Source: Ereboglobus sp.
Lineage (GTDB): Bacteria > Verrucomicrobiota > Verrucomicrobiia > Opitutales > Opitutaceae
DNA length: 64,000 nt
Assembly: GCA_029974595.1 (NCBI GenBank)
Contig: JARKRC010000056.1
Location: 124,001 to 188,000, forward strand
Direction: 5' to 3'
In this document: positions 1 through 64,000 of the stretch, one piece after another
Position numbering within the stretch: the stretch's first letter is position 1
Layout: each line of letters opens with the position of its first letter
Position numbers and translations under genes: made by a program
Notes under the pieces: generated by a model
Database searches by the model: none
Told to the model about the DNA's origin: nothing
What the model saw: only the letters and a program-made list of their open reading frames with translations

Positions 1-1650
1 CGTTGCCGGTCTGGTTGAAGATGGTCGCGCCGTTGTTGGCGATCTTGGCGTCGCCAAAGTGGGCGACGCTGCCGATGAGCGTGCCCTGCCGGACGTCGAT
101 GCCATTGGTGAAGCTGTTGGGGGTGCTGTTGGCGAGAGTGACGGTGCCGGTGGTGTTGATGGTGAAAATGCCTGCGGGCGCGACGCCGCCGAAACTCGTC
201 CCCAGGACACCGGTGCTGTTCGCATCCACCGTGAGGGCGCCGCCTGTGAAGGTGTAGCTGCCGTTGCCGCTGATGGACATCTCGGAGACAACCGCGCCGG
301 TGGACATGATGTTGATGGCGTTGCTGCCGGTGGCGTCAAAGATGACCTTGTCGCCGGAAACGAATTTGGTGTCGAGGCCCGACCAGTTGCCGGTGGTGGA
401 ATCCCAGTTGCCGTCGGTCGCGCCAGTCCATGTGAGAACCTGGTTGGTTTTGTTGGAGATGACCTGAAGTTCGGTTTTGTCGGTGCTGAGGGCGTAGGTG
501 GCGCTGGAGCGGATGCTGTTGAGCGGGGAGCCGCCGTTTTGCGTGATGCTGAGGCCGGTGAGGATGCTGTCGGAGAAGATGTCACTGGTGAGCTTGAGGA
601 GGGTGAAAGTACCAGTCTGGATGTTGACGAGGTCGATGGTATTGGTGGCGCTGCCGAAACTGGCGCTGGTGGCAATGATGGTGTCGGCGCCCGAGGCATA
701 CATATCGTGGCTGAGCGTGGCCGCGCCGCCGAAGCTCAGCGCGCCGTTGATGGTGAGTGTGGAAGGGGTGGTGACCGTGGCATCGTTGTGCGTGAGGCCG
801 GCCTGCAGGTTGCCGGCGCCGGCGAAGGTGACATTGCCGGTGATGGTGCCCGAGCCGCCAAAGGCTCCGCCGGCGGCGATGCTGACATTACCAGTGTAGC
901 TGGTGGTGAAGAGGCTGCCTTGGTTGACGTTGATGGCTCCGGAAAGGCCGGAGAGGTTGCCGGAGAGGACGAGGTCGCCAGCGCCGGTCTTGCTGACGCC
1001 GGAGTCGCCGGTGATGGCGCCGGTGAATTCCATCCTGCCGCCTGCGTTGGTATCAATGGCCACTTGGGCGCCAGACTGGACGGTGATGGCATGGGCGAGT
1101 TTCAAGGAGACGGCTGTGCCGCCGAGGGTGCCGGAGGTGATGGCGATGGTCTGACCGGCGCCCGTGCCGATTGCAGAGGCGCTGCCGATGACGAGCATGC
1201 CGCCGTTGAGCGTGGTGTTGCCGCTGACGGAGTTGCTGCCGGAGAGGGTCAGGGTGCCGACGCCGGTTTTGCTGATGGAGGCGGCGGTGAGGTTGCCGGA
1301 GAAGGTGGAGGCGGCGGTGTTGTTGAGCGTGGCCGCTCCCGTGCCGAGAGTGACGGCACCGGCGCCGGAGAGGTTGTTGAGGGTCTGCGCGAAGCCGTTG
1401 GCAGAAATAGCTCCGATGTCGGCAATGTTCACGCCAGAGCTGTTAGCGAGTTGGCCGGCTGCTGTGAGGACCAGCGAGCCAGCATTGACGGTAGTGGAGC
1501 CGGTGTAGCCGAGGGTGTTGTTGAGCGTGAGGCTGCCCGCGCCGAGCTTGGTGAGTCCGCTGGTGCCGGTAAAGGTGACTGTGCTCGCGATGCCGATGTC
1601 AAAGCCGTTGCTGTCGATAAAGGCACCGTCACCCTTGGTTGTAATGGCTA
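1..1650. repeat. Diverged tandem copy of an autotransporter passenger segment (copy 1)
   Basis: This stretch is visibly similar at base and protein level to about 4655-6320 in the neighbouring paralogue, in the same orientation with an offset of 4654-4672 bases. Matching landmarks include identical runs around 141 and 4795, and around 1518 and 6190. The flanking signal-peptide-proximal parts are unlike each other. This points to duplication of the passenger core or recombination between paralogues. Confidence 0.8.
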
Positions 1651-2542
1651 TATTGCCACGGATAAAAGTGCCGCTGCCCGCGAGCGCCTGCAAGACACCG
1701 CCGTCAAATGTGAGCTTGGCGTTGCCAGCCACGGCTGTGCTGCCTTGGATGCCCAGCTTGGCCGCGAGGGTTGCGCGATTGGCGGCGTTGGTGCTGCTCA
1801 ATGTGAGTTCGCTTTTGGCGGTGGCGGTGGCACGTGCAAGCTCAACACCACCATTTGCAACAGTAACACGCGCGGAGTCTTGAATCGTCACATATCCGCC
1901 GCCACTGCCGTTGAAACCTGTAATAAGGGCCGTCGCTAGCGTGCTGCTGATATTCCAGCGGGCATTTTCCTTGATGGTTACGTATCCCGCGCTCGCGCCT
2001 GCCTCGGCCAAAATAGCCTGGCCGTTGGTGTGCAGATGCTCCATGACTGCGCTCCCGCTCACGGCCACGTACCCCGTGCCGTTGTATCCGAAGTCCACGT
2101 TCGCGGCGGCAAATGAAATATAGGCGTTGCCCGTGACGTTTACATAACCTGCGCTGCCTGCGGCACCGCCGATGCGGATAGTTCCCACGCCGATGGCAAG
2201 GGTGCCAGTACTATTAAGCGTGAGTGTGCTGGACCATCCGGAGGCGACTGCTCCGTTCATGACCAAGCCGGCGATTGACCAATTGCCGGAGCTGATCACA
2301 GGGTGGGGCTTTGCGTAAATGGCGGCGGTAGTGGGGTTGAGTGTAACGGCATCTGAGGAGCCCGGGACGGCATTGTTGTTCCAATTTCCGGCAGTGGCCC
2401 AGTCGTCCGTATCGGCGGCGCCAGTCCAAGTTTGTGCGTGGGCGGTTGAGAAGATAAACCCGCCGGCAAGCGCAAGCGCGGCAGCCTTGAGCGCGCCCGT
2501 TATCATGCGAGTGGTTGTTGATGTCGTGTTGTTTGTTTTCAT
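1..2542 (-). CDS. Autotransporter-associated beta-strand repeat protein (C-terminus beyond window)
   Basis: About 847 codons are visible. The reading frame is open from an ATG at 2542 to the window edge, so the C-terminus is missing. The N-terminus carries a Sec signal peptide (basic start, hydrophobic core, cleavage after AHA near residue 36). The mature part opens with a TWTGAADTDDW segment and continues as Gly/Ser/Thr/Asn-rich beta-solenoid repeats of the kind TGVGTLTLSGSNSVSGN, which match the autotransporter-associated beta-strand repeat. Such proteins are normally large surface adhesins or passenger domains. The gene starts only 22 bp after the stop of the upstream paralogue, so the two are probably cotranscribed. 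The part encoded by 1-1650 is closely similar to the middle of that paralogue. Whether a beta-barrel follows cannot be seen. No strong ribosome-binding site is visible. Confidence 0.9.
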   Translation of the reverse strand, partial: MKTNNTTSTTTRMITGALKAAALALAGGFIFSTAHAQTWTGAADTDDWATAGNWNNNAVPGSSDAVTLNPTTAAIYAKPHPVISSGNWSIAGLVMNGAVASGWSSTLTLNSTGTLAIGVGTIRIGGAAGSAGYVNVTGNAYISFAAANVDFGYNGTGYVAVSGSAVMEHLHTNGQAILAEAGASAGYVTIKENARWNISSTLATALITGFNGSGGGYVTIQDSARVTVANGGVELARATATAKSELTLSSTNAANRATLAAKLGIQGSTAVAGNAKLTFDGGVLQALAGSGTFIRGNIAITTKGDGAFIDSNGFDIGIASTVTFTGTSGLTKLGAGSLTLNNTLGYTGSTTVNAGSLVLTAAGQLANSSGVNIADIGAISANGFAQTLNNLSGAGAVTLGTGAATLNNTAASTFSGNLTAASISKTGVGTLTLSGSNSVSGNTTLNGGMLVIGSASAIGTGAGQTIAITSGTLGGTAVSLKLAHAITVQSGAQVAIDTNAGGRMEFTGAITGDSGVSKTGAGDLVLSGNLSGLSGAINVNQGSLFTTSYTGNVSIAAGGAFGGSGTITGNVTFAGAGNLQAGLTHNDATVTTPSTLTINGALSFGGAATLSHDMYASGADTIIATSASFGSATNTIDLVNIQTGTFTLLKLTSDIFSDSILTGLSITQNGGSPLNSIRSSATYALSTDKTELQVISNKTNQVLTWTGATDGNWDSTTGNWSGLDTKFVSGDKVIFDATGSNAINIMSTGAVVSEMSISGNGSYTFTGGALTVDANSTGVLGTSFGGVAPAGIFTINTTGTVTLANSTPNSFTNGIDVRQGTLIGSVAHFGDAKIANNGATIFNQTGN

Positions 2543-2564
2543 AAAATTAAGTGCTCTTTTGGGG

Positions 2565-5500
2565 TTACCAGCGGTAGTTGATGCCGAGGTTGAGGCCGTA
2601 GCCGGTGATAGGGCCGCCGGTTTGCATGGAGCCGTCGGCGTAAACGTCGATGCGCTTGCTGAGGCGCACGGGCACGCCGAGGGTGAAGAGGTAGCTGTCG
2701 CCGCCGAAATCCTCGCTGACACTTGTGTTGTTCACGGTGACCGCCGCGATGCTGCCCCTGAACTCGTAGAGGAAGTGCGCGCTGACATAAGGGGCGAGGG
2801 AGATTCTGTCATTGACGATGATGACCTTGCGCAGGCCGGCGCCAACGCGGCCCTCGAGGGAGGAGGGCCTGTTGATGCTCATGTTCTCCGGGCCGAAGGC
2901 ATAATCGCGGCCGCTGGCATCGTTCATGTTGTTGATCTTGCGATTTTGATAGATCAATTGCGCTTGCGGGGTGAGCGCCCAGTTTCTGCCAAGATCGTTG
3001 ATCTTGGCGACGCGGAGCATGGCGCCCCATGTGTAGCCGTCGGCAGACATGTGCCTGCGCCCGACGGTGACTTTGTGGCTGTCCCATGAATACCGGAGGG
3101 CGGCGTCGATCTGCCAGTTTTTGACGGTGTGGGCGGAGATGTAACCGCCAATGCCGGTGGCGATGAGGTCGGCGCTTGTTTTGTTCGGGAGGTTGGCACT
3201 GGCATCGGTGCGGTCAATGAAGCCGCCGTAGGTGGTGAAGGCGTTGCCGACCTTGTCGCCGCGTTTGTCTATGCCGGCCTGGAAGCCCCAGGCGGTGCCG
3301 TCGGAATTGGGGAAGAGGTCGCCGTCGAGTTTGTCGGCGCGGTAGTAGGTTTGCCCCCAGACTTGGAAGCCGGTGGTTTCGCTGCCCGGGAGGGCGTTGG
3401 CGGCGTGCAGGTAGTCGAGGCGCTGGGAAAGGGATCCAAAGGCAGCGCGCCCGACGATGTTGCCCATGACATTGGCGGCGAGGGCGGCGGGCAGCTCGGC
3501 GGCGGTGGTGGCGATGAGTTCAATGGTGCCGCCGTCATATTCGAGGACGTAGTCGATGCCGTGCAGGATGGCGCGGTTGAAGCCCTGGCCGTCATCGAGG
3601 ACAAAGGAGCCGGGTGCAAACTCGCCGGTGTCGGCGATGACCAGCGGCTCCATGTCATGAATGATGAGGGTCTTGTTGGAGCGATGGTCGGTGAGGATGG
3701 CGCGGATTGTGGTGGTGCCGGAGATATTGGCGGCATTGGCAAAGGAAAGCTGGCCGGAAAGGGTCTTGGTATTGTCGGCGGTGACGATGCTGAGGTGGAC
3801 ATCGGAGCCGGGCGCGGCGGTGTAGGCGCCGTTGATGCGGAGCCTGCCGCCGGTAACGCCGTTTTCGCCGAGCCACAAGGCGCCGTGGTTGGTGAGCGTG
3901 CCGACTGCTAGGCTGTAGCCGTTGAGGGCGAGATTCGCGCCAGCCCCGATGGTGTGGGCGGAGTTGGGGGAGAAGGCGTTGTCGGAACCCGCCGCGAGGG
4001 TGCCTTGGAGGACATTTGTCGGCCCGGAATAGCTGGAAGAGGTGGATGTGCTGAGGACAACCGTGCCTTGGCCGACCTTTGTGATGCCGCCAGCGCCCGC
4101 AATCGGGCCGTCAATTGTGAAGTCCGGGGCGGGCGCGCTGTAGTAGTGTTCCTGCAAGGTGATGTTTCCACCGAGGCTGATGCCTGTGGATGCCAGCGTG
4201 CCGGAGCCGTTGATTGAGGCGTCCGTGCCAAGCGCGAGGTTGCCCATTTGGAGGATTGCGGCGTTGTCGGTGGCGCCGGATGCGTCAACGGTGATGGCGC
4301 TGCCCGGGGCCATCGTGACGTCACCCCTGATGCGCCCGACGCCGACAATGTTCGCGCTGGCGCCGATGCTGACGTTACCCGCGACTTCCGAGGTGTCGTG
4401 AACCATGAAAAGGGTGCCGTTGTTTATCGTGATTGATCCGGTGGCGATGGCTCCATCGCCAATGTAGAGGGCGATGCCGGCGCCTGTGCCCGCGATGTGG
4501 CTGGAGCCGTAGGTGACGCCGTCTGCGATGACCAATGCGCCCTCCTCGATTTCGGTTTTGCCGGTGAAGCCGGTGAAGTCGCCGTCCACGGCCAGCGTGC
4601 CGGCGCCTGTTTTGCCAAAAATACCGCTGCCAGTCATCGCGCCGGCAAAGGTGTCATCGGTGGCCTGGTCAATGATGGTCCTGCCGTTGTTTGTGATGCT
4701 GGCGTCGCCAAGGGTCATCACATTGCCAATGAGCGTGCCCTGCTGGACGGCGATGCCGCCGACGAAGGTGTTGGTCTCGTTGTTGGCGAGGGTGACGGTG
4801 CCGGTGGTGTTGATGGTGAAGATGCCTGTCGGCGGGGAGGCGCCAAAGCTGGAGCCGGTGGTGCCGAGGCTGTCCTTGTCCACCACGAGGCGTCCGCCAG
4901 TGAAGGTGTAGCTGCCATTGCCGGTGATGGACATTTCGGAGGCGATGACACCCACGGGCATGATGTCGATAGCCTGGCTGCCCGAGGCGCCGAAGATGAC
5001 TTTGTCGCCGCTGACAAATTTGGTGTCGCCGCCGCCCCAGTTGATGGTGGAGGAGTCCCACTTGCTGTCGGTCGTGCCGGTCCAGCTGACGACGTGGTTG
5101 ATTTTTTCGGAGATGAGCAGGAGTTCGTTTTTGGCGCTGTTGAGGCCATAGGCGACAGTGGAGCGTCCGCTGAGCGTGGCGCCGCCGTCCTGCGTGGTGA
5201 TGATGGCGCCGGGGGCAACAAGGCTGTCCGAGAAAGTGCCGCTGGTGAGCTTGATGAGGGTAAAGGTGCCGCTGAGGATGTTGACGAGGTCGATGGTGTT
5301 GGTGGCGCTGCCGAAGGTGGCGCTGCCGGCTACAATGGTGTCGTGGCCCGAGGCATACATGTCATGTCTGAGCGTGGCCGCGCCGCCGAAGCTGAGCGCG
5401 CCGGTGATGGTGAGCGTGGAGGAATTGGTGACGGTGGCGTCATTGTGCGTGAGGCCGACCTGAAGCGCGCCGCTGCCGGCGAAGGTGAGATTGCCGGTGA

Positions 5501-7214
5501 TGAGGCCCGAGGCGCCGAAGGCGCCGAAGGCGGAAACAGTGACATTGCCGGCGCAGTTGTAGTCGCCGATGAAAAGGCCACCGCCGCCGACATTGATGCC
5601 TCCGCTGAGGCCGGAGAGATCGCCCGAGAGGGTGAGATTGCCCGCGCCAGTCTTGTTGATGCCGGAATTGCCGGTGATCGCGCCGGAAAGCGCGACATTG
5701 CCCGCGCCGGTGTCAAAGGCGAGTTGCAGGCCGCTTTGCAGGGTGATGGTGTGGGCGAGCGCGAGGGAGGCGGCTGTGCTGGCCAGGGAGCCGGAGGTGA
5801 TGGTGAGGTTTTTGCCCTCGCCCGTGCCGATTGCGTTGGCATGGCCGAGGGTGAGGAGGGCGCCACTGAAGGTGGTGTTGCCGCTGACGGTGTTGTTGCC
5901 GGAAAGGGTGAAACTGCCGGGGGTGGTTATGATGAGGTCCGAGGCCGTGAGCTGGCCGGAGAAGACGGCGGCGGTGGTGGTGTTGATTGTGGCCGCGCCC
6001 GTGCCGAGATTGACCACGCCCGCACCGGAGAACTGGTTGAGTGTCTGGTTGAGATTGATCGCGGTGAGCGTGGAGGAGGCGGCGACGGTGATGGCGGAGC
6101 TGGCGGCGAGTTGGTTCTGGGCGGTGAGGATGAGCGCGCCGGCATTGATGACCGTGGAACCGGTGTAGGTGGTGCTGCCGGCGGTGGCGTTGTTGAGTGT
6201 GAGCGCACCTGCGCCGAGCTTGGTGATGCCGCCTGCGCCGCTGATGGAGACAGTGCCGGTGATGGCGATATCCCTGCCATTGCTGTCGATGAAGGCACCC
6301 TCGCCGATTGTGTTGATATTCAAGATTCCAGTGATGAAATCAGCATTTGCGCTGCCTGAGGCCCGCAGGATGCCGCCGTCGAACAACAGATAACCTTTGG
6401 AAGTACTGCCGAAAACAGCGCGTGTGAGCGCAGTGCCGCGACCATTCGTGTCATTGCCCCTCAAGGTAAGCGTGCCTGTGGCAGTGGCGGTATTGCCGAA
6501 TCTTATTGTTCCGCTGGCCACCGATAGCAATCCATGATCCTTGACCTCCACGGTGCTGGTGCGCGCGCCACTATGGGTTCCGGCGTAAGTGATATAGAAT
6601 ACGTTGCTATGGGTCATCTCGAAGATGCCGTGATCATCAATAATCACCTGCGATGTCGTATCAGGCCTTTCTCCCGCGACATATAAACCGGCATTCATTG
6701 TCAGTCTTGCCGAGCCTGTGATGTTTATGATGCCTGTTGTATTCGGCCTGATTCCTGCCCCTAAGTTGGAGGTATTATGTATCAATGTGGCGGTGTCTTT
6801 TAATATCAAGACCCCCTGACCGTAGTTTCCTACCAACATGGTGTTGTTTGTGGTAAGTGAGCCGTTGCCTTCTATCGTAAGGGTGCCGGAGGACGTCACT
6901 GCCTCGTGGCCAATGGTGAGGGCTGCGGTTGTGGCTGAAACGCCCGCGCCTATGACAACGTTTGCCTCCTGAAGCCCTCCGTTGGTGGCTCTTCCGATGA
7001 AAGTGGGATCGACGTTGGTGGGCACGCTGCCGGGGGACCCGTTGTCGACAATCCAATTGGACGGGTCATTCCAACTTATGCCGTCGCCAGCGCCTGTCCA
7101 AATGAGGTTCGCCGAATGGGCAATGGGCGGGCACAGCATGATGGCGATCGCCGCCAGTATGATGTTTCGGGGAGCCTGCCACGGGGTGATCAATTGGTTA
7201 ATTCGTTTTTTCAT
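2565..7214 (-). CDS. Autotransporter protein with beta-solenoid passenger and C-terminal beta-barrel
   Basis: 1549 residues. There is a signal peptide (residues 1 to about 35, ending AHSA). A very long passenger follows, made of autotransporter-associated beta-strand repeats (for example TKLGAGALTLNNATAGS and KTGAGNLTLSGDLSGLSG). The last 280-290 residues look like an autotransporter outer-membrane barrel, starting near GFQVWGQTYYRADKLDGD, with alternating amphipathic strands and the terminal aromatic signature GLNLGINYRW. By family knowledge this is a type V secreted surface protein whose passenger is exported through its own barrel. Substrate or partner is unknown; adhesion or glycan contact is a guess from its place behind a glycan-degradation gene set. 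It lies 98 bp after the FAH-family gene and 22 bp before the next autotransporter gene. The passenger contains the segment duplicated in the downstream gene. Confidence 0.93.
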   Translation of the reverse strand: MKKRINQLITPWQAPRNIILAAIAIMLCPPIAHSANLIWTGAGDGISWNDPSNWIVDNGSPGSVPTNVDPTFIGRATNGGLQEANVVIGAGVSATTAALTIGHEAVTSSGTLTIEGNGSLTTNNTMLVGNYGQGVLILKDTATLIHNTSNLGAGIRPNTTGIINITGSARLTMNAGLYVAGERPDTTSQVIIDDHGIFEMTHSNVFYITYAGTHSGARTSTVEVKDHGLLSVASGTIRFGNTATATGTLTLRGNDTNGRGTALTRAVFGSTSKGYLLFDGGILRASGSANADFITGILNINTIGEGAFIDSNGRDIAITGTVSISGAGGITKLGAGALTLNNATAGSTTYTGSTVINAGALILTAQNQLAASSAITVAASSTLTAINLNQTLNQFSGAGVVNLGTGAATINTTTAAVFSGQLTASDLIITTPGSFTLSGNNTVSGNTTFSGALLTLGHANAIGTGEGKNLTITSGSLASTAASLALAHTITLQSGLQLAFDTGAGNVALSGAITGNSGINKTGAGNLTLSGDLSGLSGGINVGGGGLFIGDYNCAGNVTVSAFGAFGASGLITGNLTFAGSGALQVGLTHNDATVTNSSTLTITGALSFGGAATLRHDMYASGHDTIVAGSATFGSATNTIDLVNILSGTFTLIKLTSGTFSDSLVAPGAIITTQDGGATLSGRSTVAYGLNSAKNELLLISEKINHVVSWTGTTDSKWDSSTINWGGGDTKFVSGDKVIFGASGSQAIDIMPVGVIASEMSITGNGSYTFTGGRLVVDKDSLGTTGSSFGASPPTGIFTINTTGTVTLANNETNTFVGGIAVQQGTLIGNVMTLGDASITNNGRTIIDQATDDTFAGAMTGSGIFGKTGAGTLAVDGDFTGFTGKTEIEEGALVIADGVTYGSSHIAGTGAGIALYIGDGAIATGSITINNGTLFMVHDTSEVAGNVSIGASANIVGVGRIRGDVTMAPGSAITVDASGATDNAAILQMGNLALGTDASINGSGTLASTGISLGGNITLQEHYYSAPAPDFTIDGPIAGAGGITKVGQGTVVLSTSTSSSYSGPTNVLQGTLAAGSDNAFSPNSAHTIGAGANLALNGYSLAVGTLTNHGALWLGENGVTGGRLRINGAYTAAPGSDVHLSIVTADNTKTLSGQLSFANAANISGTTTIRAILTDHRSNKTLIIHDMEPLVIADTGEFAPGSFVLDDGQGFNRAILHGIDYVLEYDGGTIELIATTAAELPAALAANVMGNIVGRAAFGSLSQRLDYLHAANALPGSETTGFQVWGQTYYRADKLDGDLFPNSDGTAWGFQAGIDKRGDKVGNAFTTYGGFIDRTDASANLPNKTSADLIATGIGGYISAHTVKNWQIDAALRYSWDSHKVTVGRRHMSADGYTWGAMLRVAKINDLGRNWALTPQAQLIYQNRKINNMNDASGRDYAFGPENMSINRPSSLEGRVGAGLRKVIIVNDRISLAPYVSAHFLYEFRGSIAAVTVNNTSVSEDFGGDSYLFTLGVPVRLSKRIDVYADGSMQTGGPITGYGLNLGINYRW
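4655..6320. repeat. Diverged tandem copy of an autotransporter passenger segment (copy 2)
   Basis: Partner of the copy at the window start. It covers the middle third of the complete autotransporter gene. The offset drifts by only about 18 bases over 1.5 kb, so few insertions or deletions have accumulated since duplication. Edges are approximate because they were judged by eye. Confidence 0.8.
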
Positions 7215-7312
7215 AATAAAGGACAGGTGGTTTTGTGATTGCGATTACGCGGGATTGGGTTCGTGGCGTATTGTCGATTGGTGAAAAAAGCGGCGGTTGC
7301 GGTTTTGGAATA

Positions 7313-8116
7313 CTATTCCTCAAGGGCGACGGGGTTGGTGAGCTGGCCGATGTTTTCTATATCAACGGTGACGATGTCGCCGGGTTTGAGCCAGCGGGGG
7401 GGCTTGGCGGCCATGCCGACGCCGTGGGGGGTGCCGGTGATGATGACCGTGCCGGCGAGGAGCGTCGTGCTGGCGCTGAGGAATTCGATCAGCGCGGGCA
7501 CGTCGAAGATCATGTCGTTGGTGTTCCAGTCCTGCACGGGCTCGCCGTTGAGGAGGCTGCGGATGCGCAGGGCGTTGGGGTTTGGGATTTCGTCGGTCGT
7601 GGTGATGCAGGGGCCGAGGGGGCAGAAGGTGTCGTAGTTTTTACCGCGGGTCCACTGGCTGCCGCCGCGCTTGATCTGCCAGTCGCGCGCACTGACGTCG
7701 TTCGCGCAGGTGTAACCGAGCACATATTTGAGAGCGTCGGCTTTGGAGACGTTTTTGCAGGTTTTGCCGATGACGACACCGAGTTCGCATTCATAGTCCA
7801 CTTCGTCGCTCTTTTGCGTGACGGGAATGCAGATCGGATCGCCGGGATTCTGGATGGTATTAGGGCCTTTTATGAAGAGGATAGGATACTCGGGAATTTT
7901 TGCACCGGTTTCGTTGGCGTGGTGGCGGTAGTTCAGGCCGATCCCGAGGACGGTCGTCGGGACGATGGGCGCGAGGAGCTTGGCGGGTTTTATAATAACG
8001 CCCGTGGGAGTGAGGCCGGCGAGGAGTTCCCCGGAGAGTTGCTCGACGGCGCCGTCGGCGAGCTGGCGGCCGTAGTGGGTCGTGTTGGCGGCGTCTTGGT
8101 AGCGGACGATTTTCAT
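7313..8116 (-). CDS. Fumarylacetoacetate hydrolase (FAH) family protein
   Basis: 267 residues, the usual length for single-domain FAH-family hydrolases or isomerases. The family core is clear: GIGLNYRHHANE near residues 58-69, then VDYECELGVVIGK around 106-118. The acidic residues E109 and E111 fit the divalent-metal E-x-E ligands, with a third ligand probably at D140 in ANDVSARD. The end motif is GTPHGVGMA. Members cleave or isomerise 2,4-dioxo acids such as acylpyruvates, 2,4-diketo-3-deoxy sugar acids or homoprotocatechuate intermediates; the substrate cannot be read from sequence. Its place downstream of the glycosidase and lyase genes makes a 2,4-diketo-3-deoxy sugar acid attractive (inference). 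It lies in the same minus-strand run but is separated from the GH36-like gene by a palindromic repeat. Confidence 0.9.
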   Translation of the reverse strand: MKIVRYQDAANTTHYGRQLADGAVEQLSGELLAGLTPTGVIIKPAKLLAPIVPTTVLGIGLNYRHHANETGAKIPEYPILFIKGPNTIQNPGDPICIPVTQKSDEVDYECELGVVIGKTCKNVSKADALKYVLGYTCANDVSARDWQIKRGGSQWTRGKNYDTFCPLGPCITTTDEIPNPNALRIRSLLNGEPVQDWNTNDMIFDVPALIEFLSASTTLLAGTVIITGTPHGVGMAAKPPRWLKPGDIVTVDIENIGQLTNPVALEE

Positions 8117-8134
8117 GGTATATAAATTGGTTTT

Positions 8135-8221
8135 AACCGCAGATGGACACAGATGGACGCAGATATGAAATGCAGTATGTTGGTTTTAATAATCTGCGTT
8201 TATCTGTGTTCATCTGCAGTT
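8135..8221. repeat. Extragenic inverted repeat between GH36-like and FAH genes
   Basis: Two arms of about 30 bases, 8135-8164 and 8191-8221, are imperfect reverse complements; each has the internal pattern GCAGATG-ACACAGAT-ACGCAGAT. A 26-base loop separates them. It fills almost the whole intergenic space. It resembles short palindromic repeats that are scattered in many genomes. In the message it would form a large hairpin between the two genes and could end or attenuate transcription. Confidence 0.85.
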
Positions 8222-8224
8222 GTA

Positions 8225-10561
8225 TTATTTCGTTTTTGTTTTGGTGATCGTGACTTTGCCGTTTATATAGGTGAGGAAGGTGAAGGTGGCGGGGTGCATG
8301 CGCACTTCCGGGCGGAGGGTGACGGCGGCGCGGTTGATGGTTTCGATTTCCTGGCCGTTGCTCAGGTTGAGATCGGTGCCGATGAGTTGCGGGGTTGTTG
8401 TGTTTTGCAGCGGCGTGAGGCGGATCACGCCGGCGGCGTGCGCGGGAAGATTTTGTGAGATCGATTCATCCGCTTTATATACACCGAGGAAGGTTTGCGC
8501 CTTGAATTCGAAGGCGGCGTAGCTTTCAGCAGTTGGAAGATCGGGGATGTCGGAGGGTGAAAAGGAGAGTGTCTTTGATTCGGCTCCATTCCAGTTGGCA
8601 AGGGTGACGACAGCCCATGGGTAGGACGAACCCTCTGTGTGAGCCGCAGAATACACCGGTTCAGCCTGAGGCTTCGCCCTACCAAAATGGCTTACAAAAT
8701 ATTCGGGCACGTAGTCGGTCCATTCTTTGAAGGGCTTTGCGACAGGTGCGTAGGTGGGGATCACCATTTTGTATAAATCGTAACGGTCCTGATCAAGTTC
8801 ATCGAGTTTCTCGGAGACCTGGATAACACCGCCGCCGAGGAATCTATACACAACGAGCGAGAAGGCTTCCTCGTCGGTGAAATTGCCCATCGAGATGTGA
8901 TTGCGGGTGGATCGCCATTTGTTTTCGAAGGCGCGGCGGCGGAGTTGCAGCGCGTCTTGGTCGCTGGTCCAGAGTCCGCCTTGGTCATAGAAGACGCGGG
9001 CAAAGGTCTGGCGCATGCGGAGCCGGTAGCGCGTGGCGGGGGCGTTGGGTTCGAGCGGATCCCAGTGGCCGCGCACGTCGGAGCCGGAGCGCATGATGTT
9101 CGCAAAGCCGGCGCAGGCTTCGTAGAGTGCGCCCCACACGCCGATGATGGCGTCGTCGCCGGAGGCACGACGGATGATGTCGATGCCGCGCTTGAAGGCT
9201 TGGGCGCGCGTGGCGGTGCGGTCGTGGAAGCGCGCGTTTTCGTCGAGGAGCACGACGCGGAGGAAATCGAACTTGAGGTAATCATAGCCCCAGGCGCGGA
9301 ACTTGCCGCAGAGTTCGATGAGAAACTTTTCCGCCGAGGGCGCGGTGGGGTCGAGGATGTAGCACGGTTCCATGAAGGGCATGATTTTGCCTTTGATGGG
9401 TTCGCCGTTCGCGTTTTTCAGAGGGAGATCGGGATATTTTTTCAGCGCGTCGCACGCGGGGTCGAGGAAGAAGGGGCAGCTCCAGAGGCCGGGAGTGAGT
9501 CCGGCGGCGCGGATTTCGGCGGCCATTGCGGCCATGCCTTCGGGGAAGCGGGCGGTGTCGGTGTTCCAATCGCCAAATAGGTCGTCCCAGTTGTAGTCGA
9601 TGAGGAAGGTGTCGAACGCGACGGGGCGTTTTTTCAGCTCGGCAAGGTCGGCGCGGATGTCGGCTGCGGTGATTTCGGGGCCGTAGAAATACCAGGTGCA
9701 GAAAATGTTTTTGAGAGGCGAGAGGCGCGCGCCATAACGGGTTTTGATGCGGGCAACGTGATCGGCGAGGAGGGCGTCGCAATTTTTTCCGGTTTGTATG
9801 TAGAGCGTGTGTGTTTCGCGCGTGGCGCCGGGCGGAACGAGGACGCCGTCGAACTCGGCGGTTGTATCCAGCGAGTGAAGCGCGGCGCGTTTGGAGTCGA
9901 GGGTCAGCGCGATGTCGCTCAGGTGTTCGGTTTGTCCGTCGAAGCCGATGAAGACTGCGGCGTCGGCATTATTGTCGGGGATGATGACCAGCGCGGGATC
10001 GGCATGGAAGGAAATGCCACGTTTGGCGGCTTCAACGGGATCGTCGGTTTCCTTGATGCCCTTGGAGTTGTCAGTGGCTGCGTCGCGCGTGGCTTCGCTG
10101 TCGTTGACCGGGCGGAAGGGGCCGGGAATATCGTTTTTATGGCGTGCGAGGCGAAAAACCGTCCAGTTTGCGACAGCTTGGTTTGCAACGAGGAGATTTT
10201 GCTGTCCGGTGATTTGGAGGGGAACGAGTGCGCGGAGATGAATCGGCGTGGCGCGGGTGTTGGTGACGGAGAGGCGAATGGCGTAGCCGGTGGAGTTTGG
10301 TAGCGCGGTGATGGTGCGGCGGAGTGTGAGGCCGGAGAGAGTGGCGTTGCCGTCGGCGTCGAATTGCGGGGCGGGGAGCGCGGGTTCGTTGTCGAGAATG
10401 GGCGCGGGGGTGGTGTACGTGAGGCGGGTGTTGTTGGGGAGCGCGAGGGTTTCGGCGCGGGCGGCGAGGGGGAGAAGCGCGAGGAGTAAGAACAAGACGA
10501 TTGCGTGATATGGAGTGCGGTGACTTGTCACCGCTTTGGACGAGCCGACTTGTCGCTGCAT
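8225..10561 (-). CDS. Secreted GH36-like (alpha-galactosidase type, clan GH-D) glycosidase
   Basis: 778 residues from the chosen ATG at 10561. Residues 1-36 form a signal peptide (core IVLFLLLALLPL, cleavage after AARA). An N-terminal beta-sandwich-like part is followed by a TIM barrel with FLIDYNWDDLFGDW near 319-332. YLKFDF puts the likely nucleophile at D432, and MRSGSDVRGHW puts the likely acid/base at D495; both fit GH36/GH27-like retaining glycosidases. The exact sugar is unknown. The start is ambiguous. An ATG at 10813 overlaps the stop of the upstream gene (ATGA) and is preceded by AAAGGA, but starting there puts 84 residues of repeat-encoded sequence before the signal peptide. I chose the ATG next to the signal peptide. 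A palindromic repeat at 8620-8683 is translated within the C-terminal part. Confidence 0.85.
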   Translation of the reverse strand: MQRQVGSSKAVTSHRTPYHAIVLFLLLALLPLAARAETLALPNNTRLTYTTPAPILDNEPALPAPQFDADGNATLSGLTLRRTITALPNSTGYAIRLSVTNTRATPIHLRALVPLQITGQQNLLVANQAVANWTVFRLARHKNDIPGPFRPVNDSEATRDAATDNSKGIKETDDPVEAAKRGISFHADPALVIIPDNNADAAVFIGFDGQTEHLSDIALTLDSKRAALHSLDTTAEFDGVLVPPGATRETHTLYIQTGKNCDALLADHVARIKTRYGARLSPLKNIFCTWYFYGPEITAADIRADLAELKKRPVAFDTFLIDYNWDDLFGDWNTDTARFPEGMAAMAAEIRAAGLTPGLWSCPFFLDPACDALKKYPDLPLKNANGEPIKGKIMPFMEPCYILDPTAPSAEKFLIELCGKFRAWGYDYLKFDFLRVVLLDENARFHDRTATRAQAFKRGIDIIRRASGDDAIIGVWGALYEACAGFANIMRSGSDVRGHWDPLEPNAPATRYRLRMRQTFARVFYDQGGLWTSDQDALQLRRRAFENKWRSTRNHISMGNFTDEEAFSLVVYRFLGGGVIQVSEKLDELDQDRYDLYKMVIPTYAPVAKPFKEWTDYVPEYFVSHFGRAKPQAEPVYSAAHTEGSSYPWAVVTLANWNGAESKTLSFSPSDIPDLPTAESYAAFEFKAQTFLGVYKADESISQNLPAHAAGVIRLTPLQNTTTPQLIGTDLNLSNGQEIETINRAAVTLRPEVRMHPATFTFLTYINGKVTITKTKTK
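8620..8683. repeat. Palindromic repeat inside the GH36-like coding sequence
   Basis: The ends GGTAGGACGAACCCT and (reverse complement) GGTAGGGCGAAGCCT match at 13 of 15 positions. The 64-bp unit is translated in frame as roughly 21 residues, RAKPQAEPVYSAAHTEGSSY. The frame continues undisturbed on both sides (VSHFG before, VVTLANWNG after), so the host protein has tolerated an insertion. Confidence 0.75.
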
Positions 10562-10566
10562 TCCAT
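10510..10566. repeat. Palindromic repeat at the 5' end of the GH36-like gene
   Basis: Imperfect inverted repeat with arms starting ATGGAGTGCGGTGAC and ATGGAATGCAGCGAC (on opposite strands), 15 of the first 20 positions matching. It contains the chosen start codon and encodes the first residues of the signal-peptide n-region. It is the first of several palindromes in a row. Confidence 0.8.
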
Positions 10567-10577
10567 AAAAAATCGCG

Positions 10578-10630
10578 ATAGCATGACCAGTCATGCTATG
10601 AACAGAGGTGGCTAGCCACCTCTGTTCATA
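10578..10630. repeat. Two abutting perfect palindromes
   Basis: 10578-10599 is a 10-bp inverted repeat (ATAGCATGAC / GTCATGCTAT) with a 2-base centre. 10597-10630 is a perfect 34-bp palindrome centred on GGCTAGCC. Together with the flanking elements they form a cruciform-prone cluster in the 5' part of the GH36-like gene. Confidence 0.9.
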
Positions 10631-10656
10631 AAGATGTCCAAAGAAGGTTCCGAGGA

Positions 10657-10792
10657 ACGCTTGCGCAGGGAGCGGCGGCTTTCCAGCCGCCGGACGCGAC
10701 GTAGTCGCGCCGTTCGCGCGTTGGGAAAAGCTTTTTTGGCGAGGCTTCGCCTCGCCCGACGACAGGAATGTCGCCGCTCCTTGCGCAAGCGT
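10657..10792. repeat. Composite palindromic element with 28-bp terminal inverted repeats (BIME/MITE-like)
   Basis: The ends (10657-10684 and 10765-10792) are reverse complements at 25 of 28 positions, beginning ACGCTTGCGCA. Inside are at least four small hairpins: GGCGGC-GCCGCC, GACGCGAC-GTCGCGCC, GGCGAGGC-GCCTCGCC and CGACA-TGTCG. There is no coding capacity for a transposase. This architecture is like bacterial interspersed mosaic elements, or a non-autonomous element mobilised in trans. Confidence 0.85.
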
Positions 10793-10809
10793 GTTTTTCG
10801 AGAGCGTTT

Positions 10810-13104
10810 TCATCGCCTCGCGTTCCTTTCCTGCACAAAGAACACCGCCGGCTTGTCGGTGATTATGTATTCGGTGACGGTGATGTCGCTGCCGACGCAT
10901 TTTATTGCGACGCGGTGTTTGCCCGCGGTGAGCGTGCCGAGCGCGTTTAGCCAGATGACGCGTTCGGCTCCGGTGCCGACGTTCCATTGATAATCAGGTT
11001 CGATGGAGGCGGTCGTGGTTTTGCCGTCGAGCGTGATGTCGAATTCTTGCTTGCCGTGCCACGGGGTTTTGATGCTGGCACGGACGAGGAGCGCGTAGGA
11101 ACGGGTCTTTTCGGTTGTGAATGTTGTGGCGGTCGGGAGGAAGTAGATAGCGGTCGGCGGGCGTTTCTGCTCAGTGTAGTTTCCTTTGGCGTAAACGGAG
11201 ACGGGACGCGAAAGGCCGTCGGGCGTGCGCACGAGAAACGCGCCTCGGAAGACGGGGCGGCCCGCGAGTCGGGCGGGGTCGGCGGTGACGGTGAGTTGGA
11301 TTGTTTCGCCGGGGGCGAGCGTGCCTCGGGCGGGTGTCACGGTGAACCAGTCGAAGACGTTGTTCTGGCGGATTTGGAAGGCGATGGGAGTGTTGCCGGT
11401 GTTTTTGACGGCGACGTGCGTGCTGCCGCCAGTAGCGGGGAAATTGATTTGCGCGGGCGCGGCGGAGAGGGCGAGGGGGCGGGCAGGGATGTCGGTCGCG
11501 CCGTTGATGAATGCGCCGAGGTCGTCGCCTGCGCGGGTGATGCCGGGGACTTCGACGGCTTTGGCGCGCGCGGGGCTGTCGGGTGCGAGCCGGTAGTCGC
11601 CGGCGGCGGGCGCGGCGAGTTTGGGATCAGCGGCGAGGGCGTTTTTCTCCTGTCCGTATTTGCGGAAGGCGGCGATGAATCGTTCCGACGACGGGCGCGC
11701 ACGGTTGACCCAGAAGAGGTCGTTGTCGAAGTTCTCGGTGCGCGCCCAATCGGCGGGTAAGCGGGATTCGTTGCAGACGAAAATATTGTTGCGCATGGTG
11801 CCGAGCGCGGCGGTGGCGGGTGTGGCGCTGCCGTAGTGGCCGTAGGCGCTGGAGCTGCGGCCGTGGCCGTGGAATGTATTATTGTATATAAGGCGTTTGC
11901 CGTGCTGTTCGAGGCGGTGGCTGTTTTTGAGGAACATGAGGGCGAGGCCGGATTCGTCGCCGGGGTTCGCGATGAGGTTGCCGATGGCGTATTGGGGACC
12001 GATGAGGCAGGGGCCGAAGCTGATGCCGCAGAGGGTGCCTTCGACTTTGTTGCCGATGAAGCGGAGGTTCATGCCGCCGCCTTCGAGTTCGATGCCGTCG
12101 TCGTTACCGTAGGCCATGTAGTTGCCCAAAATGTCGCTGTCACGGTAGAGGCCGCCTTTTTCGTTGGAGTTGCTGTTGCATTCGATGACGTCGTTCCAGC
12201 GGTGTTCGTCAGAGCCGACGAGGTCGTTCCAGCGGATGACGTTTCCGCCGAGTGTGTATTCGGCGACGATGGCTTCGGGGCCGGCGGGGTGGGAGAATGT
12301 CCAAGCGTTGGAGCGGCCGCGGGGGTCGTGGATGTAGCAGCGTTCGACGACGGTGTTGGCGCTTTTGCGGATCATGATGGCGCCGTCGAGGTTGATGAGG
12401 TTGCCTTCGGGGTCGCGGTATTTGCCGCGCGCGCCAGTATTGTCGAATTGTTGTTCGCCGGTGCGGCCCCAGCCGGAGAGGTCGCAGTTGAGAATGCGGA
12501 TGTTTTCGGAGTTTTCGACGAGGATGGCGTGACGTTTGCCGCCGCTGAGCGTGATGTTTTCGAGGATGATGTAAGCGGCGTTGCGAAGGGTAATGGCGGC
12601 GTCTTGCGCGGTGGTGTCGGTGTGGAGCGGGGCGGCGGCGGTGTATTTTATCCAGCCGTCGGGCGCGCCGTGTTCGGTGATGACGAGGCCGTTTTCGGGG
12701 AGCGTGCCGAGGGGGATGCTTTTTGCGATGGGCGGCGCGCTGGTCCAGGTGCGGAAGGTGGTTTGTTCGACAACGCGAGCGTCTTTTGCGGAGAGGATGC
12801 GGATTTGGTACGTGGTGTCTTCCTGTAAATTGAAGAGGCTGCCTTTGTGGATTTTTGCGGGTTGGTCGCAGATGGGCGGGTGCGCGGCGCGCCATGCGGT
12901 TTCGTTTTCATTTTTATATTCGACGCGAAAATCGGCGTTGGTTTTTGGATTATAATAATAACTGCAATTATTAAACGAGGGGACTGTTTGGAGTTCGCCG
13001 GGTGCGAGCGTGGCGAGGTCGGGCAGCGGCGTCGCAGAGCTCCGCCCTCCAGCGCAGGGGAGCGCGGGCAGAAGAAGGGAGAGGAGTAAGACAGCGCGGG
13101 GCAT
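10810..13104 (-). CDS. Secreted right-handed beta-helix protein (polysaccharide lyase-like)
   Basis: 764 residues with a short signal peptide (hydrophobic residues 4-16). Roughly 20-130 looks like a fibronectin-III-type beta domain (DTTYQIRILSAKDARVVE). 150-470 shows parallel beta-helix rungs with Asn ladders (AAYIILENITLSGGKRHAIL, ENIRILNCDLSGWG, DSDILGNYMAYGNDDGIELE). 540-640 is an Ig-like segment of the BACON/ASH kind (INFPATGGSTHVAVKNTGNT). The C-terminal 120 residues are another beta domain. Such proteins are commonly extracellular polysaccharide lyases or glycan-binding factors; the catalytic residues cannot be assigned. The stop codon overlaps an in-frame ATG of the next gene (ATGA at 10810-10813). 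The start lies 35 bases after the TonB receptor stop, so cotranscription is likely. Confidence 0.88.
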   Translation of the reverse strand: MPRAVLLLSLLLPALPCAGGRSSATPLPDLATLAPGELQTVPSFNNCSYYYNPKTNADFRVEYKNENETAWRAAHPPICDQPAKIHKGSLFNLQEDTTYQIRILSAKDARVVEQTTFRTWTSAPPIAKSIPLGTLPENGLVITEHGAPDGWIKYTAAAPLHTDTTAQDAAITLRNAAYIILENITLSGGKRHAILVENSENIRILNCDLSGWGRTGEQQFDNTGARGKYRDPEGNLINLDGAIMIRKSANTVVERCYIHDPRGRSNAWTFSHPAGPEAIVAEYTLGGNVIRWNDLVGSDEHRWNDVIECNSNSNEKGGLYRDSDILGNYMAYGNDDGIELEGGGMNLRFIGNKVEGTLCGISFGPCLIGPQYAIGNLIANPGDESGLALMFLKNSHRLEQHGKRLIYNNTFHGHGRSSSAYGHYGSATPATAALGTMRNNIFVCNESRLPADWARTENFDNDLFWVNRARPSSERFIAAFRKYGQEKNALAADPKLAAPAAGDYRLAPDSPARAKAVEVPGITRAGDDLGAFINGATDIPARPLALSAAPAQINFPATGGSTHVAVKNTGNTPIAFQIRQNNVFDWFTVTPARGTLAPGETIQLTVTADPARLAGRPVFRGAFLVRTPDGLSRPVSVYAKGNYTEQKRPPTAIYFLPTATTFTTEKTRSYALLVRASIKTPWHGKQEFDITLDGKTTTASIEPDYQWNVGTGAERVIWLNALGTLTAGKHRVAIKCVGSDITVTEYIITDKPAVFFVQERNARR

Positions 13105-13139
13105 TATGGCTTTATATTATTTTTTGCACGGATGGCGGT

Positions 13140-16100
13140 TTAGAAGTCGAACCGTGCCTCAAAGGTGAAAGTGCGGGGATCAACGATGCGATATACCGTG
13201 GGTATGCCGTTCGAGTCGGTGCGTATCGCGCGGATGCCTCCGTTCTCAAGGATGTTGTTGACGTTCAATTGGAATGTCGCCCTGACCTTGCCGAATATCC
13301 GCGTGTTGTAGGAAACGCCAAAGCCGAGTGTCGCGACGGTCTTGCCATAGACGACAGCGTAAGGGTCTTGTATGTCATGAATATTGTCATAATTTGCCGG
13401 ATCATCCGAACCATATAAAAACGTTCCGGTGGCTGAATCATACCTGCCCAGATCCGTGCCCAAATTGCCGATACTCACCGGGGTTTGGTATCTCACGGAT
13501 ACGGTCGCAGCCACACCCTTGAGGACGCGATGATCAGTGAGGCCTTTCAAGTTCAGCCTAGTCTGGAAGAAACCGCTGTACTTCGAGACGGTGGGCAGCG
13601 GCAACCCCATCTGTGCCTTTACATATTCCCACTGGTCACGGATATTATTGTTATAATAACTTAATGCCGACTGGCCGGTGCCGCCAGACGGGGTGGGATA
13701 TGCAGTGGTCATCCAGTTTTGGCCGGTGATCGGGTCTTTCAAATTCTGCCAGAATTCCCAGCGCTCGTCGATGTAATCGAGATAGCCCTGCGCCAGAGAC
13801 ACGTTTCGGGCAGATGCGCGCGATCCGCCCAAGCGGAACGCCAGGTAATCCGTCGCCTCCCAATTCAGCGACAACTCATAGCCCTTGGCCTCCCCATTGT
13901 CCGGCTCGTAAATTCTACTGCGGTTGCGTTGTAATGTATCCAGGCGCTCGGGCGTCATTTTCATGATTTCCGCCACGCGAAGGAATATCTCTTGATCGGT
14001 GAGTATCTCGCCTTGCATCATCGCGGCGTGTTTCACCCAGTTGGTGGCTTGCAAGTTAAGCGAGTAGGCTCGGTTCGTGGTCCCCGCCTGGTCCCAATTC
14101 AGATCGTCCTCATCCGTGTCGTAGTTCGACTCGTAGATGTCGAAGGTGAGCGTGCGGTTGGTCACAGTCGCCATATTCCCGTTGCCTCGCTGGTTGCGTG
14201 TGTAGTTTTCGTAGCGGTTGAACCTCACAATGAGCCTGTCATTGAAGGCCTTTATCATGAAGCCGTAGTCCTTGCCCTTGCCCGTCGGGTTGGGCGTGTG
14301 TTCGCCTTTGAGATTGTAGGCCTGCGTAACATTGAGATCCAGGCTGCTCGCCTCGTTGTAGAAAAATGAAACATGGCGCAGCGGGCGCAGCCATTTCGGG
14401 CTATTCGGTGTGATCCAGGCCGCTGGCTTCACGACCACGCCCTTGGTGCGCGTCGAGCCGGAGTTGTTGGATGTCCAGCCATCCGTCCAGCGATTGTTAT
14501 AGGCCCAGTCAAAGTTGATGCCGTCGGGCATCATCCGCGGGGGGACGCCGTCCTTCTGATGCACCGAGTCACCCCTGTAGCCGATCGTGGTGACCAAGCC
14601 GCTGTTCAGGAAATGGCTTTGCAGCACCCCGCCCATGCCCTTGGTGACTCTCATGTTGTTGTTTACCCCAAACGAAGTCTGAAGGTCGCCGGCCAGTCCC
14701 AGTGTCGCCGGCTCGTTCTTCCAGTCGCCGGTCACGGCATTGCCCCATGTTATGTTATATCTTCCGGGGTGGAGCGTGCCGGGCGAGTAGTCGATGTTAT
14801 ACCCGACATCGTCGCCCACGTAATACAAGAGGTAAAGGCGCGTCTCGGCCCTCGATGTCTGGTCCCAAGGCAGGCCCGTGGCTGCCCCGTTGCCGGTTCC
14901 GGTGGTGGCGCGCGGCGTGCCGGCGGGCGCCCAGTAATGCTCGCTAGTCAGCGCGTGCCGGTAGCGGTGGGTGCGAGTCTCATACTGCTTGTATTCGCCG
15001 AAGCCCGTGAACGCGTGCTGCCCGAGCCATTTGGTCCAGCCCTTGTTTTGCCGGAAATCGAGCCTGTATGCAAGCTGGGCACGGTAGGTGTCGTTGAGCA
15101 GCGGCCTGTCGGTGACGACATCCTGGTTCACCATCAGGTAGGGCCGCAGGTAATTGGGATTGTCGGAGCCATCGAGCAATTTGCGGTTCACATCAACGGT
15201 GAGGTAACTGGCGGCGGCCCCGGTGCCTCCGAGACTTTTGGTTAGTTGATCGGAGTCTTCCCTGAACCATCCCAGCTCAAGCGCGAGGTATTGGCTTCGC
15301 GTGTCCACTAAAATCTGCGTCAGCCTCACCATCATGGTGTTGACGTCATTGTAGAATTGGTCGGTCGCGGCGATGTTGATGCTGCTCCAATCGTAAAGGT
15401 TCTTGTTGCTGATGCCACGCCTATTGTTGGGCCGGAGCGGAATGGGCAGGGCTGTGTCGTGAACGGGGTTTGCGTTTGGCAGGACATATCCAAAGCCGGT
15501 CTGGTAGTTGCCAAAGGCGCCTCGTGCAGGGTCCCGGATACGCCAGTCAGAGCTTGCCGGGTCGGGGACCGGGACAAGCGCATCGTCGGTGCCGCGCATC
15601 GCGCGCCACTGGACTGTGCCGTCGCGATCCACCAGGAAGAGCGTGTTGCCACGGCCTGAGGTCTGGTATAATCTGGCCAAGCCGCCGTTGGTGTTCAGAT
15701 ATGACGAGTTGGCGCCGTTGGTGCCTGGGTAGATCGGATTTCCATTCCGGTCATAGGCGAGACCGTGGGCGCCAGTAGGATTTATGGTATTGGGGGGGTA
15801 GACGGTGCCTGTGGCCGGATTGATCTGGGTGGTGTAATAGCTGCTCGCGTTGAGTCCCATCGGGTCAAATGTATAACTACCACGCGTGAGCCAGGGGGTG
15901 ATGCCGTCGCCCGGCGTGATGGTGTTCGCCCGGTTGCCGAAACTCTTGTATCTGACATAGGTGGCGTCGACGGTTGTGTTCCTGAACGGCTGGTATTTGA
16001 CCATGAAGTTATACATCTCCGTGTTCATGCCGGAGGGTTTGCGCTGGTAGCCCTGGTGCTGATACAGTTGCTGTGCGCGAACGGCGAGCTTGCCTCGTAT

Positions 16101-16847
16101 GAGCACACGGCTCAGGTCGAGCGTCTGGCGGAAGGAATTGTCGCTGTCGACCCGCATCCGGACTCCGGTTGAGTTTTTGGTGAGATGTGGAGTGACAGGA
16201 TTGGCGACGAGCGTGCCGGCGGGATTGCCCAGCCCGGCGATGATCGAGCTGGGGCCGCGGATAAGCTCGGTTGATTGGACGAGCAACCGATCATATGGCA
16301 TCCTGCTGGTCTCGAAATTGGCGAAGGCTCTGTTTGGGCTGCCCAAGGCGCGTATCCGGTTGGCGCCGCCTGGGTCGTTCATGTTGCCGTCGGTCACCTG
16401 GCCGTTGATGTCAACCGAGATATCCGTGAACGTGCCTGCGCCCTCGGTGCTCACTTCGAAGTTGAAGATGTCGTTGATGTCGAGCAATCCGAAGTCGTCC
16501 ATCTGCTCGGTGGTGATGACGGTGATGGAGGCGCCCAAGTCCTCGATTTTCGAACCGATACGGGTGCCGGCCATGGTGATGTCCTGGTAATAACCGCGGC
16601 GGCTGGCAGTGACATCAAAGCGACCCAGCTGGACGATATCCTCATCCTCATTTTGAGTGGAACCCTCGGGAGCGTTTTTTTTGATTTGGGCATCCGTGGG
16701 TGCGGGTGTCTGCGTGCGCGGCGGTGGCATGGGGTCGGCGACGGAATTTACCGCTTGGGCAGAGACATTCGGAAGGCACAGCGTGAATGCGCAGAGATGC
16801 GCGAAGAGCAGGCTGGCGAGGAGGGATGTTTTAGGGCTGTGGCTCAT
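13140..16847 (-). CDS. TonB-dependent outer-membrane receptor
   Basis: 1235 residues from the ATG at 16847, chosen because a clean signal peptide (1 to about 30, ending NVSA) starts there; an in-frame ATG 108 bases upstream would add a non-signal leader. A TonB-box-like/linker region precedes the plug domain (about 65-220: GRFDVTASRRGYYQDI, IEDLGASITVITTEQMDD, STELIRGPSSIIAGLGNPAG). The rest is a 22-strand-type barrel ending TFEARFDF, a typical outer-membrane C-terminal aromatic. These receptors import oligosaccharides, siderophores or vitamins; the neighbours argue for oligosaccharides. A putative IclR operator lies at 17021-17060 in the 227-bp gap upstream, so the gene probably has its own promoter and heads the beta-helix/GH36 group. 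Confidence 0.93.
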   Translation of the reverse strand: MSHSPKTSLLASLLFAHLCAFTLCLPNVSAQAVNSVADPMPPPRTQTPAPTDAQIKKNAPEGSTQNEDEDIVQLGRFDVTASRRGYYQDITMAGTRIGSKIEDLGASITVITTEQMDDFGLLDINDIFNFEVSTEGAGTFTDISVDINGQVTDGNMNDPGGANRIRALGSPNRAFANFETSRMPYDRLLVQSTELIRGPSSIIAGLGNPAGTLVANPVTPHLTKNSTGVRMRVDSDNSFRQTLDLSRVLIRGKLAVRAQQLYQHQGYQRKPSGMNTEMYNFMVKYQPFRNTTVDATYVRYKSFGNRANTITPGDGITPWLTRGSYTFDPMGLNASSYYTTQINPATGTVYPPNTINPTGAHGLAYDRNGNPIYPGTNGANSSYLNTNGGLARLYQTSGRGNTLFLVDRDGTVQWRAMRGTDDALVPVPDPASSDWRIRDPARGAFGNYQTGFGYVLPNANPVHDTALPIPLRPNNRRGISNKNLYDWSSINIAATDQFYNDVNTMMVRLTQILVDTRSQYLALELGWFREDSDQLTKSLGGTGAAASYLTVDVNRKLLDGSDNPNYLRPYLMVNQDVVTDRPLLNDTYRAQLAYRLDFRQNKGWTKWLGQHAFTGFGEYKQYETRTHRYRHALTSEHYWAPAGTPRATTGTGNGAATGLPWDQTSRAETRLYLLYYVGDDVGYNIDYSPGTLHPGRYNITWGNAVTGDWKNEPATLGLAGDLQTSFGVNNNMRVTKGMGGVLQSHFLNSGLVTTIGYRGDSVHQKDGVPPRMMPDGINFDWAYNNRWTDGWTSNNSGSTRTKGVVVKPAAWITPNSPKWLRPLRHVSFFYNEASSLDLNVTQAYNLKGEHTPNPTGKGKDYGFMIKAFNDRLIVRFNRYENYTRNQRGNGNMATVTNRTLTFDIYESNYDTDEDDLNWDQAGTTNRAYSLNLQATNWVKHAAMMQGEILTDQEIFLRVAEIMKMTPERLDTLQRNRSRIYEPDNGEAKGYELSLNWEATDYLAFRLGGSRASARNVSLAQGYLDYIDERWEFWQNLKDPITGQNWMTTAYPTPSGGTGQSALSYYNNNIRDQWEYVKAQMGLPLPTVSKYSGFFQTRLNLKGLTDHRVLKGVAATVSVRYQTPVSIGNLGTDLGRYDSATGTFLYGSDDPANYDNIHDIQDPYAVVYGKTVATLGFGVSYNTRIFGKVRATFQLNVNNILENGGIRAIRTDSNGIPTVYRIVDPRTFTFEARFDF

Positions 16848-17020
16848 GGTCGTGGGTGCTGCGAATGGGTTGATTTTGGGCTTCAAAGTGGCGGAGGAGG
16901 GAATCGGGGCGGCGGCTGCATGCTTAAAAAGACGACGCAGGGGCGCGGCCATCACTGCCGTGAAGGCGGGCGCACGTGCTGGGGCGGGGATGTGAGGGCA
17001 TGGGATTTGGTGGATTATTT

Positions 17021-17060
17021 ATTTCACAATGCGAATTATTAATTTCGTCAAGCAAAATGA
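17021..17060. promoter_or_regulatory. Putative IclR-type operator upstream of the TonB receptor
   Basis: A 40-bp motif, identical at 32 of 40 positions to 24128-24167, is centred on an inverted repeat GCGAA-(8)-TTTCGT and flanked by ATTT/AAAT. It lies 174 bases before the receptor start codon in a gene-free gap. Assignment to the IclR protein encoded at 29986 is inference from shared motifs. Confidence 0.65.
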
Positions 17061-17074
17061 ATAAAAATTAATCC

Positions 17075-18433
17075 TTACGGGTTTTCGACTTCGGCACGAT
17101 GCTTCGCGAGCCAGGCTTCGATGGCATCGGGACCCCCGGCGGGGATATCGAGTTTGCGCGCGGTGGGGGAAGGGCGGGGATAGCCTCCGACTTCTTCCTG
17201 GCTGTCAATGATGCGGCCTTTGCGGGCTTGGTAGTCGGCGATGATGCGGGCATCCACGGGATCACGATCCTTGGGGCGGGCCCCGGCGTTTTTCAGCACG
17301 TAGGCCTCGGTTTGGGCGGCGGGGAGGGGAGTGAAGTTTTTCGGAGCGACGACGGGCGCGGTGATGCGCGTAGGGCGGGGGTCGGCGAGCCAGGTTTTGT
17401 CACTCATGGCCGCGGTGGCATCGCTCCAGAGGAGGGAGCCATCCTTGGCATAGATAATATTATCGCGTTCGTAGTAGTTGCCGATGACGCCGTTGTCGGG
17501 CGCGTTGGGCGTGCAGTAAATGAGGGGAATTTTGGCCTTGGTGTCGGGGCCCATGCGATAGACGTTGCCGATGGCGGTGAGGTCGGAGGGGAGCATGGGG
17601 TCGGGAATGGTTTTGTACTCGTGCGGGGTGCAGGCGAAATGGATGACGGCGTTGCCGGGATTGTTGATGAGGTTGTTCGCCATGTAGACGCTGGCGTTGG
17701 GCTTGATGTAGGGGTGGCGGTTGAAGTTGTGCGTGTAGAAGCATCCGACGATGGCGACGTCGCGCACGAAGTCGTGGATGAGCGTGCCTTTGGAGTGGGG
17801 GCCCTTGGGATGGGTCGAGTTGTCGATGCCCTCGGCGATTATGCAGTTGCGGAGCGTGACGCGGGCGGCGGTGCCGTTTTTCACGCGAGGGCCGGAGACG
17901 GAGAGATTTTCGTCAATCGACCATGCGGTGGAGCAGTGGTCGAAAAGGATGTCGTGCGCGTTGGGACCGGTGGCGGTGATGGAGTCGATTTCGAAATTGG
18001 ATTTCCTGAGATCGGCGCCATCTCCGGAGCGGACGCGGATGTGGCGCACGATGACGTCGGGGGCCGAGATGTTCAGCGAGCCGCGGATGATGCTGATGCC
18101 GGGGGAGGGCGCGGTTTCGCCGGCGATGGTGAGGCGTCCGTTTTTCACAGAGAAACTGTCCATGCGCCAGTCGATGACACCGCCGACTTCGAAGACGACA
18201 ATGCGGGGGCCTTCGGCTTCGAGCGCGGCCTTGAGGGAGCCTTCGCCTTCCGCAGCGAGGGTGGTGACCTTGATGACGCGTCCGCCGTAGCCGCCCTTGG
18301 TGTCGGCGCCGAAGCCCTCGAAGCGCATGGCGGAGGAGCCGGGAATGGCGGCGGCGTTTGTGTTTTTGCATGCGTCGCAGGCGTCAAGCGAGAGGCCGAG
18401 TGTGAGGGCAAGCGCGATGAGGAATGTTTTCAT
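17075..18433 (-). CDS. Secreted pectate lyase-like protein (PL1 family fold)
   Basis: 452 residues. The N-terminal hydrophobic segment (4-16) is a signal peptide; the following LDAC resembles a weak lipobox, so a lipoprotein is possible. The beta-helix has the pectate-lyase pattern: AVF-like EVGGVIDWRMDSFSV (82-96), VIVRHIRVRSGDGADL (127-142) and DHCSTAWSIDE (165-175), the last matching the family's DHCS-x-x-W-x-x-DE calcium/active-site strand. Family members cleave polygalacturonate or related uronans by beta-elimination. It sits between the DUF4838 gene and the TonB receptor. The 135-bp gap upstream holds a hairpin, and the 227-bp gap downstream holds a putative operator. Confidence 0.9.
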   Translation of the reverse strand: MKTFLIALALTLGLSLDACDACKNTNAAAIPGSSAMRFEGFGADTKGGYGGRVIKVTTLAAEGEGSLKAALEAEGPRIVVFEVGGVIDWRMDSFSVKNGRLTIAGETAPSPGISIIRGSLNISAPDVIVRHIRVRSGDGADLRKSNFEIDSITATGPNAHDILFDHCSTAWSIDENLSVSGPRVKNGTAARVTLRNCIIAEGIDNSTHPKGPHSKGTLIHDFVRDVAIVGCFYTHNFNRHPYIKPNASVYMANNLINNPGNAVIHFACTPHEYKTIPDPMLPSDLTAIGNVYRMGPDTKAKIPLIYCTPNAPDNGVIGNYYERDNIIYAKDGSLLWSDATAAMSDKTWLADPRPTRITAPVVAPKNFTPLPAAQTEAYVLKNAGARPKDRDPVDARIIADYQARKGRIIDSQEEVGGYPRPSPTARKLDIPAGGPDAIEAWLAKHRAEVENP

Positions 18434-18506
18434 ATTGTGTGGGCAGTTTTGCGGTGGAGCGGAAACCGTGCCTGAGGCATGAAGGTTATCGGGGTGGAGG
18501 GGAGAG

Positions 18507-18557
18507 CGCCACGCAGGGAAGGAGAGCCGGAACGTTGTTCCCCGCGTCTGCGTGGCG
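18507..18557. repeat. Intergenic hairpin/palindromic repeat
   Basis: The arms CGCCACGCAG (18507-18516) and CTGCGTGGCG (18548-18557) are perfect complements. An inner palindrome GGAAC-GTT-GTTCC lies at 18530-18542. No T-run follows on either side, so it looks more like a palindromic repeat or attenuator than a classical intrinsic terminator. It occupies most of the gap between the DUF4838 and pectate lyase genes. Confidence 0.75.
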
Positions 18558-18568
18558 AATCATGGTTT

Positions 18569-20620
18569 TTAGCGGAGAGGCGTGTTGTAATCGCCGCGGG
18601 CGGCTTTGATTTTTGCCTCTTCCTGGATGCGCCAGTTGTAGAGGCGTGTGGATTCGGTGCCTTGGAGGCGTTTGAGGCCGACACTGTCCTCGTGGGCATT
18701 TTCGATCCACATGAGGAGTTCCCAGTGCATATTGAGGTCGAGGCGGTGCTTGCGGCGAAAATCGTAGAGGGCTTGCGCCGTTGCCTTTTGCTCCTCAACC
18801 GTCGCGGTGGAGGCCATGCGATTGGCGGCGTGGGCGCGGTAGCTGAGACGGTTGTGTTTGTTGGCGAGGATTTGGTTTTCGATTTTTGCTTTCGCCCAAG
18901 GAGAGAGATTCTTGCGGGCGAGCGCGGTTTGAAGAATGGCGTCGGTTTTATCGAAATCGGCTTCCTCGTAGAGGAGGTCGGTGAGGTGCGTGAGTTTTGA
19001 GCGGAGGAGTTTGTAGCCTTCGGTGAGGCGTCCGATTTTGGCGATATTGGGCATCACGCGATTGTTCCAGATGCCCCGCCAGTAGGTGTAATAGTCGTTC
19101 ATGTCGGCGGCGGCTTCCCCGAAAGCGCCGCAGTATTCCCGCTGCCAATCTTCGAAGCTGCGTTCGGGACGATAGAAGGCGCGCGCCATGGTGTAGTTCG
19201 CCACGCCGGAGACCGCCCAGAAGCCGAAGCAGGTATCGTAGTCAGTGCCGACGAGATCGAGATATTCGGTGGAGGTTTTGAATTTCGCGAACATGCGTTG
19301 CTCGAAACCATGAGGGAGCCCGGTGTCCTGGTTGAGGTCGTTGGTGCGCATGAAGACGTAGTGGGCGCCGGCGGCCTTCCAGTCGGCGCAGTATTTTTCG
19401 AAGCTGAAGGTGTCGCCGAGGTTGGGGAGGAGCATGATGATGATGCCGTCATCGAGTTTTTCGCGGCGGGGCGGTTCGTTGTAACGGCTGTAGGCGTAGC
19501 AAACGACCTTGGTGTTGGGGTTGATCTTGCGGGCTTCGCGGAGGACGGCGTTGAAGAAATGGACGTAACGGTCCGTGAGGTGGCGGTCGTCAATGGGGAG
19601 GTTTTCCTCGCCGGGAAGGACGACATCGAGCGCTTTGCACTTGTCGCAATTGCAGAAATCGCGGCTGTCGTTTTCAGTGGCATTGATGACGAGGCGTGTG
19701 GGGGTGGCCGCGAAGTGGTCGGCAACGATTTGTTTGGCGAGGTCGGGGTTGCTGACGCACAATTTCACCCGGTCGGCGCGGCTTTTGTTGGAGGGGCCGC
19801 GTTTGCCGTTTTTGTCCATGGCAAAATATTCGGGATGGGTCTCGCCATATTTGGCCCACCATTTGGTGAAGGCGTGGCCGTATTTGAAATCGATGGTGGG
19901 CGAGCCCATGCGCATGCGGCGGCGCCAGACGAGCTCGTCGTTGTAGCGCTGCGCGAATTCGGCATCGGTGAATTTCATGTCGTCGGGGATATTCCCGTTT
20001 TGCAGGGCGCGGGTGCGGAGGTCTTCCTTGTAGGCGGTGCGCATGTGGCGCTGGGCGAGTTTCGGGATGTAGTTGCCGATGGTGGGCTCGAACGTGAAAC
20101 CTTTCATCGGCGTGTAGGCGATGCCCTTGTCGCCGGGCTCGATCCAGCGGATGCCGAGGCAGCCTTCGAGGAACTCATACACCGCAAAAAGGGTGCCGGC
20201 CTGCGCATTGGAATTGAGGGCGTTGTCCTTGGACGATTTGGCTCCCTTGGTCTTGGGCGCGCTGTCCTTGCCGTAGAGATAAATGCCTTTGTTGGACGTG
20301 AGAATCCAGCGGGCTTCCTCGTTTTGCAGCTCCTTCGTGTCGCCGGGCGGTTTTATCCCGACATGGATGGGATATTTACGGCTTTTGTTGTCATATTTTT
20401 TGACGACGGGGACATCAATGCCGCTGACGAGTTTGATGTGGTTTTTTAGCTCCTCGACAGCATAAACAACAATGTGGTTTTGCTGCGACGAGACGATCAC
20501 GCAGTTATCGAAATCGACTTTGACAGGCTTGGAGGATGTCTGGGCGCAGGCGGAGGAGACGGTGAGCGCGGCGGCGAGGGCTGCAAACACGGACGCGGCG
20601 AAGAGGCGGAGCTTTTTCAT
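18569..20620 (-). CDS. Secreted DUF4838 domain protein
   Basis: 683 residues from the ATG at 20620, chosen because it gives a canonical signal peptide (MKKLRLF..., cleavage after SACA near residue 26). The sequence fits the DUF4838 group: an N-terminal alpha/beta domain (VVYAVEELKNHIKLVSGIDV) of the type that precedes GH20/GH67 barrels, then a TIM-barrel-like part with NATENDSRDFCNCDKCKA, ending in a helical domain. Members occur in polysaccharide-utilisation loci and are suspected glycoside hydrolases, but I know of no established catalytic residues. The start lies 23 bases after the RidA stop, so it is probably cotranscribed with the M81/RidA pair and links the amino-acid-like and glycan-like halves of the locus. 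Confidence 0.88.
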   Translation of the reverse strand: MKKLRLFAASVFAALAAALTVSSACAQTSSKPVKVDFDNCVIVSSQQNHIVVYAVEELKNHIKLVSGIDVPVVKKYDNKSRKYPIHVGIKPPGDTKELQNEEARWILTSNKGIYLYGKDSAPKTKGAKSSKDNALNSNAQAGTLFAVYEFLEGCLGIRWIEPGDKGIAYTPMKGFTFEPTIGNYIPKLAQRHMRTAYKEDLRTRALQNGNIPDDMKFTDAEFAQRYNDELVWRRRMRMGSPTIDFKYGHAFTKWWAKYGETHPEYFAMDKNGKRGPSNKSRADRVKLCVSNPDLAKQIVADHFAATPTRLVINATENDSRDFCNCDKCKALDVVLPGEENLPIDDRHLTDRYVHFFNAVLREARKINPNTKVVCYAYSRYNEPPRREKLDDGIIIMLLPNLGDTFSFEKYCADWKAAGAHYVFMRTNDLNQDTGLPHGFEQRMFAKFKTSTEYLDLVGTDYDTCFGFWAVSGVANYTMARAFYRPERSFEDWQREYCGAFGEAAADMNDYYTYWRGIWNNRVMPNIAKIGRLTEGYKLLRSKLTHLTDLLYEEADFDKTDAILQTALARKNLSPWAKAKIENQILANKHNRLSYRAHAANRMASTATVEEQKATAQALYDFRRKHRLDLNMHWELLMWIENAHEDSVGLKRLQGTESTRLYNWRIQEEAKIKAARGDYNTPLR

Positions 20621-20643
20621 AATGCGGCGGATTTTGTCGGTTG

Positions 20644-21036
20644 TTATTGTTTCAGAGTGGCGACGCATTCGATTTCGTAGCGAAGCGCGGCGGGCAGACA
20701 GTTTGTTATGGTGGTGCGTGCGGGGTAGGGTTCGGTGAAATATTCTCGGTAGATGGCGTTGAACCTTGCGAGCTCGGCATCGTCGCGAACGTAGTTGCGC
20801 GTTTGAATGACGTGCGCGAGATCACTGCCGGCGGATTCGAGGACCTTGCGCAGGTTTTCTATCGAGCGGCGCATCTCTCCCTCGAAGGTGTCGGGAACAA
20901 TTTTGCCGCTGACATCGACCGAGGCCTGCCCGGAGACAAATACGAGTCCGCCCGCGCAAACGGCCGGGCTGAATGGCAGGTGCGAGACGGGTGTGCTGGC
21001 GTCACGCGGGTATGTGACTGTGAGTTTGGCGTTCAT
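20644..21036 (-). CDS. RidA/YjgF/YER057c/UK114 family protein
   Basis: 130 residues, the standard single-domain length. Typical features are FSPAVCAGGLVFVSGQASVD, a central IENLRKVLESAGSDLAHVI helix and the C-terminal RTTITNCLPAALRYEIECVA. R105-type arginine conservation (here in PART) suggests imine/enamine deaminase activity, the known function of RidA proteins. Its ATG overlaps the stop of the M81 peptidase gene (ATGA), indicating translational coupling. RidA proteins often accompany PLP enzymes that release reactive enamines, which fits the aminotransferase upstream. Confidence 0.93.
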   Translation of the reverse strand: MNAKLTVTYPRDASTPVSHLPFSPAVCAGGLVFVSGQASVDVSGKIVPDTFEGEMRRSIENLRKVLESAGSDLAHVIQTRNYVRDDAELARFNAIYREYFTEPYPARTTITNCLPAALRYEIECVATLKQ

Positions 21037-22574
21037 GAAAAGCGGCAGGAAAATTCCTCGTTGGAAATGGAATCAAGCGGCCACACCGGCCGGGACAGCC
21101 GCCGCCAGGGCAGGCGGGCGAGATTGCTTGTGCAGGGGCCGGGCGTGTCCACGTAATGGCTGGCGGTTGCGATGGGTTCATAGGCGCGCTTGTGCGCGAT
21201 GGCGGCTTTGACGCCGATCACGGCATAGTCGCGCGGCTCAATGCCCTGGCTGCGGAGTTGCGCGAGGTCGAATGGCGGGGTTTTTCGGCTGGTGAGAAGA
21301 ACGGTGACGCCGTTGTTCCTGCCGCAACGGATCACCGCGCACAGACCCATTTCAAAGCGGACGCCACTCATCGCGGCGAGATGGCTCTGCCTGTCCTCGA
21401 GTTCGAAACTGCCATTGCTGCGCGAGACGAGTTGCGCGTCGATTTCCACGGGGCCTTCGTCGAGGCGCGACCCGCGGCCGCCGATGCGGATGCGCGTGAC
21501 GCTTCCCGTGGAGGCCGCGGAGAGAGTGGAGACAGCGGCGGGATCGTTGATAACGACGAGCGAGCGTTCGATATTGTGACGCAACAATGCGCGCAAAACG
21601 CCGGTTCCGTCGCCTGGCGCGCCACCACCGATATTGTCTGCGGGCTCAATGAGCAGGACGGGGCCGCCCGAGGTCGCAGGACTGGCACCGACGAACGATG
21701 CGACGACGGCATCAACATCCGGATAGGTTGTGTTTCCTTTTTCACGTAGATCCCATGCGAGGCGCGCGCCGGGTTCGAGCAGACGCCGGTCATCCTCTGG
21801 CGAGCCGGTCGAGATGACGCTGAGCGAGACTCCGGTGTCCTGCGTGTCGGCAAATGAGAAACCGGCGGCGAAATTGCACGCCCAGATCGTGGAGGCGTGT
21901 TCCGCTTCCATGCGGCGCGCGAATTGTTCGAGCGAAAGCATCGGATCGGCGGCGGTTCCAGTGCCGGGAGGCGCCCAAACGACGGGCGGACGGCACCAGG
22001 TCATGTGCGGCATGACGCGTTCGCGGATCGCGCGCGCGAGGAGCGCGGTGGCGCGGCGTCCGGTTTGCATGCCGTCGGTGTGCGGATTTTCACGGTAGGC
22101 GAGGAGGCCGTTTGCATGGCGGCACATGTCCGCCGAGACGTTTGCGTGCAGGTCGAGCACGCCGAAAAGCGGAAGCCCGGCGGCGCCCGGAAGCGCGCGT
22201 ATCCGGCGCATGAATACGCCTTCGGGGTCGTCGTGCCCCGTGGTGACCATGGCTCCGTGGAGAACGAGAAAAATGCCGTCAGTCCTTCCGCTCGCGAGTT
22301 CGGGTCGCGCGATGGCGGAGAACTCGTCCCAGAATCGCTCGAAGACGGCATTGTCAACCGTGGCTCCGGGCGTGGCCCGGATGTCCACCGTGGGAACAAC
22401 CTCCATATCCAGCGCGCCGGCCTCCTGCAGGAAGCCATCGGTCACCGATGCGTCGCCGCGCATTGCGAGAATTTCATTCCCGCGCGCAATGGAAAAATCC
22501 TGCCAATGCGTGACGCCATCCACGAAACTATGGGTTTCGTGAAACAAGCCGCCGTATAGGATGCGTTGGGACAT
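21033..22574 (-). CDS. M81 family metallopeptidase (MlrC-like)
   Basis: 513 residues, the usual MlrC size. Likely zinc-site motifs are visible: GGLFHETHSF near residues 8-17, FLVLHGAMVTTGHDDPEG around 100-117, and GVLDLHANVS. The C-terminal MlrC domain contains VLLIEPADNIGGGAPGDGTG. MlrC is known for cleaving the linearised products of microcystin, but most members are of unknown substrate and sit in amino-acid catabolic clusters with RidA, amidohydrolases and PLP enzymes, as here. No signal peptide, so it is cytoplasmic. It overlaps RidA by four bases. Confidence 0.92.
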   Translation of the reverse strand: MSQRILYGGLFHETHSFVDGVTHWQDFSIARGNEILAMRGDASVTDGFLQEAGALDMEVVPTVDIRATPGATVDNAVFERFWDEFSAIARPELASGRTDGIFLVLHGAMVTTGHDDPEGVFMRRIRALPGAAGLPLFGVLDLHANVSADMCRHANGLLAYRENPHTDGMQTGRRATALLARAIRERVMPHMTWCRPPVVWAPPGTGTAADPMLSLEQFARRMEAEHASTIWACNFAAGFSFADTQDTGVSLSVISTGSPEDDRRLLEPGARLAWDLREKGNTTYPDVDAVVASFVGASPATSGGPVLLIEPADNIGGGAPGDGTGVLRALLRHNIERSLVVINDPAAVSTLSAASTGSVTRIRIGGRGSRLDEGPVEIDAQLVSRSNGSFELEDRQSHLAAMSGVRFEMGLCAVIRCGRNNGVTVLLTSRKTPPFDLAQLRSQGIEPRDYAVIGVKAAIAHKRAYEPIATASHYVDTPGPCTSNLARLPWRRLSRPVWPLDSISNEEFSCRFS

Positions 22575-22703
22575 GGGATGAAGTATGGGGATGCGGAAGG
22601 TTGCGCTTATACTTACGATGCGGACAATCTCAGTGACAAATGAACCGGCGTGATTTTTGGAAATTATTTCGGTGTTTGGCGGCGGATTGCGAAAACCTGC
22701 GTT

Positions 22704-24077
22704 TTATGCGGTGGCTTTGGCGTTGATGGCGGACCTGGCTGCGTTCCACATGCCCGCATGGCGTTTGAATGCGGTGGCGGCGCGGCGCAAAGCCTCGTCG
22801 ATGTCCGCTTCGCTGTGGGTGAGGCTGATTGACCAAAGGCCGCGTTCGATGGCGCGCACACCTTCCTCGAGGAGGCAGCGGCGCAGATGAGCCCAGCGCG
22901 GTTGATCATGCCGCAGGACATGATCGCGATAATCGCGGGCGGGGCCGTCGGCGGCGCCTGGCTTGAGCATCATTGTCTGGAACGCGATGCCGGGACCCTG
23001 GGGCAGGAGAGGGATGTCGTTTTCGCGACCGAGGTTTGCCAGGCCGTTCATCAGTTTGCACCCGAGCTTTTGGATGCTTGCCGGATGGGTGTTTCCAAGG
23101 GAGATGATTTTGTCGAGGCACCATTTGCTTGCCGCGAGGCAGAGCGGGTTGCCGTTGAGGGTGCCTGCGTGCATGACCTCGCCCGAGGTGATTTTTGTCA
23201 TCGCGGCGCGGGTGCCGACGAGCGCCGCGAAAGGCGTGCCCCCGCCGATGGCCTTGCCGAAGACAGTGATGTCGGGTTTGAAGCCGAGATAACCTTGCGC
23301 GCACGAAGCGCCGAAACGAAATCCGGTGATCGTTTCGTCGGCGATCATGAGCATGCCGTCGCGGTCGCAGAGTTCGCGGATCGTTTCGAGCAGTCCGGGG
23401 ATGGGCTCAATGCATGAGGTATTGCAGCCGATCGGTTCGAAAATGATCGCGGCGATTTTGCCGCGGAACTGATCGACACGGCGACGCAGGTGCTCGGGAT
23501 CATTCCAGCGCGCGACGATGAATTGCTCGGGGACGGCCGGAATCACGCCCTGACTCTGGTGATAGGACGGCGGGTTTTCGGAATCCGCGCCCCACAGGCG
23601 CTGGGGAGTGCTGGCGCTGACAGTGCCCTCATCGCTCCAGCCGTGATAGTGGCCTTCGAAACGAAGAATATACGGACGGCCCGTGTGCGCGCGGGCGAGA
23701 CGGAATGCGGCCATCACCACCTCGGTCGCACAATTATTGAAGCGCACGAGTTCGGCGGACGGCACCATGGCTTGCAGACGCTCGGCGACTTCGATTTCGA
23801 GCTTGCTCTGGGCGGCCCAGTGGCAGCCCAGTTTTGCCTGCGCCGCTATCGCCTCGGCCATGCCTTCGGGCGCGTGTCCATAAAGCAGCGCCCCCTGGCC
23901 CAGCTGAAAATCAAGGTAGTGGTTTCCATCGACGTCCCAGAGGCTTGGCCCGCTGCCGCGCTCAAAATAAACGGGAACGGGAAGCTCCATTTTGCGAATG
24001 CCGCTGTTGACGCCGCCCGCGATGCTTTTTTGCGCGCGTTGAAACAATTCCGAGGATTTCGTAAATGTGTAGGACAT
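22704..24077 (-). CDS. Class III PLP aminotransferase (glutamate-1-semialdehyde aminomutase-like)
   Basis: 457 residues from the ATG at 24077 (MSYTFTKSSE); an in-frame ATG 57 bases upstream would add a Lys/Pro-rich leader unlike the family. Motifs are EGHYHGWSDE (141-150), IIFEPIGCN (211-219), IADETITGFR with D247, and the PLP lysine K275 in FGKAIGGG. Although it resembles HemL, the catabolic setting (M81, RidA, D-threonine-aldolase family, amidohydrolase) argues for amino-group transfer on a catabolic substrate rather than heme synthesis. It heads the minus-strand run. The divergent gap to the amidohydrolase gene holds the best copy of the putative IclR operator. Confidence 0.9.
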   Translation of the reverse strand: MSYTFTKSSELFQRAQKSIAGGVNSGIRKMELPVPVYFERGSGPSLWDVDGNHYLDFQLGQGALLYGHAPEGMAEAIAAQAKLGCHWAAQSKLEIEVAERLQAMVPSAELVRFNNCATEVVMAAFRLARAHTGRPYILRFEGHYHGWSDEGTVSASTPQRLWGADSENPPSYHQSQGVIPAVPEQFIVARWNDPEHLRRRVDQFRGKIAAIIFEPIGCNTSCIEPIPGLLETIRELCDRDGMLMIADETITGFRFGASCAQGYLGFKPDITVFGKAIGGGTPFAALVGTRAAMTKITSGEVMHAGTLNGNPLCLAASKWCLDKIISLGNTHPASIQKLGCKLMNGLANLGRENDIPLLPQGPGIAFQTMMLKPGAADGPARDYRDHVLRHDQPRWAHLRRCLLEEGVRAIERGLWSISLTHSEADIDEALRRAATAFKRHAGMWNAARSAINAKATA

Positions 24078-24127
24078 GTTTGAAGAGACCACCCCAAAGA
24101 GGGGATGAGGATTTTTTCTGTTTATAT

Positions 24128-24167
24128 ATTTCACAATACGAAATTATAGTTTCGTCAAACAAAATAC
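24128..24167. promoter_or_regulatory. Putative IclR-type operator in a divergent promoter region
   Basis: The centre ACGAAATTATAGTTTCGT is a perfect 6-bp inverted repeat with a 6-base spacer, extended by flanking ATTT and AAAT. It lies 51 bases before the aminotransferase start and 127 bases before the amidohydrolase start, so one bound regulator could control both directions. The whole 40-bp block recurs at 17021-17060 (32/40), and its right half recurs upstream of the IclR gene. Confidence 0.7.
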
Positions 24168-24293
24168 TTGCCGACGCGGAAAAAAACTCCAGCGTCATGA
24201 CGATCCTCCCTTTCAGCCCTGTTAAAAACGCACGCATTATCTTGCACGCAACCTCCTTACCAAGACAATCCAGGCTTCCAGCCTCCACGACAC

Positions 24294-25286
24294 ATGCTCA
24301 TCGATTGCCATAATCACATAGGCGCCGACCTGTATTTCTACCTCAACGGTCATTATCCCTATGCGCAGGATCTGGTCGCGCTTACCACCGAGGGTGCGCG
24401 TCACGGTGTCACGCACTGGGTCGTGTTTCCGATGGTGGCGCATTCGTGGTTTGACATTAACGCGATGCGCGCCGGCAAGCTTCTGCCCGGCGGGCCGGAG
24501 AAAGTGCCCTATGCGTTTGAAAACGAGCGCATGCTCCGCGAGATCTACCAGCAATTTCCCGATTTGGGGCGGCGCACGATTCCATTCGCCATGCTTGATC
24601 CGATGCGCGAGCCGGAGGCGCAGGTCGCGAGGCTGCGTGAATTGCTGCGCGAATTTCCGTTTTACGGGCTGAAAATCCAAGGCACGATGACGCAGGCGTA
24701 TGTCACCGCGTTGTTGAAGGAAGGGCGGTCTTTTCTTGAATTTGCCGAGGAGAACAACCTGCCGTTTCTCATTCACTCCAGCGTTTGGAAGAGCTCGGGC
24801 AACATTGATCAGTGGTCGCAGGCGCTTGACATCATCCGCATCGCGGAGAGCGCGCCGCGCGTGCGTTTTTGTCTGGCGCATTCGTGCCGTTACGATCGCG
24901 TGTGCCTTGACCGCGTGGCGGAGTTGCCGAACACGTGGTTCGATTGCTCCGCGCACCGTATCCATTGCAAGGGCGTTGTGAACGGCATGGGGTTCGTTGC
25001 GGAGCCCGAACGCCGTTTCGCGACCGATTACAACGATCCGAAAATCGTCCTGCGCGATCTGGCCGCCGCCTATCCGACAAAGCTTATCTGGGGTTCCGAC
25101 ACGCCCTTCCAGTCCTTTGTCTGCGACGATGAAACCGAGGGGCTCATCTCACTGCGCAGCACCTATGAGGAAGAAATTGACTGCGTGCGCGCGCTTCCAG
25201 CCGACGCCCGGGCGCGCGTCGGCTGTCAAAACCTCCTCGATTTTCTCCAGCTCAAAAATGAACAAGCTATTCTCTCTCGCCGCTAA
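24294..25286 (+). CDS. Amidohydrolase family (Amidohydro_2) metal-dependent hydrolase
   Basis: 330 residues. The TIM-barrel metal-site signature begins at once with IDCHNHIG (H6, H8). Later come [20 protein letters not shown] and the late barrel Asp in IWGSDTPF. No signal peptide, so cytoplasmic. Relatives hydrolyse lactones, amides or decarboxylate acids; the substrate is unknown. It is the first gene of the plus-strand catabolic operon and overlaps the following SDR start by 29 bases. Confidence 0.9.
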
Positions 25287-26016
25287 TACCGCCCTTGTCA
25301 CCGGATCCTCGAAGGGCATCGGCCATGCCATCGCGCTCGGCCTTGCGGATTCCGGGGCGCAGGTGATTTTTCACGGCAATACCTCGCGTCCCGAAGACAT
25401 GCCCCCGGGCTCGGCTTTCGTGCAGGGCGATCTCTCCGGCTCCGACGCGGCGGCGGCGCTCATCGATGCCGCGTTTCGCGAAAAAGACGGCCTCGACCTT
25501 CTCGTGTGCAACGCCGGCAGTTTTTTCGACAGGGATTATTTCGACATGACGGACACCGAATGGGAACGCACGATGAATCTCAATGTGCGTTCGATCTATT
25601 TTCTCGTGCAGAGTTTCGCCCGGACACTCATCGGCAAAAAACGTTCCGGCGCCGTCGTGATCGTTTCCTCGACCAACGGGTTTCAATCCGAGGAAAGCTC
25701 CACGGCCTATGACACCTCGAAAGGCGCGCTCGTGATGATGACGCGCACGCTTGCGCAGGCGCTCGCGCCGCACGGCATCCGAGTCAATGGCCTCGCGCCC
25801 GGCCTCATCCGCACGCCGCTCACGGCTCCTTGGATCGACACGCAGCACGACAAGCGCCGTCATTACGAAAAGAAGATTCTCCTCAGACGGATCGGCACGC
25901 CGAGGGAATGCGCCGGCGCGGCGGCGTTTCTTCTTTCACCCGCGGCCACCTACATCACCGGTCAAATCATCATCGTCGATGGCGGTCTCACTGTGGGGCA
26001 GATCGGGGAAATGTGA
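25258..26016 (+). CDS. Short-chain dehydrogenase/reductase (SDR)
   Basis: 252 residues. The start at 25258 is chosen because the Rossmann core follows directly; a longer frame reads back into the amidohydrolase gene. Classical SDR motifs are TGSSKGIG at 15-22, CNAGS, and the catalytic Y151-x3-K155 in YDTSK. The C-terminal part ([28 protein letters not shown]) is typical. Such enzymes oxidise or reduce sugar acids or hydroxy acids with NAD(P); the sequence type is close to gluconate/2-keto-3-deoxygluconate dehydrogenases, but specificity is not readable. The 29-base overlap with the upstream gene suggests translational coupling. Confidence 0.92.
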
Positions 26017-26031
26017 TTTTCCGGCACTGTC

Positions 26032-27129
26032 ATGCACTCAATCGACACCTTGCAAACCCCTGCGATTCTCGTGAATCGTCCGCGCCTTGAGCGCAACATC
26101 CGCGCGATGCAATCCGTGTGCGATGCACACGGCGTCGAACTGCGTCCTCACATCAAGACGCACAAGCTCGTTCCCGTGGCCCGCATGCAACTGGCCGCTG
26201 GCGCGGCGGGGCTCACTTGCGCGAAACTCGGCGAGGCCGAAGCCATGCTCGCAAGCGGGGCGCGCTCGGTTTTCGTCGCGTATTCCATTGTCGATGCGCG
26301 TCAGGCGCAACGCATCGCGGCCCTTCATGCGTTGCTCGACGATTTCCGCCTCGCAATCACCAGCGAGGCGCAGGCTGCCGGGCTCGAACGCGTGATCGCG
26401 ACGGCGAACCTCGGGAAAAAACTTCGCGTGATGATGGCGCTCGACACCGGACTCGGCCGCGAAGGTGTGCGCACTCGCGATGCCGCCCAAAAACTCGCCG
26501 CGCAAACAGCCCGCTCCGCACATCTCGAACTCGCCGGGTTCTACACGCACGAGGGCCATTTTTACGGCGGCCCGGTTGCCGGGGCGGCTTCGCGCATCGC
26601 GGCGCTGATCGAGCAGCTTTGTGCGACTCGCGATGCCATCGACAAAACGCTTCCTCTCTGGCCGGGATGCAGTGTCACTGCCGCGGCCATTGCGGCGATG
26701 AGCGGCGGACGCATCCAGGCCGTCCGTCCGGGCGCGTATGTTTTCGGCGACCTCGCCAATACGCGCACAACCGGTGTCATGCGCGCTGAAGATGTCGCGT
26801 TGCACGTCCTGGCGACTGTCGTCGATAAACCGGAGCCCGGGCTGGCGCTCATTGACGCAGGTTCGAAAACGTTCTCATCGGACAAAACACCTGACAATCT
26901 CTTTGCCCTCGCAGCCGACGGGCGTGACATCGTCGTCGCGCGTGTGAATGAGGAACACGGTTATCTGCGTGGCGCTGCGGTCGATTCGCTCGAAATCGGA
27001 GAGCGCATTCTCTTCACGCCCGCGCACGTTTGCACGGTGGTCAATCTTGCCGACGAAGTGGTCGTGACCGATGATGACACAAATATTCCTGAAACCTGGC
27101 GCGTGGATGCGCGTGGCAAAACACAATGA
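26032..27129 (+). CDS. D-threonine aldolase/D-serine dehydratase family PLP enzyme
   Basis: 365 residues. The N-terminal alanine-racemase-like barrel carries RPHIKTHK (39-46), whose first lysine (K42) is the expected PLP Schiff base. The C-terminal domain has NEEHGYLRG and PAHVCTVVN; the His and Cys of the HVC triplet fit the divalent-metal site of this family. Known members cleave D-3-hydroxy amino acids to glycine plus aldehyde, dehydrate D-serine, or act as beta-hydroxyaspartate aldolase. The stop overlaps the next start (ATGA at 27126). Together with the GlcD/GlcF-like genes and an IclR regulator it resembles glyoxylate/glycine-linked metabolism (inference). Confidence 0.9.
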   Translation: MHSIDTLQTPAILVNRPRLERNIRAMQSVCDAHGVELRPHIKTHKLVPVARMQLAAGAAGLTCAKLGEAEAMLASGARSVFVAYSIVDARQAQRIAALHALLDDFRLAITSEAQAAGLERVIATANLGKKLRVMMALDTGLGREGVRTRDAAQKLAAQTARSAHLELAGFYTHEGHFYGGPVAGAASRIAALIEQLCATRDAIDKTLPLWPGCSVTAAAIAAMSGGRIQAVRPGAYVFGDLANTRTTGVMRAEDVALHVLATVVDKPEPGLALIDAGSKTFSSDKTPDNLFALAADGRDIVVARVNEEHGYLRGAAVDSLEIGERILFTPAHVCTVVNLADEVVVTDDDTNIPETWRVDARGKTQ

Positions 27130-28508
27130 GCACGACCTTCGAATCATCTTTTATCGCACTTCTCGGTGCCGAAAATGTTCTCACCGCGCGGGAGGACATC
27201 ATTCCTTATGGTTTCGACGGCACGGCAGCGCTCAAGCGCTATCCGCGCGCCGTTGTGTTTCCCCGTGACGCCCGGCAAATTGCCGCGATCCTTAAACTCG
27301 CCCGCGAGCAAACGCCGCCCGTCCCCGTCGTCACGCGCGGCAGCGGCACCGGTCTTTCAGGCGGCAGCGTGCCGGTGGACAATGCGCTCGTCGTCTGCCT
27401 GGCGAAAATGAATCGTATCCTCGAATTGGATACGGCGAATCTCACGCTTCTCGCCGAGGCGGGCGCGGTCACGCAGGAGATTTACGACACCGCCGACCGC
27501 GCCGGATTGTTTTATCCGCCCGATCCCGGCTCGATGCGTGTCTCAACCATCGGCGGAAACGTCGCCGAAAATGCCGGCGGATTGCGCGGACTGAAATACG
27601 GCGTCACCCGCAATTACGTCATGGGCGTGGAAGTCGTCCTTGCCGACGGTTCCGTGTGCTGGCTCGGCAACAAATGCGTGAAGGATGTCGCGGGTTATAA
27701 TCTTCGCGATCTCTTCATCGGAAGCGAAGGCACGCTCGGCATCATCACAAAAGTGTTGCTGAAACTCCTGCCGAAACCCGCCGCCCGCCAGACCCTCCTT
27801 GCCACTTACGCGCAGATGGACGCCGCCGCCGCGACCGTGTCCGACATCATCGCCTCAAAAATCATTCCCTGCACACTTGAGTTTCTTGATCGGAAAACGA
27901 TTCGCTGCGTCGAGGATTTTGCCCATGCGGGGCTGCCGCTTGATGCGGAGGCGGTTCTTCTCATCGAGTCCGACGGGCACCCCGCCGCCGTGGCCGACGA
28001 AGCGGCGAGGATTGAGGAAATCGCGCGCAAACATGGAGCGACCCGTGTGAAACGCGCGCGCGATTCCGCAGAAGCCGTGCAACTTGCGACCGCCCGCCGC
28101 AGCGCGTTCAGCGCGCTCGCGCGCTTGAAGCCGACGACGATTCTCGAAGATGCCACCGTGCCGCGCAGCGAGCTCGCGCACATGGTGCGTTTTGTCGAGG
28201 GTGTGGCCGCACGTCATAAACTCGAAATCGCGACATTCGGTCATTTCGGCGACGGCAATTTGCACCCGACCATTCTCACCGACGAACGCAACCGCGAGGA
28301 AATGCACCGCGTCGAGGCTGCCATGCAGGAGATTTTCGACGAGGCGCTTCGCGTCGGCGGCACGATTACCGGCGAGCACGGCGTGGGGTTTGCGAAGAAA
28401 AAATTCCTTCCCGGCCAGCTCGGCGATGCGAGCTACGCGTTGTTGAAAACGATCAAGCGCGCCATCGACCCCGACGGCCTGCTTAATCCTGGAAAAATCT
28501 TTGACTGA
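27126..28508 (+). CDS. glcD: FAD-binding oxidase, GlcD-like (glycolate/D-lactate dehydrogenase subunit)
   Basis: 460 residues. The PCMH-type FAD-binding domain (about 35-215) shows VVTRGSGTGLSGGSVP, FYPPDPGSMRVSTIGGNVAE and DLFIGSEGTLGIITKV. The C-terminal oxidase domain contains FGHFGDGNLHPTI and GGTITGEHGVGFAKK, the canonical active-site end. GlcD oxidises glycolate or other D-2-hydroxy acids and passes electrons to partner subunits. The gene overlaps the D-threonine-aldolase-like gene by 4 bases and is followed after 8 bases by the GlcF-like gene. No GlcE gene is present, so the complex may be a two-subunit form or act on another 2-hydroxy acid. Confidence 0.92.
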   Translation: MSTTFESSFIALLGAENVLTAREDIIPYGFDGTAALKRYPRAVVFPRDARQIAAILKLAREQTPPVPVVTRGSGTGLSGGSVPVDNALVVCLAKMNRILELDTANLTLLAEAGAVTQEIYDTADRAGLFYPPDPGSMRVSTIGGNVAENAGGLRGLKYGVTRNYVMGVEVVLADGSVCWLGNKCVKDVAGYNLRDLFIGSEGTLGIITKVLLKLLPKPAARQTLLATYAQMDAAAATVSDIIASKIIPCTLEFLDRKTIRCVEDFAHAGLPLDAEAVLLIESDGHPAAVADEAARIEEIARKHGATRVKRARDSAEAVQLATARRSAFSALARLKPTTILEDATVPRSELAHMVRFVEGVAARHKLEIATFGHFGDGNLHPTILTDERNREEMHRVEAAMQEIFDEALRVGGTITGEHGVGFAKKKFLPGQLGDASYALLKTIKRAIDPDGLLNPGKIFD

Positions 28509-28516
28509 GCAAAACC

Positions 28517-29848
28517 ATGCCCACTCCCGCGCAAAATCTCCTCAAATCGCTCGACTACTCGGTGCTCCAGCAATGCATGCATTGCGGCATGTGCCTGCCT
28601 GTCTGCCCGACCTACTCGGAGACGAAGGAGGAGCGCCACGGCCCGCGCGGGCGCATCGCGCTCATGCGCGCCATCGCCGACGGCGAGCTCGAAACCACAC
28701 GCGCGTTTGGCGAGGAAATGTATTACTGCCTCGGCTGCCTCGCGTGCACGAGCGCGTGTCCGGCGGGCGTCAACTACGCCGAACTTTTTGAAACCGCGCG
28801 CGCCGAAGTGGAGCGCACGCACGTGCTCGACTCGGCGCAGCGCAATTTCTGGCGGTGGTCGGTCGTACGCGTGCTCTTCACGCGTCCGCGTTTGCTGCGG
28901 CTGGCGGGGCGCGGCTTGTGGCTCTGGCGCGTGACGGGTTTGCAGGCACTTACGCGGACGCTGCGGCTCACGTATTTGCTGCCGCGCCGGCTTCGCGAAC
29001 TCGAACCGCAAGCGCCGCGCATCGGCGCCAAGTTTTCGCATCAACTCATCAAACCCGTGGAGCAGCCCGCGCAGCAAACACCCGTGCGCCGCGTCGCCGT
29101 CCTCACCGGTTGCGTGCAGGACCTCGCGTTTCCCGAAATCAACCGCGCCACGGTGGATGTGCTGCTCGCCAACGGCTGCGAGGTCCACACGCCGCCTGTG
29201 CAGCCGTGCTGCGGTTCGCTCCACGCGCACAACGGCGACGTGGAATCCGCGCGTGCGCTCGCGCGGCGCATGCTCGATCTCATCAATCCCGCGGACTACG
29301 ATGCGATCATCAGCAACGCCGGCGGCTGCGGCTCGCATTTGCGTCATTACGACCATCTGCTTCACGACGATCCTCACTACGCCGCGCGCGCCGTCGAGTG
29401 GTCGCGCAAGCTGCGCGATGTTTCCGAATACCTCGTCGAAATTGATTTCCGCAAACCGGTCTGCTCCCCGTCGCCACAGACGGTCACCTACCACGAATCG
29501 TGCCATCTCTGTCACGGGCAGAAAGTCAGCGCGCAGCCCCGTGCGGTTTTGCGCGCGATTCCGGGCGTGGAGCTCCACGAATGCGCCGAGGCCGCGTGGT
29601 GTTGCGGTTCCGCGGGCATCTACAATATCACGCAGCCGGCCACTGCGGGACGCTTGCAAAACCGCAAGATGGGCAATCTCCGCCGCACGGGGGCCGGCGT
29701 GATTGCCACGGCGAATCCCGGCTGCCATTTGCAAATACAAAACGGCTTGCGCGCGGAAAACGACACCATCACCGAAGTCGAGCACCCCGTTGTCCTGCTC
29801 GCGCGCGCGTACGCAGCCGAATATGAGCTTTTGCCCAAGAAACAATAA
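28517..29848 (+). CDS. glcF: GlcF-like iron-sulfur subunit
   Basis: 443 residues. Two 4Fe-4S motifs near the N-terminus, CMHCGMCLPVCP (about 20-31) and CLGCLACTSACP (about 71-82), match bacterial ferredoxin-type clusters. The C-terminal half has two cysteine-rich CCG-type regions, PVQPCCGSLHAHNG and EAAWCCGSAGIYN, which are non-cubane cluster ligands in heterodisulfide-reductase-like proteins. This is the usual electron-transfer partner of GlcD, probably at the inner face of the membrane and delivering electrons to quinone. It ends the enzyme part of the operon. The 137-bp gap that follows carries a putative IclR half-site. Confidence 0.93.
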   Translation: MPTPAQNLLKSLDYSVLQQCMHCGMCLPVCPTYSETKEERHGPRGRIALMRAIADGELETTRAFGEEMYYCLGCLACTSACPAGVNYAELFETARAEVERTHVLDSAQRNFWRWSVVRVLFTRPRLLRLAGRGLWLWRVTGLQALTRTLRLTYLLPRRLRELEPQAPRIGAKFSHQLIKPVEQPAQQTPVRRVAVLTGCVQDLAFPEINRATVDVLLANGCEVHTPPVQPCCGSLHAHNGDVESARALARRMLDLINPADYDAIISNAGGCGSHLRHYDHLLHDDPHYAARAVEWSRKLRDVSEYLVEIDFRKPVCSPSPQTVTYHESCHLCHGQKVSAQPRAVLRAIPGVELHECAEAAWCCGSAGIYNITQPATAGRLQNRKMGNLRRTGAGVIATANPGCHLQIQNGLRAENDTITEVEHPVVLLARAYAAEYELLPKKQ

Positions 29849-29918
29849 CCCTTAACCAAGGAGCGACCCGCAAAATACTACTGACACACACGATATTTGC
29901 ATACAAAGATATCAGACA

Positions 29919-29935
29919 ATTTCATTTGACGAAAC
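29919..29935. promoter_or_regulatory. Putative IclR half-site upstream of the IclR gene
   Basis: On the minus strand it reads GTTTCGTCAAATGAAAT, matching the right half of the 24.1 kb operator (24149-24165) at 15 of 17 positions. It lies 50 bases before the IclR ATG. Only one half is recognisable, so binding may be weaker here. An adjacent imperfect palindrome, GATATTTG-CATA-CAAAGATATC, sits at 29892-29913. Confidence 0.55.
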
Positions 29936-29985
29936 AAACAGTCCGCCGACTAAAATCCCACGCAGAAAACACCCTTCCGACCACC

Positions 29986-30723
29986 ATGACCATCGCCGTT
30001 CTCGACAAAGCTTTTTCCATCCTCGAAGTGCTCGCCCGTTCCGGGCGCGCGTTGAGTTTGTCGGAGCTTGCCGAGGAGAGCCGCCAGCCCAAGCCGAGCA
30101 CGTTTAGAATACTGCGGAGCCTGCGCGATCTCGGTTATGTTGAGCAGACCGAGGAGCGCGGCACGTATTGCCTTTCCGACCGGTTGCGTTCGCTTCGCGA
30201 ATACGGCCGCGACGAGGCGCTCCGTGAAAAGGCGCTTCCGATCATGCAAGTGATTCATAAGGAATACGATGAAACTGTGAATCTCGGCGTGCTCGAAGGC
30301 TCCATCTACATCCGTTACGCGCATGTGCTCGAAACCACGCAGGCGCTCCGGTGGATCGTGAAGCCCGGCGCGCGCGATGCGTTTCACACGACCGCGCTCG
30401 GTCGCGCCATCGTGGCGCAACTGCCCTCGATCCAAATTGATCGCCTCATCCCGAAGGTCGCCGCCATGCAGCCCGCGTCCCAACGCAAGGCTTTCCGCGA
30501 GCGTCTCGCCGCCGAGCTTTCGCTGACGAAATCGCGCGGTTGGGCGCTCGAGGAGGAGGAGACCGTTTCGGGCGTGGCCTGCGTAGCTGTTTCGCTTGAA
30601 CCGCTCGGCGAGCCGCTTGCGGCGATCAGCGTCTCGGCGCCGGTCATGCGCTTTCCGAAGGCGCGCCGCGAGGAGCTTGTCCACTCGCTGATTGATCTGG
30701 TCGGCCAGAACGCGAAAAAGTGA
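29986..30723 (+). CDS. IclR family transcriptional regulator
   Basis: 245 residues from the ATG at 29986, where family similarity begins; a TTG 60 bases upstream is also open but adds a basic leader and would overlap the half-site. The winged-helix HTH is at about 2-65 (LDKAFSILEVLARSGRALS, PKPSTFRILRSLRDLGYVE). The effector domain follows (LHSVVEP-like LRWIVKPGARDAFHTTALGRAI; SRGWALEEEETVSGVACVAV). IclR proteins respond to small carbon-source metabolites. Its location between the catabolic enzymes and the transporter/secreted genes, with shared motifs upstream of itself, the divergent promoter and the TonB receptor, makes it the likely local regulator. Confidence 0.93.
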   Translation: MTIAVLDKAFSILEVLARSGRALSLSELAEESRQPKPSTFRILRSLRDLGYVEQTEERGTYCLSDRLRSLREYGRDEALREKALPIMQVIHKEYDETVNLGVLEGSIYIRYAHVLETTQALRWIVKPGARDAFHTTALGRAIVAQLPSIQIDRLIPKVAAMQPASQRKAFRERLAAELSLTKSRGWALEEEETVSGVACVAVSLEPLGEPLAAISVSAPVMRFPKARREELVHSLIDLVGQNAKK

Positions 30724-30879
30724 CGCGGACCGGCGGCTGGCCGGATTTCGATTATATCAAATAGTCCCCGTGATTCTTTGTGTGCCCGCCCGTGGTGTGT
30801 CCGCGCCATTTCACATGGTTTTTTAACCACGGATTACACAACGCGAATGACCGGATAAATGGATGAATCCGCATTTTAT

Positions 30880-32589
30880 ATGAAGAAACTTCCCATTCTA
30901 TTTTTCTTAATTTTATCAACTGCCGTATTATCAACCATGCCTTTGGCACGCGCGGACATTGCCGGCTGTGACAACGCCGAGTTCCAATACAGCGTCGTGC
31001 TCAACAACCAGGGCATCGGACTGAAGCCCGGCGCGAAGGCGTACGATTTCAGGGCGTATGTCTGGATTCCGCCGTCGTGCGAACGCGTGCGCGGCATGCT
31101 CCTCACACATCAAAACGTCGGCGAGGAATTGCTTACGGAGCATCCTGCGATTCGCGAGGCGTGCGCGAAAAACGACATCGCCATCGTGTGGACGAATCCG
31201 CCGCCCGACCGCAGCTATCGCACGGTCACGCCGGAGTTCATCGCGTTGCAGCAAAAAATGCTCGACCAGCTCGCCGCGATTTCCGGCTACGATGAACTGG
31301 CGCGCGTGCCGTGGATCACGTTTGGACATTCCTCGACCACGATCTTCGCGCACAAACTCGCCGAGGCGTTTCCCGAACGCACGATTGGCGTGATTTCGGC
31401 CAAGGGCGGTTTTTCTTATCCGGAGTTTAATAAATACGAAGGCCCGGTTGTATATTCCGGCGGACAATTCCCGGAATGGAAGCAGCCGACCCAGGACTGG
31501 AAAACACGCGGCACCACGCTCAACGTGCTCCGCTCCGTGCGCGAGGTGCAGGCGAAAAAGTTTCGCCCGGTGTCGTTCGCCGAGGAATGCGGCTGCGGGC
31601 ATTTTGATTTCAGCGGGCCATATATAAAATTCCTTGCGCTGTATATGGACCGTATCTGCCAATATCGCATCAAAGCCGACGGCACGCTGCGGCCCGTCGA
31701 TGCGAACGAAGGTTATATTGTGGACATGCGATTCCCGCTTCCCGTGCTGCCGTTGAAAGCGAAACGCTATGCGGACGCGACGGGCGAGGAGCGCAACGCG
31801 CCTTTCTTTATCGACAGGGAAACCGCCGAGGCCGCGATCGAGTTGATGAGCCATCTCGGAAGCTGGCAGCGCAAAAATCAAGTCGTCGCATTCGCGAATC
31901 CTGACGGCACGCCCGCCGCGATCACAGCAGCCGGCAACGGCATAGCCAGCCCGGTGCCGTGCGAATTTGAAGCGGACGGCGTCACGATTAAGCACATCAA
32001 GACGACATTCCTCGAAAAATTGCCAGACAACTTCAACCAGGTCGGCATGAAGTTTGGCCACGCGGACGCGAATGACGGCAGGCGCACGCTCGAGTGGGTT
32101 TGCGGCATGCTGAAACCCGCGCCCGACGGCAGCGGCAAATGGCGCATCCAGCTCAACCGCGCTCATGAGTGGCCCAATGAGGCGCGCAATTTTATCGTGG
32201 TGCGCCATCCCGGCGACGCGCAGTATCGCCCCTCGGTGCAGCCCGCACGTTTCGTGCCGCCTGAATACAAAGGCAAACCCCAAAAGATAACGTTTGCGCC
32301 GATTGCGGATTGCACGACCTCGACAAAGGAAATCGCGCTGAAGGCGACGATTCCAAACGGCAATAGAGTATATTATTATGTGCGCAGCGGCCCGGCGAAG
32401 ATCGACGCCAAAAATGGTGACAAACTCGTGCTGCTACCGCTCCCGCCGCGCGCAAAACTGCCGGTGAGGGTGACGGTCGTCGCGTGGCAATTCGGACGCG
32501 AAGGCAAAGACCCGTTCGCGACGGCGGAGAGAAGTTTTTACGTAGCGCAGGCCGCCGAGCCTGCCTCGTCCCTGCAACTTTCCAACTAG
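30880..32589 (+). CDS. Secreted alpha/beta-hydrolase-like protein
   Basis: 569 residues from the ATG at 30880, which starts a canonical signal peptide (MKKLPILFFLILSTAV, cleavage near LARA). An ATG 21 bases upstream is in frame but less signal-like. The N-terminal half looks like an alpha/beta hydrolase: WIPPSCERVRGMLLTHQN, AIVWTNPPPD, and a nucleophile-elbow-like GHSSTT, with a later ECGCGHFD that could carry the His. The C-terminal part appears to be beta-rich (Ig/Big-like). The closest functional guess is a carbohydrate esterase or PHB-depolymerase-like enzyme. It lies between the IclR gene and the symporter gene, which starts 53 bases downstream. Confidence 0.8.
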   Translation: MKKLPILFFLILSTAVLSTMPLARADIAGCDNAEFQYSVVLNNQGIGLKPGAKAYDFRAYVWIPPSCERVRGMLLTHQNVGEELLTEHPAIREACAKNDIAIVWTNPPPDRSYRTVTPEFIALQQKMLDQLAAISGYDELARVPWITFGHSSTTIFAHKLAEAFPERTIGVISAKGGFSYPEFNKYEGPVVYSGGQFPEWKQPTQDWKTRGTTLNVLRSVREVQAKKFRPVSFAEECGCGHFDFSGPYIKFLALYMDRICQYRIKADGTLRPVDANEGYIVDMRFPLPVLPLKAKRYADATGEERNAPFFIDRETAEAAIELMSHLGSWQRKNQVVAFANPDGTPAAITAAGNGIASPVPCEFEADGVTIKHIKTTFLEKLPDNFNQVGMKFGHADANDGRRTLEWVCGMLKPAPDGSGKWRIQLNRAHEWPNEARNFIVVRHPGDAQYRPSVQPARFVPPEYKGKPQKITFAPIADCTTSTKEIALKATIPNGNRVYYYVRSGPAKIDAKNGDKLVLLPLPPRAKLPVRVTVVAWQFGREGKDPFATAERSFYVAQAAEPASSLQLSN

Positions 32590-32609
32590 TATAGAAGACA
32601 AAAATACAA

Positions 32610-32627
32610 GCGGGCCCTGCGGCCCGC
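32610..32627. repeat. Small GC-rich hairpin before the symporter gene
   Basis: GCGGGCC-CTGC-GGCCCGC is a perfect 7-bp stem with a 4-base loop in the 53-bp gap. No T-run follows, so it is unlikely to be an intrinsic terminator. It might stabilise the upstream message. Confidence 0.5.
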
Positions 32628-32642
32628 GTTACATCAATCATC

Positions 32643-34676
32643 ATGGGAAACCTACACTACCTCGACTGCATCATCCTTGTGCTCTATTTTATCATGCTGA
32701 TCGTGATCGGAAAGATCACGGCCAAGCATTCGAATTCCGGCGAGGGTTATTTCCTCGCGGGACGCAAACTCGGAAAACTATATCAGTTTTTTCTCAATTT
32801 CGGCAATGCGGTTGCGGCAAACGACACCGTGAGCACTGCGAGCATCGTATACAAGCAGGGCGTCGCCGGCGTGTGGATGGGATTGCAGATGGTCTTTCTC
32901 AATCCTTATTATTGGTTTTTCTTTGCATGGCTGCGCCGCGTGCGGCTCACCACCGTGGCCGATTTGTTCTGGGATCGTCTCGGCAGCCGCAGACTTTCAT
33001 TCTTTTATGCCACGTTCCAGATCATCATGGCCGTCACCGTGACCATGGCGTTTGGAAACCTTGTCTCCTACAAGGTCTCCGCCGCGCTTATCACCAAGCC
33101 GGAGGCCGAATGGACGCAGGTGGAGCGGCAGGCGGTTGATGAATACAACCAGCTTGTGAAATATGAACTGTCCGTGAAAAAGGGCGAGGCGCTTGGTGCC
33201 GATGACCAGGCGAAGATGACGGTGCTGAGGGAAAAACTGGCCCGCGGCGATCTCACGGACTATGTGACGGCGATAAATCCGTGGGTATTTTATATAATCT
33301 ACACGCTGGCGGTCGGGTTTTATATTATTCTGGGCGGCATGAGCGCAACGGCGCTCACGGATGCGTTTCAGGGAATATTGATAATACTTTTTTCGATAAT
33401 ATTGATACCGACCGGCATCGCCGCCATCGGCGGCTGGGGCGAGCTGGGACAGAAGGTGCCCGCGGCCATGCTCAATGCGTTCGGGTCGAGCGGCGACACG
33501 GATTTTACGGTCTGGACGATCATTGCCATACTGGCTGTGACATTCATGCAGGCGCATGCGCTGCCGAACAACATGGCTGTCGCCGGCTCCGCGCGCAATG
33601 AATACGCGGCCCGTTTCGGCGCGGCGACGGGCACGTTTGGCAAGCGCATCCTCACCATCGTGTGGGCGGTGTGTGGATTGATCGGCATCGCGTTGTTCTC
33701 CGGTGAAAATCTCATAGCCGACCCGGATTTGGTCTGGGGCGCGATGTCGCGCAAACTGCTCGGACCGGGACTGCTCGGCATCATGTTTGCCGGCGTGCTG
33801 GCGGCCAACATGTCCACCGTGGCCTCGCAAGGCATGGCTGTATCGGCGTTGTTTGCACGCAATATCTACGGCAATTTCAAGAGGAGCGCGACCGATTCCG
33901 ATCTCGTGCGCGCGGGACGCTGGACACTCGTTGTCACGCTCATTCTGGGCGTGTTCGTGGCAACGCAGCTGTCGAGCGTATATGCGGTGTTGCAGTTTGC
34001 CATGACGATCAATGCTCCGTTCGGCGCGGCGATTTTCCTGATGTTTCTCTGGCGCAGGGTTTCGGTGAAGGCCGTATGGATCACCGTGATTGGCTGCGCG
34101 TTTGTGAACGTGGTGTTCCCGCCATTCGCACATTTCATCCCGGCGATTTCGCACAACGGCATGTTTGTCGAGCGGGCGGTTGCAAACGACGGCCGGCCGA
34201 TGGCAGTGTACTTCGACTCGGTGGTGCGGCTCGATCCCGAGGACCCTGCAAGCCAGCTGGAAGGACGCGGGCGATTTCACACGGAATTGGTTTTGCTGCG
34301 CGCCACGGGTCTCAACCCGGCCAAGTGGACGGCAAGCACGCGTTTTGCGGCCCGCTTTTTCGTGGATGCTTTCCTGCCGGTTCTACTGATGATTCTCATC
34401 AGCCTTGCAACGCGCAAACCCGAGCGGGGTCGTGTAGACAGGTTTTTTGGAAAAATGAAGACACCGGTCGCCGACACTCCGGAATTGGACGTGGTGGAGA
34501 TGGAGAAAACCAATGCCGAGCCGCATCGCTTTGATCACAAAAAGATATTCCGACGCTCATCGTGGGAGTTTACGAAATGGGACAAGGTTGACACCGTCGG
34601 CTTCCTGCTTTGCTGCCTGATGACAGGCGCGATTCTGGCCGCCTTTGTGTGTCTGATGCAATGGCTGATGCCGTGA
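32643..34676 (+). CDS. Sodium:solute symporter (SSS family)
   Basis: 677 residues with about 13-14 hydrophobic segments. Family landmarks are NSGEGYFLAGRKLGKLYQFF (31-50), SFFYATFQIIMAVTVTMAFG, FYIILGGMSATALTDAFQGI and GIMFAGVLAANMSTVASQGM. A soluble insert near 150-210 (AEWTQVERQAVDEYNQLVK) and a long C-terminal cytoplasmic extension make it larger than typical SSS transporters. It would import a polar organic solute, such as a sugar, uronate or amino-acid-like compound, with sodium. Its place in the catabolic run suggests it brings the substrate across the inner membrane. Confidence 0.92.
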   Translation: MGNLHYLDCIILVLYFIMLIVIGKITAKHSNSGEGYFLAGRKLGKLYQFFLNFGNAVAANDTVSTASIVYKQGVAGVWMGLQMVFLNPYYWFFFAWLRRVRLTTVADLFWDRLGSRRLSFFYATFQIIMAVTVTMAFGNLVSYKVSAALITKPEAEWTQVERQAVDEYNQLVKYELSVKKGEALGADDQAKMTVLREKLARGDLTDYVTAINPWVFYIIYTLAVGFYIILGGMSATALTDAFQGILIILFSIILIPTGIAAIGGWGELGQKVPAAMLNAFGSSGDTDFTVWTIIAILAVTFMQAHALPNNMAVAGSARNEYAARFGAATGTFGKRILTIVWAVCGLIGIALFSGENLIADPDLVWGAMSRKLLGPGLLGIMFAGVLAANMSTVASQGMAVSALFARNIYGNFKRSATDSDLVRAGRWTLVVTLILGVFVATQLSSVYAVLQFAMTINAPFGAAIFLMFLWRRVSVKAVWITVIGCAFVNVVFPPFAHFIPAISHNGMFVERAVANDGRPMAVYFDSVVRLDPEDPASQLEGRGRFHTELVLLRATGLNPAKWTASTRFAARFFVDAFLPVLLMILISLATRKPERGRVDRFFGKMKTPVADTPELDVVEMEKTNAEPHRFDHKKIFRRSSWEFTKWDKVDTVGFLLCCLMTGAILAAFVCLMQWLMP

Positions 34677-34731
34677 ATCCTGATGCCAATCAACCGGCGC
34701 GTATGAACACAGCCAAACACAGATATATAAA

Positions 34732-36828
34732 ATGACCTTTTTGAAAAAACGTCCGGAAATCACCTGGTCCATCATGCATCCGACGAAGCCAACGCTGGAT
34801 TACATGCGGGAAATAATAAATGCTGCGGAAAATTATACCGTGGACAGTTTCGAAATGTGCGGAGATGCGCACGGTTCGACGGGAAACATGGAGGGTGTCA
34901 TACGTTTCCGAGATTATCCGGTCGTCGCGAAGCGTCTCGATACCCGGGCGATGGATGAACATGCGGCATTGCTTCGCAATGTGGCGCAGCTCGCGCACGA
35001 TTCGGGACGGCCCCTGTTTTACTGGCATCGCGAGGTGATGGTTCCGCCCGAGGTGATTGAATCCGTTCCGGGACTTCTCGATGAAGACGGTGAATTTAAC
35101 TTGCTCGGCGACGCATATCGCGCGCTGGTCGTCTCGAAGATACGCGAATTTTTCGATGCCGTGCCGAATATGGACGGCATCGTGCTCACGGTCACGGAGT
35201 CGGATTATTCGGTGATTCATAATTCATGCCCCGAGCGTTATCCCCCGGCAACTGTCGTGAAACACCTGAGCAGCATATTTGCAGGGGAGCTTAACCGGCT
35301 GGGAAAGCGGTTCATCCTGCGGAGCTTCGGCTCCATTGCGCAGGATTATGAGGATATTCTCGAAGGAGCCCGGCTCGTTGGCGGCCTTTATGATTTCGAA
35401 ATCGAGACGAAAATAACACCCTACGACTTCAGCCCGTTCCTGCCGATGAATCCGTACCTGAAACGCACGGGGCGCTTTTCGCTTTCGGCGGAATATGATT
35501 CGATTGGCGAGTTCCTCGGCGCGGGTTATCTGCCTGCGGCTGATCCGGAGCGTATGATCGAGTGTGTCCGGCATGCGACCGCGATGCAGGTGGACCGCCA
35601 TGTGATCCGTGTCGACCGCATCGGCCACTCCACGGCAAAGTCGGCGCAGGCTGTCAATCTGTACGCTTTTGACCGTGCCATAAACGATCCGGGTGTGACT
35701 TCCGATGCCATCTGGCAGGAGTGGTCGGCGATTAACTGGCCGGAATGCGGCGAGGAAATGGTCGCGCTCATGCGCCGCGGCATAGAGATGGTGAAGCGCG
35801 CGCACTTCATCGCGGGAAATGTTATCTTTCATGCGTTTCCCATTGATCCGGCGATGAAGTGGATCAAGGCGTGTGGAATCTTATCACTTTTCAAACCCGG
35901 TTTTGATTTGTCCAGGCATACGGGCATGTGGGGAATCCTGGCCGAGGGCAAAGCGCCGTCTCGCGCTGAGATCATGCGTGAAAAAGACGAGGCGGTGCGC
36001 ATTGCCGACGAGTGCCTGGGCAGCTTGCGCACGCTGAAGTCGCGTCTGCCGGACATTGAGTATGCGGCTGTCGAAAAAACATGGCTGAATGCCATGCAGG
36101 CGACACGTTTGATACGCGCTTTTTGCAATTGCGTTTGCGCGTATTTCGATGACATGGAGGCAGCGCGCGACCAATACCTGGCGCTTGAAAAGGCGATGGC
36201 GCTCGCAAAGCCCGTTTTCGAGAATGTGCTCGCTTGCGCGCTTTCTTTGGAGCCGGGTGCGATGACAACCGTGCCGTCAAAAAAATCCCACGAATACGGC
36301 GATAATGAACCGCTGGTGAGTTCGGTGCAGGCGGCGTATGCAAAGCCGCTTTGGAAAATCATCCAATCGCTGCCGGCGGAGTATCGTGGTGAGTTCGCCG
36401 AGCGCGCTGAGTGGCGCGCGACACCGGGTATTGTCGATTTTGTCGTATGCGGCGGCGTCGGCGACGATTGGCGCGTGCGCCGTTACATGCATGCCAGCCA
36501 CGCGCCAATGCGGGGGGATCGTCCGGCGCGCATCGCGGGAAACCGGGTTTTTCCAAACGGATTTATCGAATGCGAGCTGGAGGTGCCGAGGTCAGGGCGG
36601 TTCAAGATTTTGGTAAAAGGAGAGCCTTCCGAATCGGCTGGTTTTCTACTGGCATTGAATGCCGGGGAGGCAGGAGAGTGCCATTACGACCATAACGGCG
36701 TTTTTGAAACGCAGGCATTGAGCCCGCATGCGCAAGCAGGCTCCCCGGGCAAAGTCAAAGTTCGCATTCAAAAAATGGGTCGCACGTATCCATGGATATA
36801 CGGGATTGCCTCCGTCGTGGCTGGCTGA
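34732..36828 (+). CDS. Protein of unknown function, possible TIM-barrel glycosidase-like
   Basis: 698 residues, no signal peptide. I do not recognise a named family with confidence. The first 330 residues show alternating beta/alpha spacing with acidic motifs at strand ends (VDSFEMCGDAHGS, PLFYWHREVM, GIVLTVTESDYSV, FILRSFGS, YDFEIETKI, SAEYDSIGE), reminiscent of barrels in the GH67/DUF4838 neighbourhood. A helical middle follows, and the last 130 residues look like a beta-sandwich (FIECELEVPRSGRFKILVKG). A cytoplasmic glycosidase acting on the imported product would fit, but that is inference. It starts 55 bases after the symporter and converges with ybhR, leaving only 3 bases between the stops. 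Confidence 0.75.
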   Translation: MTFLKKRPEITWSIMHPTKPTLDYMREIINAAENYTVDSFEMCGDAHGSTGNMEGVIRFRDYPVVAKRLDTRAMDEHAALLRNVAQLAHDSGRPLFYWHREVMVPPEVIESVPGLLDEDGEFNLLGDAYRALVVSKIREFFDAVPNMDGIVLTVTESDYSVIHNSCPERYPPATVVKHLSSIFAGELNRLGKRFILRSFGSIAQDYEDILEGARLVGGLYDFEIETKITPYDFSPFLPMNPYLKRTGRFSLSAEYDSIGEFLGAGYLPAADPERMIECVRHATAMQVDRHVIRVDRIGHSTAKSAQAVNLYAFDRAINDPGVTSDAIWQEWSAINWPECGEEMVALMRRGIEMVKRAHFIAGNVIFHAFPIDPAMKWIKACGILSLFKPGFDLSRHTGMWGILAEGKAPSRAEIMREKDEAVRIADECLGSLRTLKSRLPDIEYAAVEKTWLNAMQATRLIRAFCNCVCAYFDDMEAARDQYLALEKAMALAKPVFENVLACALSLEPGAMTTVPSKKSHEYGDNEPLVSSVQAAYAKPLWKIIQSLPAEYRGEFAERAEWRATPGIVDFVVCGGVGDDWRVRRYMHASHAPMRGDRPARIAGNRVFPNGFIECELEVPRSGRFKILVKGEPSESAGFLLALNAGEAGECHYDHNGVFETQALSPHAQAGSPGKVKVRIQKMGRTYPWIYGIASVVAG

Positions 36829-36831
36829 CCT

Positions 36832-37956
36832 TCACGCGGTTTTTCTTCGGAAGAGGACTGCGGCGGCGCTGAGGGTGATGGCGCCTATGACCAGCAAGGG
36901 CCAGGCGAGCGAGGCGATGTGATCGGCGGCGGCGTTTTTCAGGTAAACGGCTTTCACCACTTCCATGAAGTGGCGGATGGGGTTTATCCAAGTGACGTGT
37001 TGCAGCCACACGGGCATGTTTTCGACGGGCGCGGCAAAACCGGAGAGCATCATCGCGGGCATCATGAAGGCGAACATGCTGATGAAGGCTTGCTGCTGTG
37101 TCGAACAGAGCGCGGAGATGAAGAGACCCACGCCCGCAAGCGCGAGGGCATAAAGAATGATGCCGGCGTAGAGAACGAGGAGGCTGCCTTGAAAGGGCAC
37201 CTGGTAAATGAACACGGCGGCGATCAGGATGAGCGTGGCGTGAAATGTCGCGATGAGGAGCGCGGGGACGATTTTGCCGATCATGATCATCTCGGGCGTG
37301 TAGGGCGAGACGAGGAGCTGGTCGAAGGTGCCTTGCTCGCGCTCGCGCGCGAGGGAGAGCGCCGTCACGATGAGCACGCCGGTGGTGGTGATCAGCGCGA
37401 TGAGGCAGGGGAGAATGTAGTCGAGGTAATCGAGATTTGGATTGAACCAGGCTCGCGCAACAAGTTCTGAGGACGGCGTCGATGTGATGGCGCCTGTGCG
37501 CGCGGAGGCGAGATCCTGTTGGTAGGATTGCACGATTTGCTGGATGTAGCCGGCGGCGATCTGGCCGGCGTTGGTGCGGCGTCCGTCAAGGAGGAGCTGG
37601 AGTTGCGGAGTGGCGTTTGCGCGCGCGATTTGCGCGGAGAAATCGGGAGGGATGCGAATGACGGCGAGCGCGCGTTGCCGCTCGATGGCATCGTTGAGCT
37701 GGTGGTCGTTGTCGATGTCGATGAAATGCGTGAAGGTGACAGCCTGGGCGCGGAGGCGTTGCGTGAGTTCGATGGCGGCGGGGCCATGATTCTCGTCGTA
37801 AATGCCGAGCGTGGAGTTTTTGATTTCGAGCGTGGCGGCGAGGGGGAAGATCGCCGTCTGGACAATCACGGGCATGACGACAAGCAGTCGGCTTTGTTTG
37901 TCGCCGAGGATGATTTGGAGTTCCTTGCGGATGAGCGCGAGCAATCGGCGGAGCAT
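36832..37956 (-). CDS. ybhR: ABC-2 type transporter permease YbhR
   Basis: 374 residues. One N-terminal membrane segment (about 20-45), a periplasmic domain and five C-terminal membrane segments are the ABC-2 layout. It closely resembles E. coli YbhR: IRKELQIILGD, LFPLAATLEIKN-like, LDGRRTNAGQIAAGYIQQIV, NPNLDYLDYILPCLIA, REREQGTFDQLLVSPYTP, CSTQQQAF, ENMPVWLQHVTWINPIRHF. With YbhS it forms the membrane part of a multidrug/ion efflux pump. It is the last gene of a five-gene operon and follows ybhS by one base. Confidence 0.94.
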   Translation of the reverse strand: MLRRLLALIRKELQIILGDKQSRLLVVMPVIVQTAIFPLAATLEIKNSTLGIYDENHGPAAIELTQRLRAQAVTFTHFIDIDNDHQLNDAIERQRALAVIRIPPDFSAQIARANATPQLQLLLDGRRTNAGQIAAGYIQQIVQSYQQDLASARTGAITSTPSSELVARAWFNPNLDYLDYILPCLIALITTTGVLIVTALSLAREREQGTFDQLLVSPYTPEMIMIGKIVPALLIATFHATLILIAAVFIYQVPFQGSLLVLYAGIILYALALAGVGLFISALCSTQQQAFISMFAFMMPAMMLSGFAAPVENMPVWLQHVTWINPIRHFMEVVKAVYLKNAAADHIASLAWPLLVIGAITLSAAAVLFRRKTA

Positions 37957-37957
37957 G

Positions 37958-39148
37958 TTATTCCAGGCGTTTGCGGGTCAGTTTGGCGGTGAGGCCGAGG
38001 AAGAGGACGGAGGTGCAGGCGAGAAAGATCAGCGAGCGGCGGAGAACGGGCCAGGCGTCGCCGACTTGCGCGAGCGTTTGAATCGCGCTCACGAAATAGC
38101 GGGCGGGAATGATTGTGCTCACGGCGCGGATGGGCGCGGGCATCGAGCTGATTTCAAAGAGAAACCCGGAGAGCATCATTGCGGGGAGGAACGCGACGAA
38201 GAGGGCGATTTGGGAGGAGTTGAATTGGTTGCGCGTGGCGGTGGAGATGAGGAGTCCGATGCCGAGCACGCTGAGCAGAAAGAGCGAGCCGCAGGCGAGG
38301 ATCGGAAATGGCGAGCCGCGGAAAGGCACGCCCATGAGATAGTGCGCCACGGCGATGCAGAGCAGGAGCACGATCATGCCGAGGAAGTAATAGGGGATGA
38401 TTTTGCTGAGGAGGAGCTCGGCGCGCGTGACGGGCGATGAGAGGAGGGCTTCCATCGTGCCGCGTTCCCATTCGCGCGCGATGACGAGCGCGGTGAGCAG
38501 CGCGCCGATTACGGTCATGATGATCGTGATGGAGCCGGGGATGAGATAATTGCGACTTTCGGCGGCGGGATTATACCAGAAGGTGTTTTCAAGGGAGATT
38601 GCTGGCGGCGCGGCCAGGCCGCGGGAAGCCGCGCGCTGGGCCAGCCAGTTTTGCCATGCGCCGAGGACGTAGCCTTGCACGAAATTGGCGGTGTTGGGTT
38701 CGGAACCGTCGGTGATGAGCTGGATGGGCGCGGGTTCGACAGACGCGCTGGCGGCGAGGGCGGATTCGGCACGGCGGAGTTTTATGGAGAAGTCGGAGGG
38801 AATTATGACAAAGCCGCGGATTTGCGAGCGGGTGAGCGCTTCGGAAATGGCGGGGAGCGAATCGTAAGCGATGATGTGGAGACTGGGCGAACCGGTGAGG
38901 CTGGATGCAAACTGACGGGCATCAGGCGAGGTGTCTTCGCACAAAAGTCCGGTGCGGACGCGTCCGGTGTCGAGGTTGATGCCGTAGCCGTAGATGAAAA
39001 GCATCACGACAGGGAGGATGAACGCGATGAGGATGCTTGTGGGATCGCGGATGATCTGGAGCGTTTCCTTATGGCAAAGCGCCCGGAAGCGGCGGAAGGA
39101 AAAAACGGACGCCGCCTTGCGTACTTTGTGTTTTGGCTCCTGCTTCAC
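37958..39148 (-). CDS. ybhS: ABC-2 type transporter permease YbhS
   Basis: 396 residues from a GTG start at 39148. This start is supported by an AAAGGAG ribosome-binding site 6 bases upstream and by a GTGA overlap with the ybhF stop; the open frame upstream lies inside ybhF and is not coding. Strong similarity to E. coli YbhS is visible: CHKETLQIIRDPTSILIA, FIYGYGINLDTG, ITDGSEPNTANFVQGYV, YWFNPAAES-like, IIMTVIGALLTALVIAREWE, MEALLSSPVTRAELLL, RNQFNSSQIAL. It pairs with YbhR as the efflux channel in the inner membrane. Confidence 0.94.
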   Translation of the reverse strand: MKQEPKHKVRKAASVFSFRRFRALCHKETLQIIRDPTSILIAFILPVVMLFIYGYGINLDTGRVRTGLLCEDTSPDARQFASSLTGSPSLHIIAYDSLPAISEALTRSQIRGFVIIPSDFSIKLRRAESALAASASVEPAPIQLITDGSEPNTANFVQGYVLGAWQNWLAQRAASRGLAAPPAISLENTFWYNPAAESRNYLIPGSITIIMTVIGALLTALVIAREWERGTMEALLSSPVTRAELLLSKIIPYYFLGMIVLLLCIAVAHYLMGVPFRGSPFPILACGSLFLLSVLGIGLLISTATRNQFNSSQIALFVAFLPAMMLSGFLFEISSMPAPIRAVSTIIPARYFVSAIQTLAQVGDAWPVLRRSLIFLACTSVLFLGLTAKLTRKRLE

Positions 39149-40851
39149 AGTCCGCTCCTTTCTATGAGTGTGATGAAGGCGTCTTCCATCGTCGGATGCC
39201 TGTTTTCGTCGGTGACGGCTTGGCTTTTCAGGTCTTCGGGGGCGCCGGCGGCGATGAGTTTGGAGCGGTGGATGAGGCCGATGCGGTCGCAGTATTCGGC
39301 TTCGTCCATGAAGTGCGTTGTCACCATGACGGTGACGCCGCGCTGGACGGCGGCGTTGATGTGAGTCCAGAATTCGCGGCGCGTGACGGGATCTATTCCG
39401 GAGGTGGGTTCGTCGAGAAAAAGGATGTGGGGACTGTGCATCACGGCGCAGGCGAGAGCAAGGCGTTGTTTGTAACCGAGGGGGAGGGCGTCGGCTTTGA
39501 TGCCGTGGTATTGCGCGAGGTGAAAGCAGTTGGTGACGGCGTCGATGGCGTCGCGTTGGCCTGCGCCGTGGAGTCCGTAGGCCCCGGAAAAGAAGGCGAG
39601 ATTTTGCGCGACGGTGAGTTGCCCGTAGAGCGAGAATTTTTGCGCCATGTAGCCGATGCGCTGGCGGGCGCGCGCGGGGCTGTGGCGCAGGTCGATGCCC
39701 GCGGCGCGGGCTTCGCCGCTGGTGGGCGTGAGGAGTCCGCAAAGCATGCGGAAGGTGGTGGATTTGCCCGCGCCGTTGGGGCCGAGGAGTCCGTAGATTT
39801 CGCCGCGTTTGATTTTGAGGTTGATGCGGTCGGCGGCGGTGAAGTCGCCGAATGTGCGCGTGAGGTCGCGGGTTTCGATGACGGTGGCGCCGTCGCGTGG
39901 AATGTCGCGAAGGATGTGCGTGAGGGCGGAGGCTCCGGTCTTTGCGCCGCCGAGGATGTCCATGAAGGCGTCCTCGAAGCGCGGCGCGGCGGGAGCGGAG
40001 CCGGTTTCAAATTTGAAATGTGCGCTTTCGGATCCGGTTTTGGCGCGGATGAGGACACGGATGTTTTGAGCCTGGATGGTGGCGTCGAGAATTTCGGGCC
40101 GGGAAGCGAGTTCGGCGAGCCGGATGCGGCGGTTTTCGGCGGGAACAGGGAGTAGAAAGCAGCGGCCGTTCATGCGCGCGGTGAGGTCGCGGGGCGGACC
40201 GGCGTAGAGGGGCTGGCCTTCGTTGAGGAGGAGGATGTCGTCGCAGCGTTCCGCTTCGTCGAGATACGCGGTGCTCCAGATGATCGCGATGCCTTCGTCA
40301 GCGAGGTCGCCGACCATGCGCCAGAGTTCGCGGCGCGAGATGGGATCGACGCCGACGCCGGGTTCGTCGAGGAGGAGCAGGCGCGGGGCGCCGAGCAGAG
40401 CGCAGGCGAGGCCGAGTTTCTGTTTCATGCCGCCGGAGAGTTTTCCGGCGAGGCGGCCGGTGAAGTGGGCGAGGTCGGTGAACTTGAGAAGCCGGGCGAA
40501 GGTTTCGTCGCGTTCCCTGCCAACGACGGCTCGAAGATCGGCGTGGAGCGTGAGGTTTTCGATGACGGTGAGGTCTTCGTAGAGACCGAACTTCTGCGGC
40601 ATGTAGCCGATGACGCCGCGCAGTTCGGCGGCATCGCGGACAGGATCGCTGCCGAAGACACGGATCGAGCCGGAGTCGGGTTTGAGAAGCCCGGCGATGA
40701 GGCGCATGAGCGTGGTTTTGCCCGCGCCGTCGGGACCGGCGAGGCCGGTGATGCGACCTGTGCGGATGGTCGCGCTCACGCGGTCGAGCGCGGGCTTTGG
40801 CGCGGCGGGGAAGAGGCGCGTGAGATCGGTGATTGTGACGGCGGGGCTCAC
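39145..40851 (-). CDS. ybhF: ABC transporter with two fused ATP-binding domains, YbhF
   Basis: 568 residues with two complete ABC ATPase domains. The first has Walker A GPDGAGKTTL (about 40-49), signature LSGGMKQKLGLACALLG and Walker B LLLLDEPGVG. The second (from about 325) has GPNGAGKSTTF, signature LPLGYKQRLALACAVM and Walker B ILFLDEPTSGID, followed by TTHFMDEAEYCD. The first-half D in GPDGAGKT and the degenerate LPLGYKQ signature match E. coli YbhF. It powers YbhRS. It overlaps ybhG by 4 bases (ATGA). Confidence 0.95.
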   Translation of the reverse strand: MSPAVTITDLTRLFPAAPKPALDRVSATIRTGRITGLAGPDGAGKTTLMRLIAGLLKPDSGSIRVFGSDPVRDAAELRGVIGYMPQKFGLYEDLTVIENLTLHADLRAVVGRERDETFARLLKFTDLAHFTGRLAGKLSGGMKQKLGLACALLGAPRLLLLDEPGVGVDPISRRELWRMVGDLADEGIAIIWSTAYLDEAERCDDILLLNEGQPLYAGPPRDLTARMNGRCFLLPVPAENRRIRLAELASRPEILDATIQAQNIRVLIRAKTGSESAHFKFETGSAPAAPRFEDAFMDILGGAKTGASALTHILRDIPRDGATVIETRDLTRTFGDFTAADRINLKIKRGEIYGLLGPNGAGKSTTFRMLCGLLTPTSGEARAAGIDLRHSPARARQRIGYMAQKFSLYGQLTVAQNLAFFSGAYGLHGAGQRDAIDAVTNCFHLAQYHGIKADALPLGYKQRLALACAVMHSPHILFLDEPTSGIDPVTRREFWTHINAAVQRGVTVMVTTHFMDEAEYCDRIGLIHRSKLIAAGAPEDLKSQAVTDENRHPTMEDAFITLIERSGL

Positions 40852-41846
40852 TTTTGAGGCGGCGGGAGCGCGGCGCGGATGGTGACGGGCATGCCCTGCC
40901 TGAGCATGTTGTCGGGATTCGCGACGGTGATGCGGAGGCGGTAAACGAGGGTGGCGCGGAGACTTTCGGTCTGGACGGCTTTCGGGGTGAACTCGGCGCG
41001 GGGGGAGATGTGGCCGATTTTGCCTTCGTAGGGTTTGCCGGGACGCGAGTCGGTGAGGATTTCGACGGTCATGCCGGGGTGGATTTTTCCGAGATCGGGT
41101 TCGTTGACGTAGGCGCGGAGCCAGACGGGATTGTCGAGCGAGAGGGTGAACACGGTCGCGCCGGGCTGCACGATGGCGCCGGGTTCGAGGGCGCGGGTCA
41201 TGATCGTGCCGGCGGAGGGGGCGGCGAGTGTTGTATCGGATAAACGGATACGGGCGGCTTCGAGGGCGGCGGTGGCTTGGGCAACCTGGGCGCGGGCCTT
41301 GGCGATGTCCTCCACGCGGTAACCGGCGAGCATGAGGTCGAGGCTGGCCTTGGCGGAGTCGAGTTGTTTCTCGGCGGCGATGGCGGCGGTGCGCGCGTCG
41401 TCGTAAACCTGTTGCGAGGAGGCGTTTTTTTCGAGGAGCTGTCTGGCGCGTTCGGCGTTGACGCGGTTGTTTTCGAGGGTGGCGGAGATTTGGTTAGCCT
41501 GGGCGCGGGCCTGCGCGATTTCCTCGGGGCGATAGCCGGCCGCGAGACGTTGAAGATCCGCCTGGGCGGCGGAGAGAACGGCTTCGGCTTGCGCGATCTC
41601 CTGGCGGTAGGGCGCGGCGTCGAGGCGGGCGATGGCTTCGCCGGGCGCGACGGGATCGCCTTCGTCCTTGAGGACTTCGGCGACACGGCCGGAGACGCGA
41701 AAGCCGAGGTTCACTTCGCGGATGTCAACGTTGCCGTGAAGGGTGAGGTGTGCGGCGTCGGTTTTGTCGAGCGAGGAATGCCAGAACCAGGCGGCTATTC
41801 CCGCCGCGATAAGGATGAGGAGAAGGAGAGGGAGTTTGCGGTTCAT
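40848..41846 (-). CDS. ybhG: HlyD-family membrane fusion protein YbhG
   Basis: 332 residues. The N-terminal membrane anchor (residues 4-22) is followed by a biotinyl-lipoyl-like half (GNVDIREVNLGFRVSGRVAE), a long coiled-coil hairpin rich in Ala/Gln/Glu (about 80-200) and the second lipoyl half with LAAPSAGTIMTRALEPGAIV. This is the periplasmic adaptor that links an ABC or RND pump to an outer-membrane channel. It overlaps both neighbours by 4 bases, which indicates a tightly coupled operon. Confidence 0.94.
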   Translation of the reverse strand: MNRKLPLLLLILIAAGIAAWFWHSSLDKTDAAHLTLHGNVDIREVNLGFRVSGRVAEVLKDEGDPVAPGEAIARLDAAPYRQEIAQAEAVLSAAQADLQRLAAGYRPEEIAQARAQANQISATLENNRVNAERARQLLEKNASSQQVYDDARTAAIAAEKQLDSAKASLDLMLAGYRVEDIAKARAQVAQATAALEAARIRLSDTTLAAPSAGTIMTRALEPGAIVQPGATVFTLSLDNPVWLRAYVNEPDLGKIHPGMTVEILTDSRPGKPYEGKIGHISPRAEFTPKAVQTESLRATLVYRLRITVANPDNMLRQGMPVTIRAALPPPQK

Positions 41847-42502
41847 GTGCGAGGGGCGTTTGTGAGCGCGTCGATGTTTTCGTTGAGGATGGCGCAGATT
41901 GTGCCGAGTGTCTGCCTGTCGAGGGTCTTTTTCCCGAGGCGGCGGCAGATGGCGGCGTTGGCAAAGACGAAGGCGAATATCTGGCCGACAAGCATGTGGG
42001 CGCGGATGATTGCCTCGCGGGTTTCGGGTTTGCGTCCGGTGGCGATAGCGAGGAGGCGCGTGACGGTTTTGTGCATGTCTTCCATGCCGCTTTTGTAAAC
42101 GACGTCGAAGCCGGCGGTCGGGCGCGTCTGCTCGCGAATGATGAGGCGGGCTGCAAGGAGGATGTCGCGGGAGGCGAGCGTGCTTTCGATGAAGTCGCGA
42201 AAGACGGTTTTGAGCGTGTCGCGCGCTTGGGCGGGGGTGAGTTTGGATGCGGAGGAGGGGCCGGTGTGCGCGAGCCCGGCCTGGACGCGGCGCGAGACAA
42301 GGTCGCGGAGGAGCTCGTGATAGAGTTGTTCCTTTCCGCCGAAGTGGTAGGAGACGAGGGCAACGTTGGTTCCGGCGGCGCGGGCGATGTCGCGGATGGA
42401 TGCGCCGTCGTAACCGTGTTCGCCGAATTGTCCGAGGGCGGCGGAGAGGAGTCTTTTGCGCGTGGTGTCGGAGGCGGGCGGGGCCGGTGTTCGTGTCTTC
42501 AT
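41843..42502 (-). CDS. cecR: TetR family regulator CecR (YbiH-like)
   Basis: 219 residues from the ATG at 42502; a TTG 18 bases upstream is also open but falls inside the operator. The N-terminal HTH (about 8-60: RLLSAALGQFGEHGYDGASI, AAGTNVALVSYHFGGKEQL) is followed by the CecR-type C-terminal ligand domain. In E. coli, CecR represses itself and ybhGFSR and responds to toxic compounds. Gene order here (cecR-ybhG-F-S-R) is the same. A near-ideal TetR-style palindrome covers the region just before the start, so autorepression is likely. Confidence 0.93.
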   Translation of the reverse strand: MKTRTPAPPASDTTRKRLLSAALGQFGEHGYDGASIRDIARAAGTNVALVSYHFGGKEQLYHELLRDLVSRRVQAGLAHTGPSSASKLTPAQARDTLKTVFRDFIESTLASRDILLAARLIIREQTRPTAGFDVVYKSGMEDMHKTVTRLLAIATGRKPETREAIIRAHMLVGQIFAFVFANAAICRRLGKKTLDRQTLGTICAILNENIDALTNAPRT

Positions 42503-42511
42503 GGCGCCGGT

Positions 42512-42529
42512 ATTAAACAAGTGTTTAAT
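42512..42529. promoter_or_regulatory. TetR/CecR-type operator
   Basis: ATTAAACA-AG-TGTTTAAT is a perfect 8-bp inverted repeat with a 2-base spacer, 9 bases upstream of the cecR ATG. Size, AT content and position are as expected for a TetR-family autoregulatory operator. Binding by CecR is inferred. Confidence 0.75.
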
Positions 42530-42703
42530 TCTTACAAGTCGAATATGGGGGAATCAATCAACCGTTTGATTTTTGAGGGAGACAGGCCTTTTTGAAAAAA
42601 AATGACGGACCAGGATTAATAAAATGCGCGGTGGCGCGTTGTCATGATGAGGCCAGACAACAAATCAGCCAACAATCCACCCAAGAACGAAAGGTTTAAC
42701 ATC

Positions 42704-43366
42704 ATGATCCGCCAACTCATCATTCCGGGCATCATCGCGGGAGCGGCGCACGCGGTTGTGTTCTTCACATCGCCGGACGCGCCGCCGCCGCTGCCGCCGG
42801 AGCCGCCCAAAGAATACGTCCTCGGCGATCTGCCGCCGCTGCCGCTCATCCCGCCAGATGATGAGCAGCGGAATGAGCGCACTGAGCTGCCCGACATCAA
42901 GGCGCTGCCGGTCGTTTTTGAAGCGCTCCCGAGGCATGTCGAAAGCGCGTTCACGGTGCCGTTCAACCCTATCATTGCGCTGCCTAACATTACGGGCGGC
43001 GCCCTTACGATGATTCCTCCCGGAGATTACGCCGAGGCAGGCAGGCGGAGCTTGGGCAGGGACGCCAGTGAGCTGTTCAATGCAATCGATCTCGACAACA
43101 AGCCTCGCACGCTTTTCCAGCCGGCTCCGGATTATCCATACGTCGCGAAGAACGAAGGTGTGAACGGCGAGGTGGTGGTGAACTTCACGGTCGATGAAAA
43201 TGGCGACGTGCACGATGTGCGTGTCGTGAGGTCGAGCCATGCCGAGTTTGAGGCGCCGACCGTCCGCGCGGTGGGCAAGTGGCGGTTCGAGCCGGGGCGC
43301 AAGAACGGCAAAAAGGTCAGGTTCCGCATGAGCGTGCCGGTGACGTTCACCCTGAGCGAGGCTTGA
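42704..43366 (+). CDS. Energy transducer TonB
   Basis: 220 residues from the ATG at 42704, preceded by AAAGG; an in-frame ATG 60 bases upstream adds only a polar leader. A single N-terminal membrane helix (about 3-20) is followed by a short Pro/Glu-rich stretch (DAPPPLPPEPPKEYV) and the TonB C-terminal domain (about 145-218: PDYPYVAKNEGVNGEVVVNF, AVGKWRFEPGRKNGKKVRFR). TonB couples the inner-membrane proton gradient to outer-membrane receptors such as the one encoded at 13-17 kb. No exbB/exbD genes are adjacent. A hairpin follows the stop. Confidence 0.92.
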   Translation: MIRQLIIPGIIAGAAHAVVFFTSPDAPPPLPPEPPKEYVLGDLPPLPLIPPDDEQRNERTELPDIKALPVVFEALPRHVESAFTVPFNPIIALPNITGGALTMIPPGDYAEAGRRSLGRDASELFNAIDLDNKPRTLFQPAPDYPYVAKNEGVNGEVVVNFTVDENGDVHDVRVVRSSHAEFEAPTVRAVGKWRFEPGRKNGKKVRFRMSVPVTFTLSEA

Positions 43367-43384
43367 GGATGAATGAGGCAAATA

Positions 43385-43421
43385 AATGGCGCAGGCGTCG
43401 GAGTGATGCCTGTGCCATTTG
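43385..43421. terminator. Bidirectional hairpin terminator between convergent genes
   Basis: The arms AAATGGCGCAGGC (43385-43397) and GCCTGTGCCATTT (43409-43421) pair at 12 of 13 positions, with A/T ends on both sides. It lies exactly between the stops of the TonB gene (plus) and the GreA/B-like gene (minus). Confidence 0.75.
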
Positions 43422-43423
43422 CG

Positions 43424-43891
43424 CTACTGGATCGCGATGACTTTTGAGGGGCGGCCGGGGAGTTGAATGGTGTCGCCGATGTGGGCGTTGACGAGCTGGG
43501 AGCCAAGGGGGGATTGCGGGCTGATGAGCATGATGAGATGGCCGTCGAGCGTGATTTCGAGTCCGCCGTTGCGCGGGGCAAGGAGGTAGTGAGCCGGGCG
43601 TCCGCGATTTTCGAGGGTGATGAGCGCGCCGATGGCAGCCGGGAGGCCGGGGGCGACATCGGGGAGGGGAAGGGTTTTGTAGAGTGTGATGCTGGCCTGG
43701 ACGTCGGTTGCGAGCCTGGCCTGGCTCTCGGCGAGGTAGGCCGCCTCCTGGCCATGGGTTTCGTATTTGCTGGTCGCCTTGCTTTCGTCGTGCGTGGCTT
43801 CCTCGCGGGCCATGAGCGCGGCACGAGTGAGCACATCGAGATCGGCTTGGAGTTTGTCGAGGATGGCCTGGCGAATGCGGTTTTTGTCCAT
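43424..43891 (-). CDS. GreA/GreB family elongation-factor-like protein
   Basis: 155 residues. The N-terminal two-thirds has a helical region (residues 5-70, rich in Glu/Ala/Gln, with THDESKATSKYETHGQEA) that could form the coiled-coil finger. The C-terminal FKBP-like domain contains the family pattern SPLGSQLVNAHIGDTIQLPG. Gre factors insert the coil into the RNA polymerase secondary channel to stimulate transcript cleavage. The usual acidic tip is not clearly present, so a Gre-like modulator without cleavage activity is possible. It is transcribed divergently from the oligopeptide-binding gene. Confidence 0.82.
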   Translation of the reverse strand: MDKNRIRQAILDKLQADLDVLTRAALMAREEATHDESKATSKYETHGQEAAYLAESQARLATDVQASITLYKTLPLPDVAPGLPAAIGALITLENRGRPAHYLLAPRNGGLEITLDGHLIMLISPQSPLGSQLVNAHIGDTIQLPGRPSKVIAIQ

Positions 43892-43984
43892 GGTGAGGTC
43901 AATCAGAGTGGGATGTTTTTGGCGGGGCGCGAGGGATTTTATCTGGAATGGCGGACTGCGGTGCGTTCATATCCCACAAATCAA

Positions 43985-45637
43985 ATGAGTTTCGATATTT
44001 TCAGGCGTTTTGGCGGGATTTTCGCGGCGGTTTTGTTCGCGGTGGCGGCGGCGTGTTTTGCGGGATGCTGGCAGCGCGAGAGTGCCGTGGCGCGGGGGAA
44101 TCGCGAGCAGATTTTGCATCGCGGGGTGGGGCCGGAGGTGGCGTCGCTCGATCCGCATCTGGCGACGGGGACGGCGGAGTATAATATTTTGTCGGCGTTG
44201 CTGGAGGGACTGGTGACGGAGAATCCGGTGGATTTGTCGCCGGAGCCGGGTGTGGCGGAGAGATGGAAGGTGTCGCCGGACGGGTTGACCTACACGTTCA
44301 CGCTGCGGGAGAATGCGCGCTGGAGTAATGGCGATCCGGTGACAGCGGGGGATTTTGTGGCGTCGTTCAAGCGGATACTCTCGCTTTCGCCGGCGGCCGA
44401 TTACGCGCATTTCCTATACATTATCCAGAACGCGGAGCCGTTCCACAAGGGGCGGCTCAAGGATTTTGCGCAGGTGGGGGTGGCGGCGGTGGATGCGCGG
44501 ACGTTGCGGATCACGTTGGAGCACCCGAGCGTGAATTTTCTGTCGATGCTCAACCAGACGGCGTTTTTCCCGGTGCATGTGGCGTCGGTTGAAAAATACG
44601 GCGCGGTCGATTCACGCGCGAACGACTGGGCGAGGCCGGGGCGGTTTGTCGGCAACGGGCCGTTTGTTTTGAAGGAGTGGAAGCGCGGGCAGAAGATCGT
44701 GGCGGAGAAATCGCCGGCGTATTGGGATGCGGCGAAGGTGCGTTTGAACGGGATCGAGTTTTATTCATTCGAGAGCCGCGATGCGGAGGAGCGGGCGTTT
44801 CGAGCGGGGCAGTTGCACCTGACGGAGGCGCTTTCGCCGTCGAAGATCGATGCCTACCGGCGCAATTCGCCGGGGTTGTTGCGCGTGGATCCGTATCTGG
44901 GCACCGAGTTTTACCGGATCAACACGGCGAGGCCGTTTTTGAATGATGCGCGGGTGCGGCGGGCGCTGTCGCTGGCGATTGACCGGAAACTGATCACGAC
45001 AAAAATCCTGCGCGGCGTGCAGTCGCCGGCGTATGCGTTTACGCCGCCGGATGCGGGCGGGCAGATGGGGGCGCGGCCGATCGCGGGCGCGCTCGCGGAT
45101 GATCCGAAGGCGGCGCGTGAATTGCTCGCGGCGGCGGGTTATCCCGAGGGAAAGGGCGCGCCGGTTGTGGAGCTGGTTTTCAACACATCGGAGAGCCACA
45201 GGGCGGTGGCGGAGGCTGTGCAGGAGATGTGGCGGCGCGAGCTGGGACTGAATGTGGCGCTCGTCAATCAGGAATACAAAACAATGCTCAATGCCCGGCG
45301 GGCGGGGGATTACCAGGTGTTGCGGTCGGTGTGGATGGCGGACTATGTGGACGCGCTTTCGTTTTTGGACATTTGGAAATCGTCGAGCGGAAACAACTAC
45401 ACGGGCTGGAGCGATGCGACTTACGACCAGTTGCTTTACCAGGCGGCGCGCACGACGGACAAGCCGGCCCGGAACGCGCTTCTGCAAAAGGCGGAGTCGA
45501 TTTTGCTGGGCCAGTCGCCGATGATTCCGATTTATCATTATTCGCATGTGTTCCTGATTCGTCCATCGGTGAAAAACTGGCATCCGACCGTGCTCGATCA
45601 TCATCCTTACAAGGCGGTTTATCTGGATGCGGAGTGA
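43985..45637 (+). CDS. Oligopeptide ABC transporter substrate-binding lipoprotein (OppA family)
   Basis: 550 residues from the ATG at 43985. The lipoprotein signal ends FAGC with lipidated C28. The SBP_bac_5 fold is clear: EVASLDPHLATGTAEYNILS, LTYTFTLRENARWSNGDPVT (the family's conserved start), FVGNGPFVLKEWKRGQ, VRRALSLAIDRKLI, and a late YHYSHVFLIRP. It binds peptides in the periplasm for an Opp/Dpp importer. No permease or ATPase genes lie next to it, so it works with a transporter encoded elsewhere or is an orphan. Upstream in-frame sequence overlaps the divergent Gre-like gene and is not part of it. Confidence 0.93.
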   Translation: MSFDIFRRFGGIFAAVLFAVAAACFAGCWQRESAVARGNREQILHRGVGPEVASLDPHLATGTAEYNILSALLEGLVTENPVDLSPEPGVAERWKVSPDGLTYTFTLRENARWSNGDPVTAGDFVASFKRILSLSPAADYAHFLYIIQNAEPFHKGRLKDFAQVGVAAVDARTLRITLEHPSVNFLSMLNQTAFFPVHVASVEKYGAVDSRANDWARPGRFVGNGPFVLKEWKRGQKIVAEKSPAYWDAAKVRLNGIEFYSFESRDAEERAFRAGQLHLTEALSPSKIDAYRRNSPGLLRVDPYLGTEFYRINTARPFLNDARVRRALSLAIDRKLITTKILRGVQSPAYAFTPPDAGGQMGARPIAGALADDPKAARELLAAAGYPEGKGAPVVELVFNTSESHRAVAEAVQEMWRRELGLNVALVNQEYKTMLNARRAGDYQVLRSVWMADYVDALSFLDIWKSSSGNNYTGWSDATYDQLLYQAARTTDKPARNALLQKAESILLGQSPMIPIYHYSHVFLIRPSVKNWHPTVLDHHPYKAVYLDAE

Positions 45638-45696
45638 TTTGCGGGTGGCGCACTGTTGGTTTGCACACCGCGTTTTCGAGTGCATGTTTGTGGACA

Positions 45697-46092
45697 ATGA
45701 AGATCACCAAAATCGCCTTTGTTGTCCTGCCCGTGTCCGACATTGCCCGTTCGCGGGCGTTTTATGAGGATGTGCTCCAGTTGCGGCCGGCGCACATTTT
45801 CGAAAAGGACGGGCGCGGTTCGATTGACTACGATCTGGAGTCGGCGGCGCGCATAACGATCAAGTGTGACGGGCAGTTGCCGATGTCAAACGCGCCGCGC
45901 ATCGCGGTGGCGCTGGAGGCGGATAATTTCAACGATGTGATCGCTTCGCTGCGCGCAAACAAGGCGGTGTTCGTATCCGCTCCCGCGGAGGTTGCGGGCA
46001 GCCACCAGGCGACGGTGAATGATCCCGACGGAAACTGCATCATCATTCACAAGGTGAAGGTGAGCTCAAAGAAGGATTTTGTGGTGATCTGA
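45697..46092 (+). CDS. Glyoxalase/VOC superfamily protein
   Basis: 131 residues from the ATG at 45697. Two beta-alpha-beta-beta-beta halves are visible: IAFVVLPVSDIARSRAFYED at the start and VNDPDGNCIIIHKV at the end, both typical of the vicinal-oxygen-chelate fold. Function within this superfamily (lyase, dioxygenase or antibiotic binding) cannot be assigned. It follows the oligopeptide-binding gene by 59 bases in the same direction and converges with the small membrane-protein gene. Confidence 0.88.
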   Translation: MKITKIAFVVLPVSDIARSRAFYEDVLQLRPAHIFEKDGRGSIDYDLESAARITIKCDGQLPMSNAPRIAVALEADNFNDVIASLRANKAVFVSAPAEVAGSHQATVNDPDGNCIIIHKVKVSSKKDFVVI

Positions 46093-46112
46093 GGCGGTGC
46101 GGACGCGCGGCG

Positions 46113-46625
46113 TCAGTTTGCGCCGGGGTTGGGCGCCTTGGTCGTGGAGTCCTTGGGCCTGCCATCCTTGGGTCTGGCGTCCTTGCGATCCTTGCCCTCG
46201 ACGGGCTTGGGGACGACCATGGGGGATTCGCCGTGCTTGGCCCGCTGTTCCCTATACCAGCGTTGCCAGAGTTTTTCGTTCTCGTTATAACGATTGCGGA
46301 GTTTGTTGTATTTAAGGATTTGCTCGGGGGCCAGGATGGCGCGGATGCCGTTGTCGAGTTTGCTGGCGGCGTCGATTTCCAGGCCGCGCGAGACTTGGCG
46401 CGCCTCCATGTAGGCGGTCACGAGGGCGCGGATCGCCTCGCTCTGTTCTTTGGAGGGATTGAGCTGGTTGGTCATGCGGACCCATTGCTGTCTGCTGAGT
46501 TGCTGGTCGGCGGCCCGCTTTTGCACGGTTACATTGACATACCGCACCGCAATGACGCCGCCGACGATGGCCCCGCAGAGAAAAATGCCGATGAGCGCAA
46601 AGATGGTTGTGACTGTCTTGTTCAT
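46113..46625 (-). CDS. Small membrane-anchored protein, Spy/CpxP-like architecture
   Basis: 170 residues with one N-terminal membrane helix (about 7-30, IFALIGIFLCGAIVGGVIAV). A charged helical region (32-125) contains QLNPSKEQSEAIRALVTAYM and ILAPEQILKYNKLRNRY, resembling the LTxxQ helices of Spy/CpxP-type or zinc-resistance-associated periplasmic proteins. The C-terminus is a low-complexity Lys/Asp/Pro tail (KDRKDARPKDGRPKD). No named family is certain. It is the third gene after an ECF sigma factor, so it may be part of the envelope-stress circuit (inference). Confidence 0.8.
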   Translation of the reverse strand: MNKTVTTIFALIGIFLCGAIVGGVIAVRYVNVTVQKRAADQQLSRQQWVRMTNQLNPSKEQSEAIRALVTAYMEARQVSRGLEIDAASKLDNGIRAILAPEQILKYNKLRNRYNENEKLWQRWYREQRAKHGESPMVVPKPVEGKDRKDARPKDGRPKDSTTKAPNPGAN

Positions 46626-46654
46626 GGAAAGTGGAGGCGTGTTGAGGCGCGCGT

Positions 46655-47005
46655 TCAGGGCTGCGGCTGCGCCGGGGGCGAATCGATGGTGTTTTCAACC
46701 TCGGCGGCTTCGATGGGGGTGGAGCCGAGCTTGCCGGCCTGCTCGTCAATGTCACTGAGGATGGAGCCGAGGTTGACGCTCACGCTGACAATGGCTAGCA
46801 GACAGACGACGCCGAGCACGCGGAGTGTGATTTTGGCGACGAAAAAGGGGCCGGCGGAAGTCGCCGGCAAGCTAAGCGCGCGCGCGGCGATGCGGGTGGC
46901 AAAACCGTAGGGCGCGGGGATGTCGCCGACATCTTCGAATCGTGTGCGCCGGGCGGCTTCGGCGAGTCGCGTCCAGGCGGTGGATCTGGGAGAGTTCGGA
47001 TTCAT
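46655..47005 (-). CDS. Small single-pass membrane protein next to ECF sigma factor
   Basis: 116 residues, no recognised family. Residues 1-60 are cytoplasmic-looking and basic, 61-82 are hydrophobic (KITLRVLGVVCLLAIVSVSV), and the rest is acidic and Pro-rich. The ATG overlaps the sigma-factor stop (ATGA), so they are translationally coupled. Position and topology suggest an anti-sigma factor or membrane tether, but no zinc-binding HxxxCxxC motif is present. Confidence 0.78.
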   Translation of the reverse strand: MNPNSPRSTAWTRLAEAARRTRFEDVGDIPAPYGFATRIAARALSLPATSAGPFFVAKITLRVLGVVCLLAIVSVSVNLGSILSDIDEQAGKLGSTPIEAAEVENTIDSPPAQPQP

Positions 47006-47598
47006 GAGCGTTCCTTCTTTTGCAGTTCCTGAAAAAATTTCTGCAGTTTGCGGCGTGCCCGGAAGGCGCGCACTTTGATGAGCGTGGTGTTCCAGCCGGT
47101 GAGGTCGCTGATTTCGGCGAGCGTTTTTTGCTCCAGATCCAGCATCTGGATGACCATGCGATCCTCGGGCTTCAGCTGGGCGAGGAGCTTGTGGACGAGT
47201 TCACGGGCTGCGAGCGAGTCGCTCGCGGCGACGATGTTTTCGTTGGTGATGACGTTGTCCAGAACCTCCGCCTCGGTTTCGGAGAGGTCAGCCCAGCGGA
47301 ATTCCGGGCGGCGTTTCTGGGCGCGCAGGTGATCGATGCAGGTGGTGACCGCGATGCGCGAGACCCAGTGGGGGAGCGGCATCGCGCCTTGATACTGGCC
47401 GAGGCGGGTGAACATTTTCATGAATACCTCCTGCGCCAGATCTTCCTCGGACACGCGGCGGGGAAGGTGCGAGCGGACAATGCGAATGACCAGCGGATAA
47501 AGTTGCTCGACCAACTCGCGCGCAGCCTGCTGATCGTGTGCGCGGACCTGCTCCAGGCAGCGGACAAAGTCAAAAAGCGCGTCGGCGTTGTCAGGCAT
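47002..47598 (-). CDS. ECF-type RNA polymerase sigma factor
   Basis: 198 residues. Region 2 (about 25-95) shows ELVEQLYPLVIRIVRSHL, EEDLAQEVFMKMFTRLGQY and PHWVSRIAVTTCIDHLR. Region 4 (about 135-190) shows LLAQLKPEDRMVIQMLDLEQ and TLAEISDLTGWNTTLIKVRAF with the HTH. It directs RNA polymerase to an unknown regulon, likely with the two small membrane proteins encoded downstream as regulators. It is transcribed divergently from the LptF/G-like gene. Confidence 0.93.
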   Translation of the reverse strand: MPDNADALFDFVRCLEQVRAHDQQAARELVEQLYPLVIRIVRSHLPRRVSEEDLAQEVFMKMFTRLGQYQGAMPLPHWVSRIAVTTCIDHLRAQKRRPEFRWADLSETEAEVLDNVITNENIVAASDSLAARELVHKLLAQLKPEDRMVIQMLDLEQKTLAEISDLTGWNTTLIKVRAFRARRKLQKFFQELQKKERS

Positions 47599-47719
47599 AA
47601 GTTGGCAAAAACGGCATTCACGGTGAGTGTGACGAATTTTGCGAGCCGCAAGTTACTATTTTGCACGGAAGTGTGGTCGCGGCTTGCCTTGGCCGTGCGG
47701 GGATTTTTGATCGGCAGGC

Positions 47720-48835
47720 TTGAAAACAATCGACAGGCATATTTTGCGCGAATGGCTGGGCTTCCTGCTCATCGTGGTGATGGCCACGCTGGGGATGCTG
47801 TTCGTGCAGTGCATGATCCAGGATTTCAGCGATTTGAGGAACAAGGGCGCGGATGTGATGGACATGGCGCAGTATTTCGCGGTCAGGATCCCGAGTTTCC
47901 TGGCGTTTGTGCTGCCGATCATCCTGCTCGTGTCGTTGTTGTATGTGCTGGGGCGCTTGCATCGTGGAAACGAGATCGCGGCGATGCGGGCCGCGGGGCT
48001 CAGCTATGCGCAAATCACGCGGAGCATCTGGGTGACCGGCGTGCTGATGTGCGGCGTGATGTGGTGGCTCAACGCGAGCATCGTGCCGTGGTCGGTCGAG
48101 AAATCGCTGACGATGCTGCAGGAGCTGGGATTTCGCAACGAAGCCAAGGCCGCGGCTGACGCAGGCTCGATCGGCGTGACGCGCGGGGTGACGTTTGACA
48201 ACGACCGCGAGGGACGCATCTGGTTCATGAACCGCTACAGCCGTTACGCGCAGCGCGGCTACGGCGTGACGGTGTCCGAGCTGACCGTGCGGCGGCAGGA
48301 AAAATTGCGCATGTATGCGAAGGAGGCGCAACTCGACAGAAGCCGCGGGTGCTGGGTGTTTTTCGACGGGCGCGAGACTTTGTTTGATCCCGAAACAGGC
48401 GCGATAACGAGCTCCGCGCCCTTCAAGGAAAAGGTCGTCCCTTACTACAAGGAGGATCCGGGACTGATGTTGAGTTTCGACGTGAAGCCGAAGGATCTGT
48501 CGTTTTTCCGGCTCAGGCAGATCATGGATTATTTCGAGGTGCTGGAGAGCCCGAAGCTCAAGATTTACGCGATGCGCTATTACGAAATCTTGGCGGAAAC
48601 GTTTGCGCCCCTGATCGTGATTTTGATCGCGATTCCGTTTGCCGTGACGGGCGTGCGCGTGAACCCGGCGGTCGGGGTCTCGAAGTCGCTCGGGTTGTTC
48701 GCGGTTTATTTTGCGCTGGCAAAGGTGGCCGAGTCCATGGGGATGCAGGGCATGGTTTCACCGGTCGTCGCGGCATGTCTGCCGGGCGCTGCGCTCCTGT
48801 GCATCGGCGGATGGTTTTACGCACGGATGCGGTAA
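47720..48835 (+). CDS. LptF/LptG family permease (YjgP/YjgQ)
   Basis: 371 residues. The N-terminus MKTIDRHILREWLGFLLIVV is diagnostic of the family. Membrane segments lie near 14-36, 55-78 and 98-120, then a periplasmic beta-jellyroll (about 130-270), then three C-terminal membrane segments (PLIVILIAIPFAVTGVRVNP). Members form the LptB2FG transporter that extracts lipopolysaccharide from the inner membrane. Which of F or G it is cannot be told alone. The nearby lpxI supports an LPS-biogenesis neighbourhood. Confidence 0.9.
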   Translation: MKTIDRHILREWLGFLLIVVMATLGMLFVQCMIQDFSDLRNKGADVMDMAQYFAVRIPSFLAFVLPIILLVSLLYVLGRLHRGNEIAAMRAAGLSYAQITRSIWVTGVLMCGVMWWLNASIVPWSVEKSLTMLQELGFRNEAKAAADAGSIGVTRGVTFDNDREGRIWFMNRYSRYAQRGYGVTVSELTVRRQEKLRMYAKEAQLDRSRGCWVFFDGRETLFDPETGAITSSAPFKEKVVPYYKEDPGLMLSFDVKPKDLSFFRLRQIMDYFEVLESPKLKIYAMRYYEILAETFAPLIVILIAIPFAVTGVRVNPAVGVSKSLGLFAVYFALAKVAESMGMQGMVSPVVAACLPGAALLCIGGWFYARMR

Positions 48836-48920
48836 GCGCGGGCAGGGCGGAAAGGTTCACAGCAAAGGCGCCAAGAGCGCAAAGGTCGGAAAAAGAGAAA
48901 GGGGAGAAGAGATCACGCTG

Positions 48921-48966
48921 TTTCGATTTGGGTCGATTTCAGTCGATTCACGTCGATTTGGATCGG
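48921..48966. repeat. Short tandem repeat, 10-bp period
   Basis: Four and a half copies of a 10-mer with consensus (G)GTCGATTT(G) follow one another: TTTCGATTTG, GGTCGATTTC, AGTCGATTCA, CGTCGATTTG, GATCGG. They lie in the gap between the convergent LptF/G-like and lpxI genes, where no other signal is visible. A 10-base period puts each copy on the same DNA face. Confidence 0.75.
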
Positions 48967-49009
48967 GTTGCACAGCGCGGCCCAAAACCGTCGCCGCCGA
49001 AGCGCGCGG

Positions 49010-49858
49010 TCACTCAAAACCGCAAAGCGAAATACCCCAGGATTTCGCCTGCGCAATCACGGCAGGCTTGTCGAGCATGATGACACGGCCCGCCTCGAGC
49101 GCCGCGGCGTGAAGGCCGGCTTCGCGCATGACTTCGAGCGTGCGCTGGCCGAACACAGGCACGTCAAAACGGTAGTCCTGGTTGGCCTTGACGGTTTTCA
49201 CGAAAAGCGTGCCGTCGGTCTTGAACGTGCCTGCACGGCGCAGCATTTCGTCGGTGCCTTCAAAGGCCTCAACGGCGAGCACCGTGCCCTTGCGAACGAC
49301 GCAGCCCTGCCCGATATCGAGACGCGCGGATTCGCGCGCGATGAGGATGCCGTGTTCGAGATACTCGCGACTGATGGGAAAACTTCCCCCGGTCATGACA
49401 CCCGGCGACGCGAGGTGGTCGTCAAGGAAACTGCGCGCATCGAGCATCCGGATGCCCGCTTTTTCAATCTCGGTGGAAATCGCGCCAAAAATCGTCTCGG
49501 CATTGCGACGTTTCAGGGAAAATAGGATTTTAATGGCGCCCAGATCAGGATGCAGCCCGCCGAAAAGACGTTTGGGCGTGATCTGCCCGGCCATGAGCGC
49601 GTAGCCGGCGCCAAACTCGCGAAGCGCACGGAGCGACTTCCCGAGCTGGCCGACGAGCACCATGCGCCGGTCGCTTTCGGGAAAGGAGTCGTAAAGGGCG
49701 GGCGGCGTTTCTTCCTTGAAGGCAATAAGGCGGAGGGGCACGCCGGCGCGACGGACTGCGTCCACAACGAGCACGGGATAACGGCCTTGGCCCGCGATGA
49801 GCGCGATGGGTTTGGCGGCGTCGAAATCTGGTGGAAGAAAACGGGATGGCATTGGCAC
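49010..49858 (-). CDS. lpxI: UDP-2,3-diacylglucosamine pyrophosphatase LpxI
   Basis: 282 residues. The LpxI/DUF1009 family is recognised from IALIAGQGRYPVLVVDAVRR near the N-terminus, YALMAGQITPKRLF, TGGSFPISREYLEHGILIAR, LDIGQGCVVRKGTVLAVEAF, EGTDEMLRRAG and KTVKANQDYRFDVPVFGQRT. It hydrolyses UDP-2,3-diacylglucosamine to lipid X in lipid A synthesis, replacing LpxH in many bacteria. An ATG at 49852 is an alternative start. It is divergent from the GbsR-like regulator. Confidence 0.94.
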   Translation of the reverse strand: MPMPSRFLPPDFDAAKPIALIAGQGRYPVLVVDAVRRAGVPLRLIAFKEETPPALYDSFPESDRRMVLVGQLGKSLRALREFGAGYALMAGQITPKRLFGGLHPDLGAIKILFSLKRRNAETIFGAISTEIEKAGIRMLDARSFLDDHLASPGVMTGGSFPISREYLEHGILIARESARLDIGQGCVVRKGTVLAVEAFEGTDEMLRRAGTFKTDGTLFVKTVKANQDYRFDVPVFGQRTLEVMREAGLHAAALEAGRVIMLDKPAVIAQAKSWGISLCGFE

Positions 49859-49955
49859 GATGCCAAGGCTCTATGCCCCGCGCCGCCATTGTGGCAAGGC
49901 TGTAAACCGCCAGCAAACCGCAGCGGAGACCTGTCGTTTTTACTTCTTGCAGTAT

Positions 49956-49973
49956 TTACAAAAATATTTGTAA
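49956..49973. promoter_or_regulatory. Palindromic operator upstream of the GbsR/MarR-type gene
   Basis: TTACAAA-AATA-TTTGTAA is a perfect 7-bp inverted repeat with a 4-base spacer, 10 bases before the regulator's ATG and within the divergent gap to lpxI. Its size fits MarR/GbsR-type winged-helix dimers. Autoregulation is inferred. Confidence 0.65.
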
Positions 49974-49983
49974 GAATTGTTTC

Positions 49984-50499
49984 ATGCTAGAGGTTCCTGG
50001 CAGTTCAAAATCCGAAAACCCATCCGTGGAGGGTGTGGGGCCGCTCGACGCGCTTGAACGCGACATCATTGCGTATTGGGTGCAAACGGCGACGCTGCTG
50101 GGCTACCCGAGGTCGGTGGGCGAGATATTTGGTTATATCTTTTTGTCGGAGCAGCCGGTCAACGCGGACGATTTGGTCGAACATTTGGGAATCAGCCGGA
50201 GTGGAGCAGGGCAGGGGCTCAAGGCGCTTCTCGACATCGGCGCCATCCGCCCCGCGCACAACATCGCGGACCGCCGCGACCATTACCAAATGCAAAGCGA
50301 CCTGGGCGTGCTGGTGAAACAGTTTCTCAATGTCCGGGTATTTCCCCCGCTCGAAGAGTTGCGCCGCCAGCGGGATGCGCTCAAGGAAACCGTGGCGGCT
50401 TCCCGCAACCCGCACCTTGCCCAGCGCTTCGAGAAACTTTTGCGCTGGCAAGGCAAAGCATCGCCATTGATCGCCGTATTAAAATCACTGACAAGCTAA
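49984..50499 (+). CDS. GbsR/MarR-type transcriptional regulator
   Basis: 171 residues. The winged-helix region (about 25-95) has ARLLGYPRS-like ATLLGYPRSVGEIFGYIFLS, VEHLGISRSGAGQGLKALLD and a basic wing ADRRDHYQM; a C-terminal helical dimerisation part follows. This layout is that of GbsR-family proteins, first known for glycine-betaine genes. In many bacteria relatives precede polysaccharide export operons, as here, where the ABC exporter starts 27 bases after the stop. It may control the surface-glycan genes. Confidence 0.88.
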   Translation: MLEVPGSSKSENPSVEGVGPLDALERDIIAYWVQTATLLGYPRSVGEIFGYIFLSEQPVNADDLVEHLGISRSGAGQGLKALLDIGAIRPAHNIADRRDHYQMQSDLGVLVKQFLNVRVFPPLEELRRQRDALKETVAASRNPHLAQRFEKLLRWQGKASPLIAVLKSLTS

Positions 50500-50526
50500 G
50501 GTATCAGCAAGACGAACAATTGGCGG

Positions 50527-51330
50527 ATGCGCAGCCATATTCCAAACAAGACAATGTTCATATCGACTCTGAAACGCTATTGCGGCATCATATTATACAG
50601 GACTATTGCAGGGATAAAATCCGAGGCGCGGCAAAACTATCTCGGATATCTTTGGTTTTTGCTGGAACCGCTGCTTAGCACCGCGGTGCTCTACATTGCA
50701 TTCACGCAAGTCACCGGAAAGGCGGGCCCGCAATATGTGGCGTTTCTGATCCTTGGCATGATCTCCTGGCAATGGTTTGAAAGCTCGTGCATGCTTGGTT
50801 CCACGGCCATAAAAGTGAAATATGGGGTTCTTTCGCAGTTCAATCTGCCAAAATATATTTTCCCAATGGTTTCGATCATGGTCAACACGTGGAAATTCCT
50901 GTGTGTGTTTGTTGTTATTTTGATCGCTGCCGCGATCATGGGTTATCCTCCGAACAGGCATTTCGTTTATTTGCCGCTGCTGCTGGCGTTCCAATTGCTG
51001 CTGATCGTAGGCGTTACGTTGCCATTGTCGGTGGGAGCGACGCTCATGAATGATCTGCTCACGGTGGTCAGCTCGATATTCCGCCTTTTGTTCTTTATGT
51101 CGGGAATATTTTTCGATGCCTCCGTGGTGCCTGAAAACCTGAAATCATGGTTCTATGCGAATCCGATGGCCGTATTCATAGAATCATATCGCATGGTTGT
51201 CATTCATGACCAGCCGCCTTATATGCCACGATTGATGGAAGCCGCCGCGATCAGCCTGGGATTCCTCGTTCTCGGGGTGGCCCTCCATATGTATTACGAC
51301 AAGAAAATACTCAAGCTGACCAATGTCTGA
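50527..51330 (+). CDS. ABC-2 polysaccharide export permease (Wzm/KpsM-like)
   Basis: 267 residues with six membrane segments. The family entry motif is seen in EARQNYLGYLWFLLEPLLST, followed by QYVAFLILGMISWQWFESS and, near the end, FFDASVVPENLKSWFYANPM. It forms the inner-membrane channel that exports a lipid-linked O-antigen, capsule or teichoic-acid-like polymer. It overlaps the ATPase gene by 8 bases. An ATG at 50554 is an alternative start. Confidence 0.92.
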   Translation: MRSHIPNKTMFISTLKRYCGIILYRTIAGIKSEARQNYLGYLWFLLEPLLSTAVLYIAFTQVTGKAGPQYVAFLILGMISWQWFESSCMLGSTAIKVKYGVLSQFNLPKYIFPMVSIMVNTWKFLCVFVVILIAAAIMGYPPNRHFVYLPLLLAFQLLLIVGVTLPLSVGATLMNDLLTVVSSIFRLLFFMSGIFFDASVVPENLKSWFYANPMAVFIESYRMVVIHDQPPYMPRLMEAAAISLGFLVLGVALHMYYDKKILKLTNV

Positions 51331-52048
51331 TTTTCTCATGACTCCTCTGATATCCTTGAAGAATGTGGGCCTGTGCTACAGGCCATTGCGAACCATTTTC
51401 TCACGAACCAAAAAGGAGATATGGGCTTTGCGTGGATTGAATTTACAAATTTATGAAGGTGAGAAACTGGGAGTAATCGGGCGCAACGGTTGCGGGAAAA
51501 GCACATTGATGCGGATATTGGCCGGCATTTACGGCATTGACGAAGGAAAGGTGCGATTTTCGCGCCCCAATGTGCATGTCGAGTTGCTCTCGCTGGGAGT
51601 CGGGTTTGAGGGCAATCTGACCGGCGCTGAAAACGCCGTGCTCAATGGCATGCTTATGGGCAAGTCGAGGGCGCACATGCTGGAGCGCCTGGATCGGATC
51701 AAAACATTTTCAGGACTTGGGGAGTTCTTTGATTATCCTGTTTATACGTATTCGTCAGGCATGAATTTGCGTCTGGGATTTTCGGTCGCCATGGAAACAG
51801 ACCCGGATGTGCTGCTGATCGACGAGGTGCTGGGCGTAGGCGACGAGGCGTTCATGGCAAAATCGGAAACCGCCATAAGAGAAAAATTTACATCAGACCG
51901 AACAGTGGTGATGATTTCTCATGACGCTGCGGTAATCAAGCGCATGTGCCAGCGGGCGGTCTGGCTGGAGAACGGCTGTATCGTGGCTGAAGGTGATCCC
52001 GGCAAAGTCGCCGAACAGTATCATCATGCTCTCGCGGGAGGACAGTAA
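51323..52048 (+). CDS. ABC polysaccharide exporter ATPase (Wzt/KpsT-like)
   Basis: 241 residues. Walker A is GRNGCGKSTL (about 53-62), the signature is YSSGMNLRLGFSVAM, Walker B is VLLIDEVLGVGD, and the H-loop is MISHD. The sequence ends soon after the nucleotide-binding domain, so it lacks the C-terminal carbohydrate-binding domain that some Wzt proteins use to recognise capped chains. It partners with the permease upstream. Confidence 0.93.
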   Translation: MSDFLMTPLISLKNVGLCYRPLRTIFSRTKKEIWALRGLNLQIYEGEKLGVIGRNGCGKSTLMRILAGIYGIDEGKVRFSRPNVHVELLSLGVGFEGNLTGAENAVLNGMLMGKSRAHMLERLDRIKTFSGLGEFFDYPVYTYSSGMNLRLGFSVAMETDPDVLLIDEVLGVGDEAFMAKSETAIREKFTSDRTVVMISHDAAVIKRMCQRAVWLENGCIVAEGDPGKVAEQYHHALAGGQ

Positions 52049-52124
52049 AACTTTCCCTGCAAGTGTGTAACATTTGCCGAATGTAGCGGTCATTTATGGG
52101 ACATATAAAATTTGAACACGCAAC

Positions 52125-53183
52125 ATGAGTAAAAACTCCATTCAACTGAAAGAATTTCTATCTATTTTCGACTTTTGCCAGCCGCAGCAACGTGGCGGGG
52201 TTGATCTGAATGCGCGCCAGGATACGCAATTTGCGCAGAACTTATCTTTGTTTTCCGATGTCATTCACGTCTTTAGCATGGAATGGAAGGGCATTCGTTC
52301 CGCTGTGGGTGCGATGAGTGGAACCAAGCTCGCCGTGACTGCGGATCGTGCCTTGGAGTCCGGTGAAATGCAGTTTGCGCTTAAAAACATTAGAAAATTC
52401 AAAAAGGTTATATTTCACGGCCTAAATGCGAATACCCATATTATAGTCGAACAGCTCCATCGGCATGGCGGCCCCGAATCTTATGTCGTGTGGCATGGAA
52501 GCCATGCTCAACTTTCCATGGATTCCGAGCGCAACATTTTTTTGAAAATGAAGCGCCTTTATGAAAGGGGATTGATAAGAAGGGCGCATATCATGCGCAA
52601 GGGCTGTCATCTTTTGTTAAACACATGGCCTGATGTCTTGTTTAACTCGCCCCTCAACATTGAAACCAAAAAATCTCCCGTGAGATTGTCTGACAATGGA
52701 ACGGCGCTCGTCCCGATGACATCGACTGTTGGAAAGAATTTTTATACAAACATTGTTGCCGCCGCGGTTTCTCCGAAAATCAAGGCAATAAAAACATACA
52801 ACGGAAATGATCTGTTGGATATATGTGCCGGCAAGAGGGTCAGCTTTCTGGCGCATGATGGTATTGCCGGGCATTTGAAAGTTCTAAAGGAATGTGCTGT
52901 TTCCCTCAATGTGACCTGCATTGATTGCCAGCCGATGGTGGACCTGGAGTCTTTGGCCGCCGGCACTCCGGCAATCACAGGGCCTTTGTTTTTGGAGCAA
53001 TACTTCAAAAGTGATTATCCTCGGATAACAACGATTCAAAATCCTTTGAGTTCGGAAGAGATCGTCGCCGTCATAGACAGGCTTGATGCCATTCCGGCAA
53101 ATGAACTGAGCGCAATGATGAATGATTACAGAGCCGAGCTCCTCCAAAGGCATGCGGAATCATACGGCAATTTTCTGGCATAA
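52125..53183 (+). CDS. Putative GT-B type glycosyltransferase
   Basis: 352 residues, no named family recognised with certainty. The N-terminal half has Rossmann-like strands (VIHVFSMEWKG, KKVIFHGLNANTHIIVEQL, YVVWHGSHAQLS). The C-terminal half has RVSFLAHDGIAGHLKVLKEC and CQPMVDLESLAAGTPAITGP, a typical donor-binding ESLAAGTPxI motif of GT-B enzymes. It is the first gene after the exporter, 76 bases downstream, and is AT-richer than the regions before 50 kb. A role in building the exported glycan is likely. Confidence 0.75.
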   Translation: MSKNSIQLKEFLSIFDFCQPQQRGGVDLNARQDTQFAQNLSLFSDVIHVFSMEWKGIRSAVGAMSGTKLAVTADRALESGEMQFALKNIRKFKKVIFHGLNANTHIIVEQLHRHGGPESYVVWHGSHAQLSMDSERNIFLKMKRLYERGLIRRAHIMRKGCHLLLNTWPDVLFNSPLNIETKKSPVRLSDNGTALVPMTSTVGKNFYTNIVAAAVSPKIKAIKTYNGNDLLDICAGKRVSFLAHDGIAGHLKVLKECAVSLNVTCIDCQPMVDLESLAAGTPAITGPLFLEQYFKSDYPRITTIQNPLSSEEIVAVIDRLDAIPANELSAMMNDYRAELLQRHAESYGNFLA

Positions 53184-53198
53184 ACATCCGAATACCAC

Positions 53199-55208
53199 AT
53201 GAAAAAACTTCTTTTCATCGTTACCGAAATCGCTCCCCTCGACAGGGGAGGGATTGGCACTTTTTCTAGAAATATAATCCGTGAATTTTTCGGGAAGTTT
53301 TCAATCGCCTTTCTTTATTGTGGTAATGCTCCACATGAAGCGCTTGAGCGGGAGTATCCTGAAATCCGATTTCATTTCCTGCCAAGGGAAAGCAAGCCGC
53401 TCTTCGAGAAAACCGCTGCGCAGATATCCGAGGTGATTGCCGGGACGCTGGATATCATATTTCAAAAAGAGATTTTCGATTATATTGAATTTATGGATTG
53501 GGGAGGCTGGGCGCATCAGACCATAATGCTCAAGCGCAGCGGCGCATCCAACATCCCTGCGTCGACTGTGATTGCAGTCCGCATACACTCCACAGAGCAC
53601 GCCCTGAGAAAATACGAACACCGGCTCCTTAGCTTGGGCGACGGTGAAACATCGGATTTCGAGCTTGGCTCCATCTTGCTTGCCGACTCGGTCGTCTGCC
53701 ACGTGGCGCCGATTGCCGCGCTTATCACGAATGAAATCAAGTCTCTCTTCGGGAAGGATATTTCCGGGAAAATCATTATCACGTCGATGCCCGTTTATAT
53801 TAGGGGTAATGAGAAAAATAGCAGCATAACCGCAAGTCATTCCACAAATATCGTTTTCTCGTCAAAAACGCAGCAAATCAAGCGGCCCGATTTGTTTGTG
53901 ACCGGAGCATCCCTGTTTTTGGAAAGAAACAAGGCTTACAACGGCAAAATTATTTTTGCCGCGCATATGAACGAAGACGTTTATACGCGTTCCGTGCTTT
54001 CGCTCATTCCAAAGGAGAAAAAAGATTTTTTTGTTTATGATAAGAATATCGCAGGAAAGGAGCGCGATGCGATTATCTCGGGAGGAATCACCGTGTTTCC
54101 GGCGGAATATGAAAGTTTTTGCTTTGCCGCCTATGAGGCATCCATGACTGGATCCATTGTGGTTCTGAACGAAACCAATCCTGCATTCGCTGACGGAACA
54201 CCTTGGGAAGATGGGGTAAACTGCATAAAATTTGATGGGACGGCGGAAGGCCTTTGCGCGGCGCTGGAGCGAGCCGCGTCTCTGGGCGCGCCGTTGCAAT
54301 CAGTGCGAAGAAATCTGCCCGAGCCGCAAATTGTCATCCCTTTCTTGCCGCCTAAAAGTCAGGCATCACCTCCGTCGGTCGATATTTTGATTTGCGCGCA
54401 TGATCTGAAAGGCCTTGGAAACACGATGCAGTCGATACAGCTGAACGGTTTCGGGGAGGAGACTGCCATCCACGTCTTCCTTACGCACGAGGCGATACGT
54501 GCAATGGAGGCCGTTCCAGGATTAAGGGATAAGGTTGGCGGGAGATTTCGAATTCTCCCCCAAGGAGCGGCTCCCATCGCGGCGCTTCGAACATGCGCCG
54601 CTGAAAGCAACGCTGATTACATCCTTTTTCTGCCTGCGGGAGACGAACTTTCGCCGAATATTTTGGACGCGTTCATAAAATCGAGCAAGAACAACGATAT
54701 CGATGTGTTCTCAAGCTGGACATGCAATGTACATCAAGGCGGACATATAAACCGTTTTTATGGAGCCATGCCTTTGAATGGCTGGCGCGCCAACTTGGTT
54801 GCTTCTTCCCTGGCGTTCTACAAGACCACATTAATCAGGGATTATTTCAAAAAAGCTGGAGGGCGCGTTTTCAATTTTTATGCCATGCACCTCCATCTTT
54901 CGATGACGGGGGCGAATTATGTCATATCAAACCGCCACGAAAGCATTAACAACAACTCTTATCACGAGTATAGCATACACGATTCGCCCCCCATGGAAAA
55001 ATCAGCCTTTTTCCGGGCCCTGCTGCTGGACTTCCTTCCAATTCCTCCTCCCACGCTTGCCATACTGATGGCAAGGCCTGAATTGACGCAAACGAGCGGA
55101 TCGTCCGGAAAAACGCTTCCCACGTTTGACACCTATATCTATCGAAAATACATCAGGAGGATTAAATTTATCGATAACATCTTGCGACGTTTGAAAATTG
55201 TCACATGA
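53199..55208 (+). CDS. Two-domain glycosyltransferase: GT4-like plus GT2-like fusion
   Basis: 669 residues. Residues 1 to about 380 look like a GT-B glycosyltransferase (TEIAPLDRGGIGTFSRNIIR at the start, FPAEYESFCFAAYEASMTG with the donor-site ExxxxAxxEA pattern). From about 390 a second domain begins (PPSVDILICAHDLKGLGNTM) with LPAGDEL near 478-485, which resembles a GT2-type GT-A fold with a D-x-D-like acidic site. The fusion suggests addition of two consecutive sugars. The stop overlaps the next gene's start (ATGA at 55205). Confidence 0.82.
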   Translation: MKKLLFIVTEIAPLDRGGIGTFSRNIIREFFGKFSIAFLYCGNAPHEALEREYPEIRFHFLPRESKPLFEKTAAQISEVIAGTLDIIFQKEIFDYIEFMDWGGWAHQTIMLKRSGASNIPASTVIAVRIHSTEHALRKYEHRLLSLGDGETSDFELGSILLADSVVCHVAPIAALITNEIKSLFGKDISGKIIITSMPVYIRGNEKNSSITASHSTNIVFSSKTQQIKRPDLFVTGASLFLERNKAYNGKIIFAAHMNEDVYTRSVLSLIPKEKKDFFVYDKNIAGKERDAIISGGITVFPAEYESFCFAAYEASMTGSIVVLNETNPAFADGTPWEDGVNCIKFDGTAEGLCAALERAASLGAPLQSVRRNLPEPQIVIPFLPPKSQASPPSVDILICAHDLKGLGNTMQSIQLNGFGEETAIHVFLTHEAIRAMEAVPGLRDKVGGRFRILPQGAAPIAALRTCAAESNADYILFLPAGDELSPNILDAFIKSSKNNDIDVFSSWTCNVHQGGHINRFYGAMPLNGWRANLVASSLAFYKTTLIRDYFKKAGGRVFNFYAMHLHLSMTGANYVISNRHESINNNSYHEYSIHDSPPMEKSAFFRALLLDFLPIPPPTLAILMARPELTQTSGSSGKTLPTFDTYIYRKYIRRIKFIDNILRRLKIVT

Positions 55209-58200
55209 ATAATGTTAACCAGACGAGGAGCGTGCCTGATTGTGCTGTTATCATACCGTGCCACAATCAAGGGCGTTTTTTGCGTGATTGTCTTGACAGC
55301 GTGCTTGCGCAAACCCTGCTGCCAAGGGAAATCATAGTAATTGACGATGGTTCAACGGCGAAAGAGGCCCGGGAGATCCAGGCTGCGGCGGGAACCACGG
55401 CTTTGGTGCGAGTGTTGCGTAACGAGCAGGCACGGGGGCTGCCTGCAGCCAGAAACCAAGGGATCGCCTTCGCAACAACAACCTATATCTTGCCACTCGA
55501 TGCGGACGATAAGATTGCGCCTGGTTACATTGAAAAGGCCACGCACATCCTCTCTGCAAATCCTGATATCGGCATTGTTGGCGGTGACAGCCTGTTTTTT
55601 GGCGCGCGAACAGGAAAAACCCCGTTTCCAACTTTCTCGGAATGGCGGATGACGGTGGATAATTGCATAATTTCAGCAGCTGTTTTTCGAAAGGCGGATT
55701 GGACGCGCGCGGGCGGCTATTGCGAGGAGTTCAAAAAGGGCTTCGAGGACTGGGATTTTTATCTGTCATTGTTGGATGCCGGACTGGAGTATTTTCACCT
55801 GAATGAAGTTGTTTATTATTACAGACGGCATAAATATAATATGACAGACGGCCTGGATAGGAATCCCGCATTAAAAGAAACGATATTTGCGCGACTGCAG
55901 TATCGCCATGCCAAATTTTTTGAAAAGCATGCACAAGGCGCCATGAGATTTTTATATTTGGATCGGGCCAAGCAGAGGTTTTTCGGGAAAAGACCGCTTA
56001 TCGCATTAAACAGGAAAATCCTGCGCGTCTATGATGCATTCAGATCACATAAGACAGGTTTCTGGATCAAAAACAATAGTTTTGCTATCCTGACAGCCGT
56101 AACATTCATCACGATTATTTTTGAGCTCTGCCTTTCCGTGGCCCCTGAAAATTCTTTGAATGAAGGGCCATCAACTTTAAACATTGAGTTAGTCCGTGAA
56201 TCCGATGCCCAGACATCATTGACTGATTCCATGATCGTATTCGGGTTATTACCCGATGGGAGGCGCCTGCCGCTCGCCTGTCTGAATATTTCTCAAACAA
56301 ATGAAATGTCATTGAGTATAAAGCCACTAGGGAAGAATCCTGAAATAGATTCTGGTGCTGAAATATGGTTACTTTCACGAAATGGAGACAGAAAGGGGCT
56401 TTTCCCTCGTGTTAAAGGCGAGCTTGCAGGCTGGCAATTTAATACCGAAATCTGGCGGCAACCCTCCTTGCTTTCGATCAACGGCAGCGAAGGTGCGTTG
56501 GAGCTTTCAATACATGATGAACGGGCTGAATTTTTTTTGATGCGTCATAGTTCAAGCGGTTTTTGCGAGATTTCATCCGGAAAAATCAAATCGAAATTTG
56601 ATCTCTATGATCCAAATCGCAACTCAATTCTGACGGTGACATTGTTGAACAAAAAAATCGATTTTCAAAGTGGGCCGAAATCATTTAAGTTAAATATTCC
56701 TCTGCCGGGGGAAAAAATTGAGAAAATCGGTTTTTTGAGAGAAGAAGGGACAGCATGGGAATTGTTAAATCCTGGCGTTCAAGGAAAAAGGTTGACCAAA
56801 ATGAAAAATAAAGATATTTATTCGATTGATACAGGAGGCCAAAACTATTGGATTTTATTATGGCCGGTCGTTTTGTTATTTATTTTGGCGGTCTATTGCA
56901 TCAAGACGGGACATAAAACTCGCAAGCCATATTATCTGTATGCGCTTTTGCTCTCAACGACGCTTGTTACAATCTTGGTAATGGTTTTTTATCCCTGCAT
57001 TCACAATACGGATTCTTTTGATCAGTGGAGGCAGGCCAAGCAGGGTGATTATCACAACTGGCATCCGATCGGATTCACATTATTGATGGGGTTCTGCCAA
57101 AAAATATTATATTTTGGCGGTGAAAATGCCCAAAGCGCTTTAGCCGCATGGTTGTCCGGCACGTTTTTTTGGTTATCGATCAGCATCCTGATTGGAGGCT
57201 TGATAAATAATATAAGGACTGCGTTATGTGCATTAACTTTCCTGATATTTTATTTTCCATTCTGGCCATATACGGTTACACTCTGCAAGGATCTGCCGTT
57301 TGCGTCGGGGCTTTTGTGCTTTGGAGCTTGCATTATCTGGTACAGTCGACGGTGGGGGCGATGGACCGATATTGAATATTTTTTGATATTATTGTTTGTC
57401 AATATGATAATGTTGCTCAATCGCCAGACAGCATGGCTGGTTTTGCTCGTATGTCTTCCTGGCGTGTTCCTGATAATGCCAAAACAGATTCGCTTGATGC
57501 GTTCCGGAATTTTTATTGCGGCTCTTTTTAGTGCTTTCGTATCAAGCAAAATATTGTATCTAACAACGCACACAAGAAATTTGGGGAACTTGAGCAATAT
57601 GTATCTTGCTTTTGACGTGGTAGGAACCTTGAGTCTAGCAAAGGCCGATATGGATGAAATAGCAGGATTGAAGACGAGCAAATTGATGGGAATCGACAAT
57701 ATGATGACTGCAATAAATGAATATAAGCCTGGCGATAACATTAATTATCTTCTATTCGGAGAAAAATCACCTTTTCGGCGAGATTTGCTTTTGGATTCAA
57801 ATTGTGCCATAGAAGATTTTTTCACTGTTGCAATGAGACATCCCGGAGCATTGCTTCGGCACAAATTTGAACTGCATAAAGTGTTATGGGATAGAAAAGC
57901 AGATGGAAACATCTGGTTTGCCTATGAAACCATAACCGATGGGCAACAAGCCAAGAATATATTTGGGCATAATATATCAGCAGGCAGTAAAATGCCGAAC
58001 ATCAACGTTGCGTTGCGAAAGTGGCTTGCGAAAGCCACCCACCCTGATTGCATAAGACAATTCTTTTTACGACATATTTTTATATTCATGAGCATGCTAG
58101 GTTCGATCGTCATGTCAATGGGTGTAAACAGAGTGAAAAGAGGTGAAGCCCAATTTATTCATATTTGTTGGTTTTTGGCGTGGGTTGCGTTTAGCTCCTG

Positions 58201-58360
58201 GCTTCCAAATGCGCTCATTTTACCCGGGCCGGATTGGCGGTATTTGCTGCCGACCACCGGCATAGGAGTGATTGTCATTGTTTGTGCGCTATTCGGCGCG
58301 TTTGAAAACCAAAAAAAAGGAAATAACTGGCATGAATTTAAAAGCGAAGGTGATAATTGA
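55205..58360 (+). CDS. GT2 glycosyltransferase fused to a large polytopic membrane (GT-C-like) domain
   Basis: 1051 residues. Residues 10-260 are a GT2 domain: VIIPCHNQGRFLRDCLDSVL, VIDDGS, D-x-D site LDADD near 99-102 and FEDWDFYL near 180. A single membrane segment (about 290-312) and a beta-rich 230-residue domain follow, then 10 or more membrane segments from about 546 to the end. The first loop holds DSFDQWRQAKQGDYHNWHPI (about 602-618), a pattern seen in GT-C-like membrane proteins of the DUF6020 kind. I infer one polypeptide carrying both cytoplasmic and periplasmic glycosyl transfer. It is markedly AT-rich compared with the rest of the window. It overlaps both neighbours (4 and 29 bases). 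Confidence 0.82.
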   Translation: MNNVNQTRSVPDCAVIIPCHNQGRFLRDCLDSVLAQTLLPREIIVIDDGSTAKEAREIQAAAGTTALVRVLRNEQARGLPAARNQGIAFATTTYILPLDADDKIAPGYIEKATHILSANPDIGIVGGDSLFFGARTGKTPFPTFSEWRMTVDNCIISAAVFRKADWTRAGGYCEEFKKGFEDWDFYLSLLDAGLEYFHLNEVVYYYRRHKYNMTDGLDRNPALKETIFARLQYRHAKFFEKHAQGAMRFLYLDRAKQRFFGKRPLIALNRKILRVYDAFRSHKTGFWIKNNSFAILTAVTFITIIFELCLSVAPENSLNEGPSTLNIELVRESDAQTSLTDSMIVFGLLPDGRRLPLACLNISQTNEMSLSIKPLGKNPEIDSGAEIWLLSRNGDRKGLFPRVKGELAGWQFNTEIWRQPSLLSINGSEGALELSIHDERAEFFLMRHSSSGFCEISSGKIKSKFDLYDPNRNSILTVTLLNKKIDFQSGPKSFKLNIPLPGEKIEKIGFLREEGTAWELLNPGVQGKRLTKMKNKDIYSIDTGGQNYWILLWPVVLLFILAVYCIKTGHKTRKPYYLYALLLSTTLVTILVMVFYPCIHNTDSFDQWRQAKQGDYHNWHPIGFTLLMGFCQKILYFGGENAQSALAAWLSGTFFWLSISILIGGLINNIRTALCALTFLIFYFPFWPYTVTLCKDLPFASGLLCFGACIIWYSRRWGRWTDIEYFLILLFVNMIMLLNRQTAWLVLLVCLPGVFLIMPKQIRLMRSGIFIAALFSAFVSSKILYLTTHTRNLGNLSNMYLAFDVVGTLSLAKADMDEIAGLKTSKLMGIDNMMTAINEYKPGDNINYLLFGEKSPFRRDLLLDSNCAIEDFFTVAMRHPGALLRHKFELHKVLWDRKADGNIWFAYETITDGQQAKNIFGHNISAGSKMPNINVALRKWLAKATHPDCIRQFFLRHIFIFMSMLGSIVMSMGVNRVKRGEAQFIHICWFLAWVAFSSWLPNALILPGPDWRYLLPTTGIGVIVIVCALFGAFENQKKGNNWHEFKSEGDN

Positions 58361-59459
58361 CCGGTATCTGGGCGGCTTTGCCTTGGTTCTCATAAAAATT
58401 GTGGTCGTATTGCTGGGTTGGTTATTGCGTATCGACCATGCGCTTCCAAAGCCTCGCTCGGGCCAGAAGCTGACATTCATAAAATACTTGGGTGGCGGCA
58501 GCATCGTGATGTGTTATCCTTCGTTTCTGGCCCTCAGGAGAGCCGGATTTCGATTGCGCCTGATCACCAGCCCGTCCGTCGTTCCGTTCGCAGAAGAGCT
58601 GCATGTTTTTGACGAGATATGCATTGTGGACGACAAGTCGCCTTGGAAAATCGTGCGAACCGCATCCAGGCTGTTTTTTCGATTTCGTTCCGAGACCTGC
58701 GTCGATCTGGAATTGCACAGCAACTTGAGCTGCATATTGACCGCTTTTTACGGTTTTAGAAACCGCATGGGGTTTTATGTTTATGATTCCTTCTGGAGAA
58801 AAGGCATTTATACACATGCAATTTATTACAATCCTGCGACAAATATTGTGCTGGCTTACGAACGGATGGCCCGGCTTTTGCATGCGGAGCAGATCGACTA
58901 TGCGCATTGTAAAGATGTTTTTCGGGGCGCTTTTGGATCGTGTCCGGATGAATACTCCGGGTTTGTGGCGGTTGCGCCGGGGTGTTCGCCATTGGGGCGT
59001 GAGCGCCAGCTGACCACTGGGGAATGGATCAAATTGTTGTCTGACGAGACACGTCCGGTGGCGATCTTGGGAGGAAGTGGCGACCGGCAGGCCGGCGATG
59101 CCATTTTGGGCCAGAAAAGGGGTGTCAATTTAGCGGGGAAGTTATCCTTGCGCGGAAGCTTGGCGGTTTTGTTTTCCTGTGAAAAATTATACTGCATCGA
59201 TTCGGGCTTGTTGCATTTCGCACGGCTTTGGAGTGTTCCAACGGAGTCTTGGTGGGGGCCGACAAATCCCGCCCATCGCATCAGCGAGGATGCGTTGCAT
59301 GGAGGAAATGATATATTTCATTACAAAAACTTCAGCTGTTCTCCATGTGTGCATATAACTGCAAAATGCCCGTGCTCGGGGCGCGCTGAGTGCATGCGGG
59401 CACATTGCGCGACCAAGGATGCCAACCCGACTTGGGGAATTGGCTGCATAGAGAATTAA
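58332..59459 (+). CDS. Glycosyltransferase family 9 (heptosyltransferase-like)
   Basis: 375 residues from the ATG at 58332, which lies inside the end of the upstream gene. Family features are FIKYLGGGSIVMCYPSFLAL (GT9 start), CVDLELHSNLSCIL, VAVAPGCSPLGRERQL and CIDSGLLHFARLWSVPTESW with GPTNPAHR. The C-terminus carries an unusual cysteine-rich tail (CSPCVHITAKCPCSGRAEC ... CATKD), which in relatives may bind a metal. It is predicted to add a sugar such as heptose to an LPS-type core. Base composition recovers toward the window average here. Confidence 0.87.
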   Translation: MNLKAKVIIDRYLGGFALVLIKIVVVLLGWLLRIDHALPKPRSGQKLTFIKYLGGGSIVMCYPSFLALRRAGFRLRLITSPSVVPFAEELHVFDEICIVDDKSPWKIVRTASRLFFRFRSETCVDLELHSNLSCILTAFYGFRNRMGFYVYDSFWRKGIYTHAIYYNPATNIVLAYERMARLLHAEQIDYAHCKDVFRGAFGSCPDEYSGFVAVAPGCSPLGRERQLTTGEWIKLLSDETRPVAILGGSGDRQAGDAILGQKRGVNLAGKLSLRGSLAVLFSCEKLYCIDSGLLHFARLWSVPTESWWGPTNPAHRISEDALHGGNDIFHYKNFSCSPCVHITAKCPCSGRAECMRAHCATKDANPTWGIGCIEN

Positions 59460-59466
59460 ATGCCGG

Positions 59467-60708
59467 TTACAAAGGGAAGGCCAGCGTATGCAGCTTGGCC
59501 GACATGATAGAAATTGTTTTTCGGGAAGCACTCTTTTGCGCATGCAAGAGCGTTTGATCCATCGCGCCGCATGGCTGGCTGGCGAGGGTGTCTATTTTAG
59601 CGAATGCTTGAGGCGTGCTGCTTTCATCAGCGAGAAGGAGCCCCGTTTGCCAATCAACAATTTCAGGTGTGCCGCCGGTGGCGGTCGCCACGACATATGT
59701 GCCGCAGGACATGGCTTCGACCACGGTCAGGGCGAAAGGTTCGGGCCATTGGCTGGTGAAGAGGAGGACGCCGGTTTTGTGATAAAAATCGGACGCAAGG
59801 CGTTCCCTGGAAATTTTGCCCAGAAGAGTGACTTGGCGTGAGAGTATTGGGCTGGCAGAGATTTTTTGGCGGATTTCAGCGCCGTGGGCGGTTTCGTTTG
59901 TGTTCCCGGCCAGAAGGAAGCGCAGATCGGGCCGAGTTTGGGCGGCCCGGGCGAAGAGGTCGAGCGCAAGGACGACACCTTTTTCAGGCTGGATGCGTCC
60001 GCAGAAGCCCCAAGTGCGCCAGCGCCTGGGGGTCATGGGGGCGAAGGGGAATAGCGCAGGGTCTATGCCATTGTGTATCACCACAGCTTTTTCGAGGTTT
60101 GGGAAAAACGGAGTGTTTTTTTTCAGGACGTATTCGCTGACGAAGGCGGCGCGTTTGATGCAGGCAAGATTATCGGGCGCGGGACGATGGTTGGCGTAAT
60201 GTTTCCGCACGCGGGCCGCTCCGGCCATGACAAGCGGTGAGTAAGAGATGCGTTCTGTTTGGGACGCCTGCCAGAGTTTATCGCAGTCGGGGTACTCGGC
60301 GGGCCAATAGTCGGAAACCCACGCGACAGAGTTACGGGCGGCTCGCATTGCGGGGAGCCATTGCAGGGTGGATAGCCGCCGGGGGTTGAAGAGCAGGGTG
60401 ACGTCGGCCTCGCGAGCTTTGCGTTCCAAGTTCGCGACGATTTGGGGTGTGCTGGCCAGATGCTTGGCGGCAGGGCGAAGCGCGTGGTGGTGCGTCCAGC
60501 CGCGGGGAAAATAGCCTGTAAGGTCGGGTGTTACGCGGGGCGGGTAGGGGCATGATGGCGTTTGCGGACGTCCGGTGCGCGTGCAATGGCAGGTGATTTG
60601 CCAGCCGTGCTCACGTTCGAGGGCGTCCATGCATTCGGATGCGACCATCTCGTAACCTCCGATGCAATCGGGGGCGTGGAGATTGGAGATGACGAGCGCG
60701 CGTGGCAT
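59467..60708 (-). CDS. Glycosyltransferase family 4 (group 1)
   Basis: 413 residues. The N-terminal domain starts MPRALVISNLHAPDCIGGYE with the acceptor-side GGYE motif. The C-terminal GT4 domain has GFCGRIQPEKGVVLALDLFA, a C-terminal donor-site motif PFALTVVEAMSCGTYVVATA and GGTPEIV. It is a GDP- or UDP-sugar-dependent retaining transferase. It converges on the GT9 gene with 7 bases between the stops and is GC-rich, unlike genes 52-58 kb, so it may be the older edge of the locus. Confidence 0.93.
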   Translation of the reverse strand: MPRALVISNLHAPDCIGGYEMVASECMDALEREHGWQITCHCTRTGRPQTPSCPYPPRVTPDLTGYFPRGWTHHHALRPAAKHLASTPQIVANLERKAREADVTLLFNPRRLSTLQWLPAMRAARNSVAWVSDYWPAEYPDCDKLWQASQTERISYSPLVMAGAARVRKHYANHRPAPDNLACIKRAAFVSEYVLKKNTPFFPNLEKAVVIHNGIDPALFPFAPMTPRRWRTWGFCGRIQPEKGVVLALDLFARAAQTRPDLRFLLAGNTNETAHGAEIRQKISASPILSRQVTLLGKISRERLASDFYHKTGVLLFTSQWPEPFALTVVEAMSCGTYVVATATGGTPEIVDWQTGLLLADESSTPQAFAKIDTLASQPCGAMDQTLLHAQKSASRKTISIMSAKLHTLAFPL

Positions 60709-61006
60709 GGAAGAGAATATGGAGCAGCGGCGGCGATGTTTGCAATGGAGGAAGGAGGAGGTGGCGCGTTGTGCGGATGCGACAGTATTTTATGGTTCAT
60801 ATCAATCGCCGGTCAAAATATAATAACTAGAGGGAAGGCGGCTAGTTTTTGTCTTCGTTTTCGGTAATGGCGCGATAAATGCAAACTCGTGTGCGGAGCA
60901 TTTCAATTTCCGTCCGAGGAATCATGCGACTCTTACAAGAGGCCGTTTTCAGGGTTTGTTTGAGGGTTCATGGAAGACAGCAAAATGCCGTTTATGGGAT
61001 GATTGC
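60709..61006. other. Gene-free gap upstream of the GT4 gene
   Basis: 298 bases between the GT4 start and the L,D-transpeptidase stop. I see no convincing small gene, RNA gene or perfect inverted repeat. A purine-rich GGAGGAAGGAGGAGG run at about 60749-60763 lies upstream of the GT4 start on the opposite strand. The rest should contain the GT4 promoter, which I cannot pinpoint. Confidence 0.4.
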
Positions 61007-61549
61007 TCAATCCACGATCAAGACCATGTCGCCTTCGCGGACTTCGTCGTAGAGTTCGATGATTTCGCGATTGCGCATCACGACGCAGCCGGAGCTTTGC
61101 GGAGTGCCGATCAGGTCTTCACGGTTTGTGCCGTGGATGTAAACGTAGCGCTCGTAGGTGTCCACGTTGCCGCCGAGGTTCACGCCGAGCTCCAGCCCGC
61201 GAAGCCAGAGGATGCGCGTGGTCACGAGGGCGGTCGATCCGGCGTCGTAATCGCGCATGACGGGATCGGTGAAATGGAGACCCGTCGGGCGGCGCGACTT
61301 GAAGACCATGCCGGGCGGCTCTCCCGCGCCGATGCGCTCGGCTATTTCGTGGAGGCCGCGCGGCGTGCCGAGCGAGTCTTTGATGTTCGAGGGCGGGCGC
61401 TTGGATGTGGAAATCGTGTAGCTGCGCGCAAGCCCGCCGTTGCGAAAAAACTGCAAAGTTTGCGTTTGTATGCACACAAAAAGCACGCGCTCTGTTGGCT
61501 TGATGCCGATGCGCGCGCAGTTCTTAATGATTAGCTCCCACGTTTCCAT
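61007..61549 (-). CDS. L,D-transpeptidase (YkuD domain)
   Basis: 180 residues from the ATG at 61549, which places it directly divergent from asd; an in-frame ATG 39 bases upstream would overlap asd. The YkuD core is seen in FVCIQTQTLQFFRNGGLARS, STSKRPPSNIKDSLGTPRGL, VYIHGTNREDLIG and the catalytic cysteine in PQSSGCVVMRN. The usual motif is SHGCIRM; here SSGCVVM replaces both the His and the Arg. YkuD enzymes form 3-3 peptidoglycan cross-links or attach proteins to peptidoglycan. No signal peptide is visible, which is unusual for a periplasmic enzyme. Confidence 0.86.
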   Translation of the reverse strand: METWELIIKNCARIGIKPTERVLFVCIQTQTLQFFRNGGLARSYTISTSKRPPSNIKDSLGTPRGLHEIAERIGAGEPPGMVFKSRRPTGLHFTDPVMRDYDAGSTALVTTRILWLRGLELGVNLGGNVDTYERYVYIHGTNREDLIGTPQSSGCVVMRNREIIELYDEVREGDMVLIVD

Positions 61550-61562
61550 ATCGTCCGAAAAA

Positions 61563-62591
61563 ATGAACACATCACTTACAGTCGGCATCGTCGGTGCAAC
61601 CGGCGCGGTTGGTCAAGAACTCGTGCGCCTCATGCACGAGCGCAATTTCCCGCATGGCAAGCTGCGGCTTTTCGCCTCGGCTCGCTCCGCGGGCAAAACC
61701 ATCGAGCGCAACGGTACGAAATACACGGTCGAGGAAGCCAAGGCGGGTGTGTTTGCCGGGGTTGACCTGGCGTTTTTCGCGGCGGGCGGCTCCGTCACGC
61801 GCGCGCTTGCGCCGGATGCGGTGAAGTCGGGCTGTCTCGTGATCGACAAGAGCTCGGCGCTCCGGCAAGAAGCGGACGTCCCGCTCGTGATTCCCGAAAT
61901 CAACCCGGAGAAATTGCGCGCGCACAAAGGTATTATCGCCAATCCGAATTGCTCGACCGCGGTCATGCTCATGGGACTGTGGCCGCTGCACCGGTTGTTC
62001 GGCGTGAAGCGCGTGATTATTTCCACCTACCAGTCCGTGTCCGGCACGGGCGCGGAGGCGGTGCGCGAGCTCGAAGACCAGGTTCAGGCGCACGTCGCCG
62101 GCAAGCCGCTCGTGAACAAAGTTTATCCGTATCAAATCGCCTTCAACTGCATCCCGCACATCGACTCGTTCGATGCGACCGGCTACACCGGTGAGGAAAC
62201 GAAAATGGCGATGGAGACCCGCAAGATCATGGGCCTGCCCGACCTGAAAGTCTCGGCCACGACCGTGCGCGTTCCCGTGGTGCGCGCGCATTCGATCTCG
62301 GTTTGTGCGGAGTTCGAGCGTCCGGTGGATGTCGAAAAAGCGCGTGTCGCCGTCGCCGCGTTTCCCGGCGCGGAGCTCGTCGATGATCCGGCGAACAAGA
62401 AATATCCGACCCCGCTCGACTTTGCCGAAAAGGCGAAGTGCGGCGTGGGGCGCATCCGCAAGGACACCGCATTTGAAAACGGCCTCTCCTTCTGGGTGAG
62501 CGGTGACAACCTCTGGAAGGGCGCGGCGCTCAACGCCGTGCAGAACGCCGAGCTGATGATCCGCGAAGGCCTGCTCAAGCCGAAGGCTTGA
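61563..62591 (+). CDS. asd: Aspartate-semialdehyde dehydrogenase
   Basis: 342 residues from the ATG at 61563. Classic motifs are VGIVGATGAVGQELVRLMHE (NADP-binding), the catalytic cysteine in IANPNCSTAVMLMGL, the STYQSVSGTGAEAVREL active-site loop and VRVPVVRAHSISV with the catalytic His. It converts L-aspartyl-4-phosphate to aspartate semialdehyde in the synthesis of lysine/diaminopimelate, methionine and threonine. It is divergent from the L,D-transpeptidase, 13 bases apart, and followed by a strong terminator. Confidence 0.97.
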   Translation: MNTSLTVGIVGATGAVGQELVRLMHERNFPHGKLRLFASARSAGKTIERNGTKYTVEEAKAGVFAGVDLAFFAAGGSVTRALAPDAVKSGCLVIDKSSALRQEADVPLVIPEINPEKLRAHKGIIANPNCSTAVMLMGLWPLHRLFGVKRVIISTYQSVSGTGAEAVRELEDQVQAHVAGKPLVNKVYPYQIAFNCIPHIDSFDATGYTGEETKMAMETRKIMGLPDLKVSATTVRVPVVRAHSISVCAEFERPVDVEKARVAVAAFPGAELVDDPANKKYPTPLDFAEKAKCGVGRIRKDTAFENGLSFWVSGDNLWKGAALNAVQNAELMIREGLLKPKA

Positions 62592-62640
62592 GCGCTGCCC
62601 GCCGTTTTGCGGACGCCAACAGACTCACACAACCAATCAC

Positions 62641-62674
62641 GCGGCGCGGACGGAAACATCCGCGCCGCTTTTTT
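62641..62674 (+). terminator. Rho-independent terminator after asd
   Basis: A perfect 10-bp stem GCGGCGCGGA / TCCGCGCCGC with an 8-base loop is followed at once by six T (62669-62674). It lies 50 bases after the asd stop. Confidence 0.92.
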
Positions 62675-62764
62675 GCGCGTGGATGTTGCGTATGAATTGC
62701 GCGTGTGGAAAAGAGTCTTGTCAGCCGGAAGGCGAGGCGGCTTATTGACGCGCCTGCCTGACGC

Positions 62765-62841
62765 GGACGCTTAGCTCAGTTGGTTAGAGCATCTCGTTTA
62801 CACCGAGAGGGTCGGGGGTTCGAGTCCCTCAGCGTCCACCA
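62765..62841 (+). tRNA. tRNA-Val (anticodon TAC)
   Basis: 77 bases including the encoded CCA. The acceptor stem GGACGCT/AGCGTCC pairs perfectly. The D-arm is GCTC-AGTTGGTTA-GAGC, the anticodon arm TCTCG-TTTACAC-CGAGA with anticodon TAC at 62799-62801, and the T-arm GGGGG-TTCGAGT-CCCTC. It decodes GUA and other GUN valine codons. It stands alone between the asd terminator and the GntR/LacI-type gene. Confidence 0.97.
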
Positions 62842-62877
62842 GATTTGTTTCTGGCCGTTACCAGACTTCCTGCCTCG

Positions 62878-63942
62878 TCAGGTGCGCGTGGAGTCGCGTG
62901 CTATCAATTCGGCGCGCAAGAGCACCCGCCTTGCGGGCATGTGAGGCTGGCGCAAGCGGCCCAGCATCGTTTCGACTGCCGCCATGCCGAGTGCTTCGTA
63001 GGGCTGGCGCATTGTCGTCAGCGGAGGCGTGAGCAGGCGCGCGTAACGCACGTCGTCGAAGCCCGCGAACTTCAGGCGCGGCGGCAAAATGCGCCGGTCC
63101 AGCCGTCTGCACGTTTGCAGCAACGCGGCAGCCGTTGCGTCATTCGAGCAGATCACGGCGTCGGGTTTCGCCTTCGTCATGATTCTGCGGACAAATCCGT
63201 CGTCCTCCGGATTCCCCACGATGAATTCAATTTTCGCGCCCCCCATGCGCTCCACGGCTGCGCGCGCGCCGGAGAGCCGCAGGTTTGTGCTCGCCGGGTA
63301 ATCGGGGCGCACGAGCAGCACGAGCCGTTTGCATCCGCGTTCCAGCACGTGCGTGAAGAGATCGAAGGCGGCAAAGAAATCATCGATTCCCACCAGGTCG
63401 TAATCGCTGCGTTCAGGAAAGTCCCCCACGTCGCGATCGAGCAGCACGACCGCCAGCCCGCGATGGCGCAATCTTTCCGCGAGGTTGCGATTTATTGCTG
63501 CGCGTACCGGATGGTGCTCAATCGGCGCAAAAAACACGCCCGCCACTTTTCTATCGGCCCACTCGCGGGCGATCGCATCGGGCGCGCGATCGGCCATGGC
63601 CGTCCCCATGACGAGGTCCCATCCGGACTGCCTTGCCGCGCGCGTGATTTCCGCCGAGAGCGGCTGCATGATTTCCGTGCGCTCCAAGCCGTCGGCGAGC
63701 AACCCCAGCGTGCCTTTTGCGAGGGCGGGTTCCTTCACAAAGGAGCCCGAGCCCGCGTGACGTTCCACGAGTCCGAGCCGCTGCAATTCCCTCAGGGCTT
63801 GCGCGACGGTCGGGCGGGAGACGCCGAATTTCCGGGCGAGCGCCACTTCGCTGGGCAGTTTGCCGCCCTGCCTGAATTCGCCGCGTTTGATGGCCTCCTG
63901 CAAATGCTGGAAGATGGCCGCGTGTTTGTGAAGTGCGCTCAT
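62878..63942 (-). CDS. GntR-HTH/LacI-type ligand-binding hybrid repressor (AraR-like)
   Basis: 354 residues. The N-terminal GntR winged helix (about 5-70) has QHLQEAIKRGEFRQGGKLPS, VSRPTVAQALRELQRLGLVE and the wing AGSGSFVKEP. The C-terminal domain (about 78-350) is a LacI/periplasmic-binding fold: VAGVFFAPIEH, VVLLDRDVGDFPERSDYDLV, DAVICSNDATAAALLQ, KFAGFDDVRYARLLTPPLTT. This architecture is that of AraR, which responds to sugars. No sugar genes are visible next to it because the window ends. A palindrome lies just upstream of its start. Confidence 0.92.
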   Translation of the reverse strand: MSALHKHAAIFQHLQEAIKRGEFRQGGKLPSEVALARKFGVSRPTVAQALRELQRLGLVERHAGSGSFVKEPALAKGTLGLLADGLERTEIMQPLSAEITRAARQSGWDLVMGTAMADRAPDAIAREWADRKVAGVFFAPIEHHPVRAAINRNLAERLRHRGLAVVLLDRDVGDFPERSDYDLVGIDDFFAAFDLFTHVLERGCKRLVLLVRPDYPASTNLRLSGARAAVERMGGAKIEFIVGNPEDDGFVRRIMTKAKPDAVICSNDATAAALLQTCRRLDRRILPPRLKFAGFDDVRYARLLTPPLTTMRQPYEALGMAAVETMLGRLRQPHMPARRVLLRAELIARDSTRT

Positions 63943-63954
63943 GGTGTCCTAAAT

Positions 63955-63964
63955 TGTCATGACA
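63955..63964. promoter_or_regulatory. GntR-type operator candidate upstream of the hybrid repressor
   Basis: TGTCATGACA is a perfect 10-bp palindrome 12 bases before the start codon. GntR-type proteins bind short palindromes of this kind. A role in autorepression is inferred; the window ends 36 bases later, so a second copy cannot be sought. Confidence 0.5.
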
Positions 63965-64000
63965 GCTTTTTGCCAATTGCCAGATATTTTATTGGAATGA

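Follow-up and report, generated by a model that had tools for sequence, protein, structure and literature searches.

A 64-bp REPIN, assigned from its sequence to the GTAG-REP superfamily of non-autonomous mobile elements, lies in frame within the gene for a GH36-like glycosidase at positions 8620-8683 of the DNA analyzed here (a stretch of 64,000 nucleotides, referred to as the window). It is highly probable that this REPIN inserted into a linker of the GH36-like enzyme, with a REP-associated tyrosine transposase (RAYT) as the probable agent of its movement, and that selection spares the copies that fall in harmless linkers while their encoded residues drift nearly neutrally. The insertion would have entered a short linker in the lineage of the window's own genome. 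Such elements would insert widely, and most of the copies inside genes would be removed by selection; those spared would read GGT AGG GCG (encoding GRA..., a proline-rich and predicted disordered peptide), be stop-free, have a suitable length and sit in a permissive linker.

The element and its host protein

The element reads GGTAGG...CCTACC, and its terminal bases match at 13 of 15 positions. Both of its REP units start with GTAG and contain a short stem-loop, as GTAG REPs do. In the minus-strand ORF 8225-10987 the REPIN is read without a stop as 21 whole codons from GGT to TAC (8683-8621), with base 8620 opening the following codon. This confirms the earlier note, which had described a 64-bp unit with inverted ends and an open frame; the encoded peptide is given in Table 1. 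When folded as single-stranded DNA, the REPIN had a z of -3.1, a value equaled by 2 of 200 shuffles. A search of the 64-kb window with three REP subtypes, allowing up to 5 mismatches, detected no second copy. At the settings used, a general inverted-repeat search came back empty, and an Rfam scan of the window returned tRNA only.

Table 1. Positions in the window of the REPIN, its parts and the host ORF
Feature	Positions	Strand	Remarks
REPIN, paired inverted GTAG REPs	8620..8683	-	in frame; encodes GRAKPQAEPVYSAAHTEGSSY
REP unit 1, GTAGGGCGAAGCCTCAGGCTGAACC, AGCC/GGCT stem type	8658..8682	-	2 mismatches to working consensus
REP unit 2, GTAGGACGAACCCTCTGTGTGAGCC, ACCC/GGGT stem type, partly decayed	8621..8645	+	3 mismatches to working consensus
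12-nt spacer separating both 25-nt REP units	8646..8657	.	by position
Host ORF, GH36-like glycosidase	8225..10987	-	Pfam Melibiase and solved alpha-galactosidases

The host protein matched Pfam PF02065 (Melibiase) at 33.2 bits (cut-off 27), and a GH31 profile was also above threshold (28.2 bits, cut-off 23.5). It further matched the alpha-galactosidases 1zy9 and 5m0x, which we take to belong to GH36, with an E of about 5e-29 over query residues 227-507 only. Homology begins at ORF residue 161-201, and the gene probably starts at a coordinate below 10987. The 920-residue ORF has an upstream extension of approximately 178 residues before ETLALPNN (window 10453-10987) that overlaps the ORF 10810-13104, and the annotated start is therefore probably too early. 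An AlphaFold model of the protein (three sequences) had a mean pLDDT of 49.9, with approximately 23 around the insert, and was set aside. The loop may be surface-exposed, and the enzyme presumably still works with its insert.

Two other features of the neighborhood were seen by inspection. An imperfect inverted repeat (CCGCAGATGGACACAGATGGACGCAGAT ... ATCTGCGTTTATCTGTGTTCATCTGC) was recognized by eye at window 8136-8222, between the ORF 7313-8116 and the GH36 gene, where the automated repeat search gave no report; a similar stretch also occurs near the element at locus L010. A 1549-residue minus-strand ORF at window 2565-7214 is autotransporter-like by reading only.

Homologs of the GH36 protein were rare. 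Two of 57 relatives (E up to 1e-30) and 2 of 372 members of the order (E up to 1e-60) had one, and each of these counts includes the own genome; 2 further contig loci also carried one. Between a flanking F and a flanking W the window protein has 22 residues, and the aligned homologs have 8 (L041), 8 (L044), 13 (L042) and 5 (L043). Because homologs carry 5-13 residues at this place, the 64 bp appear to have replaced or absorbed a short linker rather than simply been added to it. The earlier note had read the segment as an insertion that adds about 21 residues. The four homologs found without these residues support the insertion, and neither outcome that would speak against it occurred, as further copies of the unit are also present; the count of 21 codons holds as well, while pure addition does not. 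The GH36 gene had no match in three same-genus genomes (one of them 65% complete), so an empty site at the DNA level is missing for this gene.

Distribution of the repeat family

The own genome (G000), two sister species of the same genus (G001 and G003) and a member of another genus (G029) are referred to by these labels. With up to 3 mismatches, a 21-base core of the REP had 25 matches in the 4.07 Mb of the own genome and 0 for the reversed control. The inverted ends are thus not a product of chance. The 25 matches were grouped by hand into 15 sites; the window copy used as a DNA query gave 22 matches. A 25-mer, again with up to 3 mismatches, was present in 12 of 57 relatives, own genome counted, and its matches numbered 66 in G001, at least 75 in G003, 79 in G029, 85 in G031 and 20 in G030. 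A looser pattern gave 112 matches in G003, and the G003 site list was drawn from the matches listed. Four stem subtypes were distinguished by reading (AGCC/GGCT, ACCC/GGGT, ACCG/CGGT and ATCC/GGAT); complementarity is kept among them via paired changes, which fits the expectation for a REP hairpin.

The site set comprised 15 loci of G000, 44 of G001 and 75 listed ones of G003, some of them overlapping. Among the matches listed, the three genomes held 129 sites, which consisted of 94 inverted pairs and 35 singles. The intergenic copies that the earlier note had expected were thus found, in that 72 of the 94 listed pairs and 9 of the 15 own-genome sites are outside genes. A G precedes GTAG at 141 of 144 non-gene ends (scored as outer G/C) and at 42 of 44 in-gene ends of the listed pairs.

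These results bear on whether the palindrome could have arisen in place, in a linker that was always coding and that gained its inverted ends through a local event (duplication or inversion) rather than from a mobile element. In the window copy the two REP units differ in subtype and are imperfect, as a local origin might produce, but mixed-subtype pairs also exist elsewhere (C5 and C40). Moreover, the 25-nt units occur paired and inverted at the 15 own-genome sites and at dozens more in the sister species, and their outer G/C is conserved. Since the units are dispersed through the genome, a local origin was rejected, and we regard it as extremely improbable.

The REPIN is instead probably moved by a RAYT, to judge from the sequences around its relatives. 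In G003, the ORF at L070:1592-2047 is flanked by two elements of this REP family and matched both Pfam Y1_Tnp (26.8 bits, cut-off 23) and NCBIfam REP_Tyr_transpos (NF047646, REP-associated tyrosine transposase; 94.4 bits, cut-off 80). G003 therefore has the associated RAYT that characterizes GTAG REPs and REPINs, and this RAYT may be the one that moves the element. In the own genome, this REP lies beside none of six Y1-transposase loci. Direct matches of 2-8 bases beside the 94 pairs, as a target-site duplication would leave, were not above those of shuffles; a 1-base direct match was seen in 34 cases vs 22.5 expected (p 0.001).

Reading frame and length of the in-gene copies

The author judged in-gene status on three grounds: an open frame, codon scores and Pfam. 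In-gene pairs made up 22 of the 94 listed, or 15 independent sites after those common to several species were merged; 6 of the 11 G000 pairs are among these independent sites, and the remainder are in G001 and G003. The hosts are the GH36 gene (own genome, the window copy) and genes of the following types: HrpA-type helicase, P-type ATPase, Mfd-like, ABC-F-like, penicillin amidase (three species), MetH (two species), UvrD-like, RecF-like (two species), SNF2, ferrochelatase (two species), RsmA-like, DinG-like helicase, and MnmG with two sites (two species each). Where these names go beyond the Pfam and NCBIfam labels, they are ones that we take to apply. For the ferrochelatase and MnmG sites, codon scores were weak on at least one side, and the assignment came mainly from family matches. 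The MnmG genes of the two sister species (L090, L123) carry two REPINs, of 60 and 90 bp, in different places.

All 15 listed independent in-gene copies are read in phase 2 (GGT AGG GCG, encoding GRA..., or a decayed form of it). Phase 1 meets TAG within GTAG, and the open frame required for an in-gene assignment excludes it by construction. Outside genes, among 144 readings of the 72 listed pairs, 124 were stop-free in phase 2, 117 in phase 0 and 4 in phase 1; given these rates, the chance of finding 15 of 15 in phase 2 is about 4e-5. Peptides read in phase 2 are proline-rich and have a mean predicted disorder of 0.27, vs 0.10 for the arginine-rich phase-0 peptides, on a disorder scale whose values we assume.

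The lengths of the elements were similarly restricted. In-gene units are 62-98 bp with the outer G and C included, and their lengths from GTAG to CTAC are 2 mod 3 in 12 copies, 0 mod 3 in 3 and 1 mod 3 in none. The 72 listed non-gene pairs have 30, 4 and 38 lengths of 2, 0 and 1 mod 3, respectively. For lengths of 1 mod 3, the comparison of 0 of 15 in genes with 38 of 72 outside gives a Fisher value of 8e-5 among the listed pairs.

Two elements lie at the margin of these counts. The frames of L056 (phase 0) and of L108 (phase 2) run open into a gene; both elements were nonetheless judged to be upstream of its true start (presumably MIPN... and MKKIG..., by homology) and were kept among the 72 non-gene pairs; if L056 is counted as in-gene, phase 2 is used by 15 of 16 independent copies. 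Seven further sites (L058, L060, L078, L079, L109, L134 and L147) had coding scores on both sides and were out of frame or had stops. They were considered as disrupted genes, a reading that was rejected, as by inspection all of them sit in short gaps between same-strand genes.

The use of one frame could also reflect a preference of insertion for targets in a given codon phase, rather than selection after insertion. The G that precedes GTAG at nearly all in-gene ends could set the phase in this manner. The same G is, however, found at nearly all non-gene ends, so it is seemingly part of the element. Selection is also indicated by the length filter, and no more than 22 of the 94 listed pairs are in genes despite the mostly coding nature of bacterial genomes. 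A target preference is accordingly considered unlikely, and selection after insertion is the favored source of the frame rule.

Selection on the inserted peptides

Some inserts are common to sister species and are old enough for selection on them to be measured. The sample consisted of six inserts in five genes, common to G001 and G003. Across the 160 codons of these inserts there were 9 synonymous and 28 nonsynonymous changes (dN/dS 1.11), while the 3086 codons of their flanks had a dN/dS of 0.18 (Fisher 7.5e-6 on rounded counts). About half of the changes were in MetH, and with MetH removed the excess was weaker, at an approximate Fisher value of 0.03 on hand-rounded counts. Shared inserts in the two sister species are therefore under little or no amino-acid constraint.

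These values argue against an adaptive peptide, that is, a loop kept because it improves or regulates the enzyme, although the GH36 insert is outside the sample. Some in-gene copies are common to species with their frame kept, as would be expected of a useful loop, and 6 of the 14 host genes are of helicase or repair types (a raw count with no background computed), a bias also seen in the available part of PMC3733652. However, different repeats occupy these linkers elsewhere among the genomes, as described below, and an adaptive role is on balance quite improbable. The earlier note had proposed protein evolution by exonized palindromes. Capture in frame is borne out, but innovation is not: because the shared inserts show little or no constraint, the captures look mostly like tolerated filler. 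The family thus offers a natural experiment on selfish DNA becoming protein, with 15 listed independent in-gene copies of one family in three sister species, and it suggests that such captures are for the most part tolerated as filler rather than sources of innovation.

Linkers occupied by different repeats

Alignments were read for linkers that contain different repeats in different genomes. Among 30 HrpA loci, one linker holds, in one frame, this REPIN in G000, a different GTAG palindrome in G033 and a related subtype in G029; several other HrpA loci have longer linkers of other make-up. In Mfd, the first linker contains REPINs of G000 and G029 at about the same place. Further on, G029 has a second REPIN; at that place G000 carries GTGG-type repeats, within a stretch absent from the sister species of G000. 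Among 30 MetH loci, the REPIN is present in G001 and G003 and a GTGGCACGGGC-type palindrome in G000; in the remaining 27 loci no such repeat was recognized at this site, and one of them, L246, stops short of it. SNF2 carries the REPIN in G001 and a different inverted repeat at the corresponding place in G003, while RsmA has short tandem repeats in G003 and G002 and GTGGCACGGGC units in G000.

The last of these repeats belongs to a second palindromic family, GTGGCACGGGC-N-TCC-N-GCCCGTG, seen at own-genome loci L226, L269, L019:959-1019, L013 and L036 and located inside the MetH-, RsmA- and Mfd-like genes of that genome. It had 50 matches in 25 of 276 loci, a number raised by overlaps among the loci; the reversed control had 0. 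The protein-search matches L226 (MetH of G000), L197 (Mfd of G003) and L198 (Mfd of G001) were each reported with one in-frame stop, TAG or TAA, which may lie at an alignment edge.

A scan of the HrpA, Mfd and MetH loci (30 each) located G029 pairs at two Mfd places and G029 REPs at two HrpA places. All four of these in-gene copies (L219, L172) lie within ORFs of 1217 and 1486 residues and are read in phase 2; three were new from the scan, and the copy in the HrpA linker was known from an earlier alignment. In this group of bacteria, permissive linkers of a set of housekeeping enzymes may be recurrent landing pads in which one palindromic family or another settles in frame, depending on the species. 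The GTAG REP ends may themselves have been shaped so that one frame encodes a disordered linker, which would let the element survive in genes as a portable spacer. This remains a tentative possibility, made slightly more likely by the G029 copies. The HrpA-, Mfd-, MetH-, SNF2- and RsmA-like proteins are candidates for having insertion-tolerant linkers.

Comparison with known systems

The capture of GTAG REPs within genes is already known. The available text of PMC3733652 (2013) describes them inside genes of Opitutus terrae, in which they are most numerous, and of other bacteria. According to the same text, the in-gene units encode 20-30 residues, over half are dimers or grouped, DNA-repair genes are among the hosts, flexible linkers are suggested as the reason for tolerance, and Xanthomonas recB carries different REPs at about one place. 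Those REPs and the window family are alike in the GTAG end, the stem-loop, the alternative complementary stem residues, the occurrence as dimers and the RAYT; the likeness is one of description. The single reading frame, the length filter, the dN/dS of the inserts, their near-neutral drift and the refilled linkers are findings of the present analysis that the available text of PMC3733652 does not report. A literature search on REPs or palindromes in Verrucomicrobia or Opitutaceae returned nothing apparently closer than that paper, and the portion of PMC12306157 at hand added nothing on Verrucomicrobia.

Bacterial MITEs, as outlined in the accessible part of PMC10969869, are short, have inverted ends and no coding capacity, and occasionally form in-frame fusions. 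The window family is similar in being short, non-coding by itself, bounded by inverted ends and fused in frame. It is unlike MITEs in its REP-type ends and RAYT, and may also differ in target-site duplication, as one of at least 2 bases was not found beside the 94 pairs.

Rickettsia palindromic elements (RPEs) were reportedly described by Ogata in 2000 and 2002. In the available portions of PMC10969869 and PMC3767692, RPEs are palindromic repeats situated in frame in unrelated genes of Rickettsia, as the window family is in its own hosts. Their printed length is 100-150 bp, vs the 62-98 bp of the in-gene units here, a comparison of lengths alone. By these descriptions, the window family appears to differ from RPEs in that both of its ends are GTAG REPs and that a sister species has a RAYT gene.
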